DNA of 64,000 nucleotides, taken from NCBI GenBank assembly GCA_001464935.1, contig LNEL01000049.1, forward strand, positions 62,001-126,000, given 5' to 3'. The notes under the pieces were generated by a model. That model was not told the DNA's origin. It searched no databases and was given only the letters and a program-made list of their open reading frames with translations. The stretch comes from Gammaproteobacteria bacterium Ga0077536 (lineage in GTDB: Bacteria > Pseudomonadota > Gammaproteobacteria > Ga0077536). The translations under genes were made by a program, and so were the position numbers. Below, one piece after another: positions 1 to 64,000 of this stretch (its first letter is position 1; each line of letters opens with the position of its first letter).

Positions 1-123
1 GTCGTGGAAGCCGCTGCCGTCAGCCCACCAACGCCGACCCCTGCAGGCGGCAGCCCGATTGGGATCATCCTGGCAGTGCTCGCGGTCGCTGCCGCTGCTG
101 CGGCCTGGTTCCTGCTGAAATGA
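1..123 (+). CDS. C-terminal fragment of a membrane-anchored protein (partial)
   Basis: An open frame runs in from the left edge and stops at TGA 121-123, giving 40 residues. It has a Pro/Thr/Ala-rich linker followed by a single hydrophobic stretch of about 20 residues ending in FLLK. This looks like a C-terminal membrane anchor on a protein whose main domain lies outside the window. It is separated by 37 bases from the convergent mutH stop. No function can be assigned from this fragment, and the frame could be fortuitous in DNA this GC-rich. Confidence 0.5.
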   Translation, partial: VVEAAAVSPPTPTPAGGSPIGIILAVLAVAAAAAAWFLLK

Positions 124-160
124 GTTCGCGCCGCGGCCACCCGGTCGCGGCCAGCACTGC

Positions 161-868
161 TCAGACGATGCCGGCAGACGCCGTGGCCAGCAGGCGACGC
201 GTGAATTTCGTGCGCAGATAAAAGCCGCGGGGCAGGGTGCCGGCCGGTTCTCCGGCGGCATCGAAACTGGGAGCCAGCGCGCGCGCGTTCGCGGCCTTCG
301 GCCGAATCTGCAGATACCGGCCGACCCGGGCATCGAGTTGGGCGTAGCTGCCGGTCACCAGCAACTCCATCAGTTCCTCCCAGTCTTCGCGCAGCACGCG
401 CGCGTCCTCCTGGTCCGGGCTCCACAGCACGGGCCAGCCGACACGCCGCACGGCCAGCGGCAGGCGCCGGTCCGCCTCGAGTGGAATCCACAGCACGCGG
501 CGCAACTTGTGCCAGACCGGTGAGTCCTCCCACCGCTGTCCGCTCGCGCCGCGCAACGGCGCCACGCACAGGAAGGTCGATTCCGCGGGCACACCAGCGG
601 CATTGACCGGAATGCTCTTCAGCTCGATGCCGAGGCGCGTGAAATCCGGTAGTGAACGCGAACCCGCATCAGCGCCGAGTACGCATTCGAGCAGGGTGCC
701 GGCGTAGCCTTTCGTGTGGCGCGGGGCGCCTGGCGGGGGCATTCCCGCCTGCGCTGCGAGGACGCCCAGGGCTTGGCCGGCAATGGCGCGCGCGCGGGCG
801 AGCAGTTCTTGCTCGGACGCGGGAGGTGGGGCACGACAGGCGCCTGCCGCGATCCCGGCCTCAATCAT
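161..868 (-). CDS. mutH: DNA mismatch repair endonuclease MutH
   Basis: 235 aa. MutH is the methyl-directed mismatch repair nuclease that nicks the unmethylated strand at hemimethylated GATC after activation by MutS/MutL. The catalytic D-x6-E-x-K signature is seen as DFTRLGIELK about 95 residues in, after the KGYAGTLLE motif. The family segments WEDSPVWHKL, LWSPDQE, DWEELMELL, RPKAANA and LPRGFYLRTKFT follow. ATG 868 is chosen because it overlaps the upstream glnD stop (861-863) by 8 bp and gives normal family length. The open frame extends further upstream to 1066, but that part lies inside glnD and is not MutH-like. MutH with this length is a gammaproteobacterial marker. Confidence 0.96.
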   Translation of the reverse strand: MIEAGIAAGACRAPPPASEQELLARARAIAGQALGVLAAQAGMPPPGAPRHTKGYAGTLLECVLGADAGSRSLPDFTRLGIELKSIPVNAAGVPAESTFLCVAPLRGASGQRWEDSPVWHKLRRVLWIPLEADRRLPLAVRRVGWPVLWSPDQEDARVLREDWEELMELLVTGSYAQLDARVGRYLQIRPKAANARALAPSFDAAGEPAGTLPRGFYLRTKFTRRLLATASAGIV

Positions 869-3557
869 TGAGCGCCGCGATGATCTCCCCGCGCAACGCA
901 TCCTGTCGCACCGCATTCTCGAAGGGCCGATCGTCGAAGTCGGTGATGTAGAAATAGTCTTCCGCGCGCTCCCCGATCGTCGCAATGCGCGCGTCGTGCA
1001 GCCGCACGCCCTGGTTCTGCATCGCGCGGCCGACCAGCGAGAGGAAACCGGGACGATCGGCCGCAATCACCTCCATGACGGTACGGGCATTGACGGTGTC
1101 GGGCGTGAACGTGACGGATGCCGGCACGCTGAAGTTGCGCAGACGGCGGCTCACCGCCGGCGTGGCGCGCGCCGGTGCGATCTCTCGCGCGCGCAGCGCG
1201 GAGCGCAGTCGGCTCTGGATGTCGTGCAGTCGTTGCGCGTCATCGACGACGCTGCGCGTCTCGGCATCGAGGACCGTGAACGTGTCGAGGGTATAGCCGG
1301 CGCTCGAGGTGATGATGCGCGCGTCCTGCACGTCGAGCCGCAGTCGATCCAGCGTGGCGGTTGCAATGGCGAACAGGAAGTCCGAGTCCGTGGCATAGAT
1401 GAACACCGACGTGCCGCCCTTGCTGTCGAAGTTGCGCAGTGCGATCAAGGGCAGGTCGTCTTCATCCGCCTCGAGGATCGTTTCGGTGTGCCAGGCGATT
1501 TCGATCGGCCGGTGACGCAGGAAGTACTCCTCGCTGAGCGTGCCCCACAGCAGCGATACCGAATGTTCGGGAAAGCGTTCTGTATCGATGAGCTTGCGCG
1601 CTTCCTGGCGCGTTGCCTCGGTGCGTTCGACGCGCTCGACCCGCGCCTCGATGCCGGTGCGCAGCGCGCGCAGCGTCGCGAGGTAGAGCTCGAAGATCAG
1701 CGAGCGCTTCCAGCCCGTCCACAGTTGCGGATTGGTGCCGCGAATATCGGCGATCGTCAGCAGGAACAGGTAGTCGAGGCGGGCCTCGTCGCCGACAATG
1801 GCCGCAAAGCGCTGGATGACTTCCGGATCGTAGATGTCCTCGCGCTGCGAGGTCGCCGACATCACCAGATGATTGTTGACCAGCCACGCGACGAGATTCG
1901 TGTCGTAGTTGCTGAGTCCGTGCGCCAGGCAGAAGGCGGTGGCCTCCTGGGCGCCGACTTCGCTGTGATCGCGGCCGGTGCCCTTGCCGACGTCATGGTA
2001 CAGACCCGCGATGTACAGCAGTTCGAGCTTGGGGATGCGTTCGATGGCCTGGCGCACGAGATCGGGCTGATCCTCGGTCGTCACCGGATACGAAAAGCGC
2101 CGCATCATCAGCAGCACGAACAGCAGATGTTCATCGACCGTGTACACGTGGAAGAGGTCGAACTGCATCAGGCCCTCGATCCGCGCGAATTCCGGCAGGT
2201 AGGCCGCCAGTACGCCGTAGCGATGCATGCGCTGCAGTTCATGGCCGATCAGGCGCGGCTGGCGGATGATCTCCATGAACAGGCTGCGCGCCCGGATGTC
2301 GCGACGGAACTTGTCGTCGATCAGGTACAGGCTTTCGCGAATGAGCCGAATCGTGCTCGCGCGCACCCCCTTGATCCATGGATTGCGCTGGATCAGCAGG
2401 AAAATCTCGAGCAGCGCCGGCGGCGTGCGCCGGAACACCTGGTCGCTCGTCACTTCGATGTAGTTGCCGCGGACCTGGAAGCGCCGGTTCAGCGGCGAGG
2501 CGCGCGCTTCGCGATCGGGATGCAGGATGGCCTCCTGGAACAGACCCAGCAGCATCTCGTTGAGGCGGCCCAGTTCACGCACCGTGCGATAGAACCCGCG
2601 CATGAACTGTTCGACCGCGCGGTTGTGCGATTCGTCGACGAAACCGAACACCTCGGACACGCGGCGCTGGTAGTCGAACAGCAACCGGTCTTCGCGACGA
2701 CCCGCGAGATAATGCAACGCGCACCGAATGCGCCACAGGTGATGTCGGCCCCGCACGAGCGCGGCGTACTCGTCAGCGGTCAGAAAGCCGTTTTCGATGA
2801 GGCCGCGCAGGCCGGCTGTCTGGAAATGCCGGTTGGCAACCCACGCGATGATCTGGATGTCGCGCAGACCGCCCGGGCTTTCCTTGATGTTCGGTTCGAG
2901 CTGCTGAAAGGCGTCATTGAAGCGCTGATGGCGCCGTTCCTGCTCGTCGAGCTTGGCCTTGAAAAACAGGTCCGTGGCCCAGATGCGATCGGTGGCGGTG
3001 GCCGCGCGCACTGCCTCGAGCAGCGCGGCCGGTCCTTCGACGAGCCGCGCCTCCATCAGGTTCGTCATGATCGTGATGTCGCCGCTTGCCGCGCTCTCGC
3101 ACTCGTCGACCGTGCGCACACTGTGGCCGACCTCGAGCCCGATGTCCCACAGGAACGTGATCAGCCGCTCGATGCGGCCGCGCGTGTCGTCATCGAGCGC
3201 GCTCCCGAGCACGATGCAGATGTCGACGTCCGAATACGGATGAAGCTCGCCGCGGCCGTAGCCACCGACGGCCAGCAGCGCGTGCGCGCTGTCGCCCGGC
3301 CCGCAGTAGTGCCACGCGCGCCGGATGACTTCGTCGATGCAGAAGGCCCGCAGGCCGACGATTTCCTCCACCGGGGCGCCGCCGAAGAAGCGCTGCTTCA
3401 GGCGTTCATTGACGCGCGCGAGCACCGCGCGGCAACCGGCGAGCACGGTCGGACCGCTGTCCTGCTCGAACGCGGACTCGAGGGCCTCGAAGTCGAGCGC
3501 CTGTTCGAGGGACTCGTCAGCTACCGAGACGACGGACTGCATCAGGGCCAAATTCAA
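861..3557 (-). CDS. glnD: Bifunctional [protein-PII] uridylyltransferase / uridylyl-removing enzyme GlnD
   Basis: 898 aa, the usual GlnD length. GlnD senses glutamine and uridylylates or deuridylylates PII, controlling glutamine synthetase and NtrC. An N-terminal nucleotidyltransferase domain carries GGYGRGELHPYSDVD (about residues 98-112, with the G...DxD metal site). A central HD hydrolase motif GLYHDVGKG lies near residue 515. Two C-terminal ACT repeats are visible (VFIYATDSDFLFA and MEVIAADRPGFLSL). The start at 3557 overlaps the end of map by 41 bp; an alternative ATG lies 15 bp downstream. It forms a minus-strand run map-glnD-mutH. Confidence 0.97.
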   Translation of the reverse strand: MNLALMQSVVSVADESLEQALDFEALESAFEQDSGPTVLAGCRAVLARVNERLKQRFFGGAPVEEIVGLRAFCIDEVIRRAWHYCGPGDSAHALLAVGGYGRGELHPYSDVDICIVLGSALDDDTRGRIERLITFLWDIGLEVGHSVRTVDECESAASGDITIMTNLMEARLVEGPAALLEAVRAATATDRIWATDLFFKAKLDEQERRHQRFNDAFQQLEPNIKESPGGLRDIQIIAWVANRHFQTAGLRGLIENGFLTADEYAALVRGRHHLWRIRCALHYLAGRREDRLLFDYQRRVSEVFGFVDESHNRAVEQFMRGFYRTVRELGRLNEMLLGLFQEAILHPDREARASPLNRRFQVRGNYIEVTSDQVFRRTPPALLEIFLLIQRNPWIKGVRASTIRLIRESLYLIDDKFRRDIRARSLFMEIIRQPRLIGHELQRMHRYGVLAAYLPEFARIEGLMQFDLFHVYTVDEHLLFVLLMMRRFSYPVTTEDQPDLVRQAIERIPKLELLYIAGLYHDVGKGTGRDHSEVGAQEATAFCLAHGLSNYDTNLVAWLVNNHLVMSATSQREDIYDPEVIQRFAAIVGDEARLDYLFLLTIADIRGTNPQLWTGWKRSLIFELYLATLRALRTGIEARVERVERTEATRQEARKLIDTERFPEHSVSLLWGTLSEEYFLRHRPIEIAWHTETILEADEDDLPLIALRNFDSKGGTSVFIYATDSDFLFAIATATLDRLRLDVQDARIITSSAGYTLDTFTVLDAETRSVVDDAQRLHDIQSRLRSALRAREIAPARATPAVSRRLRNFSVPASVTFTPDTVNARTVMEVIAADRPGFLSLVGRAMQNQGVRLHDARIATIGERAEDYFYITDFDDRPFENAVRQDALRGEIIAALND

Positions 3558-4320
3558 AATGTTCCTCGCGACGGGCAGTCAGCACTTCGCAGCCCGTGGG
3601 CGTGACGAGTACCGTGTGCTCCCATTGAGCCGACAGGCTGTGGTCCTTGGTGACGACGGTCCAGCCGTCCGGCAGCAGGCGCACCTGCCGCTTGCCGGCG
3701 TTGATCATCGGTTCGATCGTGAAAGTCATGCCTTCCTGGAGGATGTAGCCGGTGCCGCGCTGACCATAGTGCAGGACCTGCGGTTCTTCGTGGAATTCCC
3801 GCCCGATGCCATGCCCGCAGTATTCGCGGACCACCGAGTAATTGCGGGACTCCGCGAGGGTCTGGATGGCGGCGCCGATATCCCCCAGGCGGGTGCCCGG
3901 CCCGACGAGGCCGATGCCGACGCACAGGCACTCGTAGGCCGTGTCGATCAGGCGCCGTGCCTTGATGGAGGCGTCACCGACGACGAACATCTGGCTCGTG
4001 TCGCCGTGAAACCCGTCCTTGATGACAGTGATGTCGACATTGACGATATCGCCATCCTTCAGGCGTTTGTCGTTCGGAATCCCGTGGCAGACGACGTGAT
4101 TGATCGAGGTGCAAATGGATTTCGGGAAGCCGTGGTAGTTCAGCGGCGCCGGGATGGCCTGCTGGTGGTGGACGATGTAATCGTGGCACAGGCGGTCGAG
4201 TTCGTCCGTCGCCACGCCCGGCACCACGTGGGGCGCGATCATCTCGAGCACCTCGGCCGCCAGCCGGCAGGCGACGCGCATCTTCTCGATTTCGGCCGGG
4301 GTCTTGATCGTGACAGGCAT
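3517..4320 (-). CDS. map: Type I methionine aminopeptidase
   Basis: 267 aa. Removes the initiator methionine from nascent proteins in the cytoplasm. All five metal ligands of the pita-bread fold are seen: the two Asp in NVDITVIKDGFHGDTS, His in GHGIGREFHEEP, Glu in FTIEPMIN and Glu in QWEHTVLVT. Length matches the E. coli enzyme (about 264 aa). It is divergent from rpsB, with a 186-bp shared upstream region, the classical map/rpsB arrangement of Gammaproteobacteria. Its 3' end overlaps the start of glnD. Confidence 0.97.
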   Translation of the reverse strand: MPVTIKTPAEIEKMRVACRLAAEVLEMIAPHVVPGVATDELDRLCHDYIVHHQQAIPAPLNYHGFPKSICTSINHVVCHGIPNDKRLKDGDIVNVDITVIKDGFHGDTSQMFVVGDASIKARRLIDTAYECLCVGIGLVGPGTRLGDIGAAIQTLAESRNYSVVREYCGHGIGREFHEEPQVLHYGQRGTGYILQEGMTFTIEPMINAGKRQVRLLPDGWTVVTKDHSLSAQWEHTVLVTPTGCEVLTARREEHFEFGPDAVRRLGS

Positions 4321-4341
4321 GTTTTTAGGGCGTCCAACTCA

Positions 4342-4370
4342 TTGTTGCGGCGAAGGTTCCATGGTATAAA
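4342..4370 (+). promoter_or_regulatory. Sigma-70 promoter of rpsB-tsf
   Basis: TTGTTG at 4342-4347 and TATAAA at 4365-4370 are separated by 17 bp, a near-consensus -35/-10 pair. Transcription would begin near 4377, leaving a leader of about 130 nt before the rpsB ATG at 4507. Confidence 0.7.
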
Positions 4371-4412
4371 GCGCGCGCCCAACGGGCAATGAAAACAGCA
4401 CTTTCCAACAAT

Positions 4413-4482
4413 CCACACACGTGCCGTCAACCGGCGCCCGGGTGTCCGCCTCACGGCGGATCGGCTGTTCGGGGCACGTGGA
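4413..4482 (+). ncRNA. rpsB leader (S2 autoregulatory mRNA structure)
   Basis: CACGTGCC at 4418-4425 is the exact reverse complement of GGCACGTG at 4473-4480. Between them lies a second hairpin, TCCGCC (4445-4450) with GGCGGA (4455-4460). A conserved leader of this general form precedes rpsB in Gammaproteobacteria, where S2 represses rpsB-tsf translation. Position, immediately upstream of the Shine-Dalgarno, fits. Assignment rests on stem pattern and location; no covariance search was run. Confidence 0.65.
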
Positions 4483-4506
4483 GGAAAAACCCACCAGGAG
4501 ATTCAC

Positions 4507-5385
4507 ATGGCAGACGTTTCCATGCGCCAGATGCTCGAGGCTGGCGTGCACTTCGGTCACCAGACCCGATTCTGGCATCCCAAGATGGCGCCGTACATCT
4601 TTGGCGAGCGGAATAAAATCCACATCATCAATCTTGAAAAGTCCCTCCCGCTGTTCAACGACGCGATGAACTTCATCGGCCGGATGGCAGCCAAGCGCGG
4701 CAAGATCCTCTTCGTCGGCACCAAGCGCGCCGCCCAGGATGCAGTCGAGCGCGAGGCCATCCGCTGCGGCATGCCCTATGTCAGCCGTCGCTGGCTCGGC
4801 GGCATGCTCACCAACTTCAAGACGGTGAAGCAGTCGATCAAGCGCCTGAAGGAACTCGAGGACACGATCAACAACGGCGGCCTGGACCGCATTTCGAAGC
4901 GCGAGGGCCTGCAGGTCCGCCGCGAGTACGAAAAGCTCAATCACGGCCTGGCCGGCATCAAGGACATGGAGCGTCTGCCGGACGCGCTGTTCATCATCGA
5001 CGTCGGCTACGAAAACATTGCGATCGCCGAGGCGGCCAAGCTGAAGATCCCGGTCATCGCGATCGTCGATACCAACAGCAAGCCGGACCACGTCGATTAC
5101 GTCGTGCCGGGCAACGATGACGCCATCAGCGCAATCAACCTCTACACCAAGTCCGCCGCCGATGCGGTGCTGGACGCGCGCACCACGCTGGCCGCAGCAG
5201 GTGCCGGTGGCCAGGACGATTTCGTCGAACTCGACGCGACGGGCGCGCCCGTCGTGCGTGGCCCGGAGACCGCGGCCGAGGCCGAGGAAGCCGCGCGCCG
5301 CAACGCCAAGAAGGCACCGCCGAAGAAGAAGGTGGTGCGCAAGGCTGGCGGTCCGGGGGCGGGCGCCGAGACGACTGCCGAGTAA
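4507..5385 (+). CDS. rpsB: 30S ribosomal protein S2
   Basis: 292 aa. The start is set by the CAGGAG Shine-Dalgarno at 4495-4500 ahead of ATG 4507. The S2 hallmarks [22 protein letters not shown], read as [14 protein letters not shown] plus TRFWHPKM, lie at the N-terminus, and [20 protein letters not shown] and [10 protein letters not shown] follow. E. coli S2 is about 241 aa. The extra 50 or so residues form a C-terminal tail that is first Ala/Glu-rich and then strongly basic ([12 protein letters not shown]). Co-transcribed with tsf. Confidence 0.98.
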
Positions 5386-5400
5386 ACACAGCAAGACGAT

Positions 5401-5429
5401 GCCCGGGTGCGCCCTGTGGCGGCCCGGGC
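5401..5429 (+). terminator. Hairpin in the rpsB-tsf spacer (attenuator-like)
   Basis: GCCCGGG at 5401-5407 pairs with CCCGGGC at 5423-5429 around a 15-nt loop. There is no U-tract, so it is more likely a processing or partial attenuation element that lowers tsf expression relative to rpsB than a full terminator. Confidence 0.4.
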
Positions 5430-5448
5430 CTGCCGGAGTAAATGACAG

Positions 5449-6327
5449 ATGCAGATTAGTGCGGCGGCGGTGAAGGAACTGCGTGAGCGTTCCGGCGCCG
5501 GAATGATGGAATGCAAGAATGCGCTGGTGGCGACCGAGGGCGACCTCGAGGCGGCCCTGGAACACCTGCGCAAGTCAGGAGCGGCGAAAGCCGCCAAGAA
5601 GGCCGGCCGCATCGCGGCTGAGGGCGCGGTCGTGATCGCCGAAGCCGCGGGCGCCGCAGCGCTCGTCGAAGTCAATTCGGAAACCGACTTCGCGGCCAAT
5701 GAACCGAATTTCGTGGCCTTCGCCGATGCGGTCGCGCGCACGGTGCTGAAGGCCCGTCCGGCCGACGTCGAGACCCTGTCGGCGACCACGCTCGACGGCG
5801 CTGCCGAGACGGTCGAATCCGCGCGCCAGCAGCTGGTGCTGAAGATCGGCGAGAACATCTCGATCCGCCGCTTCGAAGTCCGCCAGACCGACGGCCTCAT
5901 CGGTGCCTATCGTCACGGCAAGCGCATCGGTGTGCTGGTCGAACTGACCGGCGGCACGCAGGAGATGGCCAAGGACATCGCGATGCACATCGCGGCGTCG
6001 AACCCGGTGTGCATCGCCGAGAGCGACGTGCCGCCGGCGCTGATCGCGAAGGAGAAGGAAATCCGCCTCGCGCAGGCTGCGACGAGTGGCAAGCCGCCGG
6101 AAATCATCGAGAAGATGATTGTCGGCCAGATGCGCAAGTTCGTCGGCGAAATCACCCTGCTGGGCCAGCCGTTCGTCAAGGATCCGGACACGACCGTCGG
6201 CAAGCTGCTGGGCAAGGACGGCACGGTCAAGGCCTTCACCCGCTTCGAAGTGGGCGAGGGCATCGAGAAGAAGGAATCCAACTTTGCCGAGGAAGTCATG
6301 GCCCAGGCCCGCAGTGCGGAATCCTGA
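5449..6327 (+). CDS. tsf: Translation elongation factor Ts
   Basis: 292 aa, the normal length. EF-Ts is the guanine nucleotide exchange factor for EF-Tu. The N-terminal UBA-like segment ending in LRERSGAGMMECKNAL and the EF-Ts signature ALVEVNSETDFAANEP are both clear; KDIAMHIAASNP and VGKLLGKDG follow in the core. ATG 5449 follows a CCGGAGTAA ribosome site. It lies between rpsB and pyrH, as in most bacteria. Confidence 0.98.
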   Translation: MQISAAAVKELRERSGAGMMECKNALVATEGDLEAALEHLRKSGAAKAAKKAGRIAAEGAVVIAEAAGAAALVEVNSETDFAANEPNFVAFADAVARTVLKARPADVETLSATTLDGAAETVESARQQLVLKIGENISIRRFEVRQTDGLIGAYRHGKRIGVLVELTGGTQEMAKDIAMHIAASNPVCIAESDVPPALIAKEKEIRLAQAATSGKPPEIIEKMIVGQMRKFVGEITLLGQPFVKDPDTTVGKLLGKDGTVKAFTRFEVGEGIEKKESNFAEEVMAQARSAES

Positions 6328-6444
6328 GCGGCCGGCAGGGACCGAGCCGACCTCGCGCGCCAGGGGGCCGGGTCAACGGCTGAATTTCCATGTGCGGCGG
6401 CCCCGGGCCGCCGCGCTCCACTGCTCAGCCCAGGATTTCTGCAA

Positions 6445-7182
6445 GTGACTTCCGAGACTGCACACAAGAACCGCTTCCAGCGGGTCCTCATCAAGCTCAG
6501 CGGCGAAGCCCTGATGGGGACCGAAGACTACGGTATCGATCCGGCCGTGCTGAAACGCATCGCCGAGGAAATCCGCGACCTGATCGAGCACGGCGTGCAG
6601 GTCGCGGTCGTGATTGGCGGTGGCAACATCTTCCGAGGCGCCGGCCTTGCCGCGAAGGGCATGGACCGCGTGTCGGCCGACCAGATGGGCATGCTGGCAA
6701 CCGTCATCAACGCCATCGCCATCCAGGACGCGCTCGAACGCGAGGGCCTGTTCGCCCGCGTGATGTCCGCGATCAAGATCAACCAGGTCTGCGAGGATTA
6801 CATTCGCCGACGGGCGATCAGGCACCTTGAAAAGGGCCGGGTCGTCGTGCTCGCCGCGGGGACCGGCAATCCGTTCTTCACGACCGACTCCGCGGCCAGC
6901 CTGCGCGCGATCGAGATCGGTGCGCAACTGATGATCAAGGCGACGAAGGTCGATGGCGTCTACTCCGCCGACCCGGCGAAGGACCCGCACGCCACGCGCT
7001 ACGATCGGCTGGATTACGATACGGTGCTCGATCAGAAACTCGCCGTCATGGACGCGACCGCCGTGGTCCTGTGCCGTGACAACAAGATGCCGCTGCGCGT
7101 CGTCGACATGACGAACCCAGGCGCCTTCGTGCGCGCGGCGCTCGGCGAAAACGTTGGAACCCTCGTCACAACAGCGGATTAG
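6445..7182 (+). CDS. pyrH: UMP kinase
   Basis: 245 aa with a GTG start at 6445. Phosphorylates UMP to UDP in pyrimidine nucleotide synthesis; bacterial PyrH is a hexamer of the amino-acid-kinase fold. Motifs seen are KLSGEALMG (phosphate loop), [42 protein letters not shown] and [10 protein letters not shown]. Its stop is 4 bp before the frr ATG, so the two are translationally linked. Confidence 0.97.
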
Positions 7183-7186
7183 ACCC

Positions 7187-7744
7187 ATGCTGCAAGACAT
7201 CATCAAAGACGCGAACACGCGCATGGACAAAACCATCGCGTCGTTCAAGCTCGACCTGCAGAAGATACGCACCGGCCGAGCCCATCCGAGCCTGCTGGAT
7301 CACATCACGGTCGACTACTACGGCACGCAGACGCCGATACCGAAGGCGGCGAACGTCACGATCGAGGACTCTCGGACGCTGACGGTCACCGCGTGGGACA
7401 AGTCGATGGTGACGGCGATTGAGCGCGCAATTCTCGAGTCCGATCTGGGCCTGAACCCGAACACGGCCGGCACCGTGATGCGCATCCCGCTGCCGCCGCT
7501 GACCGAGGAGCGGCGGCGCGACCTGGTCAAGGTGATCAAGGGCGAAGCAGAGCAGGCGAAGGTCGCCATCCGCAACATCCGCCGCGATGCGATGTCGGAT
7601 CTGAAGGATCTGCTGAAGGAAAAGCAGATTGCCGAGGACGACGAGCGCCGTGGCCAGGATGACGTACAGAAACTGACCGACGCACATATCAAAAAGATTG
7701 ACGAGGCATTTGCCGCTAAAGAGCAGGAAATCCTCTCGGTCTGA
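7187..7744 (+). CDS. frr: Ribosome recycling factor
   Basis: 185 aa, exactly the family length. Splits post-termination ribosomes together with EF-G. Characteristic segments are [50 protein letters not shown] and a C-terminal helical arm rich in Asp/Lys. ATG 7187 is chosen over an upstream in-frame ATG at 7154 because the latter lies inside pyrH. Confidence 0.97.
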
Positions 7745-7745
7745 C

Positions 7746-8513
7746 GTGCACCCTATGGACAATGGTCTACCCCGCCACGTGGCAATCATCATGGACGGCA
7801 ATGGTCGCTGGGCGCGTCGCCGCCAGCTGCCACGGATTGCCGGACACCGGGCGGGCGTGGAAAACGTGCGCGCCATCGTCGAGCGCTGCGCCGAACTCGG
7901 CATCGACACCCTGACCCTGTTCGCATTCAGCAGCGAGAACTGGCGGCGTCCGCCCGCCGAAGTCCGCCTGCTGATGGACCTGTTCGTGCACGCGCTCGAG
8001 CAGGAGGTCCAGCGCCTGCACGAGAACGGCATCCGCCTGCGCGTGATCGGCGAGCGCAGCGCGTTTCCGCGCAAGCTGCAGCGGGCGATCGACGCCTCGG
8101 AAGCGATGACGGCCGACAACACCCGGCTCACGCTGGTCATCGCGGCCAACTATGGCGGCCGCTGGGACATCACCGAAGCCGCGCGCCGCCTTGCCGAGCA
8201 GGTGCAGCAGGGCCTGCTTGAGCCCGCTGCAATCACGCCTGAACTGCTCGAAGCGCAGATGTGCCTGCACGACACCCCCGAGCCCGACCTGTTCATTCGC
8301 TCGGGCGGCGAGCAGCGCATCAGCAATTACCTGCTGTGGCAGCTGGCCTACACCGAGCTGCATTTCACCGACTGCCTGTGGCCGGATTTCGATCGGGAGC
8401 AGTTCGACCTCGCACTGAAGAGCTTTGCTCGCCGGCAGCGTCGGTTCGGCATGACAGGCGAGCAGGTCGAGCAGACGGGCGAACTGCCGGCCCAGCGTCT
8501 GGGAACCTCCTGA
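7746..8513 (+). CDS. uppS: Undecaprenyl (di-trans,poly-cis) diphosphate synthase
   Basis: About 255 aa. Condenses isopentenyl diphosphate onto farnesyl diphosphate to give the C55 carrier lipid for peptidoglycan and O-antigen. The cis-prenyltransferase signature HVAIIMDGNGRWA contains the catalytic Asp; TLFAFSSENW and PDLFIRSGGEQRISN are the other conserved regions. GTG 7746 begins 2 bp after the frr stop; ATG 7755 is an equally good start (252 aa). Its stop abuts the cdsA GTG at 8514. Confidence 0.96.
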   Translation: MHPMDNGLPRHVAIIMDGNGRWARRRQLPRIAGHRAGVENVRAIVERCAELGIDTLTLFAFSSENWRRPPAEVRLLMDLFVHALEQEVQRLHENGIRLRVIGERSAFPRKLQRAIDASEAMTADNTRLTLVIAANYGGRWDITEAARRLAEQVQQGLLEPAAITPELLEAQMCLHDTPEPDLFIRSGGEQRISNYLLWQLAYTELHFTDCLWPDFDREQFDLALKSFARRQRRFGMTGEQVEQTGELPAQRLGTS

Positions 8514-9377
8514 GTGACGTCGTCGCCGGTCGGGCAGACTCAACGACCGGCCGCCCGGGCGCTCCGCGCCCGACTCCTGACCGCCGGCACGCTGGGCACG
8601 GCGCTGGTGCTGACGATCGTCTATGCCGGCACCGCGGTGCTGGCGCTGGTCCTCGGCGTATTCCTCGCACTGGCGGCGGTCGAGTGGGGCAATCTTGCCG
8701 GCTGGGGTACACCCGCCCGGCGCGCTGCCTATGTCGGACTGACAGTCGCCCTCGCCGCGGGCTCGTGGGTCCTCCTGACCGATCCGGCCACGCGACAATG
8801 GCTGCTCTGGCCCGTGCTGTGCGGCTGGGGAGTCGCGTTCGCCGCGTTGCTGCTGGCCGAGACGGGCCGGCCGGCACTTCCCTCCGGTCGCTGGGCGCTG
8901 GCGGCGACGGGCTGGGTCGTGCTGATCCCGCTGTGGCTCTGCCTGCTCTGGCTGCACCAGCTCAATCCCACCCTGTTGCTCGCGCTGTTCGCCCTGATCT
9001 GGCTGGCTGACAGCGCGGCGTATTTCGTCGGTCGCCGCTGGGGTCAACGCAAGCTCGCCCCGAAGACCAGCCCGGGCAAGACCTGGGCCGGGGTCGGCGG
9101 CGCGCTCATCGCGGCGCTGCCCGTGGGCCTGCTGATCGGGGCGCTCGAGGGCTATGGGGCGGCGACGCTGGCCGGATTCTGTATGCTGTGCCTGCTGACC
9201 GTGGCGGCTTCGGTCGTCGGCGACCTGTTCGAAAGCCTGCTGAAGCGCCGGGCCGGCGTGAAGGACAGCGGCACCCTGCTGCCGGGCCACGGCGGCGTGC
9301 TCGACCGCGTCGACAGCCTCACCGCCGCAGCGCCATTGTTTTATCTGGGCATGACTTTACTGGTACCACGCACGTGA
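8514..9377 (+). CDS. cdsA: Phosphatidate cytidylyltransferase (CDP-diglyceride synthase)
   Basis: 287 aa, GTG start directly after the uppS stop. Makes CDP-diacylglycerol, the precursor of all phospholipids, in the inner membrane. About eight hydrophobic segments are visible, and the C-terminal CdsA signature S-x-x-KR-x4-KD...HGG-x-x-DR is complete ([13 protein letters not shown], then [12 protein letters not shown]). The stop overlaps the dxr GTG by 4 bp. Confidence 0.96.
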
Positions 9378-10555
9378 TTGCAGTCACCATTCTGGGCTCC
9401 ACCGGCACGATAGGCGTCAACACGCTCGACGTCATCGCCCGCCACCCCGGCCGCTACGAAGTGTTCGCGCTGTCGGCCAATCGCAATGTCTACGGCCTGC
9501 TCCAACAGTGCCTGACCTGGCGGCCCCGCTATGCCGTGATGGTCGAACAGGCCGCGGCCGCCGACCTGAGGGGGCGTGTCGCCGCAGCCGGGCTCAAGAC
9601 CGAAGTGCTGGCCGGGGCCGATGCACTGGTCGACATCTCGAACCATCCCGATGTCGCCTACGTGATGGCTGGCATCGTCGGCGCGGCCGGCCTGCTGCCG
9701 AACCTCGCAGCAGCGCGCGCCGGCAAGCGTGTGATGCTGGCGAACAAGGAATCGCTGGTGATGTCGGGCGCGCTGTTCATGAACGCGGTGCGCGAGTCGG
9801 GCGCCGAACTGCTGCCGATCGACAGTGAACACAACGCGGTGTTCCAGTGCATGCCGCCCGGCTTCGAGCGCGGCCTGCCGTCCGTCGGCGTGCGGCGGAT
9901 CCTGCTGACCGCTTCGGGCGGCCCGTTCCGCACGCGCGAACTCTCGGAACTCGGGGCGGTCACACCCGATGAAGCCTGCGCGCATCCGAAATGGGTGATG
10001 GGGCGCAAGATCTCGGTCGACTCGGCCACGATGATGAACAAGGGGCTTGAAATCATCGAGGCCTGCTGGCTGTTCGGCACGGGTCAGGATGCGGTGGAAG
10101 TCGTGGTTCACCCTCAGAGCGTCATACACTCCATGGTCGAATATGTTGACGGTTCGGTGCTCGCGCAGCTCGGCAATCCCGATATGCGCACACCGATTGC
10201 CTATGCGCTGGGCTGGCCGGAGCGCGTCGACTCCGGCGTTGCGCAACTGAACCTGTTCGATGTCCGCAAACTCGATTTCGAAGAACCCGACAGCCGCCGC
10301 TTCCCCAGCCTGCGACTGGCGCGCGAGGCCATGAGCGCGGGCGGCACCGCGCCTACGATCCTCAACGCCGCGAACGAAGAAGCGGTCGCGGCCTTTCTCG
10401 ACGGCAGGATTCCGTTCCCGGCCATTGCCGACGTGGTCGAAGCGTCGCTGAACGAACTGGCGCCGCGTGCCGCCGACGAACTCGCGGTGATTCTCGACGA
10501 CGACCGCCGGGCCCGCGACGTGGCAACCCGCTGCGCGCGCAGACTCGCCCGATGA
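9374..10555 (+). CDS. dxr: 1-deoxy-D-xylulose 5-phosphate reductoisomerase
   Basis: 393 aa with a GTG start overlapping the cdsA stop (GTGA). First committed enzyme of the MEP isoprenoid pathway, NADPH- and divalent-metal-dependent. The N-terminal Rossmann motif [10 protein letters not shown], the [11 protein letters not shown] loop, the metal site [12 protein letters not shown] and [18 protein letters not shown] are intact. It provides precursors for the UppS product encoded just upstream. The stop overlaps the rseP ATG (ATGA). Confidence 0.97.
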
Positions 10556-11919
10556 TGGACTTGCTGCAGACGCTGGTGTCCTTCGTCGTCGCGCTCGGCG
10601 TGCTGGTCACGATTCACGAGTACGGACACTACTGGGTGGCCCGGCGCGCTGGTGTGCGCATCCTGCGTTTCTCGCTCGGCTTCGGCCGTCCGCTGTACCA
10701 GCGCCGGTTCGGCCCTGACGCCACCGAATTCACCGTGGCAGCGATTCCGCTCGGTGGCTACGTCAAGATGCTCGACGAGCGCGAGGGGCCGGTGGCCCCG
10801 GCCGAGCGCCATCGCGCGTTCAACAACCAGTCGTTGCCGAGACGGTGCGCCATCGTCGCCGCCGGCCCGCTGGCCAATTTCCTGCTCGCGTTTCTCGTGT
10901 ACTGGGCCATGTTCATGGCCGGTGTCACCGGGGCGCGCCCGTTCATCGGCGAGGTCGACGCCGGCGGTATCGCGGCCCGCAGCGGGCTGCGCGCGGGCGA
11001 TGAAATCCTCAACGTCGACGGCCGCGATACCGCGATCTGGGACAACGTGATGTCGACCGCCATCGACGCCATCCTCGACGCCCAGTCCGTCAGGTTGTCG
11101 GTGCTGGGCGCCGACGGCCTGCCGCGCGAAGTCACGCTCGATTTCAGCAGCATTTCGGTCGACGACATTTCACGTGGCGACTTCTTCAACAAGGTCGGCT
11201 TCGAGCCACGCCGACCGAAAGTGCCGCCGATCATTGGCAGGGTCGTGCCGGCAGAAGCCGCCGCCGAGGCCGGCTTGCAGGCGGGCGATCGCGTGCTGCG
11301 TCTCGATGGCAAGCCGGTCGACGACTGGCTCGACTGGGTCGAAGACATCCGGACCAGTGTCGGTCGCCGTCTCGAGGTGGTGGTCAGCCGCGATGGCAGC
11401 GAACGGACGTTCACGCTCGAACCGCGGGAGAGCGTCGTCGACGGCCGCACGGTCGGCCGCATCGGCGCCGAGGTGGCGCCATTCGAGACGCCGCCGGAAC
11501 CCGTGGCCACGGCGACCGAACGCTACGGCATGCTGACGGCCGCCGCACGGGCGCTCGATCGCACGCGCGACGTCACCCTCACGACGCTGAAGTTCCTGCG
11601 CAAGATGGTGCTCGGCGAAGCCTCGGTCAACAACCTCAGCGGACCGATCAGCATTGCGCAGTTCGCGGGCGAGTCGGCGAAGCTCGGACTGTCCCGTTTC
11701 CTCGAATTCCTGGGCCTCGTCAGTGTCAGCCTCGCGGTGCTGAATCTGCTGCCGATACCGATGCTCGACGGCGGACACTTGATGTATTACCTGATAGAAT
11801 CCATCATAAGAAAGCCGGTACCGGAGGCCGTCCAGTTGTACGGACAGCACATCGGGCTGATGTTCCTGTTGGGATTGATGGGGCTCGCAATCTTCAACGA
11901 CATCATGCGCATCCTTTGA
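10552..11919 (+). CDS. rseP: Site-2 intramembrane zinc metalloprotease RseP
   Basis: 455 aa. Cleaves anti-sigma factor RseA within the membrane to release sigma-E, and removes remnant signal peptides. The N-terminal transmembrane segment carries the zinc motif TIHEYGHYW (HExxH). Two PDZ domains lie centrally (around residues 115-210 and 215-300). The C-terminal membrane segment has the third ligand in [13 protein letters not shown]. It is translationally coupled to dxr and precedes bamA, whose substrates feed the sigma-E stress signal. Confidence 0.96.
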
Positions 11920-11956
11920 TCAACGCTGGGCAGCCCTCGAAAACAAAATTCAAATA

Positions 11957-14257
11957 ATGCGGAATACGCGAGCAGCACGCTGGTCGGCGTGTCTTGCGAT
12001 GGGCCTGCTGTTACAGGCAGCCGTCGCTGAAGACTTCATCGTCGACGACATCAGGGTTAACGGGCTGCGCCGAATTTCGGCAGGCACGGTCTTCAACTAT
12101 CTTCCCATCACCGTCGGCGACCGCGTCGACGAGAAGCGCACGCAGGAAGCGGTGCGAGCGCTGTTCAAAACCGGATTCTTCAAGGACGTCCGCCTCGAAC
12201 GCGAGGGCGACGTGCTGGTCGTCGAGGTCATCGAGCGCGAGTCGATCGCCGACATCACCTTCAAGGGCAACAAGGCGATCAAGACCGAAGAGCTGCTGAA
12301 GGGCCTCGGCGACATCGGCTTTGCGAAAGGCGAAGTGTTCAACGAGGGCAAGCTCGACAAGGTCACGCAGGAACTGCGACGCCAGTACTATTCGAACGGC
12401 AAGTACGGCGTGAAGATCGATTCGAAGATCACGCCCCTCGACGATAACAGCCTGACTGTCGCCTTCACGATCGTCGAAGGTGAAGCGGCCCGGATCCGCG
12501 AGATCAATATCGTCGGCAACAAGGTGTTTTCCGACAAGGAGCTCCTCAGCGAATTCAAGCTGTCGACGCCGACCTGGCTCAGCTGGTTCACCAAGGACGA
12601 TCAGTATTCGAAGCAGAAGCTGAGCGGCGATCTCGAAGCGCTGCGATCGATTTACCAGGACAACGGCTACGTCGACTTCCACGTCGAATCGACGCAGGTG
12701 TCGATCACGCCCGACAAGGCCGACGTCTACATCACGGTCAATATTGCGGAAGGTGAGCAGTACACGCTGTCGGAGGTCAAGCTCGCCGGCCGGCTGATCG
12801 TCGACGAGAAGGAGCTGTTCGAGCAGGTGACCACGCGCAAGGGCATGTTGTTCTCGCGCAAGGAAACCACGCAGACGAGCAAGAACATCACCGATCGCCT
12901 CGGCAACGAAGGCTATGCGTTCGCCAACGTCAACTCGATTCCGAAGCTCGACAAGGAAAAGAAGCAGGTCGCACTGAGCTACTTCGTCGATCCGGGCCAG
13001 CGCGTTTATGTGCGGCGCGTCAATTTCTATGGCAACTCGAAGACGCGTGACGAAGTCATTCGGCGCGAGATGCGGCAGATGGAAGGCGGCTGGATTTCGA
13101 CGGCCCAGGTCGAGCGCTCGAAGGTCCGCATGCAGCGCCTGGGTTACTTCGAGGACGTCAACGTCGAGACACCCGCCGTGCCAGGCACGACCGACCAGGT
13201 CGACGTCAATTACACGGTGAAGGAGCGCCCGTCCGGCAACCTGTTGCTGGGTCTCGGTTTCTCGCAGTCGCAGGGCCTGATTTTCAACACGAACATCACC
13301 CAGAACAATTTCCTGGGCAGCGGCAAGAGCCTGAATTTCGCTTTCAACAACAGCGAAATCAACCGGACTTTCCGCCTCGGTTACGTGAATCCGTTCTGGA
13401 CGCTCGATGGCATCAGCCGCGGCTTCAATTTCGGCTGGACTGAAACGGAAGCGGGCGCCCGCCTGAACAACGTCACGCAGTTCAATTCGCGCGTGGCATC
13501 GGTCGGCATGAACTTCGGCATCCCGATCACCGAGTACAATTTCATCAGTCTTGGCGCGAGCTACGAAGCAACGCGCATCGGCATCAATCCGTTCTTCCTC
13601 GACCCGCAGGTGGCGCGCTTCATCTTCCTCGAGGGCGACGATTTCCGGATTCTGCGGCTGAGTTCCGCCTTCTCGTACGATACGCGCAATTCGGCCCTGT
13701 TCCCGACCAAGGGCGTGCTGCAGCAGATTCGTGGCGAAATCGCGTCGCCGGGCGGCGACCTGCGATTCTGGAAGGTCGATTACGATTCACGCGTGTTCTT
13801 CCCGTTGCACAAGGACTACGTGCTGCTGGTCAAGGGTTCGGTCGGTTATGGCGACGCCTACGGAGACACGTTCGAACTGCCGTTTTTCGAGAACTTCTTC
13901 GCCGGCGGTCCGCGCACGGTCCGTGGTTACGAGGAAAGTTCGCTGGGTCCCAAGGACATCTTCAACGACGCCCTGGGCGGCAACCTGTCGATCGTCGGCA
14001 ACGTCGAGCTGATCCTGCCGGTGCCGTTCATCAAGGAGTTCAAGTCGGTGCGCCTGACGGCCTTCTACGACATCGGCAACGTCTACGACACGACCTTCGA
14101 GGACGTGGAGATCGACAGCCTGCGCATGTCGACCGGGGTCTCGGGGATTTGGCTATCGCCGTTCGGCATGCTTTCGGTTAGTATCGCGCAGCCGTTCAAC
14201 GACCAATTGAACGACGAAATCCAGAAGTTCCAGTTCACTTTCGGCACCACATTCTGA
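11957..14257 (+). CDS. bamA: Outer membrane protein assembly factor BamA
   Basis: 766 aa. Core of the BAM complex that inserts beta-barrel proteins into the outer membrane. A signal peptide ends at about AVAEDF. Five POTRA repeats occupy roughly residues 25-420 (one begins ESIADITFKGNKAI). The 16-strand Omp85 barrel follows, with the conserved VRGYEESSLGP segment of strand-6/loop-6 and a C-terminal aromatic residue (FTFGTTF). It is downstream of rseP and upstream of skp, the standard order. Confidence 0.97.
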   Translation: MRNTRAARWSACLAMGLLLQAAVAEDFIVDDIRVNGLRRISAGTVFNYLPITVGDRVDEKRTQEAVRALFKTGFFKDVRLEREGDVLVVEVIERESIADITFKGNKAIKTEELLKGLGDIGFAKGEVFNEGKLDKVTQELRRQYYSNGKYGVKIDSKITPLDDNSLTVAFTIVEGEAARIREINIVGNKVFSDKELLSEFKLSTPTWLSWFTKDDQYSKQKLSGDLEALRSIYQDNGYVDFHVESTQVSITPDKADVYITVNIAEGEQYTLSEVKLAGRLIVDEKELFEQVTTRKGMLFSRKETTQTSKNITDRLGNEGYAFANVNSIPKLDKEKKQVALSYFVDPGQRVYVRRVNFYGNSKTRDEVIRREMRQMEGGWISTAQVERSKVRMQRLGYFEDVNVETPAVPGTTDQVDVNYTVKERPSGNLLLGLGFSQSQGLIFNTNITQNNFLGSGKSLNFAFNNSEINRTFRLGYVNPFWTLDGISRGFNFGWTETEAGARLNNVTQFNSRVASVGMNFGIPITEYNFISLGASYEATRIGINPFFLDPQVARFIFLEGDDFRILRLSSAFSYDTRNSALFPTKGVLQQIRGEIASPGGDLRFWKVDYDSRVFFPLHKDYVLLVKGSVGYGDAYGDTFELPFFENFFAGGPRTVRGYEESSLGPKDIFNDALGGNLSIVGNVELILPVPFIKEFKSVRLTAFYDIGNVYDTTFEDVEIDSLRMSTGVSGIWLSPFGMLSVSIAQPFNDQLNDEIQKFQFTFGTTF

Positions 14258-14325
14258 CGCGTGGGGTGGCCGGATAGGGTGCCGCTACGGCACACTTTTC
14301 CAATCTTTTTGACCAGCATAGAGCG

Positions 14326-14835
14326 ATGAATATGTCGAAGGTAAGCATTATTGGTGTCCTGGGTCTGCTTGCGGCTGTCGCCGGCGCACCGGCCATGGCA
14401 GCGGATTACAAGATTGGCGTGGTCGCTGCTGTTCGAGTGCTCGAAGCTGCGCCCCAGGCCGAGGCCGCAAAGAAAAAGCTCGAATCCGAGTTTGCGGGCA
14501 AGGACAAGCTGCTCGTGGCGAAGCAGAAGGAATTGAAGGCGCTCGAAGATCGGGCGGCCAAAGACGGCGCCATCATGAGCGAAACCGAGCGCACCCGCCT
14601 TGAGCGCGACATCATCGAGAAGCGTCGCGAACTGAAGCGCGATTCCGACGAGTTCCGCGAAGACGTGAATTTCCGCCGCAATGAGGAATTCGCGAAGATC
14701 CAGAAGCAGATCGTCGAAGCGATTCAGACGATTGCCTCCGAACAGAAATACGACCTCGTCCTCGGCGAAGGCGTGATCTACGCGAGCAAGGCGGTCGACA
14801 TCACCGACATGGTGATCGAGCGCCTGAAGAAATAG
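14326..14835 (+). CDS. skp: Periplasmic chaperone Skp/OmpH
   Basis: 169 aa. Trimeric jellyfish-shaped chaperone that holds unfolded outer-membrane proteins for BamA. A cleavable signal peptide ends at APAMAADYK. A long charged, coiled-coil-prone helical region spans about residues 40-125 (heptad-like AKKKLESEF and KELKALEDRAAKDG). It ends in the short conserved segment KYDLVLGEGVIYASKAVDIT. An alternative ATG lies 6 bp downstream of the start. Confidence 0.93.
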   Translation: MNMSKVSIIGVLGLLAAVAGAPAMAADYKIGVVAAVRVLEAAPQAEAAKKKLESEFAGKDKLLVAKQKELKALEDRAAKDGAIMSETERTRLERDIIEKRRELKRDSDEFREDVNFRRNEEFAKIQKQIVEAIQTIASEQKYDLVLGEGVIYASKAVDITDMVIERLKK

Positions 14836-15099
14836 AGCAGGCATCCGGCGCTTGCGGCCCGGTCCGTGCCGTCACCGGCTCACGGGCCGGCTGCGACGCG
14901 TTCGCGGTGTCCGCCAGGCGCCGCGCCGCCAGCGCCCGGCACAGCCCGGATGCTTCAAGGGAATCCGGGCCGGGGCAGCACTCGCGTGCCGTCCGGCTCT
15001 GCCCGGTGCATATTCGAAACCGACACCCCTAGCACGGGTTGAGCGCGCGGGCGCGGGGAGAACCATCATGCGACTGACGACAGCATTGGCGGGCGCCTA
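14836..15099 (+). other. Gap at the usual lpxD position, with a 10-codon leader ORF
   Basis: In related bacteria lpxD sits between skp and fabZ; here there are 264 bases without a recognisable gene. Seen in it: an 8-bp hairpin (GCCCGGAT 14944-14951 with ATCCGGGC 14963-14970), and a mini-ORF MRLTTALAGA at 15068-15100. The mini-ORF has a GGGAG ribosome site 7 nt upstream, and its TAA overlaps the fabZ ATG as TAATG. The mini-ORF may couple translation into fabZ. A longer in-frame extension back to 14852 is Arg/Pro-rich and looks non-coding. Confidence 0.4.
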
Positions 15100-15558
15100 A
15101 TGGAGCAATCGCCGACGATCGATATCCGGGAGATCCTGAGTATCCTCCCGCATCGATATCCGTTCCTGCTGGTCGACAGGGTTATCGAATGCGTGCCCTT
15201 CGAATCGCTCAAAGCGATCAAGAACGTCACCTACAACGAACCCTTCTTCACCGGGCATTTTCCTGAAAAGCCGATCATGCCGGGCGTGATCCTGCTCGAG
15301 GCGATGGCCCAGGCGACCGGCCTGCTGGCGTTCAAGTCGCACAATGCGCGCAGCAGCAGCAACAGCATGTACTACCTCGTCGGCGTCGATAAGGCCCGTT
15401 TCAAGCGACCGGTGGTACCCGGCGATCAGGTCATCCTGACCGCCTACCTGAAGCGCACCATTCGCGGCATCTACAAGTTCGAGACCACCGCGCACGTCGG
15501 CGAGGACCTGGTCGCGACAGCCGAGTTCATGACGACCGAGATGGAAGGGCGCGCTTGA
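15100..15558 (+). CDS. fabZ: 3-hydroxyacyl-[acyl-carrier-protein] dehydratase FabZ
   Basis: 152 aa. Dehydrates beta-hydroxyacyl-ACP in fatty acid elongation with a hot-dog fold. The active-site His is in [15 protein letters not shown] and the Glu in [10 protein letters not shown]. The N-terminal [16 protein letters not shown] is the family signature. It competes with lipid A synthesis for 3-hydroxymyristoyl-ACP, and its stop overlaps the TTG start of lpxA by 4 bp. Confidence 0.96.
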
Positions 15559-16346
15559 TCCATCCGACAGCGATCATCCACGCCGGAGCCCGACTCGGCG
15601 CGGACGTCGAAGTCGGGCCCTGGACCATCATCGGCGACCAGGTTGAAATCGGTGACGGCTGCAGCATCGGCGCCCACTGCGTGCTCAAGGGGCCGATGCG
15701 TCTCGGCCGTGAAAACCGCGTTTACGCGTTCTGCTCGCTCGGCGAAGATCCCCAGGACAAGAAGTTCAAGGGCGATGTGCCGGTGCGCCTGGAGATCGGC
15801 GATCGCAATACCATCCGTGAATACTGCAGCCTCAATCGCGGCACGCCAGGCGGCGGTGGACTGACCTCGCTCGGCAATGACAACTGGATCATGGCTTACT
15901 GCCATGTCGCACACGACTGCCGCATCGGCAACAACACCATCTTCGCCAACAACGCGACGCTGGCGGGTCATGTCGAGATTGGCGACTACGCGATTCTCGG
16001 TGGCTTCACCGGTGTGCACCAGTTCTGCCGCATTGGCGAGAGCAGCTTCACGGCGATCTCCGCCGTGGTGGTGAAGGATGTGCCGCCGTTCGTGATGGCG
16101 GGTGGCAACACCGCCCGCGCGCGGGCCATCAATCGCGAAGGCCTCAAGCGGCGCGGTTTCGAGCGTGAAGCGATCGCCGCCGTCACGCGCGCGTACAAGA
16201 CGCTTTACCGCCAGGGCCTGCTGCTCGAGCAGGCGCTCGAACAACTGACCGAACCGGCGCAGCAGTTTCCCGAGGTCGCGCGTTTCGTCGAATTCATTCG
16301 CGGCTCGCGCCGCGGCATCGTCCGCAGCCGCTCCGCCGCGGACTGA
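15555..16346 (+). CDS. lpxA: UDP-N-acetylglucosamine acyltransferase LpxA
   Basis: 263 aa with a TTG start overlapping the fabZ stop (TTGA). First step of lipid A biosynthesis. Hexapeptide repeats of the left-handed beta-helix cover residues 1-190. The catalytic His is in YCHVAHDCRIGNN, and GGFTGVHQFCRIGE and AGGNTARARAINREGLKRRGF are conserved. A C-terminal helical domain follows. It lies between fabZ and lpxB as expected. Confidence 0.96.
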   Translation: MIHPTAIIHAGARLGADVEVGPWTIIGDQVEIGDGCSIGAHCVLKGPMRLGRENRVYAFCSLGEDPQDKKFKGDVPVRLEIGDRNTIREYCSLNRGTPGGGGLTSLGNDNWIMAYCHVAHDCRIGNNTIFANNATLAGHVEIGDYAILGGFTGVHQFCRIGESSFTAISAVVVKDVPPFVMAGGNTARARAINREGLKRRGFEREAIAAVTRAYKTLYRQGLLLEQALEQLTEPAQQFPEVARFVEFIRGSRRGIVRSRSAAD

Positions 16347-16417
16347 GTGCGGCAGCGCGCGCCGCGCTTGTGCCGTCGGGCGCGCATCGAGCGACCGTGC
16401 AGCCACCAGCTTCCAGC

Positions 16418-17599
16418 ATGAGCGATCAGGCGGCCGCGGTGCTGACGCGTGTGGCGATCATCGCCGGCGAGGCTTCCGGCGACCAGCTTGGCGGCGACCT
16501 GATTGAAGCGCTGCGTCGACGACATCCGACAGTCGAAGTATCGGGCATGGCGGGGCCGCGCATGCGCGCCGCCGGCTGTCACGCGCTTGCGGGGATCGAC
16601 GAACTCGCCGTGATGGGGCTCGTCGAGGTGCTGCGGCACTATCCGCGGCTGCTGAAGCTGCGCCGACGACTGATCGACGAGATACTCGCCGCGAGACCGG
16701 ACGTCGTCGTCGGTATCGACGTGCCCGACTTCACCCTCGACATCGAATTGCGCATGCGCGCCGCCGGCATTCCGGTCGTCCACTATGTCTGCCCGCAGGT
16801 CTGGGCGTGGCGGGCAGGGCGGCTGCCGCGCATTCGTCGCGCGGTTGACCTGATCCTCACGCTGTTTCCGTTCGAAGTGGCGTTTCTCGCCGACCATGGC
16901 ATCGCGGCTGCCTATGTCGGACACCCGCTCGCGGATCGAATCCCGTTGGACATCGATCGGGCCGCCGCGCGCGCCGTCCTGATGCCGGGCGAGGGTGCCG
17001 GGCCGCTGATCGCCCTGATGCCGGGCAGCCGGCGACAGGAACTCGCCCGTCATGTCGACCTGTTTCTGGCCGCCGCCGCGCTGCTGGCCCCGACACTGTC
17101 GGCGCCACGTTTCGCGCTGGGCGCTGTCAACGAGGCTGCGGCGACCTACATCCGTCAGCGCGTGGCGGCTGTCGCGCCGCAACTGCCGGTGACGGTCGTC
17201 ACCGGTCGCTCTAGCGCGCTGCTCGCGGCCGCGGACGTTGCGCTGCTGGCGTCGGGCACGATCACGCTGGAGGCTGCGCTGAGCGGCACCCCCGCGGTGG
17301 TGGCCTATCGCCTGGCGCCGCTCAGCTATTGGCTGATGCGTCGCGCGGTCAAAGTCCCGCACGTCGCGCTGCCCAACCTGCTGCTCGGCCAGCGCCTGAT
17401 GCCGGAATTCCTGCAGGATGATGCAACGCCGTCGGCCCTCGCCGGGGCGCTGGGCGCCTGGCTCGCGGATGTGGCCGGCGTGGCCCGCTACCGCCGGCTG
17501 TGCGCCGCTCTGCATCGCGAACTCCGGGTCGGCAGCGGCGACGCGGGGGCGGCGGCGATTGAGGCCTTGCTTGAACGGCGGGCGGTATCCGGTCGATGA
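16418..17599 (+). CDS. lpxB: Lipid-A-disaccharide synthase LpxB
   Basis: 393 aa from ATG 16418; an in-frame GTG/ATG-type extension reaches 16370. Glycosyltransferase family 19 enzyme joining UDP-diacylglucosamine and lipid X. Conserved regions are [63 protein letters not shown] and [12 protein letters not shown]. The stop overlaps the rnhB ATG by 4 bp. Confidence 0.95.
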
Positions 17600-18168
17600 T
17601 CGCCGGCGTCGACGAGGCGGGGCGGGGGCCACTGGCGGGGCCGGTGGTGGCTGCCGCCGTCATCCTCGATGACGCGCGCCCGCTGGCCGGCCTGAACGAT
17701 TCGAAGCGGCTCTCGGCCCTGCAGCGCGAACGGCTGTTCGACCTCATCGCGGCCGGCGCCGTGTGTCATGGCGTGGGACTCGCGAGCGTGGAGGAGATCG
17801 ACCGCTTGAACATATTCAGGGCGACGTTGCTGGCGATGGAGCGGGCGGTGGCGAACCTGCGACCGACACCGATACGCATCGTCGTCGACGGCAAACATAC
17901 GCCGCGCTGTCCCTATCCCGCTGAGGCCATCGTCAAAGGGGATGCGACCGTGCCCGCGATCATGGCGGCGTCAATCGTGGCCAAGGTCACCCGCGATCGC
18001 ATCATGGACGATCTGGCGGCCGAGTTCCCGGCCTACGGCTTTGCACAACATCGCGGTTACCCGACGCCCGAACATCTCGCCGCGTTGGCGCGGCATGGTC
18101 CGAGCCGCGTCCATCGCCGAACGTTCAGGCCGGTGCGGATTCTGCTGGAGGACGGCCATGGCCACTAG
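17596..18168 (+). CDS. rnhB: Ribonuclease HII
   Basis: 190 aa. Cleaves RNA in RNA-DNA hybrids and single embedded ribonucleotides. The catalytic DE pair is in [14 protein letters not shown], followed by VVDGKHTP and [25 protein letters not shown] 17596 overlaps the lpxB stop. It sits upstream of dnaE, a standard gammaproteobacterial arrangement. Confidence 0.95.
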
Positions 18169-18288
18169 CAGTGGCTACCGCCTGCAAGCGGACCCCGCCT
18201 GCGGCGTTGCCGGGGCTGCTGCGGCGCTCACCGACCCTGCTGTAAACTCCGTTCCCCACAGCCATCGCGCCTTGTCGGCGACGCGCTC

Positions 18289-21200
18289 ATGAATGTTGCG
18301 ACCATGACCAGTCCGTTCGTGCATCTGCACCTGCACACGGAGTATTCGCTCGTCGATGGCATCGTGCGCGTGCCGGAACTGGTGGCGCGTGTGCGCGAAA
18401 CGGGCATGCCGGCGATCGCGATCACCGATCAGGGCAATATGTTCGCGACGGTGAAGTTCTACCAGGAAGCCGAGCGCGCGGGACTCAAGCCGATCGTCGG
18501 CGCCGAGCTCTGGGTGCATGCCGCGGACGAGGGCCCGGAGCGCACGCGACTGGTGGTGCTGTGCCGCGATCGCATCGGTTATCGCAATCTGTCGCGGTTG
18601 ATCACGCGTTCCTATCAGGAAGGGCAGATCCAGGGCGTGCCGCATGTCTCGCGCGCCTGGTTCGACACCACCTCGGCGGCCGGGCTCATCGCGCTGGCCG
18701 GCCAGCACAGCGATATCGGCAGTCTCCTGAGCGAGGGTCACAGCGCACGCGCACGAGCGCGGCTCGAAGCCTGGGAGGCGATCTTTCCCGGCGCCTTCTA
18801 TCTCGAGATCACGCGCACGGGCCGCGCGGGCGAAGACCGTTATGTCGACCTCGCACTCGACCTCGCGTCGGCCACCGATACACCCGTGGTCGCGACCAAC
18901 GACGTGCGCTTTCTCGATGCCGCCGATCACGACGCGCACGAAGCCCGCGTATGCATCCACGAAGGTCGCGCGCTCGCCGACCCGCGGCGACCGCGCGGCT
19001 ACTCACCGCAGCAGTACCTGAAGTCGCCGGCGGAGATGGCGGCGCTGTTCGAAGACGTGCCGTCGGCGCTCGAAAATGCTGTCCTCATTGCGCAGCGCTG
19101 CAATCTCGAACTCGAGTTCGGCACTTACCATCTCCCGCAATACCCGGTCACGGGCAGCCAGACCGTCGACGAGGAACTGTACGAACAGTCGCGGCGCGGT
19201 CTCGCACAGCGCCTCGCACGCAGCGCGGAAGTCATCGGCAGTCTGCCGAAGGACGAGCAGGCCTATCGGGAGCGACTCGAGATCGAACTCGGCGTCATTT
19301 CGAAGATGGGCTTTGCCGGCTATTTCATGATCGTGGCCGACTTCATCCGGTGGGCGAAGGAAAACGGGATCCCGGTCGGGCCGGGTCGCGGCTCCGGGGC
19401 AGGTTCGCTCGTGGCCTATGCGCTCGGCATCACGGAACTCGATCCGTTGCTCTACGATCTGCTGTTCGAGCGCTTCCTGAATCCGGAACGCGTGTCGATG
19501 CCTGATTTCGACGTCGACTTCTGCATGGATCGTCGCGATGAAGTGATCGAGTACGTGACCCAGCGCTATGGCCGCGATCGGGTCGCCGGCATCATCACCT
19601 ACGGCACGATGGCGGCGAAAGCCGTGTTGCGCGATGTCGGTCGCGTGCTCGGCTTTCCGTACGGCTTCGTCGATCAGCTCGCGAAGCTCGTGCCGTTCGA
19701 TCCGAACATGACACTCGACCGCGCGATGACCGAGGAGCCCCAGCTCAAGACTCGCTACGACCAGGAAGAGGACGTGCGCGCGATTCTCGATCTGGGGCTC
19801 GCGCTCGAGGGGATATCGCGCAACGCCGGCAAGCATGCGGGCGGAATCGTGATCGCGCCTCGCGCGCTCACGGATTTCATGCCGCTGTACTGCGAGCAGG
19901 GCGGGGACACCGCGGTCACGCAGTTCGACATGAGCGACGTCGAGGCCGTGGGCCTCGTGAAATTCGACTTTCTCGGCCTGCGCACGCTGACCATCATCGA
20001 CTGGGCGATGCGCGTCATCAATGCCGAACGCGCTGCCAGCAATCAGCCATTGCTCGACATCAACACGCTGCCGCTTGCGGACAAGCCGACGTTCGACCTG
20101 ATTCAGCAGGCACAGACGACCGCGGTCTTCCAGCTCGAATCGCGCGGCATGAAGGAACTGATCAAGCGCCTGCAGCCGGACCGTTTCGAGGATCTCGTCG
20201 CGCTCGTCGCGCTGTTCCGACCCGGTCCGCTGCAGTCCGGCATGGTCGACGATTTCATCGAGCGCAAGCATGGCAAGGCGCTCGTGAAGTACCCGCATCC
20301 CGCGCTGGAGACGGTGCTGCAACCCACCTACGGCGTCATCCTGTACCAGGAACAGGTGATGCAGATCGCGCAGGTGCTCGCCGGCTACACGCTCGGCGCC
20401 GCCGACCTGCTGCGGCGCGCGATGGGCAAGAAGAAACCGGAGGAAATGGCGAAGCAGCGCCAGACTTTCGTCGATGGGGCGACCGCCGGTGGCGTCAGCG
20501 ACGAACTCGCCGGGCAGATTTTCGATTTGATGGAGAAGTTCGCCGGTTACGGTTTCAACAAGTCGCATTCGGCGGCCTATGCACTCGTCGCCTACCAGAC
20601 TGCGTGGCTGAAGGCGCACTACCCGGCGGCCTTCATGGCGGCGGTCCTGTCGGCGGACATGGATTCGACCGACAAGGTCGTGCGGCTGATCGACGAATGC
20701 CGACAACTCGGCATCGATGTGCGCAAGCCCGACCTGAATGTCTGTTCGTATCGCTTCACGGTGGCCGATGACCGCACGATACGCTACGGGCTCGGCGCGA
20801 TCCGCGGTGTGGGCGAGGGTGCGGTCGCAGGTCTGGTCGACGAACGGGAAGCTGCAGGCCCGTACCGGGACATTTTCGACCTGTGCCGACGCAACGACGG
20901 ACGCCGGATGAACAAGCGCGTGCTCGAGGCCCTGATCAAGGCCGGCGCACTCGATTCGATGGGCGCGCGGCGACGCGGGCTGATGAACCTGGTCGAACAT
21001 GCGATGCAGGCCGCCGAGCAGCAGGCGAAAGCCGCCGCGGTCGGTCAGGTCGACCTGTTCGGCGGGGCGGCTGCCGCACCGGTGGCGGATCCGGTCGAAC
21101 TCGGCGCGTGGCGCGCCGCCTGCGAGGTCGACGAATGGTCGCAGCAGCAGGTCCTCGGCTGGGAGAAGGAGACCCTGGGCCTGTACCTGAGCGGGCACCC

Positions 21201-21765
21201 GATGGATCGCTACCTGAAGGAACTGGGTGGCCTGGTCAGCGGGCGGCTGTCGGATCTCAGGCCCGGCAAGCGACGGGTCGCAGGCCTCATCGTCGCGTTG
21301 CGTTTCATGAAAAGCCGGCGCGGCCGCATGGCGGTGCTGACGCTGGACGACAGCACCGCCAGGGTCGAGGTCACGGTGTACAATGAGGCGCTCGAAGCCG
21401 CGCTCGACAAGGTGGTCGAAGATCGGGTCGTGATCATCGACGGCGAGTGCAGCGTCGACGAGTTCAGTGGCGATCACGCGCTGAATGCGCAGAAGATCAC
21501 CACGATCGACGAACTGCGCCAGTCGCTGGCACGCAGCGTCGTGCTGAGTGTGGACGCGGCGGCGTTCAACGGCCTCGTGCCCTTTCTGCGTTCGACGCTC
21601 GCGGACTACGCCCCCGGTTCCTGCGCAGTCGCGGTGGAATACCGGATCGACGGCGCGGCGGCGCGGGTCAGGCTCGCGGACGACTGGCGCGTGAAGGCCA
21701 CCGACAAGCTGCTCGACAATTTGCAGGCGCGCCTCGGCGACGACGCAGTGCGGATCGAATACTAG
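18289..21765 (+). CDS. dnaE: DNA polymerase III alpha subunit
   Basis: 1158 aa, the replicative polymerase. The PHP domain begins [15 protein letters not shown]. The palm carries the catalytic aspartates in [16 protein letters not shown]. The PPPGRGSG-like [16 protein letters not shown], the tandem HhH region (about residue 840) and the C-terminal OB domain ([17 protein letters not shown]) are present. ATG 18289 is used; ATG 18304 is as likely. Neither has a strong Shine-Dalgarno. Confidence 0.97.
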
Positions 21766-21827
21766 CAAGGTTCCGGCGACGGGACGCGGCGCTGGCAGCG
21801 CCGCACAGACACGCGGAGACAGGCGAC

Positions 21828-22817
21828 ATGGCGGCAACATCGGCCGAATACACCCCGTTGAACATGAACTTCCTCGACTTCGAGCAGCCCATTGCCGAAC
21901 TCGAAGCGAAGATCGAAGCCCTGCGCAAAGTCGGCAACGATTCGGCCCTGAACATCTCGGACGAGATCGCGCGCCTGCAGGAGCGTTCCCGCGATTTGAC
22001 GCGCCAGATCTTCGCGAATCTGACGTCCTGGCAGATCTCGCGCATTGCGCGCCATCCGCAGCGCCCGTACACGCTCGATTACGCCGAACGCATTTTCGAC
22101 GACGTCGAGGAGCTGCACGGCGACCGCGCGTTCTCCGACGATCCCGCCATCGTGTGCGGCGTCGCGCGTCTCAACGGCCGCGGGGTGGTGTTCATCGGTC
22201 ACCAGAAGGGCCGCAATACCAAGGACAATCTCTATCGGAATTTCGGCATGCCGAAGCCGGAAGGTTATCGCAAGGCGCTGCGCCTGATGCTGATGGCCGA
22301 ACGCTTTCGGCTGCCGGTGCTGACTTTCATCGACACACCGGGCGCCTATCCCGGCATCGACGCCGAAGAGCGCGGGCAGAGCGAAGCGATCGCGCGCAAC
22401 CTGCTCGAGATGGCCAGCCTGCGCACACCGATTGTCGCCACCGTGATCGGCGAGGGCGGCTCGGGCGGGGCACTGGCGATAGGCGTGGCCGACCGCGTGC
22501 TGATGCTGCAGTACGCAACCTACTCGGTGATTTCACCCGAGGGCTGCGCATCGATCCTGTGGAAGAGCGCCGATCGAGCGTCGGACGCCGCGGAGGCGAT
22601 GGGCATCACGTCCGAGCGCCTGCTGCAGCTGAAGCTCGTGGACGCCGTGATCGAAGAACCCCTCGGCGGAGCCCACCGCGATTTCGGCAAGATCGCCGAG
22701 CGTGTGAAGGCCGCCGTGGTCGAATCGCTCGATCGACTGACGGTGCTCGAACCCGAAAAACTCGTGCATCAGCGGCATCTGCGGCTGGACCAGTTTGGCG
22801 AGTACACCGAGAAGTAA
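21828..22817 (+). CDS. accA: Acetyl-CoA carboxylase carboxyltransferase subunit alpha
   Basis: 329 aa. Partner of AccD in making malonyl-CoA for fatty acid synthesis. The N-terminal [19 protein letters not shown] and the carboxyltransferase core [22 protein letters not shown], read as [10 protein letters not shown] plus [11 protein letters not shown], are diagnostic, as is [16 protein letters not shown]. The start has a CGGAGAC site at 21813-21819; an internal ATG at 21864 would match the E. coli N-terminus. Confidence 0.96.
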
Positions 22818-22853
22818 GCGCGTCCGTCCACCGGCCTGGCCGCGCCGGGCGCG

Positions 22854-24200
22854 ATGATGGCTGCCGCCGACGCTGCCGCTGTCGATCGCGCGCTCACCGG
22901 CTGCCTGCAGGCGGTGCTGGCCGACGGGCGACCGCGGCGCCTTTTCGTGGCCTACAGTGGCGGCCGTGACTCCACCGCCTTGCTGCTCGCAGCGGCGGCA
23001 GCCCGCCCCTGGCCTGCCGCCAGCCTGCACGCCTTTCACTTCGACCACGGATTGCATCCGGACAGCGCGGACTGGGCCGCGCACTGTCGCGACATGTGCC
23101 GTGTGCTCGAGATTCCGCTGCTCGTGGCGAGGGCCGATACGCGGCCGCCGACTGGCGCGAGCCTCGAAGCCTGGGCGCGCGCCGCCCGTTACGCGGCGTT
23201 CGCCCGCGAACTCGCGTCCGCCGATCTGCTGCTGACCGCCCATCATCGTGACGATCTCGCCGAAACCCTGCTGCTGATGGCATTGCGCGGCAGTGGGCCA
23301 CACGGACTCGCCTCGATCGCGCCGCAGCGGCCGCTGGGTGCGGGGACGCTGCTGCGACCGCTGTTGGACGTGCCGGCGGCGGCGCTCGACGCGCGCGCAA
23401 CGCAGGCAGGTCTGGCCTGGCTCAGCGATCCGTCGAATGCCGACGCACGCCACGATCGCAATTTCCTGCGCCAGTCCGTGCTGCCCATGCTGACGGCGCG
23501 CTGGCCGGGGGCGGTTGCCAACCTGGCCATGGCCGCCACGCTGCAGCGGGGCGCAGCCGAGGTGCTCGACGAGTATGCCGACCGGCTGCTCGCACCGGCC
23601 TGCGCGGGGCATACGCTCGATCTCGACCAGCTCGCCAATCTGGCGCCCGGACGCCAACGTCTGCTGTTGCGACGCTGGCTGGTCGGGTGTGGTGCTCACG
23701 CGCCCGATCGCGTGACTCTCGCGCGTGTGCTCGATGAAGTCGCCGGCGCCCGCGCCGACGCGCGTCCGCGCCTCGCGTGGCGGGGCGGCGAGATTCGACG
23801 CTACCGGCGCCGCCTGTACTGGCTGTCCGCGCCGCCACCGGCGCCCCTGTCGGCGCCGGTGGCCTGGCTGCCGCACGAGGCGCTGCGGCTGCCAGGCGGG
23901 GTCCTGCGGGCGCAGCGCGTGACGGGGCACGGTCTGCGCGAGGATCTCGTGGCGGGTCGCCGTCTGACGGTGGACGTCCGGCGCGGTGGCGAACGCATCC
24001 GGCTTTCGTGCGCCGCGCGCACGCTGACGGTCAAGCATCTGCTGCAGCAACGGGGGATTCCGGACTGGGAGCGTGCTCTATTGCCGTTGATTCACCTCGA
24101 CGGCAGGCTGGTCGCCGTGGCAGATCTCGGAGTTGCCGCGGACGCCATCGCCGGCCCGCAACAGGCGGGCCTGGTGTTCGAATTCATCCGCGCGCCCTGA
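22854..24200 (+). CDS. tilS: tRNA(Ile)-lysidine synthase TilS
   Basis: 448 aa. Converts C34 of the CAU-anticodon tRNA-Ile to lysidine, essential for AUA decoding. The PP-loop motif is in VAYSGGRDSTALL, followed by FHFDHGL, LLTAHHRDDLAETLL and LRPLLDVP. C-terminal TilS domains end in a PF11734-like region (RRGGERIRL, then KHLLQQRGIPDWER). It follows accA, as in E. coli, and ends 31 bases from a convergent gene. Confidence 0.94.
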   Translation: MMAAADAAAVDRALTGCLQAVLADGRPRRLFVAYSGGRDSTALLLAAAAARPWPAASLHAFHFDHGLHPDSADWAAHCRDMCRVLEIPLLVARADTRPPTGASLEAWARAARYAAFARELASADLLLTAHHRDDLAETLLLMALRGSGPHGLASIAPQRPLGAGTLLRPLLDVPAAALDARATQAGLAWLSDPSNADARHDRNFLRQSVLPMLTARWPGAVANLAMAATLQRGAAEVLDEYADRLLAPACAGHTLDLDQLANLAPGRQRLLLRRWLVGCGAHAPDRVTLARVLDEVAGARADARPRLAWRGGEIRRYRRRLYWLSAPPPAPLSAPVAWLPHEALRLPGGVLRAQRVTGHGLREDLVAGRRLTVDVRRGGERIRLSCAARTLTVKHLLQQRGIPDWERALLPLIHLDGRLVAVADLGVAADAIAGPQQAGLVFEFIRAP

Positions 24201-24231
24201 AGAGGTTCGCTGCAGGGCCGCGATGGCGGGA

Positions 24232-24732
24232 TCAGCGTTCGGGAAACAGCGGATCGGGCATGTCGAAGAATTCAAGATCCAGCGCCTGTCGGCTGTGATT
24301 GTCGCCAGGGCCGCGTGGCGCTACGACCTCGCCGAGCTGCGGCAGGTTCTTGCGCAGCTTGGTGCCGGCCGCGCTTACTTTCAGTTGCAGTTCGGGCGAA
24401 AACGGCAGCACGAGCGCCCGGGGGACCACTGCGCTGGAGTCGGTCGCAAAGCGCGTGACCCAGAGATAAATCGCGCCCTTGTTGACGCCACTCTTGTCGG
24501 GCTCCTCGATGTGGATGCCGTTCAGATTGAAGCGCGGCGCAAACCCGGAGTGGGTCGGCCACCCCAGGAGATCGGGGATCGCGCGCCAGGTCATCACGCC
24601 GAGCGCGGCGACCATGGCCACGGCGGCGAGCTTCACCCACCACGCAAAGCGCGTGAACAGCACGACGTTCAGTGACATCAGGCCCAGCAGGCCAAACGCC
24701 GCCAGAAAACTCGGAAGCGCCCAGCCAGTCAT
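24232..24732 (-). CDS. Two-span membrane protein of unknown function (paralogue of the 24763-25290 product)
   Basis: 166 aa, not recognised. Two predicted transmembrane helices fill residues 5-53. A soluble extracytoplasmic part follows with DLLGWPT, RFNLNGIHIEEPDK, PRALVLPFSPEL and KLRKNLPQLGEV. These blocks are repeated in the next upstream product in the same order, so the two genes arose by duplication. It is the last gene of the tight minus-strand run that starts with an L,D-transpeptidase and includes an ExbB-like channel, which suggests an envelope role. The C-terminus is Asp/Pro-rich. Confidence 0.8.
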   Translation of the reverse strand: MTGWALPSFLAAFGLLGLMSLNVVLFTRFAWWVKLAAVAMVAALGVMTWRAIPDLLGWPTHSGFAPRFNLNGIHIEEPDKSGVNKGAIYLWVTRFATDSSAVVPRALVLPFSPELQLKVSAAGTKLRKNLPQLGEVVAPRGPGDNHSRQALDLEFFDMPDPLFPER

Positions 24733-24762
24733 GATGCAGCCATCCAGCAGTGTTTCATGGTG

Positions 24763-25290
24763 TCAGCCTCCTGCTTCCTTGCTCGGTGGTCCGGCAGGCG
24801 GCGCGTCGATGAACTTGATTTTCACACTCTTCTGGCCGAGCTGCTGGCGATCGCTGGGCACGCCGTGCACCTCGTCGTCAGGTTCGGCCTCGCCGATTTG
24901 CGGAATGTTCTGACGCAGCTTGCCCTGGCCTTCCTGGAAGACCGATTTGTAACCCGGTGAAAATGGCAGCTTGTACGCGCGTGGGCGCTGATCCGCATCG
25001 GGGTCGAGATCGGAGGCCCAGAAAAAGACGTTGCCGGCGTTGCCGGTGCGCTTGTCCGGCTCCTGGATATATACCGCCAGCAGGTTGAAGCGTTTCGGGA
25101 CGGTGCGATCGGTCGGCCAGCCGAGCAGGGCCGGCAGCGCGAAATAGCACGCGCAATACGCAGCCGACACCAGCACCACCAGTCCTGCCTTGACGCGCCA
25201 GTGCCAGCGCGAAAAAAGGCTCAGCAGCAGCAGCGCCAGCCCCACCACCACATAGGCCGCCACGATGGCGGCATGTCCGAAGCTCAGCAT
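24763..25290 (-). CDS. Two-span membrane protein of unknown function (paralogue of the 24232-24732 product)
   Basis: 175 aa, not recognised. Two N-terminal transmembrane helices (about 7-25 and 33-55) precede a domain with ALLGWPT, RFNLLAVYIQEPDK, PRAYKLPFSPGY and KLRQNIPQIGE. The same blocks occur in the downstream neighbour, defining a small family with consensus LLGWPT...RFNL...EPDK...PRA..LPFSP...KLR.N.PQ.GE. Its start is 6 bp from the stop of the YfaP-like gene, so co-translation with the ExbB-like complex is very likely. The tail is Pro/Gly-rich. Confidence 0.82.
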   Translation of the reverse strand: MLSFGHAAIVAAYVVVGLALLLLSLFSRWHWRVKAGLVVLVSAAYCACYFALPALLGWPTDRTVPKRFNLLAVYIQEPDKRTGNAGNVFFWASDLDPDADQRPRAYKLPFSPGYKSVFQEGQGKLRQNIPQIGEAEPDDEVHGVPSDRQQLGQKSVKIKFIDAPPAGPPSKEAGG

Positions 25291-25296
25291 GCAGTG

Positions 25297-25920
25297 TTAT
25301 TCCCGCTTGAACGCCTTGGCGACGAGGTTCTTCGGCACGTGATTGATGTTGGCCACGCGCCCGTCACCGATGATCGTGAAGCGCACTGCAGTGCGCTCCT
25401 CGTCCTTCCGCTTGAGCGTGATCGTGTCGTAGTAGATCACTTCGAGGACCGGGTTGACCTTGTCGACGCGGATTTGCACCGGCACCGGCTCGTTGTTCTC
25501 GCTTGCATAATAATGCACGTTCACGACGTACTCGCCGGTGATCACGGCGCGTATCGTCGTGACTTCCTGGTTCAGCGGATTCTCGATGTCCTTGCCGTTG
25601 ATCGACAGCGTGTCGTTCAGGTTGCCGCGATCGTCCCGGTCGAGATGGACCAGGCCCGCATTCGCGTTCTTGAAATAGGTCAGGTTGCCGGCCGGATCCT
25701 CGACATAGGTGTCGATGTCGTTCGGATTCCGGTCGGGCCAGGTCACCGTGATGATGTACTCGGCCTTCGGATCGATCTTGCCCTGCTTGGCGATCGGGTT
25801 CATGAACAGCACCGCGAGCACGAACAGGTAGGTGATCGCCTGGATGATCTTGAACAGGACGGCGGTGATGGGATCGAACGGCTGCCGGTTGCGGCTCGAG
25901 GAACTGGCAAACGCTGACAT
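25297..25920 (-). CDS. Single-span membrane protein with a YfaP/DUF2135-like extracytoplasmic domain
   Basis: 207 aa from ATG 25920. One hydrophobic segment (about residues 20-42) follows a Ser/Arg-rich cytoplasmic tail. The rest is a beta-rich domain with WPDRNPNDIDTYVEDPAGN, GLVHLDRDDRG and GEYVVNVHYYAS. This pattern resembles YfaP-type domains (divalent-ion-like Asp-rich turn, then a Gly-Tyr-Tyr strand). Size, topology and position 16 bp after a MotA/TolQ/ExbB-like gene are those of an ExbD/TolR/MotB partner, but no ExbD domain is visible. Function is unknown; the partner role is inference. Confidence 0.8.
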   Translation of the reverse strand: MSAFASSSSRNRQPFDPITAVLFKIIQAITYLFVLAVLFMNPIAKQGKIDPKAEYIITVTWPDRNPNDIDTYVEDPAGNLTYFKNANAGLVHLDRDDRGNLNDTLSINGKDIENPLNQEVTTIRAVITGEYVVNVHYYASENNEPVPVQIRVDKVNPVLEVIYYDTITLKRKDEERTAVRFTIIGDGRVANINHVPKNLVAKAFKRE

Positions 25921-25936
25921 GCGGTGACGGTCCGGA

Positions 25937-26686
25937 TCACGCAGATGCCGGTTGCGACGGGCCCGACAGCACTTCCTTGATGTGCACGGTGACCTGCAAC
26001 AGCGCCTCCAGGCCACGGTCCAGCAGGTAGTAGGGCACCGAGAGCAGGATGCCGGCGACGAGGCTCGCCATCGTCGTGTACAGCGCGGTGCTCATGCCAA
26101 CGCTCATCTGCTGCAGCACCTTCTGCATCGTGGAGGCGTCGAGGGTGCCGGACTGTGCGACCGAGCTCAGCATCAGGATGAAGCCGACGAGCGTGCCGAG
26201 AAAGCCGACCTTCAACATCAGGTCGATATAGAACCAGCCGAATTCGTGGGCGCCACGCAGACGCGAGGCGTAGGCGTCGAGGAGATCGGACGGCCCGTCC
26301 GCCGCCTCCGGGCTCACGCGCGAGGCGTGATGGTCGGCGAGATAATCGACGACGAAGCCGGCGGGCAGGCCGGCGGCGCGGGCACTGTCACGGCTGCGCA
26401 GCGCCGCGGCTGCCACTTCGCGACGCTCGAGACGGGAGGCCACCGTGACGGCGTGATTGATTTCACGCGAGAGATAGAGCGTACGGCGGAAGGTGTGGCC
26501 GACGCCGATGAAGTACATCAGGATCAGCACGAGGCAGATGCGGCTCTGATCGGCCCTGACCATCAGCTGCACGAGTTCCTGGTCGACGCCGACCACGATG
26601 CCGAACGTGACGAGCCCGGCCACGACCAGCCACAGCAGCAGCAGCACGTGGGGCTCGGCGAGCAGGAAATTCCAGCGTTGTTTCAT
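25937..26686 (-). CDS. MotA/TolQ/ExbB-family proton-channel-like protein
   Basis: 249 aa. Helices are at about residues 12-35, 48-68, 155-177 and 195-220. The last pair carries the family pattern KVGFLGTLVGFILML and MSTALYTTMASLVAGILL, equivalent to the G-LGT-GM and ALxTTxxG motifs of ExbB/TolQ. Members couple proton flow to work done across the envelope with an ExbD/TolR/MotB partner. Here the next gene encodes an atypical single-span partner. ATG 26686 lacks a clear ribosome site, but TATACT on the minus strand at 26719-26724 could be a local -10. Confidence 0.85.
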   Translation of the reverse strand: MKQRWNFLLAEPHVLLLLWLVVAGLVTFGIVVGVDQELVQLMVRADQSRICLVLILMYFIGVGHTFRRTLYLSREINHAVTVASRLERREVAAAALRSRDSARAAGLPAGFVVDYLADHHASRVSPEAADGPSDLLDAYASRLRGAHEFGWFYIDLMLKVGFLGTLVGFILMLSSVAQSGTLDASTMQKVLQQMSVGMSTALYTTMASLVAGILLSVPYYLLDRGLEALLQVTVHIKEVLSGPSQPASA

Positions 26687-26728
26687 GGTTGAAAGGTCGG
26701 CGCTTGAATGTCGGTCCGAGTATACACG

Positions 26729-27205
26729 TCAGTCCTCTTCGAGGACGAAGGCGAGAATCTCGCGCAGGAGGCCGTTCATGCGCGCGGCGAACGCGTTGAC
26801 GCGCGCGTCGGGGTGATCTTCCGGCAACAGGATGACGCTGACGATGGTGCGCTTCCCTTCCTCGTGCACGGTGAGGCGGCAGGGCATCTGCGCGACGTAA
26901 CCCGGATCGACCAGCAGCACTTCCCGCGCGTACTCGAGGTTGCAGAAGTGAATGACTTCGACCTCGGGAAAATCCTCGTAGCCGCGCTCGCGCAGCCCCT
27001 TGCCAATCGTATTGCGCCCGGTGATGCGGAAATTGCGCTCGGTGATCGCGAAGTCGAGCTCGAGAATGACGTCGTCGAAAGGCTTGTCGGTCGCGCCGCG
27101 GACGATCAGGGCAGTGGAGGGCCGCGCCGGTGGCGGCTCGGACGCCGCGCCGACCGGGATCGCCCCGCAGCACAGCAGCGCGGCGAGGAGCAGCGCCCGG
27201 ATCAT
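26729..27205 (-). CDS. Exported DUF302-domain protein
   Basis: 158 aa. A signal peptide ends near VGAASE. The DUF302 core has FAITERNFRITGRNTIG, read as FAITERNFRI plus TGRNTIGKGLRERGY, then EVIHFCNLEYAREVLL, PCRLTVHEE and VSVILLPEDHP. DUF302 proteins have no established general reaction. ATG overlaps the stop of the upstream L,D-transpeptidase by 4 bp (27202-27205), so the two are one translation unit. A 41-bp gap leads to the ExbB-like gene. Confidence 0.88.
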   Translation of the reverse strand: MIRALLLAALLCCGAIPVGAASEPPPARPSTALIVRGATDKPFDDVILELDFAITERNFRITGRNTIGKGLRERGYEDFPEVEVIHFCNLEYAREVLLVDPGYVAQMPCRLTVHEEGKRTIVSVILLPEDHPDARVNAFAARMNGLLREILAFVLEED

Positions 27206-27786
27206 TCGCGAATGACCACTTTCGTGCCGACGGCGACGTAGTTGCGCAGTTCGTTGACGTCCCGGTTGGTCAGCGCGATGCAGCCCTGGGTCCAGTCCAG
27301 ATGGCGTTGCACCTTGAGGCGATCGGCGTTCTCGTCGCCCAGGCCGTGAATGCCGACCGCGCCGCCGAGCGGGGTGTTCTGCGGCGGGCGCTGCTCGGTG
27401 CGTACCGAGTCGACGATGCGATCGAAATCCTGGCGCGTGATCAGCCGGTTCTTCAGACCGAAGAAGGCGTCCTTCACGTTGGGATAGTTCAGGCGCATGA
27501 AAAAGTGGAACGCACTGCCTTCATTGAAGTCGGTGATGCGGTAGACGCCGAGCGGCGTCTTGTTGTCGCCGCGGATACGCTTGTCGCCGAGGCCACCCTT
27601 GCCGGTGGCGATCTGGAAGCGCCGGGTGACCTTCTCGCCGTTCTTCACCAGCAGCACGCGTTCGGACTTGTCGATTTCCAGCGCGTACGGCGGTTCGTCG
27701 TCGAATGCCATGCCGTCGGCGTGCACCGTGCCGGCGACGAGGCCCAGCCAGGCGAACAGTCCCATCCCCACGATTCGTTTGTGCAT
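27202..27786 (-). CDS. YkuD-family L,D-transpeptidase (YafK/DpaA-like)
   Basis: 194 aa from ATG 27786, with a signal peptide ending at TVHADG. The YkuD domain starts YALEIDKSERVLLVKNG. The active site reads GAVGIHGLGDE followed by DWTQGCIALTN, so the usual S/T-H-G-C is T-Q-G-C. The DWTxGCIA form occurs in the YafK/DpaA group, which includes enzymes that cut Lpp from peptidoglycan. It probably acts on periplasmic peptidoglycan crosslinks or Lpp attachment. It is the first gene of a likely six-gene operon ending at 24232. Confidence 0.9.
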   Translation of the reverse strand: MHKRIVGMGLFAWLGLVAGTVHADGMAFDDEPPYALEIDKSERVLLVKNGEKVTRRFQIATGKGGLGDKRIRGDNKTPLGVYRITDFNEGSAFHFFMRLNYPNVKDAFFGLKNRLITRQDFDRIVDSVRTEQRPPQNTPLGGAVGIHGLGDENADRLKVQRHLDWTQGCIALTNRDVNELRNYVAVGTKVVIRE

Positions 27787-27833
27787 ACGGCGATACCGTC
27801 TTGCTGCGGTTACACGTGACCCCGAACGGCGCG

Positions 27834-27839
27834 AGTATA
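27834..27839 (-). promoter_or_regulatory. -10 element of the L,D-transpeptidase operon
   Basis: Minus-strand TATACT lies 48 bases before the ATG at 27786; a start near 27827 would leave a 40-nt leader. No good -35 is visible; the region upstream is filled by the inverted repeat at 27842-27864, consistent with activator or repressor control. Confidence 0.4.
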
Positions 27840-27841
27840 AC

Positions 27842-27864
27842 GCATCGCCGGCAGGCGGCGATGC
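27842..27864. promoter_or_regulatory. 9-bp inverted repeat between divergent promoters (candidate operator)
   Basis: GCATCGCCG (27842-27850) and CGGCGATGC (27856-27864) are perfect reverse complements around GCAGG. The repeat lies midway between the minus-strand TATACT (27834-27839) and plus-strand TAAAAT (27879-27884), covering both -35 regions. Confidence 0.5.
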
Positions 27865-27878
27865 CCCGCGCAGGCGTG

Positions 27879-27884
27879 TAAAAT
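27879..27884 (+). promoter_or_regulatory. -10 element giving a leaderless cytochrome b561 transcript
   Basis: TAAAAT ends 6 bases before the ATG at 27891. With the normal -10 to +1 spacing, the first transcribed base would be the A of the start codon. No Shine-Dalgarno precedes the ATG. Confidence 0.4.
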
Positions 27885-27890
27885 GCCCGC

Positions 27891-28439
27891 ATGAAACAGG
27901 CTCATGCCAGCGCAAGCGCCGACAAGTATTCCCGCGTCAGCATGGGACTCCACTGGCTCACCGTCGTCCTGGTGGCGGCCCTCTATGCGATCGGCTGGTA
28001 CATGGTCGAACTCCCGAAGGGACCCGCGCGCGGCGAGGCCTTCGCCTTGCACAAGTCCATCGGCCTCACCGTGCTGCTGGTGACGGTGTGCAGGCTTGGC
28101 TGGCGCGCGTGCGTGCCGCCGCCGCCGCTGCCGACGACCATCGCCCGCTGGCAACGGCTGCTGGCGACCAGCGTTCACCACCTGTTTTACGTGTTGCTCG
28201 TCCTGCAGCCATTGATGGGCTATCTGTCGTCGTCGTTCAGCCCGTATCCGACGAGCTATTTCGGCATGCCGCTTCCCGACTGGGGCGAGCACAATCCAAC
28301 GGTCAACGAGTTCTTCACGGAACTGCACGTCGCCGGCTCCGTCGGCCTGCTGCTGGTGATCGCGCTGCACGTGCTCGGCGCGCTGAGTCACGCTTTCACG
28401 GCCGGCGACCGCCTCGTGCGGCGCATGCTGCCCTGGTAA
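27891..28439 (+). CDS. Cytochrome b561-family di-haem membrane protein
   Basis: 182 aa. Four transmembrane helices with candidate haem-ligating histidines in MGLHWLTVV, FALHKSIGL, TSVHHLFYVL and IALHVLGAL. The bacterial b561 (YodB/CybB) group moves electrons between ubiquinone and periplasmic acceptors such as superoxide or reductases. It is divergent from the L,D-transpeptidase operon and ends 210 bases before a histidine kinase. Its physiological partner is not visible. Confidence 0.9.
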   Translation: MKQAHASASADKYSRVSMGLHWLTVVLVAALYAIGWYMVELPKGPARGEAFALHKSIGLTVLLVTVCRLGWRACVPPPPLPTTIARWQRLLATSVHHLFYVLLVLQPLMGYLSSSFSPYPTSYFGMPLPDWGEHNPTVNEFFTELHVAGSVGLLLVIALHVLGALSHAFTAGDRLVRRMLPW

Positions 28440-28636
28440 GCCTGTTGCGGTGCAGTGTCCGGACGTCCCCGGTCGCTGATTGCCCGCAGGATGCCGGTGA
28501 CCGCATCGCATGACTGAGCGCGCGCGAGTCCGCGTGGTGATCGCCATGAACCGCGACCGTGGCCACGGCCCGACGCCGCGCCTGCCACGCGCGATGCGCG
28601 AAATCGGCCGCCGGCACACGCCGGCAGGCCGGGGCC

Positions 28637-28642
28637 TATAAT
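28637..28642 (+). promoter_or_regulatory. Consensus -10 giving a leaderless histidine kinase transcript
   Basis: A perfect TATAAT ends 7 bases before ATG 28650, so transcription should start at or next to the A of the start codon. The -35 region is not recognisable. The rest of the 28440-28636 gap shows no gene. Confidence 0.45.
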
Positions 28643-28649
28643 CGGCGCC

Positions 28650-30137
28650 ATGGTCGATCCTTTGCCCCAGTCTCTGCGCCGCCTGTTGCTCGGCTACGAG
28701 CTGGCCTTCATCGGCCTCGTGCTGGTGACGGGTACGATGGGCGGGCTGTGGGCGTATTTCTGGCAACAGACTGCGGCGGAGTCCCTGCGCCTGAACGCCT
28801 TTGCCGATACCGCCGAGGAGATCCGCGCAGCGGTGTATCAGCAGATCAAGGACGTCGCGCTGGCGCGGCTGCGCGACGATCCGGAGGCGGCCGAGGTCAA
28901 TACCGGCTACTACCGGCGGGTCCAGGAGCACTTCAATTCATTGCGCCGTCAGTCGGGATCGCGCGCCGAGGACTACGCCGTCCAGCACCTGCAGGAGGCC
29001 TATGGCCGCCTGCAGGCCGATCTCCAGGCCGTGTTCGAGGATCCGTATCTGATGAACCGGGTGATCAGGCTCAAGCTGCTCGAACCCGGCTACGAACAGC
29101 AACTCGTGGCCGGCTTCGACGATGGGTTTCGTCGGGTGCGCGGGCTCGTCGACCAGTCGCTGGCGGATCAGAGCGCACGTGTCGATGAATGGACGCGGCG
29201 TGCGCCGCTGTTGCTGCCGTTGCCGCCGCTGTTCGCGCTGATGCTGCTGTTTCTCTCGCGACGCAGTTTCACCCACGGCTTCGTACGGCCGATGCGCGAA
29301 ATCATCGCCGGCACCCGGCGCATGAGCGACGGCGACCTCGCGCAGCGCCTGCCCGAGCGTGGGGTCACCGAAGTCGCGCAGCTCGCGTCGAGCGTCAATC
29401 AGCTCGCGGCCGATCTCGCGGCGAGCCGGGATGCGCTGATCGACAGCGAGCGCCAGGCAGCGCTCGGCGCGCTGGTGCCGGTGGTCGCGCACAACGTGCG
29501 CAACCCGCTGGCCGCGATCCGCGCGAGCGCGCAGATGCTGGAACACGCCGACAGCGTCGACGAAGCGCGCGAGACGGCGCGCGACATCATCGGCACCGTC
29601 GACCGGCTCGGGCGCTGGGTCAGCGCCCTCGTGTCCTACCTGCATCCGCTGAAGCCGCGCCTCGTGCCGGTCCGGGCGGCAGCGCTGCTGGAAGGCGTGT
29701 TCGATCTGCTGAAGCCGCGGCTGGCCGAACGGACCATCGAGCTCGCGCGCGAGCCCTGGCACGAACAGGCGATGCTGCGTGTCGACCCCGATCTGATGGA
29801 GCAGGCGTTGTACGGCCTGCTGTCGAACGCAATCGATGCGTCCGCGCCGGGAGCGCAGGTGAGGGTCGGCATCCGGGTCACGCCGACGCATACACAGATC
29901 GAGATTGCCGACCGCGCCGGCGGCATTCCGTTCCTGCCCGAACCGGCCGGCCTCGAGCCCGGGCCGACGACGAAGCGATTTGGCACCGGCCTTGGCATCC
30001 CGATCGCTTTCAAGGTCTGCAAGACGCACGGCTGGCAGCTCAGCTTCGAAGTCGTCGACAATGGCACCCGCGTCGTGATCATGGCGCCCCACACCGCACC
30101 CCAGACCACACCAGATGACCCGGAACACGATGACTGA
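28650..30137 (+). CDS. Membrane sensor histidine kinase (NtrB-like transmitter)
   Basis: 495 aa. Transmembrane helices at about 12-35 and 188-208 enclose a helical periplasmic sensor of about 150 residues. A HAMP domain follows (PMREIIAGTRRMSDGDLAQR). The phospho-acceptor is in VVAHNVRNPLAAIRAS (His near residue 281). The ATPase has LSNAIDAS as N-box and GTGLGIPIA as G-box. The transmitter is of the type that pairs with NtrC-family regulators, and the next gene, overlapping by 8 bp, encodes one. The signal is unknown. Confidence 0.92.
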   Translation: MVDPLPQSLRRLLLGYELAFIGLVLVTGTMGGLWAYFWQQTAAESLRLNAFADTAEEIRAAVYQQIKDVALARLRDDPEAAEVNTGYYRRVQEHFNSLRRQSGSRAEDYAVQHLQEAYGRLQADLQAVFEDPYLMNRVIRLKLLEPGYEQQLVAGFDDGFRRVRGLVDQSLADQSARVDEWTRRAPLLLPLPPLFALMLLFLSRRSFTHGFVRPMREIIAGTRRMSDGDLAQRLPERGVTEVAQLASSVNQLAADLAASRDALIDSERQAALGALVPVVAHNVRNPLAAIRASAQMLEHADSVDEARETARDIIGTVDRLGRWVSALVSYLHPLKPRLVPVRAAALLEGVFDLLKPRLAERTIELAREPWHEQAMLRVDPDLMEQALYGLLSNAIDASAPGAQVRVGIRVTPTHTQIEIADRAGGIPFLPEPAGLEPGPTTKRFGTGLGIPIAFKVCKTHGWQLSFEVVDNGTRVVIMAPHTAPQTTPDDPEHDD

Positions 30138-31542
30138 CGCCGACCAACCTGCCCCGACGCCGCTCGCGCGCGTGCTCATCGTCGAGGATGAGGCCTTGTT
30201 CGCGCGCTCGGTCGCACGTCGGCTCGAGAAGGCCGGCTACGCATGCCGGATCGCGGGCAGGCTCGCAGACGCCGAGGCCGCGCTGCGCGAGGAGGGCGCG
30301 GATCTGCTGCTGCTCGACATGCGGCTGCCGGACGGATCCGGGCTCGATTTCCTGCAGCGTCTGCGCGAACGCATCGATCCGCAGCTGGCCGTGATCGCGA
30401 TGAGCGCCTATGGCGAAGTCGAAGATGCGGTGGCGGCGATGAAATACGCGGCCTCGGATTACCTGAAAAAGCCGGTCGACCTCGAAGAGCTTCTGGTCAA
30501 CGTGGAGAAAGTGCTGGCGAACCAGCGCGTGTCACGTCAGCTCGAATATTCGCGCGCGCGCGAGTCGACCGGGACCGAGCAGATCGACATCCTCGGCGAA
30601 TCCGCGGCAGCGCAGACGCTGCGCGCGCAGATCGATCGCATCGCGAGCCTGGCCGGTGCCGCAGGCGGGGACGCGCCGACGGTGTTGATCATGGGCGAAA
30701 CCGGCACCGGCAAGGATCTCGCCGCGCGCTGTCTGCATCAGCGTTCACGCCGCGCCGAGCGGCCCTTCGTGCACGTCGACTGCGCGGCGTTGCCGAAGGA
30801 TTTGATCGAGGCCGAGCTCTTCGGCCATGTCAAAGGTGCGTTCACCAATGCGCACGGCGAACGCACCGGGCTTATCGAAGCCGCCGAAGACGGCGTGGTC
30901 TTTCTCGACGAAATCGGCGAGCTGCCGCTCGAACTGCAGACGAAGCTGCTCGCCGTGCTCGAACGGCGCACCTTGCGTCGGGTCGGCAGCAGCCAGGAGC
31001 GGCGCACGCAGGCATGGTTCGTCGCCGCCACGAACCGCGACGTCGAGCGCATGGTCGCGGAGGGAACGCTGCGCTCCGATCTCTACTACCGCCTGAACGT
31101 GCTGCCACTGTCGTTGCCGCCGCTGCGCCAGCGCGGCGAAGACATGCTGCTCATCGCCGAACAGGCCGGTCGACAGATCGCGCGGCGCTACGGCATTGCC
31201 GATTTCAGCCTGACGCCCGACGCCCGCGCGCGGCTGCGGAGCTATCACTGGCCCGGCAACATCCGCGAGCTCAGACATCTGGTCGAACGCGCGATCCTGC
31301 TGTCGGGTGGTGGACCGCTGGGGGCCGACGATCTGTTGCTGCCGGGCGGTCCGCCGCCGGCGGACAGCACGGTGAGCCTGGACGCGCTGAGTGGGCTCAC
31401 GCTCGATGCGGCGGAGAAGCTGCTGATCGAGCACGCGCTACGGCAGACCGGCAACAACGTGTCGGAAGCCGCGCGCCGGCTCGGCGTGACGCGCATGGCG
31501 ATGCGCTACCGGATGAAACAGCACGGAATCGAGGCGACCTGA
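30130..31542 (+). CDS. NtrC-family response regulator with variant GAFTNA loop
   Basis: 470 aa from ATG 30130 (a start at 30115 is also open). The receiver has VLIVEDEALF, phospho-Asp in LLLDMRLPDGSG and Lys in YLKKPVD. The AAA+ domain has Walker A GETGTGKD, Walker B VFLDEIGE and the sensor region. A Fis-type HTH is at the end (NNVSEAARRLGVTRMAMRYR). The sigma-54-contacting loop normally GAFTGA reads GAFTNA (30835-30852). Pairs with the upstream kinase. Targets are unknown; a sigma-54-like promoter at 42632-42647 is one possibility. Confidence 0.92.
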   Translation: MTDADQPAPTPLARVLIVEDEALFARSVARRLEKAGYACRIAGRLADAEAALREEGADLLLLDMRLPDGSGLDFLQRLRERIDPQLAVIAMSAYGEVEDAVAAMKYAASDYLKKPVDLEELLVNVEKVLANQRVSRQLEYSRARESTGTEQIDILGESAAAQTLRAQIDRIASLAGAAGGDAPTVLIMGETGTGKDLAARCLHQRSRRAERPFVHVDCAALPKDLIEAELFGHVKGAFTNAHGERTGLIEAAEDGVVFLDEIGELPLELQTKLLAVLERRTLRRVGSSQERRTQAWFVAATNRDVERMVAEGTLRSDLYYRLNVLPLSLPPLRQRGEDMLLIAEQAGRQIARRYGIADFSLTPDARARLRSYHWPGNIRELRHLVERAILLSGGGPLGADDLLLPGGPPPADSTVSLDALSGLTLDAAEKLLIEHALRQTGNNVSEAARRLGVTRMAMRYRMKQHGIEAT

Positions 31543-31608
31543 CGGATCCGCGACCAGGCGCCGGGTTCGGGCGCCCGATCGTGGCGCGGATCAGCGCCCG
31601 CTAGCGCG

Positions 31609-32949
31609 TCAGTGCAGCTTGAGACGGGGCTTGGCGCGGCGGGTGAGTACGTTCGCCATCGTCATCATCAGCGTGCGGATCACGCCCTGCACTGCCACCT
31701 GATGCATCTTGTACAGCGACAGGTAAGCGGCGCGCGCAAACCAGCCTTCGATCGACACCGTGCCCGAACGTCGCCCGAACAGATTGCCCATCAGGCTGCC
31801 GACGGTGCTGTGCTTGCTGAGATTGATCAGCGATCCGAAGTCGTGATAGCGGTAACTCAGCGTCGCGTCGACGCCTTTGACGCGGGCGATGATCGCACGC
31901 GCCAGCAGGGTGGCCTGCTGATGTGCCGCCTGCGCACGCGGCGGCACCATGGCCTCGCTGCCTTCACGCTGGTGGCAGGCCGCGCAGTCGCCGAAGGCGT
32001 AGATATCGTCGTCCAGTGTCGTTTGCAGCGTGTTGCGCACCACGAGCTGATTGATGCGGTTGGTCTCGAGCCCGTCGAGCCGCCCCAGCACGTCGGGGCC
32101 CTTGATGCCTGCTGCCCAGACCTTGATTTCGGCCGGGATGAACCTGCCACTGCGGGTGTGGAAGCCGACTTTCGTCGCTTCGGTGACGAACTCACCCGTA
32201 TGCACGATCACGCCGATGGATTCGAGCACCTTGTGCGTCGCGTCGGCGATGCGGGGTGCCAGTCCGGGCAGGATCCGCCCGGAACCTTCGATCAGATGGA
32301 TGCGGATGTCCCTTTCGGGGACGATGCGATCGAGGCCGAACGCCACGAGCGTGCGAATCGAATGATGGAGTTCAGCGGCGAGTTCGACGCCGGTCGCGCC
32401 GGCGCCGGCTATCGCAATGTGCAGCTGCCCTTCGCGCAGAGGTTCGGCCTGGGCATTGGCCGCGTAGCAGGCGCGCACGAGGACCTGGTGGAACGCGTCG
32501 GCCTGGGCGCGTCCGTCGAGGAAAAGACAGTGTTCCGCGATGCCCTGGATGCCGAAGTCATTGGTGACGCTGCCGACCGAGATCACCAGCAGGTCGTAGT
32601 GAAACTGGCGCCGCGGGATGTATTCGATGCCGGCGCTGTCGACCGAGGGCGCGAGTGTAATCGTGCGGGTGCTCCGATCGAGCGCCTCGAGCGCGCCCAG
32701 CCTGAACTCGAAGTGATGCCAGTGGGCGTGCGCCAGATAGCTCAGTTCGTCGTCGTTGGAGTTCAGCGTGCCGGCCGCCACTTCGTGCAGCAGCGGCTTC
32801 CAGATATGGGAGTACTGCCGGTCCACCAGCATGATTTCGACCCCGGGCCGCTGCCCGAGCGCGTCGCCCAGGCGGGTCACGAGTTCGAGTCCGCCGGCGC
32901 CGCCGCCGACGACGATGATGCGATAGGGTTCGGTGGGGGTCATCGACAA
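31609..32949 (-). CDS. ndh: Type II NADH:quinone oxidoreductase
   Basis: 446 aa. Non-proton-pumping membrane-associated flavoprotein passing electrons from NADH to quinone. The FAD-binding motif is IIVVGGGAGGLELVTRL and the NADH-binding motif IAIAGAGATGVELAAEL. The second FAD contact is DDDIYAFGDCAAC. A C-terminal amphipathic region (MHQVAVQGVIRTLMM) fits membrane attachment. It is convergent with the upstream regulator and divergent from the DUF1244 gene. Confidence 0.92.
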   Translation of the reverse strand: MSMTPTEPYRIIVVGGGAGGLELVTRLGDALGQRPGVEIMLVDRQYSHIWKPLLHEVAAGTLNSNDDELSYLAHAHWHHFEFRLGALEALDRSTRTITLAPSVDSAGIEYIPRRQFHYDLLVISVGSVTNDFGIQGIAEHCLFLDGRAQADAFHQVLVRACYAANAQAEPLREGQLHIAIAGAGATGVELAAELHHSIRTLVAFGLDRIVPERDIRIHLIEGSGRILPGLAPRIADATHKVLESIGVIVHTGEFVTEATKVGFHTRSGRFIPAEIKVWAAGIKGPDVLGRLDGLETNRINQLVVRNTLQTTLDDDIYAFGDCAACHQREGSEAMVPPRAQAAHQQATLLARAIIARVKGVDATLSYRYHDFGSLINLSKHSTVGSLMGNLFGRRSGTVSIEGWFARAAYLSLYKMHQVAVQGVIRTLMMTMANVLTRRAKPRLKLH

Positions 32950-33032
32950 CTCTCCTTTGGACGCGCCGGCCGATGCCCGTCAGCGGCCGCGCGCCGTATG
33001 ATAGGGACCCACCCCACACGGAGCGGTCGACC

Positions 33033-33341
33033 ATGTCAGACGATCAACAGCAATTGGAACTCGAAGCGGCCACCTTTCGCCGGTTGCGCGACTTTCTGCG
33101 CGAACACACCGAAGTCCAGAACATCGACCTGATGAACCTGGCGGGCTTCTGCCGCAACTGTCTCGCAAAATGGTATCGGGCGGAAGCGGAAGCGCGCGGA
33201 CAGACACTCGATTACGAAGCGGCGCGGGAATTGATCTACGGCATGCCCTATGCCGAATGGCGCGATCGCCACCAGCGGGAGGCCTCACCGGAGCAGCAGG
33301 CAGCGTTCGCGGCGCGCGAGGCTGCAGGCAAGACTGCCTGA
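33033..33341 (+). CDS. DUF1244 family protein
   Basis: 102 aa, a short cytoplasmic helical protein. The family segments are RRLRDFLREHTEVQNIDL, read as FLREHTEVQNIDLMNLAGF, then CRNCLAKWYRAEAE and GMPYAEWRDRHQ. The two Cys in CRNC are conserved. The biochemical role of DUF1244 is not established. A TATGAT at 32997-33002 can serve as -10. The start is ATG 33033; the longer frame upstream lacks family similarity. Confidence 0.88.
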   Translation: MSDDQQQLELEAATFRRLRDFLREHTEVQNIDLMNLAGFCRNCLAKWYRAEAEARGQTLDYEAARELIYGMPYAEWRDRHQREASPEQQAAFAAREAAGKTA

Positions 33342-33357
33342 GAATGCCGCGGGCCGG

Positions 33358-35727
33358 CTATTTCTCGTCCGCGATGTATACACCGTCCCAGAGCCGGGAC
33401 GGCGGCCGCGCGGCGAAATCGATGGCGCGCGCGCGCATCACGAGACTTGGCGTATCGCCCGGCGCGAGCTTCAGGGCGGCATCGAAGGCGCCGATGGCGT
33501 GTGCCCAGTCGGCGCGCCGATAGGCCGCCAGACCCTCAGCGTAGTGACGCATTGCCGGTGCTCGCGTCTGGTCGTCTTCGCCACCGATCACTTCATGAAT
33601 CGCGACCGGTGCGGCGCGACCCTTGACCCGCAGCAGATCGATTTCACGCACGCTGTAGCGGCCGCGCAGCAGTGCGAGCGTTGAACTGCTGACCAGGATC
33701 GACGTGCCGTAGACCTTGTTCGCGGATTCGAGCCTCGCCGCGACGTTGACCCCGTCTCCGACCACCGTGTAGTCCATGCGTCGCGCCGAGCCGATGTTGC
33801 CGGCAATCACCTGGTCCGAATTGATGCCGATGCGCAGATCGAGCGGCGCGAGCCCCTGTTGCCCGCGTCGTGCATTGAATTCGCCGAGCACTTCCTTCAT
33901 CCGGATGGCGGTGCGCACCGCGTTGTCGGCATCGCGCGGCGTGGCGAGCGGGGCACCGAAGACGGCCATGATCGCGTCACCGATGTATTTGTCGAGGATG
34001 CCCTCATGGGCGAAGATCACCTCGACCATCTCTGAGAAATATTCGTTGAGCAGCGCCACGGTCTCCTGCGGGCCGAGACGCTCGGCAAGGCTCGTGAAGT
34101 TGGCGATGTCCGCAAACAGGATCGTGACCTGTTGCGAGCGTCCGCCCAGCACGCCTTCCCCCTGCGCTATCACCTGCTCGGCGACTTCACGTGTCATGTA
34201 ACGTGCCATCGTCGAGCGCAGGCGCCGCTCGTTCGTGATGTCGTCGATGACGACGGCAAAGCCGAAAATCCGGCCGTTGGCATCCGCGAGCGGGCTGGCG
34301 ACGACATTGGCGGCGGTGACTTGGTCGTGTTCGCCACGGATTGTCGCGTCGACTGCCGATTCCGGCTGTTGCGAGCGCGCCGCCTTGCGCACCAGGCGCC
34401 TGATCCACGCATTGCCGTGGCCGAACAGGTGCAGGGCCGACGCCCCGAGCACACGTTCGGGGTTGACCCCGAGCAGTCGCGCCGCGGTGTCGTTGATCTT
34501 GACGACGTTGAAGGCCAGGTCGAGCGTCACCACGCCGTTCGTCAGGCTGCGCAGCACGTTCTCGTTGTAGTTGCGCTCTTCGACCACTTCACGGAACAGG
34601 CGCGCGTTCTCGAGCGCGATGGCGCTCTGCGCGGCAAGATTCTCCAGGCGGCGCTGATCCCGGGCCGAGAAGCCGCCGATGCGATGATTGAGCACTTGCA
34701 CGACCCCGATCGGGATGCCATGACGGCTGACCACCGGCACGCACAGGATCGAGCGCGTGCGGAAACCCGTGGCGCGATCAACGGCCGGGTTGAAGCGCGG
34801 GTCGGCGTAGGCGTCGTCGATGACGATCGCCGTGCGGCGCGTGAACGACTCACCGGCGATGCCGACATGTGACGGGATGCGGATTTCGCGCGTTTCCATC
34901 CCTTCGGCGACGCGCGACCAGAGTTCGTCGCGAACCGGGTCGTGCAGGAACAGTGTGCTGCGTTCCGCGTCGAGCAGTTCGGTCGCGATGCCGATGATTT
35001 TGCGCAGCAGCTGTTCGGTGTCGAGTTCGGAGGAGATGGCGCGCGTCAGGTCCATCAGGCGCGTCTGCTCGCGATTCGCCGAGTTGATCTGCTCGGCGAA
35101 TTGGGCGTTCTCCAGGGCGGTGGCGACGTGAGTCGTGAATGCGCGCAGGAAGACCGCGTCGGTGTGCGTGAAATCGCCGTCATGACGATTCAGGACTTCG
35201 GTGACGCCGATGATGTCGCCGCGCCGCGTGCGCACGGGCACGCACAGCATGTTGCGGGTCAGGTAGCCGGTCGCGACGTCGATCGCGCGATTGAACCGCG
35301 GGTCGCTGTATACATCGTCGATCACCAGCGCCTCGCCGGATTGGAACACGGCGCCCGCGATGCCGAGCGAGGCCGCAAAGCGGATCTCGCGGGTCAGGCC
35401 GCCCTGGGCGACGCGCGAATAGAGTTCGTCGGTTTCCGCGTCGTACAGGAACAATGACGCGCGATCGGCGGAAAAGGCGTCGCTGATCAGGGCCACCAGG
35501 CGTTTGAGCACGAGGTCCAGGGACAGCGGTTCGTGAATCTTCTGGGTGGCCTCGACGAGCGAGTCGAGCCGCCGTTCGAGTTCGTGCAGCGGATCGGCGT
35601 CTGTGACGGCGGCGAGCGCTTCGCGCAGCGCGCGATCCTGCACCTGCCGGTCCAGCAGGCGCAGCACGGCGCCATCGGCCCCGGCGGCGTCGTTTGCAGC
35701 GTTTTCGTCTTGCGAAGGAGTATTCAC
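33358..35727 (-). CDS. Class III adenylate/guanylate cyclase with GAF-GAF-PAS sensor
   Basis: 789 aa, soluble. GAF domains at about 65-210 and 235-385 share DSRASLFL-like starts and VIDDVYSDPRFN/VIDDAYADPRFN loops. A PAS domain at about 400-510 has VVTLDLAFNVVKINDTAA. The cyclase domain at about 540-715 carries metal Asp in TILFADIANFTSL, KYIGDAIMAVFGAP and DYTVVGDGVNVAARLE. A short TPR-like tail (AIGAFDAALKLAPGD) closes it. Metal-binding and transition-state residues look intact, so it probably makes cAMP. The ligand is unknown. Confidence 0.9.
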   Translation of the reverse strand: MNTPSQDENAANDAAGADGAVLRLLDRQVQDRALREALAAVTDADPLHELERRLDSLVEATQKIHEPLSLDLVLKRLVALISDAFSADRASLFLYDAETDELYSRVAQGGLTREIRFAASLGIAGAVFQSGEALVIDDVYSDPRFNRAIDVATGYLTRNMLCVPVRTRRGDIIGVTEVLNRHDGDFTHTDAVFLRAFTTHVATALENAQFAEQINSANREQTRLMDLTRAISSELDTEQLLRKIIGIATELLDAERSTLFLHDPVRDELWSRVAEGMETREIRIPSHVGIAGESFTRRTAIVIDDAYADPRFNPAVDRATGFRTRSILCVPVVSRHGIPIGVVQVLNHRIGGFSARDQRRLENLAAQSAIALENARLFREVVEERNYNENVLRSLTNGVVTLDLAFNVVKINDTAARLLGVNPERVLGASALHLFGHGNAWIRRLVRKAARSQQPESAVDATIRGEHDQVTAANVVASPLADANGRIFGFAVVIDDITNERRLRSTMARYMTREVAEQVIAQGEGVLGGRSQQVTILFADIANFTSLAERLGPQETVALLNEYFSEMVEVIFAHEGILDKYIGDAIMAVFGAPLATPRDADNAVRTAIRMKEVLGEFNARRGQQGLAPLDLRIGINSDQVIAGNIGSARRMDYTVVGDGVNVAARLESANKVYGTSILVSSSTLALLRGRYSVREIDLLRVKGRAAPVAIHEVIGGEDDQTRAPAMRHYAEGLAAYRRADWAHAIGAFDAALKLAPGDTPSLVMRARAIDFAARPPSRLWDGVYIADEK

Positions 35728-35827
35728 GTTATCCGGGGCCTGCTCGTCGGTTGGCGGTGGGATTCTGACAACTCACTCAATACAATCCCGTGACGCACTT
35801 CCGCACCTGGTGAGGATTCACGACGAG

Positions 35828-35929
35828 ATGAGCAGGTCGTTCACGCGCCTGGCGACGGCGTCCCTTTGGGCGCGTATCGGCTCGTCGTGGCCGGGACTTG
35901 ACCGGCCGGCGCCCGGCGGGGCCCGATGA
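35828..35929 (+). CDS. Possible 33-residue leader ORF before the MoxY-like kinase
   Basis: ATG 35828 opens a 33-codon frame whose TGA overlaps the kinase ATG (35926) by 4 bp, the coupling geometry used elsewhere in this genome. It has no recognisable domain and an ordinary high-GC composition, so it may be fortuitous. The rest of the 35728-35925 gap shows TACAAT at 35785-35790 as a weak -10. Confidence 0.2.
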   Translation: MSRSFTRLATASLWARIGSSWPGLDRPAPGGAR

Positions 35930-37296
35930 GCCTGCTGCTGCGTCTGAGCGCACTCGTCGTCTGCATCCTGCTGCTGAGCATGGCGGTCGGTGCGGTCAAC
36001 CTCGTGGCCAATGTGCGGCGGGCGGTCAGTGACGAAATGAGTTCGTCGCTCGAACTCACCACCATGCTGCTCCAACTCCAGGTCGACGCCGACCACGGGC
36101 GCGAACCCGCCTCCATCGCAGTCTGGCGCGACCGGCTGCAGGCCCTGCGGTATTCGCGACATCTGCGCCTGTCGCTCGCCGGCCCCGGTCATGAGGAGGC
36201 GGCGCCGGTCCCGGGGCCGGGTGCGGTGCCTGGGGTCCCGGGCTGGTTCGTGCGCATCATCGCGCCGCGCGGTCCCGAACTGCTGCGACGGATCCCGCTC
36301 GGCGACGGGGGGCAGCAGGTGATCGTGCGTGCCGATCCGGCCGACGAAATCGCCGAGGCCTGGGGCGAAACCCGGCTGGCCCTGATGACGCTGGCCGGCT
36401 TCGGCATGCTGGCCACTGCGCTGGTTTACGCCGTCCTGCGGCGGGCGATGGCGCCGCTGGCCGCGCTCAGCAATGCCCTGCAGCAGTTCGAGGCGGGCAA
36501 TTACGACGTGCGGCTGTCGCGCAGCGGCGTGCCCGACATCGATCGCGCCACCGAAAGTTTCAATCACATGGCCGGCGTGCTGTCGCAGAGTCGTGACGAA
36601 ATGACCCATCTCGCACAGCGTTCGCTCGCCATCCAGGAAGAAGAGCGGCGGCACCTTGCCCATGAGCTTCACGACGGGCTCGGACAGTCGATCAGTGCCA
36701 TCAAGGCGCTGGCGGTGTCGATCGGACGCAAGGCCGACCCGCGGACCAGCATACCACCGAGCGCGGCGATGATAGCGGACGTCAGTTCGAGCATGTACGA
36801 CCAGGTCCGCAGCATGATGGCGCGGCTGCGGCCGTCGATTCTCGACGAGCTGGGGCTCGTCAGCGCGCTGTCCAGCATGATTGACGACTGGAACTCGCAC
36901 CACGAGGACCTGTTCTGTTCATTCGAGCATGTCCGGCCGCTGCCCGATCTGCCACCGGAGGCGGCCATCAATGTATTCAGGATTGTGCAGGAAGCGCTGA
37001 CGAACGTGGTGCGGCATGCGTCCGCGAGCAGCGTCAGCGTCAGACTGCGCGCCCGCGACGACGACGGGGGATTGCGACTGGAGATCGAGGACGATGGCAC
37101 GGGCTTCGACCCGGCGACGATCAGGCGTGGACTGGGACTGGTCGGGATCGAGGAGCGCGTGCGGGCGATGGGCGGGAGTTTCTCGCTTGCGGCCAGGCCC
37201 GGCACCGGCACAAAATTCGACATCGTCATCCCGCGATGTCAGGCTCTTCCCGATGAACGCACCGTCCTCGAAACTCAAGATACTGCTGGTCGATGA
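35926..37296 (+). CDS. MoxY/NarX-type sensor histidine kinase (HisKA_3)
   Basis: 456 aa. Transmembrane helices at about 4-27 and 150-170 flank a roughly 120-residue periplasmic sensor. A HAMP segment follows, then the HisKA_3 dimerisation box EEERRHLAHELHDGLGQSIS (His near residue 247). The ATPase has EALTNVVRHA, DDGTGFDP and GLGLVGIEERVRAMGG. The overall plan resembles MoxY-type kinases controlling PQQ-dependent alcohol oxidation, in keeping with the downstream genes. It overlaps the regulator gene by 44 bp. The MoxY link is inference from architecture and context. Confidence 0.9.
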   Translation: MSLLLRLSALVVCILLLSMAVGAVNLVANVRRAVSDEMSSSLELTTMLLQLQVDADHGREPASIAVWRDRLQALRYSRHLRLSLAGPGHEEAAPVPGPGAVPGVPGWFVRIIAPRGPELLRRIPLGDGGQQVIVRADPADEIAEAWGETRLALMTLAGFGMLATALVYAVLRRAMAPLAALSNALQQFEAGNYDVRLSRSGVPDIDRATESFNHMAGVLSQSRDEMTHLAQRSLAIQEEERRHLAHELHDGLGQSISAIKALAVSIGRKADPRTSIPPSAAMIADVSSSMYDQVRSMMARLRPSILDELGLVSALSSMIDDWNSHHEDLFCSFEHVRPLPDLPPEAAINVFRIVQEALTNVVRHASASSVSVRLRARDDDGGLRLEIEDDGTGFDPATIRRGLGLVGIEERVRAMGGSFSLAARPGTGTKFDIVIPRCQALPDERTVLETQDTAGR

Positions 37297-37903
37297 TCAC
37301 GCCGTCGTGCGGGCCGGTTACCGCACGCTGCTGGACGACGTGCCGGGGCTCGAAATCGTCGGCGAGGCAGACAATGGCGATCTCGCGGTCAAGATGTTCA
37401 TCGACACCGCGCCGGACGTCGCCATCATGGACCTGAGCCTGCCGGGCATCGGCGGCCTCGAAGCGATCCGCCGGATCGTGCAGCGCAAGCATGATGCGCG
37501 AATCCTGGCCTTCAGCATGCACGAGGACACGGTGTTCGTGGAGCAGGCGCTGCAGGCGGGCGCGCGTGGCTACATCACGAAGAGCAGCGCGCCGAACGTG
37601 CTCGTCGAGGCCGTCCGGCAAATCGCGGCCGGTGGCATGTACCTCGATCCGGATGTCGCCCAGCGCCTCGCGTTCCAGAAGACGCGCGGCGCCAGTTCGC
37701 CGATTGCGGGGCTTTCGACCCGCGAATTCGAGATTTTCTGTCTGCTGGCGGAAGGTGAAACCGTCAGCGACATCGCACGGCGCCTGTCATTGAGCGGCAA
37801 GACCGTGGCCAATTACGCAACCCAGATCAAGAGCAAGCTCGATGTCAGTTCGGTCGCCGAGATTGCGCGGCTGGCGATCCGGCACGGGTTCGTGAAAGTG
37901 TGA
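37253..37903 (+). CDS. LuxR/NarL-family response regulator (MoxX-like)
   Basis: 216 aa. The receiver has ILLVDDHAVVRAGY, phospho-Asp in VAIMDLSLPGIGG and Lys in YITKSSAP. The LuxR-type HTH is LSTREFEIFCLLAEGETVSDIA, read as LSTREFEIFCLL and ARRLSLSGKTVANYATQIKS. Starts inside the 3' end of the kinase gene, so it is co-translated with it. A terminator follows at 37940-37962, isolating the pair from the TonB receptor gene. Confidence 0.94.
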   Translation: MNAPSSKLKILLVDDHAVVRAGYRTLLDDVPGLEIVGEADNGDLAVKMFIDTAPDVAIMDLSLPGIGGLEAIRRIVQRKHDARILAFSMHEDTVFVEQALQAGARGYITKSSAPNVLVEAVRQIAAGGMYLDPDVAQRLAFQKTRGASSPIAGLSTREFEIFCLLAEGETVSDIARRLSLSGKTVANYATQIKSKLDVSSVAEIARLAIRHGFVKV

Positions 37904-37939
37904 TCGTCCCGCTCTGAGGGAAGATTTCCCTGGCCTCCC

Positions 37940-37962
37940 GGGAGCTTCGCTCCCTGCTTTTT
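37940..37962 (+). terminator. Rho-independent terminator after the MoxYX-like pair
   Basis: GGGAGC (37940-37945) pairs with GCTCCC (37949-37954) around TTC and is followed by TGCTTTTT. A 6-bp GC-rich stem with a U-run 37 bases beyond the regulator stop fits an intrinsic terminator. Confidence 0.7.
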
Positions 37963-38039
37963 CGGTGATTTTCTCTATGATGTGCGCCGACCCGTCCGCC
38001 GGGCAACGCACCCTGAGTCCCAGCCGAAAGAGCCTGTGC

Positions 38040-40535
38040 ATGAAACCAGTCCTGATGCTTTCCCCTCTGGCGCGCGCCGTCGCACTCGCGACCGTGTCCC
38101 TGTCCGTCGTGTCGCCGATGACCGTGTTCGCCGAAGGCGCCGGCTTCGACGAAGAGGTGCTCGTGGTCGCGCCGACGCCGCTGGCCAGTGGCACCGGCAT
38201 CGCACCGGAGCGACTGCCGTTCACGACGCAGTCAGCAGACGCCGATGCACTGGAGCGTGCGCAGAGCCTCGATCTCACCGACCACCTGAATCACAACCTC
38301 GGTAGCGTGTCGATCAACTCGGCGCAGAACAATCCGCTGCAGCCGGACCTGCAGTACCGCGGTTACTCGGCGTCGCCGCTGCTGGGACTGCCGATGGGCG
38401 TCTCGGTCTATCAGAACGGCGTGCGCATCAACGAGCCGCTCGGCGACGCGGTGAACTGGGATCTGCTGCCGGAGTCCGCCATCCACAGCATGACGCTGGT
38501 CGGCGGCGCGAACCCCCTGTTCGGGCTCAACACCCTCGGCGGCGCGCTGTCGATAGAAATGAAGAACGGCTTCAATTTCCAGGGTCATCAGGCCGAGGCC
38601 TACGGCGGCAGCTGGGGCAGGGCGGTCACCAGCGCGGAAAGCGGCGGCAACAACGGTACTCTGGGCTACTACGTCAACGTGCACTATTTCAGTGAGGACG
38701 GCTGGCGCGACGAATCGGACTCCGACGCGTTGAATCTTTACGGCAGCGCAAGCTGGCGCGGTGAAGCCAGCACGGCGGACCTGAACTTTCAGTACGGTGA
38801 CAGCGACCTGCGTGGCAACGGCGCTGCGCCACGGGGCCTGCTGGCGCTGGATCGTGAGCAGGTGTTCACGGCGCCGGACATCACCGAGAACGACATGCAG
38901 GCGGTAGCGCTGGATTTCTCGCACCAGTTCAGCGAACTCATCGAGTTTGCCGGCAATGGCTTCTACCGCACCAACACCACTGATTCGTTCAACGGGGACG
39001 CGTCGGAATTCCAGGAGTGCGCGCTCGGCAACGGCGATTTCCTGCTCGAGGAAATCGACGAGGATGCGCTCGAAGGGCTCGGCTTCGACGACGACGACCT
39101 CTGCGACGACAACGTGCTCGGGGTCGCCGACCCCGATGCGCTGGAAGCCGCACTGAACGTCCGGGCCGGCGATCCGGAAGCCTTCGACCTCGACGATCTC
39201 ACCGACGAACTGACGGGCACGCTCGCGCTGTCCGACGACGCCATCAACAATCTGAGCGTGCGCGACCAGGAGAGCTACGGCACCGATCTGCAGTTCGTGT
39301 TCAAGCAGGACCTGTTCGCCCGCGACAACTATTTCGTGGCCGGCTTCAACTACTTCCGTGGCAGTGCCGACTTCGACGGGCGCGTCGAACTGTCGGATAT
39401 CGATGCCGTGACGCGCAGCACCGAAGGGCTGGGCCTCGGCACCTTCGTCGGCGACGGCGCGACCAGCATCGCGACCCGCAGCGAAACCTGGAGTTTCTAT
39501 TTCCTCGACAACCTGGCGGTCACGGAGCGCTTCACGTTCACCTTTGGCGGGCGCTACAACGACACCGACATCCGGCTGCGCGATCGTTCAGGCGTGCGGC
39601 GCGAACTCAATGGGGACCACGCGTTCAGCCGCTTCAATCCGACGGTCGGCGGCACCTTCGATATGAACGAAGCAGCGAACCTGTTCGCGAGCTACAGCGA
39701 GTCATCGCGCGCGCCGACGCCGGTTGAACTCGCCTGCAACGAAGGCGTGTTCGAAATCGCGCGCCGGATTGCGATCGAGAATGGCGAGGATCCCGACGAC
39801 ATCGAGTTCGAATGCCGCCTGCCGAACGCCTTCCTGGCCGATCCGCCGCTCGATGAGGTGGTGGCCAAGAGCGTCGAGTTCGGCGTGCGCGGCGTGTGGC
39901 ACGACATCGAGCACCGCGTCGGCTATTTCCGCACCGTCAACAACAATGACATCATTTTCCAGTCCACCGGCCGCGCGACGGGCCTGTTTGCGAATGTCGA
40001 CGAAACCCGGCGCGAAGGCGTCGAGGCCGCGCTGGCCGGCAACTTCGGTGGCGTCGACTGGTTCACCGCCTACAGCTATATCGATGCTAGTTTCGAAAGC
40101 GCCTTCTCGGTGCTGAGTCCGAATCATCCGGGGGCAGACGCCAACGGCGAAACACGGGTCGAGGAGGGCAATCGCATACCCGGCATTCCCCGTCACAACT
40201 TCAAGCTGGGCGCGGACTATCGTCTGCCGTTCGGGCTCGCGGTCGGCGCCGAACTGCTCTACAACTCTGATCAGGTGCTGCGCGGCGACGAATCGAACCA
40301 GCTCGAAACGGTCGATGGCTACGCGCTGGTCAACCTGCGCGGCGCCTACGACGTGAACGAGCATGTCGAGGTCTTCGCGCGGGTCACGAACCTGTTCGAC
40401 ACTGACTACGAGAATTTCGGTCTGCTCGGTGAAGATCCGACCGAAGTGCTGCCGAACCTGAACGATGCGTCGCCGCGTTTCCTTGGCGCCGGTGCCCCGC
40501 GCGCCGGCTGGGTGGGCGTGCGCCTGACGTTCTGA
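38040..40535 (+). CDS. TonB-dependent outer-membrane receptor with an acidic insert
   Basis: 831 aa from ATG 38040. A signal peptide ends near TVFAEG. A TonB box-like EEVLVVAPTP and a plug domain with QPDLQYRGYSASPLLG and GVRINEPLGDAVNWDLLP follow, then a beta-barrel ending in WVGVRLTF. Around residues 320-403 an Asp/Glu-rich stretch (LLEEIDEDALEGLGFDDDD and more) containing two Cys is inserted in a likely surface loop. The substrate is unknown; the PQQ context suggests PQQ or a metal/metallophore, possibly a lanthanide. TATGAT at 37976-37981 may be its -10. Confidence 0.9.
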   Translation: MKPVLMLSPLARAVALATVSLSVVSPMTVFAEGAGFDEEVLVVAPTPLASGTGIAPERLPFTTQSADADALERAQSLDLTDHLNHNLGSVSINSAQNNPLQPDLQYRGYSASPLLGLPMGVSVYQNGVRINEPLGDAVNWDLLPESAIHSMTLVGGANPLFGLNTLGGALSIEMKNGFNFQGHQAEAYGGSWGRAVTSAESGGNNGTLGYYVNVHYFSEDGWRDESDSDALNLYGSASWRGEASTADLNFQYGDSDLRGNGAAPRGLLALDREQVFTAPDITENDMQAVALDFSHQFSELIEFAGNGFYRTNTTDSFNGDASEFQECALGNGDFLLEEIDEDALEGLGFDDDDLCDDNVLGVADPDALEAALNVRAGDPEAFDLDDLTDELTGTLALSDDAINNLSVRDQESYGTDLQFVFKQDLFARDNYFVAGFNYFRGSADFDGRVELSDIDAVTRSTEGLGLGTFVGDGATSIATRSETWSFYFLDNLAVTERFTFTFGGRYNDTDIRLRDRSGVRRELNGDHAFSRFNPTVGGTFDMNEAANLFASYSESSRAPTPVELACNEGVFEIARRIAIENGEDPDDIEFECRLPNAFLADPPLDEVVAKSVEFGVRGVWHDIEHRVGYFRTVNNNDIIFQSTGRATGLFANVDETRREGVEAALAGNFGGVDWFTAYSYIDASFESAFSVLSPNHPGADANGETRVEEGNRIPGIPRHNFKLGADYRLPFGLAVGAELLYNSDQVLRGDESNQLETVDGYALVNLRGAYDVNEHVEVFARVTNLFDTDYENFGLLGEDPTEVLPNLNDASPRFLGAGAPRAGWVGVRLTF

Positions 40536-40697
40536 GCGGGCGGGTGGCATTCTGCGGCGGTTCATCCCCTGCGGGCGGTGCCGTGGGGCCGCCGGGAGGC
40601 CGCGCATGTGCACAGGCTCACGACGGGGCGAGCTGGACCCTCTAGACCGGACCGCCTCGTGCACGGGCCTGGCGCCCGCGCACGAAGCCGGGCCAGC

Positions 40698-41645
40698 CTA
40701 TTCGTGCAGCGCGATGCCCCAGGGCATCTTGCCGACCGGCACGGTGGCGACGACCTTGTTCGTCGCCGTGTCGATGACCGACACCTGGTCGCTGGCGCCG
40801 TCGCTCGAGTACAGACGCGCACCGTCCTTGCTGAGCGCGAGACCCCACACGCGGTTGCCCACCGGAATTTCATGCTGGATCTCGAGCGACTGCTCGTCGA
40901 GGACGAAGACCCGGTTGGCGCGACCGCCGGCGACATAGAGCAGCTTGCCGTCGCGGCTGGGCAGGATGTCCTTCGGCTTCGCCTTGTCGTCCGCGAGCGG
41001 CATCTTGCCGATGATTTTGCCCGAGGCCACGTCGACCTTCTTCACTTCGCCGCTGATTTCCGACGTCGCATACGCAGTCTTGCCGTCGGCGCTGAACGCC
41101 GCGGCGCGCGGTCGCGCGCCGACCAGGATGTTGGCGACGATCTTGTGTTCCGGAATCGCGATCAGATGCAGCATGTTCGTCGATTCGCTGGTCACAATCG
41201 CGCGCGTGCCGTCAGGTGAAATCGCCACGCCCTCCGGCTCCAGCCCGACCTTGATCTCGGCGACGAGTTCGCCCGTTTTCGGATTGAACACCGACGCCTT
41301 CGCATGCTCTTCATTTGATATGTAAAGGTTGCCGTTCGGATGCACCGCGAAGGTTTCCGGATCCGGGCCGCTGTCGAACTTGCGCAGCACCTTCATCGAC
41401 ACCGGGTCGATCACGGCGATCGCGTTCTCGCCGCTGACGGCGACATAGATCTCGCTGCCGTCCGGCGCCGTGCCGATGCCGCGCGGCCGCTTGCCGACCG
41501 GGATGGTGCCGATGACCGTGGCGGTCGCGGCGTCGATGACGGAGACATCGTCGCCGCTTTCGTTGGTGACGAACACCCGGGTGTCGCCAGCCTGGGCGTG
41601 AACGGCAGCGATTGCGAGCACGGAAGCGAGAAGAATTCTGCGCAT
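40698..41645 (-). CDS. Periplasmic YVTN-repeat beta-propeller, PQQ-catabolism-associated type
   Basis: 315 aa from ATG 41645, with a signal peptide ending AVHAQAGD. Seven or so YVTN-like blades of about 42 residues are seen, for example VFVTNESGDDVSVIDAAT and IYVAVSGENAIAVIDP, with GKRPRGIGTAPDG, VGARPRAAAF and GKMPWGIAL linkers. A family of this type occurs beside ABC systems linked to PQQ-dependent alcohol dehydrogenases. It lies 32 bp downstream of the binding-protein gene and is convergent with the TonB receptor. Exact role unknown. Confidence 0.88.
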   Translation of the reverse strand: MRRILLASVLAIAAVHAQAGDTRVFVTNESGDDVSVIDAATATVIGTIPVGKRPRGIGTAPDGSEIYVAVSGENAIAVIDPVSMKVLRKFDSGPDPETFAVHPNGNLYISNEEHAKASVFNPKTGELVAEIKVGLEPEGVAISPDGTRAIVTSESTNMLHLIAIPEHKIVANILVGARPRAAAFSADGKTAYATSEISGEVKKVDVASGKIIGKMPLADDKAKPKDILPSRDGKLLYVAGGRANRVFVLDEQSLEIQHEIPVGNRVWGLALSKDGARLYSSDGASDQVSVIDTATNKVVATVPVGKMPWGIALHE

Positions 41646-41677
41646 GAAGTCGGTCCTTGGAGTTGAACTTGCAAGAG

Positions 41678-42487
41678 TCATTTGGCGCCGGCCTCGCAGC
41701 GCGAGGGTCCGAGACTGTCGAGGTCCTCGATGTCGACGACGCCGCGCACCGGTGCCTCGCCGACAAGGCGGCCAGCTTCCACCAGCAGCAGCGGCTGCCG
41801 CAACTGGCCATTGGGGCGGAAACTCATGTCGACGCCCTTCTGTCCGTCGAATGCGAGCCGCTCGCGCAGGGCCTCGAGCAGGACGGCGGGGGCGGCGGAC
41901 TGTTCGCGCGCCACCGTGTCCGACAGCAGCTTCACGGCGGCCCAACCGGCCCACGCGTGATCGTCCATCGGCAATTTGAACTGCGCCGTGTAGCGCTTGT
42001 TGAGTTGCGCTGCAGCATATTTTTCGAATTCGGGATGCCAGGCCTGCGCGCTGACCTGGCTGTCAGGATGTGCCTGCTGCCACTGGGCAGTCGCGTCGTG
42101 CGCCATGCGCGCGCTCGGCAGCACATGGAAGACATTCGCGGTGCACTGGTCGCGCAGGTCGTCGTCCGCCGCGCCCACGTTCAGTACCGGGGTGTTCGGG
42201 TGTTGCCGCGCGAGTTCGGCGAGTCCTGCCGCCGGCAGGGCCGAAATGATGGCGACGGCGGTATCGGGCGTGGCGTCGAGACGATACTGCTGACCCAGGA
42301 ATTCGCCCTGCATGATGGCTTCGTCCAGTCCCTGGCGGGCGCCGAACTGCGCGCTGCTGCCGGCCTCGCCGACGAAGGCGAGCGGGACCTCGAGCGCCGC
42401 TTGCGCGACAACGCCCTTCGCCATCAGGCCGAGCGCTGCGAGCGTGGCGAACGACAGTGCGCGTGGCAGGTTCATTTTTGATATCAC
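41678..42487 (-). CDS. ABC-type periplasmic binding protein, PQQ-alcohol-oxidation-associated type
   Basis: 269 aa (ATG 42475 is an alternative). A signal peptide ends near VVAQAALE. The remainder is a branched-chain-amino-acid-type type I binding fold with LEVPLAFVGEAGSS, IISALPAAGLAELA, NVGAADDDLRDQC and FHVLPSARMAHDATAQW. This shape and context match the binding protein associated with PQQ-dependent alcohol dehydrogenase systems. The ATPase and permease that usually accompany it are not in the window. Co-transcribed with the beta-propeller gene. Confidence 0.82.
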   Translation of the reverse strand: MISKMNLPRALSFATLAALGLMAKGVVAQAALEVPLAFVGEAGSSAQFGARQGLDEAIMQGEFLGQQYRLDATPDTAVAIISALPAAGLAELARQHPNTPVLNVGAADDDLRDQCTANVFHVLPSARMAHDATAQWQQAHPDSQVSAQAWHPEFEKYAAAQLNKRYTAQFKLPMDDHAWAGWAAVKLLSDTVAREQSAAPAVLLEALRERLAFDGQKGVDMSFRPNGQLRQPLLLVEAGRLVGEAPVRGVVDIEDLDSLGPSRCEAGAK

Positions 42488-42631
42488 GTCGGGGCAGCCT
42501 TTCGTGGTCAGTCGGTGAGTGGCATTTGACTGCGCATGCTAGCGGAGTTCGATACGGCCGAAGAATACGAAAAATTCCCTTGCTGCCTCGACGCCGCAGG
42601 GGTTTTTCGCAGACCCGAACGGGGCGGCCGC

Positions 42632-42647
42632 TGGCTGGCCTTTTGCC
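42632..42647 (+). promoter_or_regulatory. Sigma-54 (-24/-12) promoter candidate of the AOR operon
   Basis: TGGCTGGCCTTTTGCC matches TGGCACG-N4-TTGCW with the invariant GG (42633-42634) and GC (42645-42646) at the required 12-base offset. Transcription would begin near 42658, giving a leader of about 155 nt. Confidence 0.5.
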
Positions 42648-42727
42648 CGGTTTGTCGCTAGGCTGGCGTGGCTTGGGGCCTGCTACCCGGCCGTCGCGAT
42701 GCGCCGCCTGATAAGTGCGCAGCTGAC

Positions 42728-42764
42728 GCCCGGCCCGCGTCCGTCTGCTGCAGACGGGCCGGGC
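42728..42764 (+). promoter_or_regulatory. Strong hairpin in the AOR operon leader
   Basis: CCGTCTG (42741-42747) pairs with CAGACGG (42751-42757) around CTG, and GCCCGGCC (42728-42735) with GGCCGGGC (42757-42764), sharing one base. No U-tract follows. It lies 50 nt before the ribosome site, so it could regulate translation or stability, possibly as part of a cofactor- or metal-responsive leader. Confidence 0.4.
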
Positions 42765-42814
42765 GCGCCCCGCCGCATATTCAGACCAGCGAAGACGTTC
42801 CGGGGAGAACATTC

Positions 42815-43282
42815 ATGCTCAAAGCGCTCCAGCTCGAACCCGAAAAATGCACCGGGTGCCTGCAATGTGAAATGGCCTGTTCGTACGAGAACGAAGGCGT
42901 ATTCAACCCAAGCAAATCGCGCATCAAGGTATTCAATTTCCACGACGAAGGGCGTTTCGCGCCCTACACCTGCTCGCAATGCAGTGAAGCGTGGTGTCTG
43001 CATGCATGTCCGGTCGAGGCCATCGTCATCAATCCGATGACGGGCGCCAAGGATGTCCTCGAAGATGTCTGCGTCGGCTGCAAGGTCTGCACGATCGCGT
43101 GCCCGTTCGGCACCGTGAACTACAACGCCGACAGCGGCAAGGTCATCAAGTGCGACCTGTGCGGCGGCGATCCGGCCTGCGCGACGGCCTGCCCGACGGG
43201 CGCCATCACCTATGTCGACGCCGAGCACACGGGGCTCGCGCGCATGAAGGCGCACGCCAGCCAGACCATCCCCAAGAACTGA
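42815..43282 (+). CDS. Four-cluster [4Fe-4S] ferredoxin subunit of an aldehyde oxidoreductase (AorA-like)
   Basis: 155 aa. Sixteen Cys in four ferredoxin-type groups are seen: CTGCLQCEMAC, CSQCSEAWCLHACP, CVGCKVCTIACP and CDLCGGDPACATACP. It is the polyferredoxin type (HycB/CooF) that wires oxidoreductase subunits. It is followed after 15 bp by an AOR-family catalytic subunit and then an FAD subunit, the order described for the tungsten AOR of Aromatoleum (aorABC). It probably carries electrons between the catalytic and FAD subunits. Confidence 0.9.
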   Translation: MLKALQLEPEKCTGCLQCEMACSYENEGVFNPSKSRIKVFNFHDEGRFAPYTCSQCSEAWCLHACPVEAIVINPMTGAKDVLEDVCVGCKVCTIACPFGTVNYNADSGKVIKCDLCGGDPACATACPTGAITYVDAEHTGLARMKAHASQTIPKN

Positions 43283-43297
43283 CAGGAGGCCGCGAAC

Positions 43298-45148
43298 ATG
43301 GCATGGACCGGACAAATCCTCCGCGTCAATCTGACCGCGGGCACCTGCGTCGCCGAACCGCTGAACCGCGAGTGGGCTGCGCTCTACCTGGGACAGCGCG
43401 GCCTCGCGACGAAATATCTCGCCGCTGAAATCGATCCGAAGATCGACGCGCTGTCGCCCGCCAACAAGCTGATCATGGCCACCGGACCGCTGACCGGCAC
43501 GATGGCGTCCACCGGCGGCCGGTATTCCGTTATCACGAAAAGTCCGCTGACCGGCGCCATCGCCTGTTCGAACTCCGGCGGCTTCATCGGCAACGAGATC
43601 AAGATGGCCGGCTGGGACATGATCATTTTCGAGGGCAAGTCGCCGAAACCGGTGTACCTGTACCTCGAGAACGAAAAGGCTGAACTGCACGACGCTTCGC
43701 ACCTGTGGGGCAAGTCGGCGTGGGATACGGATCATCACCTGCACAACGAATATCAGGATCCGCTGCTGCGGATCGCGTGCGTCGGCCGCTCCGCCGAGCA
43801 GGGCTGTCTGTATGCCGGGGTCATCAATGACCTTCACCGCGCGGCCGGGCGTTCGGGGGTCGGCACGGTGATGGCGTCGAAGAACCTGAAAGCCGTCGCG
43901 GTACGTGGCACCAAGGGTGTCGGCAACGTGCGCGACATGAAGGCCTTCATGCAGGCGACGAACGCAGCGAAGGCCGTGTTGTCCGGCAACCCGGTGACGG
44001 GCGAGGGCCTGCCGAAGCTCGGCACCCAGGTGCTGATGAACGTGATCAACGAAGTCGGCGCGATGCCGACGCGCAACATGCGCGAAGTCCAGTTCGAGGG
44101 CTCGAACCGCATTTCCGCCGAAGCGATGCTCGTGCCGCGCGAAAGCGACGGCAAACCGAACCTGGTGACCAATGCGGCCTGCTTCGGCTGCACGATCGCC
44201 TGCGGCCGCATCTCGACGATCGACCCGAAGCACTACACGATCGTCAACCGGCCGCAGTACATGGGCGCGAACGGCGGCCTCGAGTACGAGGCGGCGTGGG
44301 CGCTCGGGTCCGACACCGGGGTCGACGACCTCGACGCGCTGACCTTTGCGAACTTCATCTGCAACGAAGACGGCTTCGACCCGATCTCCTTCGGTTCGAC
44401 CGTCGCCGCGGCGATGGAGCTCTACGAGATCGGCGCGATCACGCTGGCGACGACCGGCGGCATCGAAATGAAGTTCGGCTCGGCCGAAGCGCTGACCAAG
44501 GCGGCTGAGCTCGTCGCCAAGGGTGAGGGCTTCGGGCGCGATCTGGGCCTCGGTTCCAAGCGCCTGTGCGAGAAATACGGGCATCCGGACCTGTCGATGA
44601 CGGTCAAGGGGCAGGAATTCCCAGCCTACGATCCGCGCGGCATCCAGGGCATGGGGCTGGCCTATGCGACCTCCAATCGCGGCGCCTGCCACCTGCGTGG
44701 CTACACGGTGTCGTCGGAAATTCTCGGCGTGCCGGTGAAGACCGATCCGCTGACGACCGACGGCAAGCCGGAACTGGTGAAAGCCTTCCAGGACGCCACG
44801 GCGGCGGTCGATTCTTCGGGCCTGTGCGTGTTCACGACGTTTGCGTGGACCCTCGAGGATATCGCACCGCAGGTCGACGCCGCGTGCGTCGGCGGCTGGA
44901 CACCGGAGAAGATGCTCGAAATGGGCGAGCGCATCTGGAACCTCGAGCGCAAGTTCAACATCGATGCGGGTCTGACCGCAGCGGACGACACGCTGCCGAA
45001 GCGTCTGCTGAAGGATGCGGCGAAAACCGGTCCGGCGAAGGGCAAGGTCAACGAGCTGCACAAGATGCTGCCGCACTACTACGAGATTCGCGGCTGGACA
45101 GCGGACGGCGTGCCAACGCCCGACACGCTGAATCGCCTGTCGGTCTAG
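43298..45148 (+). CDS. Aldehyde:ferredoxin oxidoreductase catalytic subunit (AorB-like)
   Basis: 616 aa, the family length. The enzyme binds a bis-pterin tungsten (or molybdenum) centre and one [4Fe-4S] cluster and oxidises aldehydes to acids. The N-terminal domain begins GQILRVNLTAGT. The core has TGPLTGTMASTGGRYSV, the cluster motif CFGCTIACG, WALGSDTGVDDLDAL, CNEDGFDPISFGST, and the pterin-binding DPRGIQGMGLAYATSNRGACH, read as DPRGIQGMGLAYA and SNRGACHLRG. AGGAGG at 43284-43289 is the ribosome site. Metal and substrate cannot be told from sequence. Confidence 0.93.
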   Translation: MAWTGQILRVNLTAGTCVAEPLNREWAALYLGQRGLATKYLAAEIDPKIDALSPANKLIMATGPLTGTMASTGGRYSVITKSPLTGAIACSNSGGFIGNEIKMAGWDMIIFEGKSPKPVYLYLENEKAELHDASHLWGKSAWDTDHHLHNEYQDPLLRIACVGRSAEQGCLYAGVINDLHRAAGRSGVGTVMASKNLKAVAVRGTKGVGNVRDMKAFMQATNAAKAVLSGNPVTGEGLPKLGTQVLMNVINEVGAMPTRNMREVQFEGSNRISAEAMLVPRESDGKPNLVTNAACFGCTIACGRISTIDPKHYTIVNRPQYMGANGGLEYEAAWALGSDTGVDDLDALTFANFICNEDGFDPISFGSTVAAAMELYEIGAITLATTGGIEMKFGSAEALTKAAELVAKGEGFGRDLGLGSKRLCEKYGHPDLSMTVKGQEFPAYDPRGIQGMGLAYATSNRGACHLRGYTVSSEILGVPVKTDPLTTDGKPELVKAFQDATAAVDSSGLCVFTTFAWTLEDIAPQVDAACVGGWTPEKMLEMGERIWNLERKFNIDAGLTAADDTLPKRLLKDAAKTGPAKGKVNELHKMLPHYYEIRGWTADGVPTPDTLNRLSV

Positions 45149-45212
45149 TACTGCTGCCTACGTGATCCGCGGGTCGTGCGCGCACAGCGCCCGCCCGCAG
45201 GGAGAATCCGCA

Positions 45213-46484
45213 ATGAAACATGTCGTGATAGGCGCCGGTCCGTCCGGCGTCGTGGCCGCCGAAACGCTGCGCAAGCTCGATGCCTCTGCGAGCGTCACCA
45301 TCGTCGGCGACGAGCCGGAAGCCCCGTACTCCCGGATGGCGCTGCCGTACTTCCTGGTCAAGCAGATCCCGGAAGAGGGCACCCACCTGCGCAAGGGCGC
45401 CAACCATTTCGCGCAACAGCGCATCGATATCGTGCAGGACCGCGTGACCGCGGTGGACCGCGCGGCGAAGTCCCTGACGCTGGCGAGCGGCGGCAAGATG
45501 GCGTATGACAAGCTGCTGATCGCCACTGGCTCGCGGCCCGTCGCACCCCCGATTCCTGGCATGGACCTGCCAGGCATCTTCTCGTGCTGGACGCTCGCCG
45601 ACGGTCGCGCCATCGCGCAACGGGCGAAGCCGGGCGCGAAAGTGCTGCTGATGGGCGCAGGTTTCATCGGCTGCATCATTCTCGAGGCGCTCGCGCAGAG
45701 CGGTGCCGACCTGACGGTCGTCGAGATGGAAGATCGCATGGTGCCGCGCATGATGAATGACACGGCCGGCAACATGATCAAGGCGTGGTGCCAGTCCCAC
45801 GGCGTTCACGTGCATACGTCGACGCGGGTGACCGGCATCGCCAAGGGCAGCGCGCACCCGTTCAAGGTCGACCTCAGCACGGGACAGCAACTCGACGCCG
45901 ATCTGATCGTCTCGGCCACCGGTGTACGCCCGAACGTGGAGTTCCTCGACGGCGCCGGCCTCGAGGTGCAACAGGGCATCTTCATCAACCGCCACATGCA
46001 GACCAACGATCCCGACATCTACGCCGCCGGCGACGTGGCCCAGGGTCGCGACTTCTCGACCGGCGAGTCGTCCGTGCAGGCGATCCAGCCGACGGCAACC
46101 GAGCACGGTCAGCTCGCGGCACGCAACATGGCGGGCCACACGGGCGCCGTGCATCGTGGCAGCGTCAACATGAACGTGCTGGATACCCTGGGCCTCATCT
46201 CGAGTTCGTTCGGCCTGTGGATGGGCAAGCCGGGTGGCGACAGCGCTGAACTGGTGAACCGCGAGCGTTACCGCTACCTCAATCTGCAGTTCGACGGCGA
46301 TACGCTGGTCGGCGCGACGAGTCTCGGCATGACGCAGCACGTCGGCGTCATCCGCGGTCTGATTCAGACCCGGACCCGCCTCGGCAAGTGGAAAGACAAG
46401 CTGCTCGAAGACCCGACCCGTCTGATGGAGGCCTACCTGGCCAGCACGCAGGCCGTGGGCTTCAATGCCGCGCTGCTGAAGTAA
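45213..46484 (+). CDS. FAD-dependent NAD(P)H oxidoreductase subunit of the AOR complex (AorC-like)
   Basis: 423 aa from ATG 45213 with a GGGAGAA ribosome site. Pyridine-nucleotide-disulfide oxidoreductase fold: FAD motif HVVIGAGPSGVVAAETLR, NAD motif VLLMGAGFIGCIILEAL, and DPDIYAAGDVAQGRD for FAD. By position it should link the AOR/ferredoxin module to NAD(P). The open frame extends upstream to 45162 but without similarity. A 40-bp spacer with a strong hairpin separates it from the MoaD-like gene. Confidence 0.9.
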   Translation: MKHVVIGAGPSGVVAAETLRKLDASASVTIVGDEPEAPYSRMALPYFLVKQIPEEGTHLRKGANHFAQQRIDIVQDRVTAVDRAAKSLTLASGGKMAYDKLLIATGSRPVAPPIPGMDLPGIFSCWTLADGRAIAQRAKPGAKVLLMGAGFIGCIILEALAQSGADLTVVEMEDRMVPRMMNDTAGNMIKAWCQSHGVHVHTSTRVTGIAKGSAHPFKVDLSTGQQLDADLIVSATGVRPNVEFLDGAGLEVQQGIFINRHMQTNDPDIYAAGDVAQGRDFSTGESSVQAIQPTATEHGQLAARNMAGHTGAVHRGSVNMNVLDTLGLISSSFGLWMGKPGGDSAELVNRERYRYLNLQFDGDTLVGATSLGMTQHVGVIRGLIQTRTRLGKWKDKLLEDPTRLMEAYLASTQAVGFNAALLK

Positions 46485-46491
46485 GTCGAAA

Positions 46492-46524
46492 GGAGGCCGC
46501 CCCCTGGCGGGGCGGCCGCCCTCC
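46492..46524 (+). promoter_or_regulatory. Intercistronic hairpin that may gate MoaD-like translation
   Basis: GGCCGCCCC (46495-46503) pairs with GGGGCGGCC (46509-46517). GGAGG (46492-46496), the only ribosome site, lies 28 bases from ATG 46525, and CCTCC (46520-46524) abuts the ATG and could pair with it. The structure either loops out to bring the site near the ATG or masks it. Confidence 0.4.
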
Positions 46525-46776
46525 ATGCGCATCATCGTCAAACTCTATGCGTCCCTGGCGGAGTACCTGCCGCCCGAGGCGCAGTCGAACAGTTTCCCCT
46601 TCGAGATCGACGCCGCGGCCACACCGCACACGGTGCTCGACCTCTGCCGCGTGCCCCGGGCCCGCGCGCACCTGTTGCTGATCAACGGCACCTATGTGCC
46701 GCCGGCGGAGCGCGACACCCTCGCGCTGGCCGAAGGCGACGTGCTGGCGGCCTGGCCACCGGTTGCCGGCGGCTAG
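46525..46776 (+). CDS. MoaD/ThiS-like ubiquitin-fold sulfur carrier of the AOR operon (AorD-like)
   Basis: 83 aa. It begins MRIIVKLYASLAEYLPPEAQ like MoaD and ends AAWPPVAGG with the free Gly-Gly needed for adenylation and thiocarboxylate formation. It is a second MoaD-family protein in this window, dedicated by position to the AOR operon. It may supply sulfur for metal-pterin assembly or mature the AOR. Its stop is 4 bp before the next gene. Confidence 0.88.
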   Translation: MRIIVKLYASLAEYLPPEAQSNSFPFEIDAAATPHTVLDLCRVPRARAHLLLINGTYVPPAERDTLALAEGDVLAAWPPVAGG

Positions 46777-46780
46777 CAGG

Positions 46781-47092
46781 GTGAGCAGCGGCCCTTCGGC
46801 CGGGCCGCAGCGCGTCACCTGGATCTACTCCCTGTCGCACGCCGACCTGCGGCGGCTGATCCCCCGGCTGGTCGCGCCGGCCGAGACCGCACTCGAACCT
46901 GCCTGCATCACGGTCAGCTATCCGGACGGGCGCGGGCTCCGCGTCGAGCTCGACGCCGAAACCGAGCGCCGCCTGGGCTCGTTCCGCCTCAAGTCGACCG
47001 CGTTCACCTTCGTGTTCGACGGCTGGACGGCCGCGCAGATTTCAGCCTTTCTGGCGCATTGCACCCGGGGCCTGCAACAGGGCGGCGGCTGA
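46781..47092 (+). CDS. Unknown 103-residue protein, last gene of the AOR operon
   Basis: GTG 46781 starts 4 bp after the MoaD-like stop. The 103-aa product is soluble with WIYSLSHADLRRLIPRLV, CITVSYPDGRGLRVELD, FRLKSTAFTFVFDGWTAAQ and one Cys near the end. It has no recognised domain. Position after a MoaD-like gene and tight spacing make an accessory or maturation role in the AOR operon plausible; this is inference. Confidence 0.65.
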   Translation: MSSGPSAGPQRVTWIYSLSHADLRRLIPRLVAPAETALEPACITVSYPDGRGLRVELDAETERRLGSFRLKSTAFTFVFDGWTAAQISAFLAHCTRGLQQGGG

Positions 47093-47371
47093 GCCGGCCT
47101 CAAGTTGGTGCGCGAACGTCCGATAACGGTGTTGCATGTGGACCACAGCCTGCGTCCTTCAGGGGCAAATCTGTGGTATTTTTTACTGCAAAGTTCTTGC
47201 TTCGATGGGTTGGTTGGTCTATGGTTGCCACGCAATCATTTGCGATACCTGCGGGTGCATCAAGAACACTCCACCCGCCTGAGCATCGGCGAGAACTGTA
47301 GGGGAGCCGGCCAGCTCGGCGCGTGGGATACAGCAAATGAGGCGTTCAGATCCTTGAGTTAGGAGGAAGTA
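47093..47371 (+). other. 279-bp upstream region of the porin gene
   Basis: Noticeably more A+T-rich than its surroundings, with no gene. It ends in an AGGAGGAA ribosome site 4-5 nt before ATG 47372. No single -35/-10 pair stands out. A long 5' untranslated leader is likely, as is common for abundant outer-membrane proteins. Confidence 0.4.
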
Positions 47372-48724
47372 ATGGCTAATCAATTCAATAAGACAAAAAT
47401 TGCATCAGCGGTCGCCGCGGTCGTTCTCGGCCTGGGCCTCACCTCTGCTGCGAACGCAGTCGTCGTAGTCGGCGGCGACAACGGCTGGGAAGTCAGCTTC
47501 GATGGCAACATCAATGCGTTCTATGTAATGAGCGATAACGATGCCGGGTACGATAGCCTCGGCTTGGTAAACGGACCCTCTGCTGGTGGTGTGTTCAACC
47601 GCGCTGGCCATAGTCCGTCCGAAGATGTCAGCCGAGTGACATCCGGCTTTTTGCCTGCGTTCTTTTCGTTCAATGTGAAGAGTCCGACCGTCAATGGCTT
47701 GACCGCGACGGGCCGCTTCAGCTTCGCACCGACGATCAACAATGCGACGACGAAGGACCAGCTGCACGCCCCGGGTAACCTCGACGGTAGTGGTGCTGCC
47801 CTGCAGGGCGCCACGCTGGATACTCGTGAAGTAGTGGTGAACGTCGATGGTGGCTTCGGTACCGTCAGCTTCGGTCGTACGCTGTCGATCTTCGGCCGCC
47901 AGGCAATCCTCAATGACATGACATTGTTCGGTGTCGGCATTGGTAATATGGATGGCGCCGGTGTCACCGCCGGCCGCGTTGGTCGTGGTTACTACTGGCC
48001 GAGCTTCAATGCCCGCTTCGCGTACAAGACGCCGGTGTTCTCTGGCTTCCAAGCCGAATTTGGCCTCTATGATCCGAGCGTCGAACAGATCAATGGCGGC
48101 GGTAGAACTGGCATCCTCGATCAGACCGATACGCCGCGCTTTGAAGGCGAGCTTACCTACGCCACCACCTTTGCGAACGGCAGCTTCAAGGCCTGGGTTG
48201 ACGGCTTATGGCAGGATCTCGAAAGCACCTCGATCACCGCGACCAACGACGCAACAGTCGCGGCGTGGGGCATCGGTGCAACGGGGTCGTTCATGGGCTT
48301 TGCGCTGACCGGCTACTTCTATGACGGCGAAGGACTCGGCCGTTCGCTGCAGTTCGCTGGTGGTACCGCGTGTAACGCGGCCGGCACGCTGTGCGAAGAA
48401 GCCGAGAACGATGGTTACTACGTCCAGGGCACCTACACCTTCAGCGGCAAGACGAAGGTCGGTGCAAGCTATGGCGAGTCCACCCAGGATGCGTTCAGCA
48501 GCGCCGCGATGATTGGCGGGCTCCAGCATGCGTTCGACAATCAGGACGTCGAACTCAACATGTGGACGGTCGGCGTCTACCATGATGTGAATTCATGGCT
48601 GAAGCTGATCGCGGAGTACAGCGCGTCGGAAAACGACTACTCGGCTAACGCCGGCGTAGGCGGCGGTAACGCAGGGTCGACCGAATCTGACACGTTCAGC
48701 CTCGGTACTTTCTTCGTCTGGTAA
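47372..48724 (+). CDS. Outer-membrane porin (Porin_4-like)
   Basis: 450 aa. A signal peptide ends at TSAANAVV. The rest is an alternating aromatic/Gly beta-barrel with WEVSFDGNINAFYV near the start, GTVSFGRTLSIFGRQ in the barrel and a C-terminal aromatic (LGTFFVW). It resembles trimeric general porins. Codon use is less GC-rich at third positions than its neighbours, consistent with high expression. It has a strong ribosome site and its own terminator. The permeant solute is unknown. Confidence 0.88.
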   Translation: MANQFNKTKIASAVAAVVLGLGLTSAANAVVVVGGDNGWEVSFDGNINAFYVMSDNDAGYDSLGLVNGPSAGGVFNRAGHSPSEDVSRVTSGFLPAFFSFNVKSPTVNGLTATGRFSFAPTINNATTKDQLHAPGNLDGSGAALQGATLDTREVVVNVDGGFGTVSFGRTLSIFGRQAILNDMTLFGVGIGNMDGAGVTAGRVGRGYYWPSFNARFAYKTPVFSGFQAEFGLYDPSVEQINGGGRTGILDQTDTPRFEGELTYATTFANGSFKAWVDGLWQDLESTSITATNDATVAAWGIGATGSFMGFALTGYFYDGEGLGRSLQFAGGTACNAAGTLCEEAENDGYYVQGTYTFSGKTKVGASYGESTQDAFSSAAMIGGLQHAFDNQDVELNMWTVGVYHDVNSWLKLIAEYSASENDYSANAGVGGGNAGSTESDTFSLGTFFVW

Positions 48725-48755
48725 GGACGACCCGGAGACTCCGACTCAAGAAAAG

Positions 48756-48784
48756 GGCGCATCCTTTGGATGCGCCTTTTTTTT
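48756..48784 (+). terminator. Rho-independent terminator of the porin gene
   Basis: A perfect 9-bp stem GGCGCATCC (48756-48764) / GGATGCGCC (48768-48776) with a TTT loop is followed by eight T. It lies 32 bases past the porin stop. Confidence 0.92.
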
Positions 48785-48992
48785 GCCCCCGAAAAAGCCA
48801 GGTACAGTCTTTCTGTTGCATGTCGCGATGCAGGAGTGCGGCAGGCGCTGCCGGATACCGGCCCTGCCATCTGCGATTCATCTCCGGTTTATGCCTGCCG
48901 GCGCCTGATGCACATTCAAGGTGCTGCGCCTGACTGAACTTCGATATACTTCGCGGCCTCTCAGCTGCAGTCCTCTCTATCCTGCAAAGCAT

Positions 48993-49979
48993 ATGAATCA
49001 TCAGACTCGCCACCCATCCCCCATTGGCCGCACCGTGCTCCTGTGTGCGCTGCTGTGTGTCGTCATCGCTTCGGCCAGTGCAGATCTGATACCGGATATC
49101 TTCAAAAAGGTGGAGGTCGAGCGCGAAATCTGGCGCGAAGGCGAGCAGTATGTTGGCTTGGCCGCGCAGGGCAGCACGGCAGCGGCCGCTGCGCCGAATC
49201 AGCATCCCACAAAGCTCGACAGCGGCGAAGTGCGCGACGCGTTGCGGTCGCTGGAGCTCTGGGAGAAAGGCGGTCTATTGCGCGACGAGCAGGCGATGCC
49301 AGTGTTCACGCAGGGTCAGGCAGAAACCCTCGGCCGCTACCTGCCCGAAGCGCTGGCACGCGCCAAACCAGAACAGGATGCCATTTTCGTGGTACGTGGC
49401 TATGGCAGTATAGTCATGGATACACTGAAGGAGCGCGAATGGACCAGCGGCCGGGCCTTCTACGTCGATGGTCGGCTTAATGTCATTTTGGGTTCGTTCA
49501 AGGTCAAGAAGGACCGCGGGATACGCAATGCCGAAGCGGCGTATGGTGTGCTCAACAATTACAGCGACATGTACTTTGATCCGGGCACACGCAAGGAACG
49601 CTCGGCCAAGATGCCCGGCCGGGTGGTGTCCACTACCGGCGTCAGCTTCTACGGTAGCGATGCGGGTGGCCGCCCGGACTGGATCCTGATCGACGTGGCA
49701 AAGGCGGCCGTGGCCTATCGCGAAGGTTTGGTGCCGGAGGAGGAAAAGAAGCGTGACATGTCGGCCCGACAGGAAGCCGCTAAGCTTACCCTCGAGCGCC
49801 GTCAGATGCGTGAGGAAATGGCGCGCCTGCGTCAGCAACTGAAGGAAATCTCATCGGGCGGCGCCAGTGCGCGCTCGGTCGAGGATCGTCTGTCGACGCT
49901 ACAGGAACTGAAGACCAAGTCGCTGATCAGCGACGACGAGTATCAGCGCCGTCGCGACGAGATACTCGGCGACATCTGA
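48993..49979 (+). CDS. Secreted protein with a C-terminal SHOCT-type motif, unknown function
   Basis: 328 aa from ATG 48993 (the frame opens at 48921). A signal peptide ends near ASASADLI. The middle is unassigned (GYGSIVMDTLKEREWTSGR and FYVDGRLNVILGSFKVKKD). A coiled-coil-prone helix (about 255-290) is followed by a SHOCT-like end, DRLSTLQELKTKSLISDDEY, read as LQELKTKSLISDDEYQRR. SHOCT motifs are short oligomerisation elements. TATACT at 48945-48950 may be the -10. It precedes an iminopeptidase gene by 11 bp. Confidence 0.75.
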   Translation: MNHQTRHPSPIGRTVLLCALLCVVIASASADLIPDIFKKVEVEREIWREGEQYVGLAAQGSTAAAAAPNQHPTKLDSGEVRDALRSLELWEKGGLLRDEQAMPVFTQGQAETLGRYLPEALARAKPEQDAIFVVRGYGSIVMDTLKEREWTSGRAFYVDGRLNVILGSFKVKKDRGIRNAEAAYGVLNNYSDMYFDPGTRKERSAKMPGRVVSTTGVSFYGSDAGGRPDWILIDVAKAAVAYREGLVPEEEKKRDMSARQEAAKLTLERRQMREEMARLRQQLKEISSGGASARSVEDRLSTLQELKTKSLISDDEYQRRRDEILGDI

Positions 49980-49990
49980 AGCCGCGACCC

Positions 49991-50944
49991 TTGCGTACGC
50001 TTTACCCGCTGATCGAGGCCCGCACGCGCGACTGGCTGGACGTCGGTGACGGGCATCACATCTGTTTCGAGGATGCCGGGCCGATCGATGGAGTCCCCGT
50101 GGTGTTCCTGCACGGGGGCCCGGGCAGCGGCTGCAAACCGCCGCATCGGCAGTTCTTCGACCCGGCACGCTATCGCAGTGTGCTGTTCGACCAGCGCGGT
50201 GCCGGCCTGTCGCGCCCCTTCGCTGGCTGCGACGCCAACACCACCCAGCATCTCGTCGCCGACATCGAGCGCCTGCGCGAGCATCTGAACATTCCTGCGT
50301 GGGTGGTCTTCGCCGGTTCGTGGGGCGTGGCGCTGGGCTTGGCGTATGCGCAGGCGCATCCGTCGCGTGTGCTGGGCATGGTGCTGCGAGGCAGCTTTCT
50401 GGCCCGGCAGTGCGACCTCGAATGGTTTCTGGCCGATGGTGCCGGCCGCATGCTGCCGCGGGCGTGGGCGGATTTCAGCGCGGCGTTCGTGTCCCCGACC
50501 TCGATCATCGACGAGATGCACCGCCGCGTGTTCGGTGACGACAAGCACGCAGCGCTCGCGGCAGCGCGCGCCTGGGGACGCTGGTCAGGCGAAGTGGTGT
50601 GTTTCTCGATGGACCACGGCGACACCGATCCCGAGCCGCCGGTCGATATCCTGCTCGGCAAGGCGCGCCTCGAGATGCACTACGCGAAGCACCGCTACTT
50701 CCTGCGCGAAAATGAACTGTTGACGCACGCGCACCTGTTGCCGCGTGTACCGATCCACATCGTGCACGGGCAGCGCGACCTGACCTGTACGCCCGCCGCG
50801 TCCTGGGCCCTGCATCAGGCCGTGCCGGGCTCGACGCTCGAGATTCTGCGCACCGCCGGCCATTTGTCCGGCGAGCCCCTGATGACGGACGCGCTGCTGC
50901 GGGCGGCCGATCGCATGTTGGAACAGATTGGCCCGCGTGGCTGA
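49991..50944 (+). CDS. pip: Proline iminopeptidase (alpha/beta hydrolase)
   Basis: 317 aa with a TTG start. Releases N-terminal proline from peptides. The oxyanion region is VVFLHGGPGSGCKP, and DQRGAGLSRP is the family signature. The nucleophile is in FAGSWGVALG, the acid Asp in HGQRDLTC and the His in RTAGHLSGEP. Length and motifs match the Pip family (about 317 aa). It overlaps the folP start by 17 bp. Confidence 0.92.
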   Translation: MRTLYPLIEARTRDWLDVGDGHHICFEDAGPIDGVPVVFLHGGPGSGCKPPHRQFFDPARYRSVLFDQRGAGLSRPFAGCDANTTQHLVADIERLREHLNIPAWVVFAGSWGVALGLAYAQAHPSRVLGMVLRGSFLARQCDLEWFLADGAGRMLPRAWADFSAAFVSPTSIIDEMHRRVFGDDKHAALAAARAWGRWSGEVVCFSMDHGDTDPEPPVDILLGKARLEMHYAKHRYFLRENELLTHAHLLPRVPIHIVHGQRDLTCTPAASWALHQAVPGSTLEILRTAGHLSGEPLMTDALLRAADRMLEQIGPRG

Positions 50945-51782
50945 GGTGCTCGAACAGCTGGCGGATCCCGGCTGCGCGCCGTTGCTGATGGGCGTGCTGA
51001 ACGTCACGCCCGACAGCTTCTCCGACGGTGGCAGGTTCGCCACAGTAGAAGACGCGCTCGAGCATGGACACCGTATGCTCGAAGAAGGTGCGTTGATCCT
51101 CGATGTCGGCGGCGAGAGCAGCCGGCCCGGCTCGCAGGCCGTGGCGGATGACGTGCAGTTCGCCCGCACGCTGCCGATCATCGAAGCGCTGCGGGCCCGG
51201 CTTGGCTGGCACTTTGCTATCAGCATCGACACGCGCTCCGTCAAGGTGGCGGACGCGGCGCTGACTGCCGGCGCGACGGTCGTCAACGATATTTCCGCCG
51301 CTGGCGATTCGTCGATGCTGGCGCTGGTCGCCGCGCGGAAGGCCGCCATCGTGCTGATGCACATGCAGGGCACGCCGGCCACGATGCAGATCGATCCCCA
51401 TTACGCCGACGTCAGCGCCGAAGTCGAGGCCTTCCTCGAACAGCGCGCCTCAGCGGCGCTGCGCGCCGGCGTGCTGCGTGAGCGCATCGTCCTCGACCCT
51501 GGGATCGGTTTCGGCAAGACCCGCGCGCACAACCTGCAACTGCTGCGCGATCTGCCGCGCTTCGTCGCCACCGGTTTTCCCGTGATGCTCGGCACCAGCC
51601 GCAAGCGCTTCATGGGCGCGATCTGCCGCGAGACGATGCCGCACGAACTGATCGGTGCGACGTGCGCGACGACTGCGCTCGGCACGGTGTCCGGCATCCG
51701 CGTGTTTCGCGTGCACGACGTGCGGCAGAACCGGCAGGCCATGGAAGTGGCCTGGGCGACGCAGCGCGAAATCGCCGGCTGA
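50928..51782 (+). CDS. folP: Dihydropteroate synthase
   Basis: 284 aa with a TTG start at 50928; GTG 50937 is possible. Condenses pABA with dihydropterin pyrophosphate in folate synthesis. Signatures: LMGVLNVTPDSFSDGG, DVGGESSRPGS, DTRSVKVADAAL, VNDISA, LDPGIGFGKT and LGTSRKRFMG. Methanopterin-type C1 pathways use a different condensing enzyme, so nothing here shows that this copy serves methanopterin. It is convergent with pqqE, 11 bp away. Confidence 0.95.
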   Translation: MARVAEVLEQLADPGCAPLLMGVLNVTPDSFSDGGRFATVEDALEHGHRMLEEGALILDVGGESSRPGSQAVADDVQFARTLPIIEALRARLGWHFAISIDTRSVKVADAALTAGATVVNDISAAGDSSMLALVAARKAAIVLMHMQGTPATMQIDPHYADVSAEVEAFLEQRASAALRAGVLRERIVLDPGIGFGKTRAHNLQLLRDLPRFVATGFPVMLGTSRKRFMGAICRETMPHELIGATCATTALGTVSGIRVFRVHDVRQNRQAMEVAWATQREIAG

Positions 51783-51793
51783 GCCGGCGCGGC

Positions 51794-52945
51794 TCAGGCT
51801 TTTTCGTTCGGCGTCAGGGCGCGCGAGTTTTTCGGATTCCTGAACAGCAGCGGACGGGCACGAACCGCCTCGATTGGCTGGGCAGTCATGCGGTCGACTT
51901 CGGCAACGAGTTGCGCGTGATGGCTGGATTTGTCGCAGACGGGGTCGGCATTCGTCGCGTCGCCCGTCATCATGAAGGCCTGGCAGCGGCAGCCCCCGAA
52001 ATCCTTCGTCTTGTCCGGACAGCTCCGACAGGGTTCCTGCATCCAGTCGAAGCCGCGATAGCGGCTGAACGCCGGCGACTCGTGCCAGATCCAGTCGATC
52101 GCATGGTCTTTGACGTTCGGAAAGTCGAAGCCCGGCAACTGACGTGCGGCGTGGCAGGGCAGGGCGGCGCCATCGGGCGCGATCGTGAGGAATACCGCTC
52201 CCCAACCGTTCATGCAGGCCTTGGGGCGGGTTTCGTAATAGTCCGGCACCACGTACAGGATTTTCATCCGACCCTTCATGCGATCCTGGTACTCGTGCGC
52301 GATGCGTTCGGCGCGCGCGAGCTGCTCGCGGGTCGGCAGCAGCAATTCCGCGTTGAGCTTCGACCAGCCGTAATACTGCGTGCTCGCAAGCTCGACATAG
52401 TCGGCATCCAGATCGACAGTCATGCGGATGATGTCTTCGATCTGATCGATGTTCTGGCGATGGATGACGATGTTCAGCACCATCGGATAGTCGTATTTCT
52501 TGACCATCCTCGCCATTTCATATTTGTGCGCGAACGAATCCGTGCCGCCGAGGTAGTTGTTCAACTCCTCGTCGCTGGCCTGAAAACTGATCTGGATATG
52601 ATCGAGGCCTGCTTCCTTGAACGCAGCGACTCGCGCCTCGTCCATGCCGACACCGGAGGTGATCAGGTTCGTGTAGTACCCGAGCCGGCGTGCCTCGGCG
52701 ATCAGGATTTCAAGATCCTGGCGTACGAGCGGCTCGCCACCCGAGAAGCCGAGCTGCGCCGCGCCGAGCTTGCGTGCCTGGCGCAGCACGCTGATCCATT
52801 GATCGGTGTCGAGCTCGTCCTTGTAACGCGTGTACTCGACGGGGTTCGAGCAGTACGGGCACTGCAGCGGGCAGCGGTACGTGAGCTCGGCGAGCAGCCA
52901 GAGCGGTTTACCCTGCAGCGACGGAGCGGAGCCAGCCATGACCAT
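51794..52945 (-). CDS. pqqE: PQQ biosynthesis radical SAM enzyme PqqE
   Basis: 383 aa from ATG 52945, chosen for GGAGG 6 nt upstream. Forms the Glu-Tyr C-C crosslink in PqqA bound to PqqD. The SAM cluster motif is CPLQCPYC, preceded by [11 protein letters not shown]. The SPASM auxiliary clusters are in CMNGWG, LPCHAA and [17 protein letters not shown]. It overlaps the end of pqqD by 38 bp. It is the last gene of pqqACDE. Confidence 0.97.
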
Positions 52946-53198
52946 ATGCGGCCTCCAGGAACTTGTAGACGTCCTGTTCAAGATCGGCACCCGGGAACGC
53001 GGCGCTCAGATCGGCAACCAGACCGGCGACCGGCGTCTTGCCGTCGATACGCCGCATGATTTCGCCCGCGCTGCCCGACAGCCTGACCATGCCTTCGGGA
53101 TACAGCAGGACATGACAGTTTTGCGCTTCCTCCCACTGGAAACGAAACAGTGGCGCAATGCGCGGGACGGTGTCGGCCGTGATGAGGGGATCAGTCAT
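52908..53198 (-). CDS. pqqD: PQQ precursor peptide chaperone PqqD
   Basis: 96 aa from ATG 53198. Winged-helix RiPP recognition protein presenting PqqA to PqqE. Conserved segments are [20 protein letters not shown], read as [17 protein letters not shown], and [14 protein letters not shown], plus [14 protein letters not shown]. It overlaps the pqqC stop by 8 bp and pqqE by 38 bp. Confidence 0.96.
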
Positions 53199-54027
53199 GC
53201 GCGCAGCTGAAGAACGGTGGCTTGTGTTCGATATAAGCCATCCACATCGCATCGAGCATCGTCCACAGCACGTTCAGTTTGAACTGCAGAATCGACAGCG
53301 CGTATTCCTGATCGCTGCGCGTGACGAAATGATCGAGCGTGACTGCGACACCGTGCTCGACATCGCGTCGAGCCTCGCTGAGTCGTTTACGAAAATAACG
53401 GTAGCCGCGCTCGTCGATCCACGGATAGATCTCCGGCCAGTTGTCGAGCCGCCGCTGATGGATCGTCGGCGCGAACAGTTCGGTCAGCGACGAGCAGGCT
53501 GCTTCCTCGAAGCTCGCGCGGCGCGCGAAATTCACATACGCATCGACCGCAAAGCGCACGCCCGGCAGCACGCGCGTTTCGTCTTCGAGTTCGGCGCGAG
53601 TCAGGCCCACCGCCTCGCCGAGTTGTAGCCAGGCTTCAATGCCCCCGTCGGCGTCGGTGCTGCCGTCGTGGTCGAGAATGCGCTGGATCCACAGCCGTCG
53701 TGCGGCGCGATCTGGACAGTTGGCCAGTACAGCGGCGTCCTTGATGGGGATGCTCGTCTGGTAGTAGAAGCGGTTTGCGACCCAGCCCTGCACCGCCTCG
53801 CGGTCGAGGCCGCCCTCGTTCATGCGAACGTGGAACGGGTGATGAATGTGGTAGTAGCGCTCCTTGTCCCGCAGCCGACGGGCGAACTCGTCGCGTGACC
53901 ACGCGGGCGCGTCGGACGGGCTGCGCTTGATGGCGAATTCGATCAAGGACTGGTTCCGGGTCGGGGCAGAGCGGTGGGCGCCGCAGTGAACCCGGGAGGC
54001 CGGAACCGGCCCCCGGGCGGCGTTCAT
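53191..54027 (-). CDS. pqqC: Pyrroloquinoline-quinone synthase PqqC
   Basis: 278 aa from ATG 54027, 7 bp after the pqqA stop. Cofactorless oxidase performing the last ring closure and eight-electron oxidation to [34 protein letters not shown] and [11 protein letters not shown] are family signatures. Other PqqC proteins are about 250 aa, so about 30 N-terminal residues are extra or the true start is internal. Confidence 0.96.
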
Positions 54028-54034
54028 CACGGAA

Positions 54035-54112
54035 TCAACGGTTGTTGATGTACATCGTGACTTCGAAGCCAAAACGCACGTCGTCGAAAGACGGGGTTTC
54101 CCAAGTTGTCAT
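54035..54112 (-). CDS. pqqA: PQQ precursor peptide PqqA
   Basis: A 25-residue peptide starting [11 protein letters not shown] and ending VTMYINNR. The crosslinked Glu17 and Tyr21 are in the required E-x3-Y spacing within GFEVTMY. It has a GGAG ribosome site and is the first gene of the minus-strand pqqACDE operon. It is too short for most gene callers. Confidence 0.95.
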
Positions 54113-54409
54113 GTGTGTTCTCCGGTAGAGTTTGAACTCCGTGGCTGGCCCGTTGAGGCTCGCCGCCCGCGCTGCGAAAATCGGGTTCGCGGCGCTCGAA
54201 TTAGATATCGCATCTAACGTGCCATGTTGACGGATTTTGACAATTGACGATGAAGCTCAAGAAAAACAACCGCTTGTCCGGTTCGTGCACGTGCAGGCGG
54301 CGGCCGGGCCGTGGCCGTGTCGGCGCGGACTGGTCGATTACAGCAGGCGCTGCTGAACCCATGGTTGCAATCAACCATGCTGCGGCGCGGGGCAGTTGGC
54401 CTCAACCTC
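54113..54409. promoter_or_regulatory. Divergent control region between pqqA and the DUF447-mfnB operon
   Basis: Contains TTAGAT-N5-ATCTAA (54201-54217), a symmetrical site, and three TTGAC direct repeats at 54227, 54237 and 54244, the first two exactly 10 bp apart. A 55-codon frame (54250-54417, MKLKKNNRLSGS...) ends within the DUF447 start; it is Arg-rich and unrecognised. The rest shows nothing. Confidence 0.45.
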
Positions 54410-54997
54410 ATGGGTGACTTCATCCGGGAGGCGCTGGTGTCCACGCTCGATGCCGCAGGCCAGGTGCACCTCACGCCGCTCGGTTACCGGCAGCGCGACG
54501 GGCGGGTGCTGCTGGCGCCTTTTCATCCGTCGCAGACGCTCGCGAATCTGCAGGCTCACGGTGTGGCAGTGCTCAATTTCATCGACGACGTCAGCGTCAT
54601 CGCCGGTTGCCTGACCGGCCGTCGGACGTGGCCGGTGACGCCCGCCGAACGCGTTGCGGTGCCGCGCCTCGCGCAGTCGCTCGCGCATTGGGAACTCGAG
54701 GTGATCGAAGTGTTCGACGATGCGACGCGGCCCACCTTCGAATGCCAAGTCGTCCTCGAGCGCGTGCACGCGCCGTTCACCGGCTTCAATCGCGCGCAGG
54801 CCGCGGTGATTGAAGCCGCGGTGCTCGTGTCGCGCCTCGACTGGCTCGATCCGGTGGCGGTGCGTGACGACTTCTCGCGCCTGCAGACCGCCATCGACAA
54901 GACCGCCGGTCCGCGTGAACGTCAGGGCTGGGACTGGCTGTGCGCAGCCCTGGCGCAGCACCCGCGCCACCGCGACACGACCGGCATGCGCGGATGA
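54410..54997 (+). CDS. DUF447 family protein (methanopterin/C1-associated)
   Basis: 195 aa from ATG 54410; the frame is open to GTG 54311. The N-terminus IREALVSTLDAAGQVHLTPLG and the split-barrel segments FHPSQTLANLQAHGVAVLNF, read as TLANLQAHGVAVLNFIDD, resemble DUF447, a flavin-reductase-like fold family found in methanogens and in methylotrophs with methanopterin-linked C1 enzymes. Function is not established; a part in methanopterin/methanofuran synthesis is suggested by context. The stop overlaps the MfnB-like start (ATGA). Confidence 0.75.
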   Translation: MGDFIREALVSTLDAAGQVHLTPLGYRQRDGRVLLAPFHPSQTLANLQAHGVAVLNFIDDVSVIAGCLTGRRTWPVTPAERVAVPRLAQSLAHWELEVIEVFDDATRPTFECQVVLERVHAPFTGFNRAQAAVIEAAVLVSRLDWLDPVAVRDDFSRLQTAIDKTAGPRERQGWDWLCAALAQHPRHRDTTGMRG

Positions 54998-55689
54998 CGG
55001 CCATGCTCGCCAGCGTGCGCAGTCTCGCCGAGGCGCGCCTGGTCGCGGCCTGCGGCGTCGACTGGATCGACTTGAAAGAGCCGGCACTGGGCGCACTCGG
55101 CGCCGTCGAAGTGGGGGTAATCGCCGACGTCGCGCGCCATCTCGGAGGACGGTTTCGGATCAGTGCCACGATTGGCGACTGCTGGGAGACACCGGCCGTG
55201 ATTCCCGCGCGGGTCGTCGCGACGCATCTGGCCGGTGCCGAGTATGTGAAAGTCGGCGCCTATGCGGCGCGCCCCGATGCAGCCCTGCTGGGGGCGCTGG
55301 CAGAGGCCTGCGCGGGCACGGCGCGCGTCATCGTCGTCTGCTTCGCCGAGGCGCCACCCGATGCACCGGCGCTCGCCGCTCTTGCCGCGACCGGCATTCA
55401 GGGCGTGATGCTGGACACGGCCGACAAGCACGGCCCCGGGCTGCGTGGGCTGATGTCGGCGCGCGCCTTACAGGCCTTTACCGACGAGGCGCGTAGACTC
55501 GGCCTGCTAAGCGGCCTGGCCGGCCGCCTCACGGTTGAAGACATCGGGCCCCTGCTGGCGCACGCGCCGGACTATCTGGGCTTTCGTGGTGCGCTGTGTG
55601 GCGCCGCCGAGCGTACTGGAGACATGGACGCCGCGCGCATCCTCGGCGTGCGTCAACGCGTCGTGTCGACGGCGGCGGCGGGGACATGA
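54994..55689 (+). CDS. MfnB-like (5-formylfuran-3-yl)methyl phosphate synthase
   Basis: 231 aa. MfnB makes the furan precursor of methanofuran from two glyceraldehyde 3-phosphate. A TIM-barrel start MLASVRSLAEARLVAACGVD leads to the Lys motif DWIDLKEPALGALGA. A second Lys is in YVKVGAY and a third in MLDTADKHGPGLRG, matching the lysine pattern of the archaeal enzyme. ATG 54994 overlaps the DUF447 stop, so the two genes are coupled. Archaeal activity is known; use in bacterial methylofuran synthesis is inferred. Confidence 0.85.
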   Translation: MTAMLASVRSLAEARLVAACGVDWIDLKEPALGALGAVEVGVIADVARHLGGRFRISATIGDCWETPAVIPARVVATHLAGAEYVKVGAYAARPDAALLGALAEACAGTARVIVVCFAEAPPDAPALAALAATGIQGVMLDTADKHGPGLRGLMSARALQAFTDEARRLGLLSGLAGRLTVEDIGPLLAHAPDYLGFRGALCGAAERTGDMDAARILGVRQRVVSTAAAGT

Positions 55690-55717
55690 ATTCTGTCTGA
55701 TCACGGGAGGAGAGGGC

Positions 55718-56119
55718 ATGGGCTGGCGCGAGAAAAAATCGGAGAAGGTGTACGACGACGCGGAAGTCGAGGCGAAACTCGCCGTCGAACTCCCGGCCTG
55801 GACGCTGAAGGACGGCTGGATTCGGCGCACCTACAAGACATCTGGCTGGAAGAGCACGCTGATGGCGGTCAACGCGATAGGTCACCTGGCGGAAGCGGCT
55901 TGGCACCACCCGGATTTGAACGTGTCCTATGCGTTCGTCACGGTCAAGCTGATCAACCACGCGGCCAAGGGCATCACCGACAAGGACTTCGCGCTCGCGC
56001 GCAAGATCGAGGAGGTGCTGATGTGGCAGCCGGGCCTCGACGAGGACGGCCCACTCGAAGGCACGCCGGAGGATCCCCGCTTCAAATATCTGAAATACGA
56101 CGGCGCACCGAAAGCCTGA
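55718..56119 (+). CDS. Pterin-4a-carbinolamine dehydratase family protein
   Basis: 133 aa from ATG 55718, with a GGGAGGAG ribosome site. The PCD signature HHPDLNVSYAFVTVKLINH is present; the usual T-H is N-H here. LPAWTLKDGWIRRTYK matches the N-terminal fold. In C1 bacteria such proteins accompany methanopterin genes, whereas PhhB itself works with phenylalanine hydroxylase. No hydroxylase is seen, and the neighbouring DUF447-mfnB pair favours a pterin-biosynthetic role. Tail is Pro/Asp-rich. Confidence 0.85.
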   Translation: MGWREKKSEKVYDDAEVEAKLAVELPAWTLKDGWIRRTYKTSGWKSTLMAVNAIGHLAEAAWHHPDLNVSYAFVTVKLINHAAKGITDKDFALARKIEEVLMWQPGLDEDGPLEGTPEDPRFKYLKYDGAPKA

Positions 56120-56137
56120 GCCCCGCGGCGGCGCGGA

Positions 56138-56620
56138 TCAGGCTTCGCGCCGCCATTCGCCGGAACGTCCGCCGGATTTTTCCAGCAGACGGATGTCGGT
56201 CATCGTCATGCCGCGATCGATGGCCTTGCACATGTCGTAGATGGTCAGCAGCGCGATCTGCACCGCCGTCAGCGCTTCCATTTCGACCCCGGTCTGGCCG
56301 CGTGTTTCGACCGTCGCCACGCAATGGATGCGGTTTTCCTCGCGCAGGCAGTCGAAATCGACTTCCACCGCCGTCAGCGCGAGCGGATGGCACAACGGCA
56401 CCAGGTCCGAGGTGCGCTTGGCGGCCATGATGCCGGCAATGCGCGAAATGCCGAGCACGTCGCCCTTCTTGTGCTGGCCCAGCAGCACCATCGCGAGGGT
56501 CTGGGCCGACATCAGGATTGAGCCTTCGGCGCGTGCCCGACGCTGGGTGACCGGTTTGTCACCGACATCGACCATGTGGGCATCGCCCTGCGCATTGAAG
56601 TGGGTCAGGCCTGAAGGCAT
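56138..56620 (-). CDS. moaC: Cyclic pyranopterin monophosphate synthase MoaC
   Basis: 160 aa. Converts the MoaA product to cyclic pyranopterin monophosphate. Motifs: [37 protein letters not shown], and [22 protein letters not shown], read as [11 protein letters not shown] and [12 protein letters not shown]. It is divergent from moaD-moaE with 65 bp between the starts. Confidence 0.96.
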
Positions 56621-56685
56621 GTGCTTGCTCCGGTTGACGGCGGGTGCGCTAGAATCCGTCGCAACTCTATCCGAACCCGTGCGAG

Positions 56686-56946
56686 ATGGTAAACGTGAAC
56701 GGCGACACTGCGATATCCGTCAAACTCTTTGCAGGCCTCGCCGAGGCTCGCGGCTGGCGCGAGCGCCGCATCGCGCACCAGCCCGGCATGACCGTCGCGG
56801 ATGTCTGGCGCAGCCAGACCGGCGATGTCGCGCTGCCGCCGCGGGTGCTGTGCGCGGTGAACATGGATTACTGCGCAGCCGAAACCCCGGTGCAGCCCGG
56901 TGACGAGATCGGCTTCTTCCCGCCGGTCACGGGAGGAACGGCATGA
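56686..56946 (+). CDS. moaD: Molybdopterin synthase sulfur carrier MoaD with GGTA terminus
   Basis: 86 aa. Small subunit of molybdopterin synthase, begins [15 protein letters not shown] and ends [10 protein letters not shown]. The usual C-terminal GG is followed by two extra residues, Thr-Ala, before TGA. The free Gly-Gly is needed for activation by MoeB, so trimming or another carrier would be needed. ATGA overlap with moaE. TAGAAT at 56650-56655 is a candidate -10. Confidence 0.9.
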
Positions 56947-57407
56947 CCGTCAGCGTGCGCGAGCAGCCGTTCGAACCTTACGCCGTACTCGCCGCCTACG
57001 AAAAGCAGCGTTTTCCTCTCGCCGGGACTTTCGGCGCGAGTGCGAGTTTCATCGGCACGATGCGCGATCTGAACGAAGGCGATGCGGTCACGCAGATGAC
57101 GCTCGAGCATTATCCGGGCATGACCGAGCGCCATCTCGAGGCAATCTGCGCCGACGCCAGTGCGCGCTGGCCGCTGCTCGACACCTTGATCATCCATCGC
57201 GTCGGCCTGTTGGTGCCGGGGGATCCGATCGTGCTGGTCGCCGCCTGGTCGGCGCATCGCGCCGAAGCGTTCACCGCCTGTCGTCACATCATGGAAGACT
57301 TGAAATCACGCGCGCCCTTCTGGAAGAAGGAAACGACGGCACAGGGCGAGCGCTGGGTGTCACGCAATACGTCGGGCGTCGCGCGCGACGCCGGCACAGG
57401 GGAATAA
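56943..57407 (+). CDS. moaE: Molybdopterin synthase catalytic subunit MoaE
   Basis: 154 aa. Transfers sulfur from thiocarboxylated MoaD to cPMP. SASFIGTMRDLNEGD, LEHYPGMTERHLEAI, HRVGLLVPGD, VLVAAWSAHRAEAF and APFWKKE are the family signatures, including the Lys pair of the active site. It overlaps moaD by 4 bp and is 2 bp from pqqB, so moaDE and pqqB form one transcript. Confidence 0.96.
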   Translation: MTVSVREQPFEPYAVLAAYEKQRFPLAGTFGASASFIGTMRDLNEGDAVTQMTLEHYPGMTERHLEAICADASARWPLLDTLIIHRVGLLVPGDPIVLVAAWSAHRAEAFTACRHIMEDLKSRAPFWKKETTAQGERWVSRNTSGVARDAGTGE

Positions 57408-57409
57408 TC

Positions 57410-58351
57410 ATGGCGATGCAGATCCGGGTGCTCGGTTCGGCAGCCGGTGGTGGTTATCCGCAGTGGAACTGCAATCATCCGAACAGCCGCCGGGCGCGGG
57501 CCGCGGATCCGGCCGCACCGTCCCGCACGCAGTCGTCGATCGCCGTCAGCTGCGATGGCGAACACTGGCTGCTGTGCAACGCCTCTCCAGATCTCCGTCA
57601 GCAGATCAACGACAATGCGGTGTTGCAGCCGAGTGCCGCGGGTCCGCTGCGTGCGAGCCCCATCCAGGCGGTGGTGTTGACGAACGCCGACGTGGACCAC
57701 GTGACCGGTCTGCTGACGCTGCGGGAGTCGCAGGCCTTCAATCTCTACGCCACGGGCCGTGTGCTCGAGGTGCTGGCGGCCAATTCGATATTCAACGTGC
57801 TGAACCCCGCGTTCGTGCACCGGCATCCGATTGCGCTCGACGTGCCGTTCGAGCCGCTGCGCGCCGACGGCGCCGCGCTGGGCTGCGTGGTCACCGCGTT
57901 CGCGGTGCCTGGCAAGGTCGCGCTGTGGCTGGAAGATGCCGTGCGCGGCGTGGACGTTGGCCAGATCGGCGAAGACACGGTGGCGCTCGAAATACGCGAT
58001 CCCGCGAGCGGGCAGCGCTTCTATTACATCCCCGGCTGTGCGCGGATGACACCGGAACTCGCCGCGCGCCTGCGCGGCGCCGAACTGGTGTTCTTCGACG
58101 GCACGCTATGGGTCGACGATGAGATGATCCGGGACGGCGTCGGCGTGAAGACTGGTCAACGCATGGGACATCTGAGCGTGTCCGGGCCCGCCGGCACGAT
58201 GGCCGCGTTTGCGGACCTCGGCGTCCGGCGCAAGATCTTCATTCACATCAACACGACCAATCCGATACTCATCGACAACACGCCCGAGCGAAGGGCGGTC
58301 GAGCAGGCGGGATGGGAAGTCGCCTGCGACGGCATGCACGTCGCGCTGTAG
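57410..58351 (+). CDS. pqqB: PQQ biosynthesis protein PqqB
   Basis: 313 aa. Metallo-beta-lactamase-fold hydroxylase of the PQQ precursor. RVLGSAAGGGYPQWNCNHPN is the family hallmark, followed by TNADVDHVTGLLTLRES, FDGTLWVDDEM and MGHLSVSGPAGTM. It lies in a moaD-moaE-pqqB unit, separated from pqqACDE by about 3.3 kb of C1/pterin genes, an unusual layout. Confidence 0.97.
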   Translation: MAMQIRVLGSAAGGGYPQWNCNHPNSRRARAADPAAPSRTQSSIAVSCDGEHWLLCNASPDLRQQINDNAVLQPSAAGPLRASPIQAVVLTNADVDHVTGLLTLRESQAFNLYATGRVLEVLAANSIFNVLNPAFVHRHPIALDVPFEPLRADGAALGCVVTAFAVPGKVALWLEDAVRGVDVGQIGEDTVALEIRDPASGQRFYYIPGCARMTPELAARLRGAELVFFDGTLWVDDEMIRDGVGVKTGQRMGHLSVSGPAGTMAAFADLGVRRKIFIHINTTNPILIDNTPERRAVEQAGWEVACDGMHVAL

Positions 58352-58367
58352 CGCGGCTCGAGCAAGC

Positions 58368-59639
58368 CTACAGCAGTCCTTCGAACGGCTGCACGTCCAC
58401 GATTGCGCCGGCGTCGACGCCGGCGGTGTCGAGCGGCAGCACGATGAAACAGTTGGCCTGCGACATCGAGCTGAGAATCCCTGAGCCCTGATCGCCGGTC
58501 GGTGTGACCACGGCATGGCCGTCGCCGTCACGCGTGAGGTGGCCGCGCTGGAATTCGACCCGGCCCGGGCGTTTTTTCAGCGGCTGCGTGACGCGTGCCG
58601 GCATCGTCCACGGCAGGCGTGGCGTGGTGCCCATCAGCTTCTCGAGTGCCGGGCGCACGAATTCGTAAAAGGTCACCATCACGGACACCGGGTTGCCGGG
58701 CAAGCCGAAAAACCACGCACCGTCGATGTGTCCGAAAGCCAGGGGGCGTCCGGGCTTCATCGCGACTTTCCAGAACCTGACTTCGCCGAGCCGACCCAGG
58801 ATCTCTTTCGTGTAGTCGGCTTCGCCGACCGACACGCCGCCGCTCGTGATCACCACGTCGGCATCCCGTGCCGCGCGCTTGAAAGCGGCTTCGAGCTGCT
58901 CGGGATCGTCGGTGACGACACCGAGGTCGATCAGATCGACCCCCAGCTGCGTCAGCATGCCGAACAGCGTGTAGCGATTGCTGTCGTAGATCTCGCCGAG
59001 TCCCAACGGCTCGCCGAGCGAGCGCAGTTCATCCCCGGTCGAAAAAAACGCGACGCGCGGACGACGCATCACCGCCACTTCGGGAACGCCGAGTGACGCG
59101 ATCACGCCGATGTCGGCCGCCGACAGGCGACGGCCGGGTTCGAAGGCCGCGGTGCCAGCCTGCATGTCTTCGCCAGCGGCGCGCACGTGCTGTCCGCGTC
59201 GATGACCGCCATCGAAGCGAATGCGACCCTCGCGTTCCTCGACCTTCTCCTGGATCAGGATCGTGTCGGCGCCGTCCGGCACGACCGCGCCCGTCATGAT
59301 TCTCACGGCTTCGCCGCGGGCGAGCGGCGCACGATACGGCTTGCCGGCGAACGACGCGCCGACGACGCGCAGTTCGCCATGGCTGCCTGCGGCCGGCAGG
59401 TCGGCACTGGCGATGGCGTAACCGTCCATGGCGGAGTTCGTATGCGCCGGCACGTCGAAGCGCGCGATGACGGGTTCGGCGAGCACGCGATCGAGCGCGC
59501 CCCGCAGGTGGACGCGTTCGTGCCCCGCCAGCGGGGTCACCGCATCGAGCAGACGCTGCAGCGCCTCCTCGCAGGTCAGCGATGCCGGATCGTAGTCATC
59601 GTCGCAGCTTGGCAGCGTCTTGATGGGCGCATCTTTCAT
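58368..59639 (-). CDS. moeA: Molybdopterin molybdenumtransferase MoeA
   Basis: 423 aa. Inserts Mo (or W) into adenylylated molybdopterin. FDVPAHTNSAMDGYAI, RIMTGAVVPDGADTILIQE, read as RIMTGAVVPDGAD, and the MogA-like domain FFSTGDEL, YDSNRYTL and TSGGVSVGEADYTKE, then GLPGNPVSVMVTF are complete. It is followed upstream by mobAB with 10 bp between them on the minus strand. Confidence 0.96.
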   Translation of the reverse strand: MKDAPIKTLPSCDDDYDPASLTCEEALQRLLDAVTPLAGHERVHLRGALDRVLAEPVIARFDVPAHTNSAMDGYAIASADLPAAGSHGELRVVGASFAGKPYRAPLARGEAVRIMTGAVVPDGADTILIQEKVEEREGRIRFDGGHRRGQHVRAAGEDMQAGTAAFEPGRRLSAADIGVIASLGVPEVAVMRRPRVAFFSTGDELRSLGEPLGLGEIYDSNRYTLFGMLTQLGVDLIDLGVVTDDPEQLEAAFKRAARDADVVITSGGVSVGEADYTKEILGRLGEVRFWKVAMKPGRPLAFGHIDGAWFFGLPGNPVSVMVTFYEFVRPALEKLMGTTPRLPWTMPARVTQPLKKRPGRVEFQRGHLTRDGDGHAVVTPTGDQGSGILSSMSQANCFIVLPLDTAGVDAGAIVDVQPFEGLL

Positions 59640-59649
59640 GACGGTTCCT

Positions 59650-60801
59650 TTAACGAGCGCGTGGCCACGCGGACTGCGGCGAGCGGTAGTGTTGCAGCAC
59701 GAACGCGGCGATGCCGTCGAGGTCGTTGACGTTCAGCAGCGGCATCGGACGTGGCAGTGTCAGCGCGCTGTCGCTGGCGACCGCGATGATAGAGTCGTCT
59801 GCCATGCACAACAATCCGCGATCGGCGCGCGCGCGATCGGCGGCACCCAGGGCGATGCCGCGATGGACCTCGAGTTTCGGAAAGCGCTCGTGGCGAAATC
59901 CTTCGACGAGCACGAGATCGAGTGCCCGGTCTTCGAAGCGCGCGAGCAGATCGGGCAAGGCCGGATCGCCGGGCGACGCGCGCTCGGCGATGAAGGCATC
60001 GCGATGTGCAGAGGCGACCATGACGCACTCGGCGCCGGCCTTGCGGAGCTCGTAGCTGTCTTTGCCCGGGTAGTCGACATCGAATGCGTGATGGGCGTGT
60101 TTCAGCACGCCCAGGCGCAGGCCCGCCTCGCGCAGCCGGGGGATCAGGCTCGTCAGCAGGGTGGTCTTGCCGCTGCCACTGAAGCCGGCGATGCCGAGCA
60201 GGCGTGGGGCCGGGCGTGTCGGAAGCCGTGCCTCGGCCAGCGCACAGTCCTCGGGCGTATTCAGGTTCTGGAATGCGCGGTCGTCGTCGAACTCCACGGC
60301 CGCGCAGCGATGCTGGTCGTACCACGCGGTGATCTTGCGGCGCTGGCCGCGCAGAAAAGCCTCGAGCGAAGGCCCGAGGCTCGCGTGCATCAGGGCGAAC
60401 ACCGGTTGCAGCTCGCCGCCGCTGCGCGCGATCGCGATCTCTGCGGCGTGCAACTGCAGGCCGGTGACAAGCCTGGACACCAGGTCCGCCGGCAGGAACG
60501 GCGAGTCGCAGGGTGCGACCGCGAGCAGCGGCGTGCGACAGTGCGCGAGGCCGCTGGCGATGCCGGCAAGCGGGCCCGGAAAATCGCCGAGCAGGTCGGC
60601 CACGACGGGATGCCCGTAACGCGCATAGACATCGGGGTGGCGATTCGCATTGATGACCACCGTATCGACCTGCGGTGCGTAGCGCGCCAGCACATGCGCA
60701 ATCAGCGGCCGGCCGCCGACTTCGACGAGGCCCTTGTCGCGGCCGCCGAGGCGGCTGCCCTGGCCGCCGGCGAGCACCAGGCCTGTGATCAATGGACGCA
60801 T
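59650..60801 (-). CDS. MobA-MobB fusion (molybdenum cofactor guanylyltransferase and GTP-binding adaptor)
   Basis: 383 aa. The N-terminal MobA half (about 1-190) has VLAGGQGSRLGGRDKGL and APCDSPFLP, transferring GMP to Mo-molybdopterin. The C-terminal MobB half (about 200-375) has Walker A GIAGFSGSGKTTLLT, KHAHHAFDVD and LVLVEGFRHE. The halves are separate genes in E. coli. The bis-MGD form suits DMSO-reductase-type enzymes; AOR-type cofactor does not need GMP, so another client exists. Confidence 0.94.
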   Translation of the reverse strand: MRPLITGLVLAGGQGSRLGGRDKGLVEVGGRPLIAHVLARYAPQVDTVVINANRHPDVYARYGHPVVADLLGDFPGPLAGIASGLAHCRTPLLAVAPCDSPFLPADLVSRLVTGLQLHAAEIAIARSGGELQPVFALMHASLGPSLEAFLRGQRRKITAWYDQHRCAAVEFDDDRAFQNLNTPEDCALAEARLPTRPAPRLLGIAGFSGSGKTTLLTSLIPRLREAGLRLGVLKHAHHAFDVDYPGKDSYELRKAGAECVMVASAHRDAFIAERASPGDPALPDLLARFEDRALDLVLVEGFRHERFPKLEVHRGIALGAADRARADRGLLCMADDSIIAVASDSALTLPRPMPLLNVNDLDGIAAFVLQHYRSPQSAWPRAR

Positions 60802-60834
60802 CCGAAACAGTCGGCGAAGCGCGGGCGGCGTGCC

Positions 60835-61848
60835 TCAGCCGCCGGTCGCATTCATGTGGCGGAAGATCACCGGTTGTTCGGTCAGCGTGAACTCATGGCC
60901 CTTCGGCTTGATGGCCATCGAGTCGCGAATGGCCTGCTTGACGCGTTCGATATCGCCGGGATGCTCGCGCACCACGCACCGCAGATCGACCGAGTGTTCC
61001 TGGCCGAGACACAGCAGCAGCCGGCCTTCGACGGTCAGCCGCACGCGATTGCAGTTGTCGCAGAAATTGTGGCTGTGTGGCGAGATGAAGCCGACACGCG
61101 TGCCGTGTTCGACGAGCCTGAAGTAGCGAGACGGGCCACCGGTGGTTTCGGCGGTCGGCAGCAGCGTGAAATGGGGCGCCAGATCGCGCCGGATTTCGTC
61201 GCTCGAATAATAGGTCTCGGCGCGATCGTGATCGTCGATCACGCCCAGTGGCATTTCTTCGATGAAGGAGATATCGAGTCCGCGCTCTGCCGCATATCGC
61301 ACCAGTGGCACGACTTCCTCGTGATTGCGGTGTTTCAGAATCACCGAGTTGATCTTGATGCGCTCGAAACCAACGGCCCGCGCGGTGTCGATGCCGGCGA
61401 GCACCTGCTCGAGTTTGCCGCCGCGGGTAATCTGGCGAAAGCGTTCCGGATCCAGAGAATCGAGGCTCACGTTCAGGCGCTTCACGCCCGCGCTCTTCAA
61501 ATCCCCGGCGAGGCGCTGCAACTGTGAACCGTTGGTCGTGATCACGAGTTCGCGCAGGCCGGGCAGCCCCGCGATGTCTTCCATCAGCTTCACGACATTT
61601 CTGCGCACCAGCGGTTCGCCGCCGGTCAGACGAATCTTGTGCACGCCGAGTTCGACGAACGCGCGCGAGATCAGCGCCAGTTCCTCGAGACTCAGCACCT
61701 GCGGTCGCGGCACGAACTTGGTATCAGGTTCCATGCAGTACACGCAGCGGAAATCGCAGCGGTCGGTGACCGAAATGCGCACGTAGTCGACCACGCGACC
61801 GAAGCGGTCGACGAGTTTCTCGGCGGTCGTCGCGCTGGCGACACTCAT
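60835..61848 (-). CDS. moaA: GTP 3',8-cyclase MoaA
   Basis: 337 aa. Radical SAM enzyme starting molybdopterin synthesis. The N-terminal cluster motif is CDFRCVYC, the C-terminal one [30 protein letters not shown] and [10 protein letters not shown] are conserved, and the required GG ends the protein (NATGG). It is first of the moaA-mobAB-moeA minus-strand run (33 and 10 bp gaps). Confidence 0.97.
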
Positions 61849-61874
61849 GGGCGCAGCCTCAAATAACCTAGGGA

Positions 61875-61892
61875 AATTACTGGGTAATTATA
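61875..61892 (-). promoter_or_regulatory. moaA promoter with overlapping inverted repeat
   Basis: Minus-strand TATAAT (61887-61892) is overlapped by AATTAC-TGG-GTAATT (61875-61889), an inverted repeat with 6-bp arms. It covers the transition from -10 to +1 and is a candidate operator controlling cofactor synthesis. No matching -35 is evident. Confidence 0.45.
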
Positions 61893-61927
61893 ACCACCGA
61901 CGGTCCCTGCGCGCACGCGCCGGCGAC

Positions 61928-62398
61928 TCATGGCCAGCTCGAGTACGGTTCGTCGATGAGGCACACGTTGTAGTAACGTCGCTCGGACGAGACCTCCTCG
62001 CCAACCCAGGACGGCCGCTCGAACACATCGGATTCGCTGTCGAGTTCGATCTCGGCGACGATGAGGCCTGCGTTCGCGCCGTGGAATTCATCGATTTCCC
62101 AGACGTGGGGCGGTTGCGGCAGGTAATGGCGTGTCTTGTCGAGGCAGCGCGTGCCACAGAACATCGCCAGCATCTGCTCTGCATCGGCGAGCGGGATGGC
62201 GTATTCGAACTCGTGGCGCGAGATGCCTAGCGTCGCGCTCTTGAGGTTCAGGAAAGCGTCCGGCCCCGCCACGCGTACGCGAATGGAAACGCCCGGCGAC
62301 GACGACAGGTAACCCTGGCGCATCACCGTCGAATGGGTGACCTGCGCGCGCCAGCTGTCGTCGCGCAGCAGGAATTTGCGTTCGATCTCGCGGGCCAT
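61928..62398 (-). CDS. CYTH-domain protein (triphosphatase/adenylate cyclase-like)
   Basis: 156 aa. The ExExK motif is EIERKFLL at the N-terminus. Other CYTH tunnel residues are in QGYLSS, IRVRVAG, LNLKSA, DKTRHYLP and EIDEFHG. Single-domain bacterial CYTH proteins often hydrolyse inorganic triphosphate. The frame overlaps the start of neither neighbour and diverges from ampG. Confidence 0.88.
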   Translation of the reverse strand: MAREIERKFLLRDDSWRAQVTHSTVMRQGYLSSSPGVSIRVRVAGPDAFLNLKSATLGISRHEFEYAIPLADAEQMLAMFCGTRCLDKTRHYLPQPPHVWEIDEFHGANAGLIVAEIELDSESDVFERPSWVGEEVSSERRYYNVCLIDEPYSSWP

Positions 62399-62482
62399 CG
62401 TCCTCTCCGTCGCGGGCGGGCAGGGCGGCAGTCTAGCAGGCGCGCGGCGCGACGGACCGCGCGCATGTGCGACAATTCGCCG

Positions 62483-63736
62483 ATGAGCGAAGACCCCGGC
62501 ATGGCCGCGAGGACAGCGGCTGCGAGCCGCGGGCGCATGGTGATCATCGGCCTGCTGGGCTTCGCATCCGGCCTCCCGCTGGCTCTGTCCGGCAGCACGC
62601 TGCAGGCCTGGCTCACGGTCGCCGAGGTCGATCTGAAATCGATTGGCGCGCTGTCACTGGTCGGCCTGCCGTACCTGTTCAAGTTCCTGTGGGCGCCGGC
62701 GCTCGATCGCTGGCAGATCGGGCGTTTCGGTCGACGGCGCGGCTGGCTGCTGGCGAGCCAACTCGCCGTGATCGCCGTGCTCGTCGCGTGCGCCTTCTGT
62801 CAGCCGCAGGTCGCGGTCATGCCGCTCGCGTTGCTCGCCCTGGCGCTGGCAACCGCGTCCGCGACGCAGGATATCGCGTTCGATGCATACCGCGCCGAGC
62901 GCCTCGCGCCGGCCGAGCGCGGACTGGGTACCGCGTGGTCGATCGCCGGTTATCGGGTCGCGATGTTCGCGTCCGGCGCCGGCGCGTTGCTGATCGCCGA
63001 CCGCTACGGATTCGAAGCCAGCTATCTGTGCATGGCGGGGCTGATGGTACTGGGTCTGCTGACCGGCGCCGCGGCGCGCGAAGCGCCGCAGTTGCATGCG
63101 GCGCCGCGCTCGTTACTCGAAGCGACGGTCGGGCCGCTGCGTGAACTGTGGCAACGGCCGGGCATCCTCGCGCTGCTCGCCTGCGTGCTGCTGTACAAGC
63201 TCGGCGATCAGTTCGCCGGCGCGCTGGCCCAGACATTTTTCATTCGCGGCCAGGGATATTCGCTGACCGAAATCGGTGCCGTCTACAAGGGGCTCGGCAT
63301 CGTCGCCGCACTGTCGGGTGGCATCGTCGGCGGGCTGGTGATGATGCGTCTGGGACTGTGGCGCTCGCTGCTCGCGTTCGGCCTGCTGCAGATGCTGACC
63401 AACTCCGGCTTTCTCGCGCTCGCGCTGACGGGCAAGAGCCTCGTGGGGCTGATGATCGTGGTGGCGCTGGAAAATTTCTGCGGCGGCATGGGCACCTGCG
63501 CGCATGTCGCGTTGCTGATCGCGCTGTGCGATTCGCGCTATACCGCCACGCAGTTCGCCGCGCTGAGCGCGCTGGCCAGCCTCGGTCGCGTGGTCCTCGG
63601 CCCGGCCGCAGCGGCGGTCGCCGCCCATGGCTGGGTCATCTATTTTGCGCTGTCCTGCGCGGTGGCAGTGCCGGGGCTGGCGCTGGTGCTGTGGCTCAGG
63701 CAGCGGGTCATCGCACTCGACGCGCCGGCCGCGTGA
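62483..63736 (+). CDS. ampG: AmpG-like MFS permease
   Basis: 417 aa from ATG 62483 (62465 also possible). Twelve-helix major facilitator. LLGFASGLPLALSGSTLQAWL, read as GFASGLPLALSGSTLQAWL, and KFLWAPALDR, plus ATQDIAFDAYR and VGLPYLF are typical of AmpG, which imports anhydromuropeptides for cell-wall recycling. GACAAT ends 5 bases before the ATG, so a leaderless start is possible here too. Confidence 0.88.
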   Translation: MSEDPGMAARTAAASRGRMVIIGLLGFASGLPLALSGSTLQAWLTVAEVDLKSIGALSLVGLPYLFKFLWAPALDRWQIGRFGRRRGWLLASQLAVIAVLVACAFCQPQVAVMPLALLALALATASATQDIAFDAYRAERLAPAERGLGTAWSIAGYRVAMFASGAGALLIADRYGFEASYLCMAGLMVLGLLTGAAAREAPQLHAAPRSLLEATVGPLRELWQRPGILALLACVLLYKLGDQFAGALAQTFFIRGQGYSLTEIGAVYKGLGIVAALSGGIVGGLVMMRLGLWRSLLAFGLLQMLTNSGFLALALTGKSLVGLMIVVALENFCGGMGTCAHVALLIALCDSRYTATQFAALSALASLGRVVLGPAAAAVAAHGWVIYFALSCAVAVPGLALVLWLRQRVIALDAPAA

Positions 63737-63747
63737 CAGGGGTGCGC

Positions 63748-64000
63748 TCAGCGACGATTCGGATCGGGCCAGCCGTAGCGGTCGTCGTCACCCTCGTGAT
63801 AGTCGCCGTCATAGCCATAGGGATACTGGGGATAAGCGGGCGCTGAATACGGTCCGTAGGCCGGCGGCGGATAACGCTGCGGCGCCCGCTCCTGTCGAGT
63901 CACGAAGCCGCCCGGGTGTCGTCCGTCATCGCGGTAGCGATCGTCAGCGCGCCAACGGCGGTCCCGCCGCCGGTCGTCGCCGTAGCGTTCCTGCTCGCGC
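63748..64000 (-). CDS. C-terminal part of a Tyr/Pro/Arg/Asp-rich low-complexity protein (partial)
   Basis: On the minus strand a frame enters from the right edge and stops at 63748-63750, giving 83 residues with no internal stop. The N-terminal half is rich in Arg/Asp (GDDRRRDRRWRADDRY) and the other in Tyr/Pro (YPPPAYGPYSAP, YPQYPYGYDGDY). Such tails occur in several unrelated envelope proteins. The main domain is outside the window; function unknown. Confidence 0.6.
   Translation of the reverse strand, partial: REQERYGDDRRRDRRWRADDRYRDDGRHPGGFVTRQERAPQRYPPPAYGPYSAPAYPQYPYGYDGDYHEGDDDRYGWPDPNRR

Follow-up and report, generated by a model that had tools for sequence, protein, structure and literature searches.

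A three-gene ExbB-type membrane system of Gamma- and Alphaproteobacteria, proposed to act as a molecular machine, with an altered helix site in one clade

A minus-strand operon in the window (the whole stretch of 64,000 nucleotides analysed here) encodes an ExbB-like protein (EXB), a one-span protein (YFAP) and two paralogous two-span proteins (P5 and P6), which on balance probably form the core in the membrane of a previously undescribed ExbBD/TolQR/MotAB-type machine, with an ion site rewired in the clade to which the window belongs (the window clade). Motors of this kind drive the flagellum, nutrient uptake, division, gliding and phage defence, and a carboxylate on the axle is regarded as necessary in ExbD, TolR and MotB. 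The family has a periplasmic domain of its own, adds a third subunit in the membrane, and is found in about 11% of the sampled gammaproteobacterial genomes and also in marine Alphaproteobacteria. The natural exchange of the helix Asp for Ala, together with a new Lys, makes the replaceability of the axle carboxylate directly testable.

Gene layout and products

The original prediction described six consecutive minus-strand genes, and the analysis of open reading frames and Pfam matches bore out their number, strand and positions. From LDT to P6 they are separated by -4, 42, 16, 6 and 30 bp, the second gap having earlier been given as 41 bp. The genes and the parts of their products used below are the following:

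27202..27786, minus strand: LDT, L,D-transpeptidase-like protein with a signal peptide, His and TQGC motif present (PF03734, YkuD, 1.5e-22; motif; hydropathy)
26729..27205, minus strand: DUF302 protein, start signal-peptide-like (PF03625, 7.8e-12)
25937..26686, minus strand: EXB, ExbB/TolQ/MotA-type protein of 249 aa with four predicted spans (PF01618, 2.4e-8; alignments; hydropathy)
26015..26236, minus strand: EXB helices 3 and 4 (residues 151-224), holding six of the nine clade-specific residues (I154, F162, L166, S199, S208, P218)
25297..25920, minus strand: YFAP, one-span protein of 207 aa, proposed ExbD counterpart
25801..25872, minus strand: YFAP membrane helix, residues 17-40 (AlphaFold model, helix alignment)
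25861..25863, minus strand: YFAP codon 20, Ala; Asp in 40 of 40 aligned rows outside the clade (alignment)
25849..25851, minus strand: YFAP codon 24, Lys, as in all clade rows; Asn in 39 of the 40 others (alignment)
25303..25764, minus strand: YFAP beta domain, predicted periplasmic, residues 53-206, TerD-like fold in the model (VIA-align Z 9.8 to 3ibz, 135 aligned); invariant D63, D68, D70, D94, D96, D97 and D103
24763..25290, minus strand: P5, two-span protein, first paralogue (LLGWPT/RFNL/EPDK), C-terminal tail lost
24232..24732, minus strand: P6, two-span protein, second paralogue, C-terminal tail DMPDPLFPER kept

The YkuD, DUF302 and MotA_ExbB matches all exceed the Pfam cut-offs, the last with 34.2 bits for EXB against a cut-off of 22.9, and the starts of LDT and of the DUF302 protein resemble signal peptides by hydropathy. 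The one-span protein had been called YfaP-like, a description that we do not retain: the DUF2135/YfaP model (PF09906) matches the window protein at 0.0081 and 16.7 bits, below its curated cut-off of 22, and the modelled fold is nearest to TerD. The Pfam search assigned P5 and P6 to no family; they are paralogous, a search with P5 retrieving P6 at 3e-25. Hydropathy and AlphaFold predict four spans for EXB, one for YFAP and two for each of P5 and P6 (residues 5-26 and 31-55 in the P6 model). The positive-inside rule places the short loop of P5/P6 in the cytoplasm, so that their soluble domain should be periplasmic, as is presumably that of YFAP. A scan for promoters and terminators gave nothing beyond chance level.

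Conservation of the unit across relatives

A scan in which the YFAP alignment was run against a single genome of each species returned at least 375 relatives, and all locus counts refer to the best 80 of them, which belong to Gamma- and Alphaproteobacteria and include Methylohalomonas lacus, Hydrocarboniphaga effusa and Candidatus Thiodiazotropha. Among these best 80 of at least 375, EXB, YFAP and P5 occur together in 77 loci, EXB precedes YFAP in 79, and one or two P5 genes come after YFAP in 78; in the window's own family, too, the three genes adjoin in most loci. In the same 80 loci, two main arrangements recur. One runs LDT-DUF302-EXB-YFAP-P5, often followed by a VWA/FHA gene; the other, of alphaproteobacterial type and seen in 24 loci, runs EXB-YFAP-P5-lipoprotein and has neither LDT nor DUF302. 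The VWA/FHA gene lies 3' of P5 in 31 of the 80 loci, beginning directly after it, and its product of about 500 aa combines VWA and FHA domains with a single span; neither the window genus nor genus g8 has this gene, generic FHA matches being all that remain there. The core therefore consists of three genes, EXB, YFAP and P5, and LDT and DUF302 are an upstream extension of it. The six-gene system first proposed is thus too large, since two of its genes are missing from the alphaproteobacterial-type loci, and also incomplete, since the frequent VWA-TM-FHA gene is missing here.

The survey of neighbourhoods agreed with the expectation that the genes for the paralogues, YFAP and EXB would be conserved together. 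Across 369 genomes of the class, YFAP was found in 40 and P5 in 36, all 36 being among the 40 (Fisher 8e-46), and EXB is present in nearly all genomes that bear YFAP or P5. The suggestion that the LLGWPT pair provides extra subunits is upheld by this co-conservation in 36 of 36 genomes, but the pair as such does not define the system, most relatives having one P5. Recurrence in two classes, together with dN/dS values of 0.07-0.29 for the core genes, shows that the gene arrangement is not due to chance. That EXB-YFAP can move as a unit is indicated by G020 and G026, where the two genes are located away from LDT-DUF302-P5.

The same data bear on the target of the core, which the original prediction had placed in peptidoglycan or the outer membrane, a suggestion to which the neighbouring genes may point. 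The absence of LDT and DUF302 from the 24 alphaproteobacterial-type loci among the best 80 of at least 375 would be expected if both were mere neighbours, uninformative on what the core acts upon. We regard this as somewhat unlikely, given that LDT and DUF302 stand upstream of EXB in a fixed order in more than 30 of these 80 loci, of gammaproteobacterial type, and that G020 and G026 keep LDT-DUF302-P5 together despite having EXB-YFAP elsewhere.

YFAP as a proposed counterpart of ExbD

That the ExbB-like gene lacks an adjoining ExbD was confirmed, no PF02472 match being found beside the EXB of the window. Nor does an ordinary ExbD encoded elsewhere appear to be its partner: the host genome has seven further MotA/ExbB genes, all with a partner of their own alongside: a PF02472 ExbD at five (one of them with two), MotB at one, and at the last a pair of one-span proteins, Asp-bearing but undetected by PF02472. 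The place of ExbD next to EXB is occupied by YFAP. In ExbD and TolR a conserved Asp is thought to pass protons (PMC12215075), as is a conserved Asp in MotB (PMC9389320). Outside the window clade, the YFAP helix reads DPFTDLLFNALLGF, or in its fuller form DPFTDLLFNALLGFTFLF, with its Asp in the same register as that of ExbD (PLIDVVFLLLIFF); this Asp20 stands in 40 of 40 aligned rows outside the clade and is kept in five divergent relatives with the helix VFRDVITLALLGF or similar. Two environmental isolates in culture, Hydrocarboniphaga effusa AP103 and Methylohalomonas lacus, have the Asp form, the second of them together with LDT. Position, topology and helix Asp taken together suggest that YFAP is likely the axle subunit. 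The earlier idea that a one-span protein replaces ExbD thus holds for its place and for the ExbD-like Asp of its relatives, but it had missed that this Asp is lost in the window clade.

We also looked for kinship of YFAP with ExbD by sequence and do not claim it. The hhalign comparison put the YFAP motif PFTDLLFNALLGF in register with ExbD PLIDVVFVLLIFF, which is the correct register; the statistics were weak (P 0.006, probability 6%), and one control came close (P 0.022). PF02472 matched none of 18 YFAP relatives at E up to 1, and the window YFAP gave no match to ExbD models.

The modelled periplasmic domain

AlphaFold models YFAP with a mean pLDDT of 79 and gives its periplasmic domain a TerD-like fold. 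Against four TerD chains the model reaches Z scores of 8.1-9.8 over 133-136 residues, the best being 3ibz (Z 9.8, rmsd 3.5, 135 aligned) and 2kxt reaching 8.1; two eukaryotic entries at 8.1-8.3 are level with the weaker TerD chains, and everything else scores 5.6 or less. Sequence kinship with TerD was sought by hhalign of the YFAP profile with 4 and then 24 TerD proteins and rejected (P 0.28 and 0.57), and PF02342 (TerD) gave no match at E up to 1. The earlier proposal of Foldseek searches on the unassigned products yielded no significant match for either the YFAP or the P6 model. Because Foldseek and the profile comparison were both null, we describe the fold as TerD-like without asserting kinship. 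No solved structure was retrieved by sequence when YFAP and EXB served as queries. The P6 model is confident (pLDDT 88), and its domain showed no clear structural relative, a weak OB-like resemblance (Z up to 6.8) being at a level that may mean nothing.

The invariant acids of the YFAP domain (D63, D68, D70 and HLDRDDRG) are a candidate metal site, and the title of entry 2kxt states that TerD binds Ca2+. A TerD-like fold with such acids, along with a VWA-TM-FHA gene downstream in 31 of the best 80 loci, is what one would expect if EXB-YFAP-P5 were mainly an ion-coupled envelope stress sensor and not a force generator, its TerD-like domain sensing a metal ion or the state of the envelope and signalling through the VWA-TM-FHA protein where present. 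We consider such a sensor distinctly unlikely: the window genus has no VWA-FHA gene and the alphaproteobacterial-type loci have a lipoprotein gene in its place, so that it is not part of the core.

The altered helix site of the window clade

In the window clade the YFAP helix reads DPITAVLFKIIQAITYLF. Asp20 has become Ala, Asn24 Lys and Leu27 Gln, each in 10 of 10 rows, so that the Asp in a one-span axle, the trait required of motors of the ExbBD/TolQR/MotAB type, is present in the family at large and absent from the window protein (Ala20). In a tree of EXB and YFAP built without the columns of the YFAP helix, the Asp-less sequences form a single branch (support 99/95) whose sister, L055, retains the Asp, which points to a single loss of Asp20. 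Nine EXB residues mark the same clade, six of them in the two pore helices, a modest enrichment (P 0.022); these clade-specific changes share one branch and hence are not replicated. The alignment revealed no new acidic residue in the EXB helices of the clade. Thr165, Thr204, Thr205, Asp155 and Lys159 of EXB are invariant or nearly so and are kept in the window clade; T165 and T204-205, invariant in 62 alignment rows, are presumably the equivalents of the ExbB pore threonines. Among species of the genus, dN/dS is 0.07-0.13 for YFAP, 0.15-0.26 for EXB and 0.11-0.29 for P5/P6, low values which indicate that the four core genes are in use and under purifying selection.

P5 was duplicated once within the window clade: the tree separates first copies (100/98) from second copies (99/94), with L052 and L058 represented in each group. 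Single-copy P5s commonly bear a C-terminal tail, DxPDPLFPEK, which the second copies retain and 10 of 10 first copies have lost; the copies specialised after the duplication. A strict coupling between Asp loss and this duplication was considered and ruled out by L054, L061, G020 and G026. The YFAP of L054, G020 and G026 is Asp-less, and as their P5s are single and nest in the tree with the ancestral ones, the loss of the Asp needs no P5 pair. L061, G020 and G026 have no P5 beside the Asp-less EXB-YFAP, the latter two having a single P5 elsewhere.

Loss of the only helix Asp conserved family-wide, disappearance of the VWA-FHA gene from the window genus and g8, and diversification of P5 and P6 would all suit a motor relic that moves no ions in the window clade, its remaining role being that of a passive tether or scaffold to which P5/P6 and the L,D-transpeptidase are attached. 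Such a relic is, in our judgement, unlikely. The helix is no less strictly conserved within the clade than beyond it, residues on the pore side of EXB changed alongside the helix while the pore threonines were kept, dN/dS is low, and a plain tether would need no fixed Lys in the helix. Since purifying selection persists, we infer instead that the machine still works and that its ion site has been rewired.

Proposed mechanism

In the machine that we favour, EXB would form a multi-subunit ring around an axle of two YFAP helices, presumably in a 5:2 ratio, and P5/P6 would act as a third subunit with a periplasmic domain. In the periplasm, the TerD-like domain of YFAP and the domain of P5/P6 may exert a pull on some partner in the envelope or pass a signal to it, and the LDT of gammaproteobacterial loci would point to peptidoglycan as the target. 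In the relatives, the proton carrier, coupled to a putative ion flow, would be the helix Asp that lies in register with ExbD/TolR. In the window clade this Asp has become Ala, a Lys has appeared one turn further in, and EXB seems to have been altered in concert; candidates for the rewired ion site are Lys24 or Asp16 of YFAP, or acidic residues of EXB. A more specific version, in which the axle carboxylate is replaced by a base, with a protonatable Lys24 matched by the altered EXB pore residues, strikes us as improbable; if true, a proton-driven cycle would run with reversed charge logic.

Comparison with known systems

Among the open-licence papers searched, none was found that joins ExbB with TerD, DUF302 or an operon of this kind, an absence that is not proof; the EXB-YFAP-P5 family is apparently both widespread and undescribed. 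With YfaP/DUF2135 it shares a weak local match in part of the YFAP domain (best 6.3e-5 in relatives), but only about 25 residues match and the window protein stays under the curated cut-off. The modelled YFAP domain resembles TerD, the Ca2+-binding tellurite-resistance family, in its fold and in acids comparably placed by eye, whereas YFAP is fused to a membrane helix and has neither a PF02342 match nor a significant profile match. Like ZorAB of the Zorya anti-phage system, it combines a MotA/ExbB-type ring protein with a one-span partner, and EXB weakly matches ZorA (PADLOC 3e-4), but the other operon genes match no Zorya model in PADLOC. In GldLM, the motor of type IX secretion and gliding, the essential acid Glu49 lies on the ring protein GldL (PMC8986121), which offers a precedent for an axle that lacks the Asp. 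Unlike GldLM, with which no sequence match was found, YFAP ancestrally carried an axle Asp, which one clade has lost, and the alignment revealed no gain of an acid in the EXB helices. Finally, ExbBD and TolQR (PF01618 with PF02472) have the same order of a MotA_ExbB ring-type protein followed by a one-span gene, and most relatives of YFAP carry the helix Asp in the ExbD register. The present system differs from them in a YFAP that PF02472 does not match, in a TerD-like domain in place of the ExbD periplasmic domain, in a third, two-span subunit, in the four predicted spans of EXB and, in the window clade, in an Ala where the axle Asp would stand.

Variants of the EXB–YFAP pair

Three EXB-YFAP pairs, of YFAP (the one-span protein proposed as ExbD counterpart) without the helix Asp and EXB (the ExbB/TolQ/MotA-type protein), adjoin a long ExbB-like gene bearing an N-terminal extension (loci L145, L147 and L061; in genomes G026 and G020, and at L061), and all three pairs stand apart from any gene for the two-span protein P5. 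An ExbB-like family of 330-410 aa, akin to EXB (E 1e-13 to 1e-18), occurs in genomes without YFAP:
G235:C6:8087-8767, example of this family

A divergent form of EXB-YFAP-P5 was observed at L183 and L184 (genomes G366 and G247), where the YFAP helix reads VFRDVITLALLGF, with Asp retained at position 20 but not at position 16; a YFAP-like protein is present also at L185, L186 and L187.

Neighboring genes

A conserved protein of ~240 aa, with no Pfam match, is encoded downstream on the opposite strand in several gammaproteobacterial loci:
L080:8656-9363, minus strand, conserved protein, also in 16 other loci

In the alphaproteobacterial loci (L094-L120), an apt-like gene precedes the operon, P5 is followed by a lipoprotein gene whose product weakly resembles DUF3108, and rodA-, mrdA-, mreD- and mreC-like genes, identified by eye, lie downstream on the opposite strand.

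A further ExbD-like pair

The genome carrying the window operon also contains a MotA-like gene beside two one-span protein genes:
L188 (G000:C23:8000-14500), 3393-4190 and 5236-6324; L043, 2283-3335

Both one-span proteins bear Asp (motifs SFLDTITCGIGAIILLM and LSFLDVMCCGFGAVVLLFM) and are missed by PF02472, the Pfam ExbD family; they are a further ExbD-like pair.
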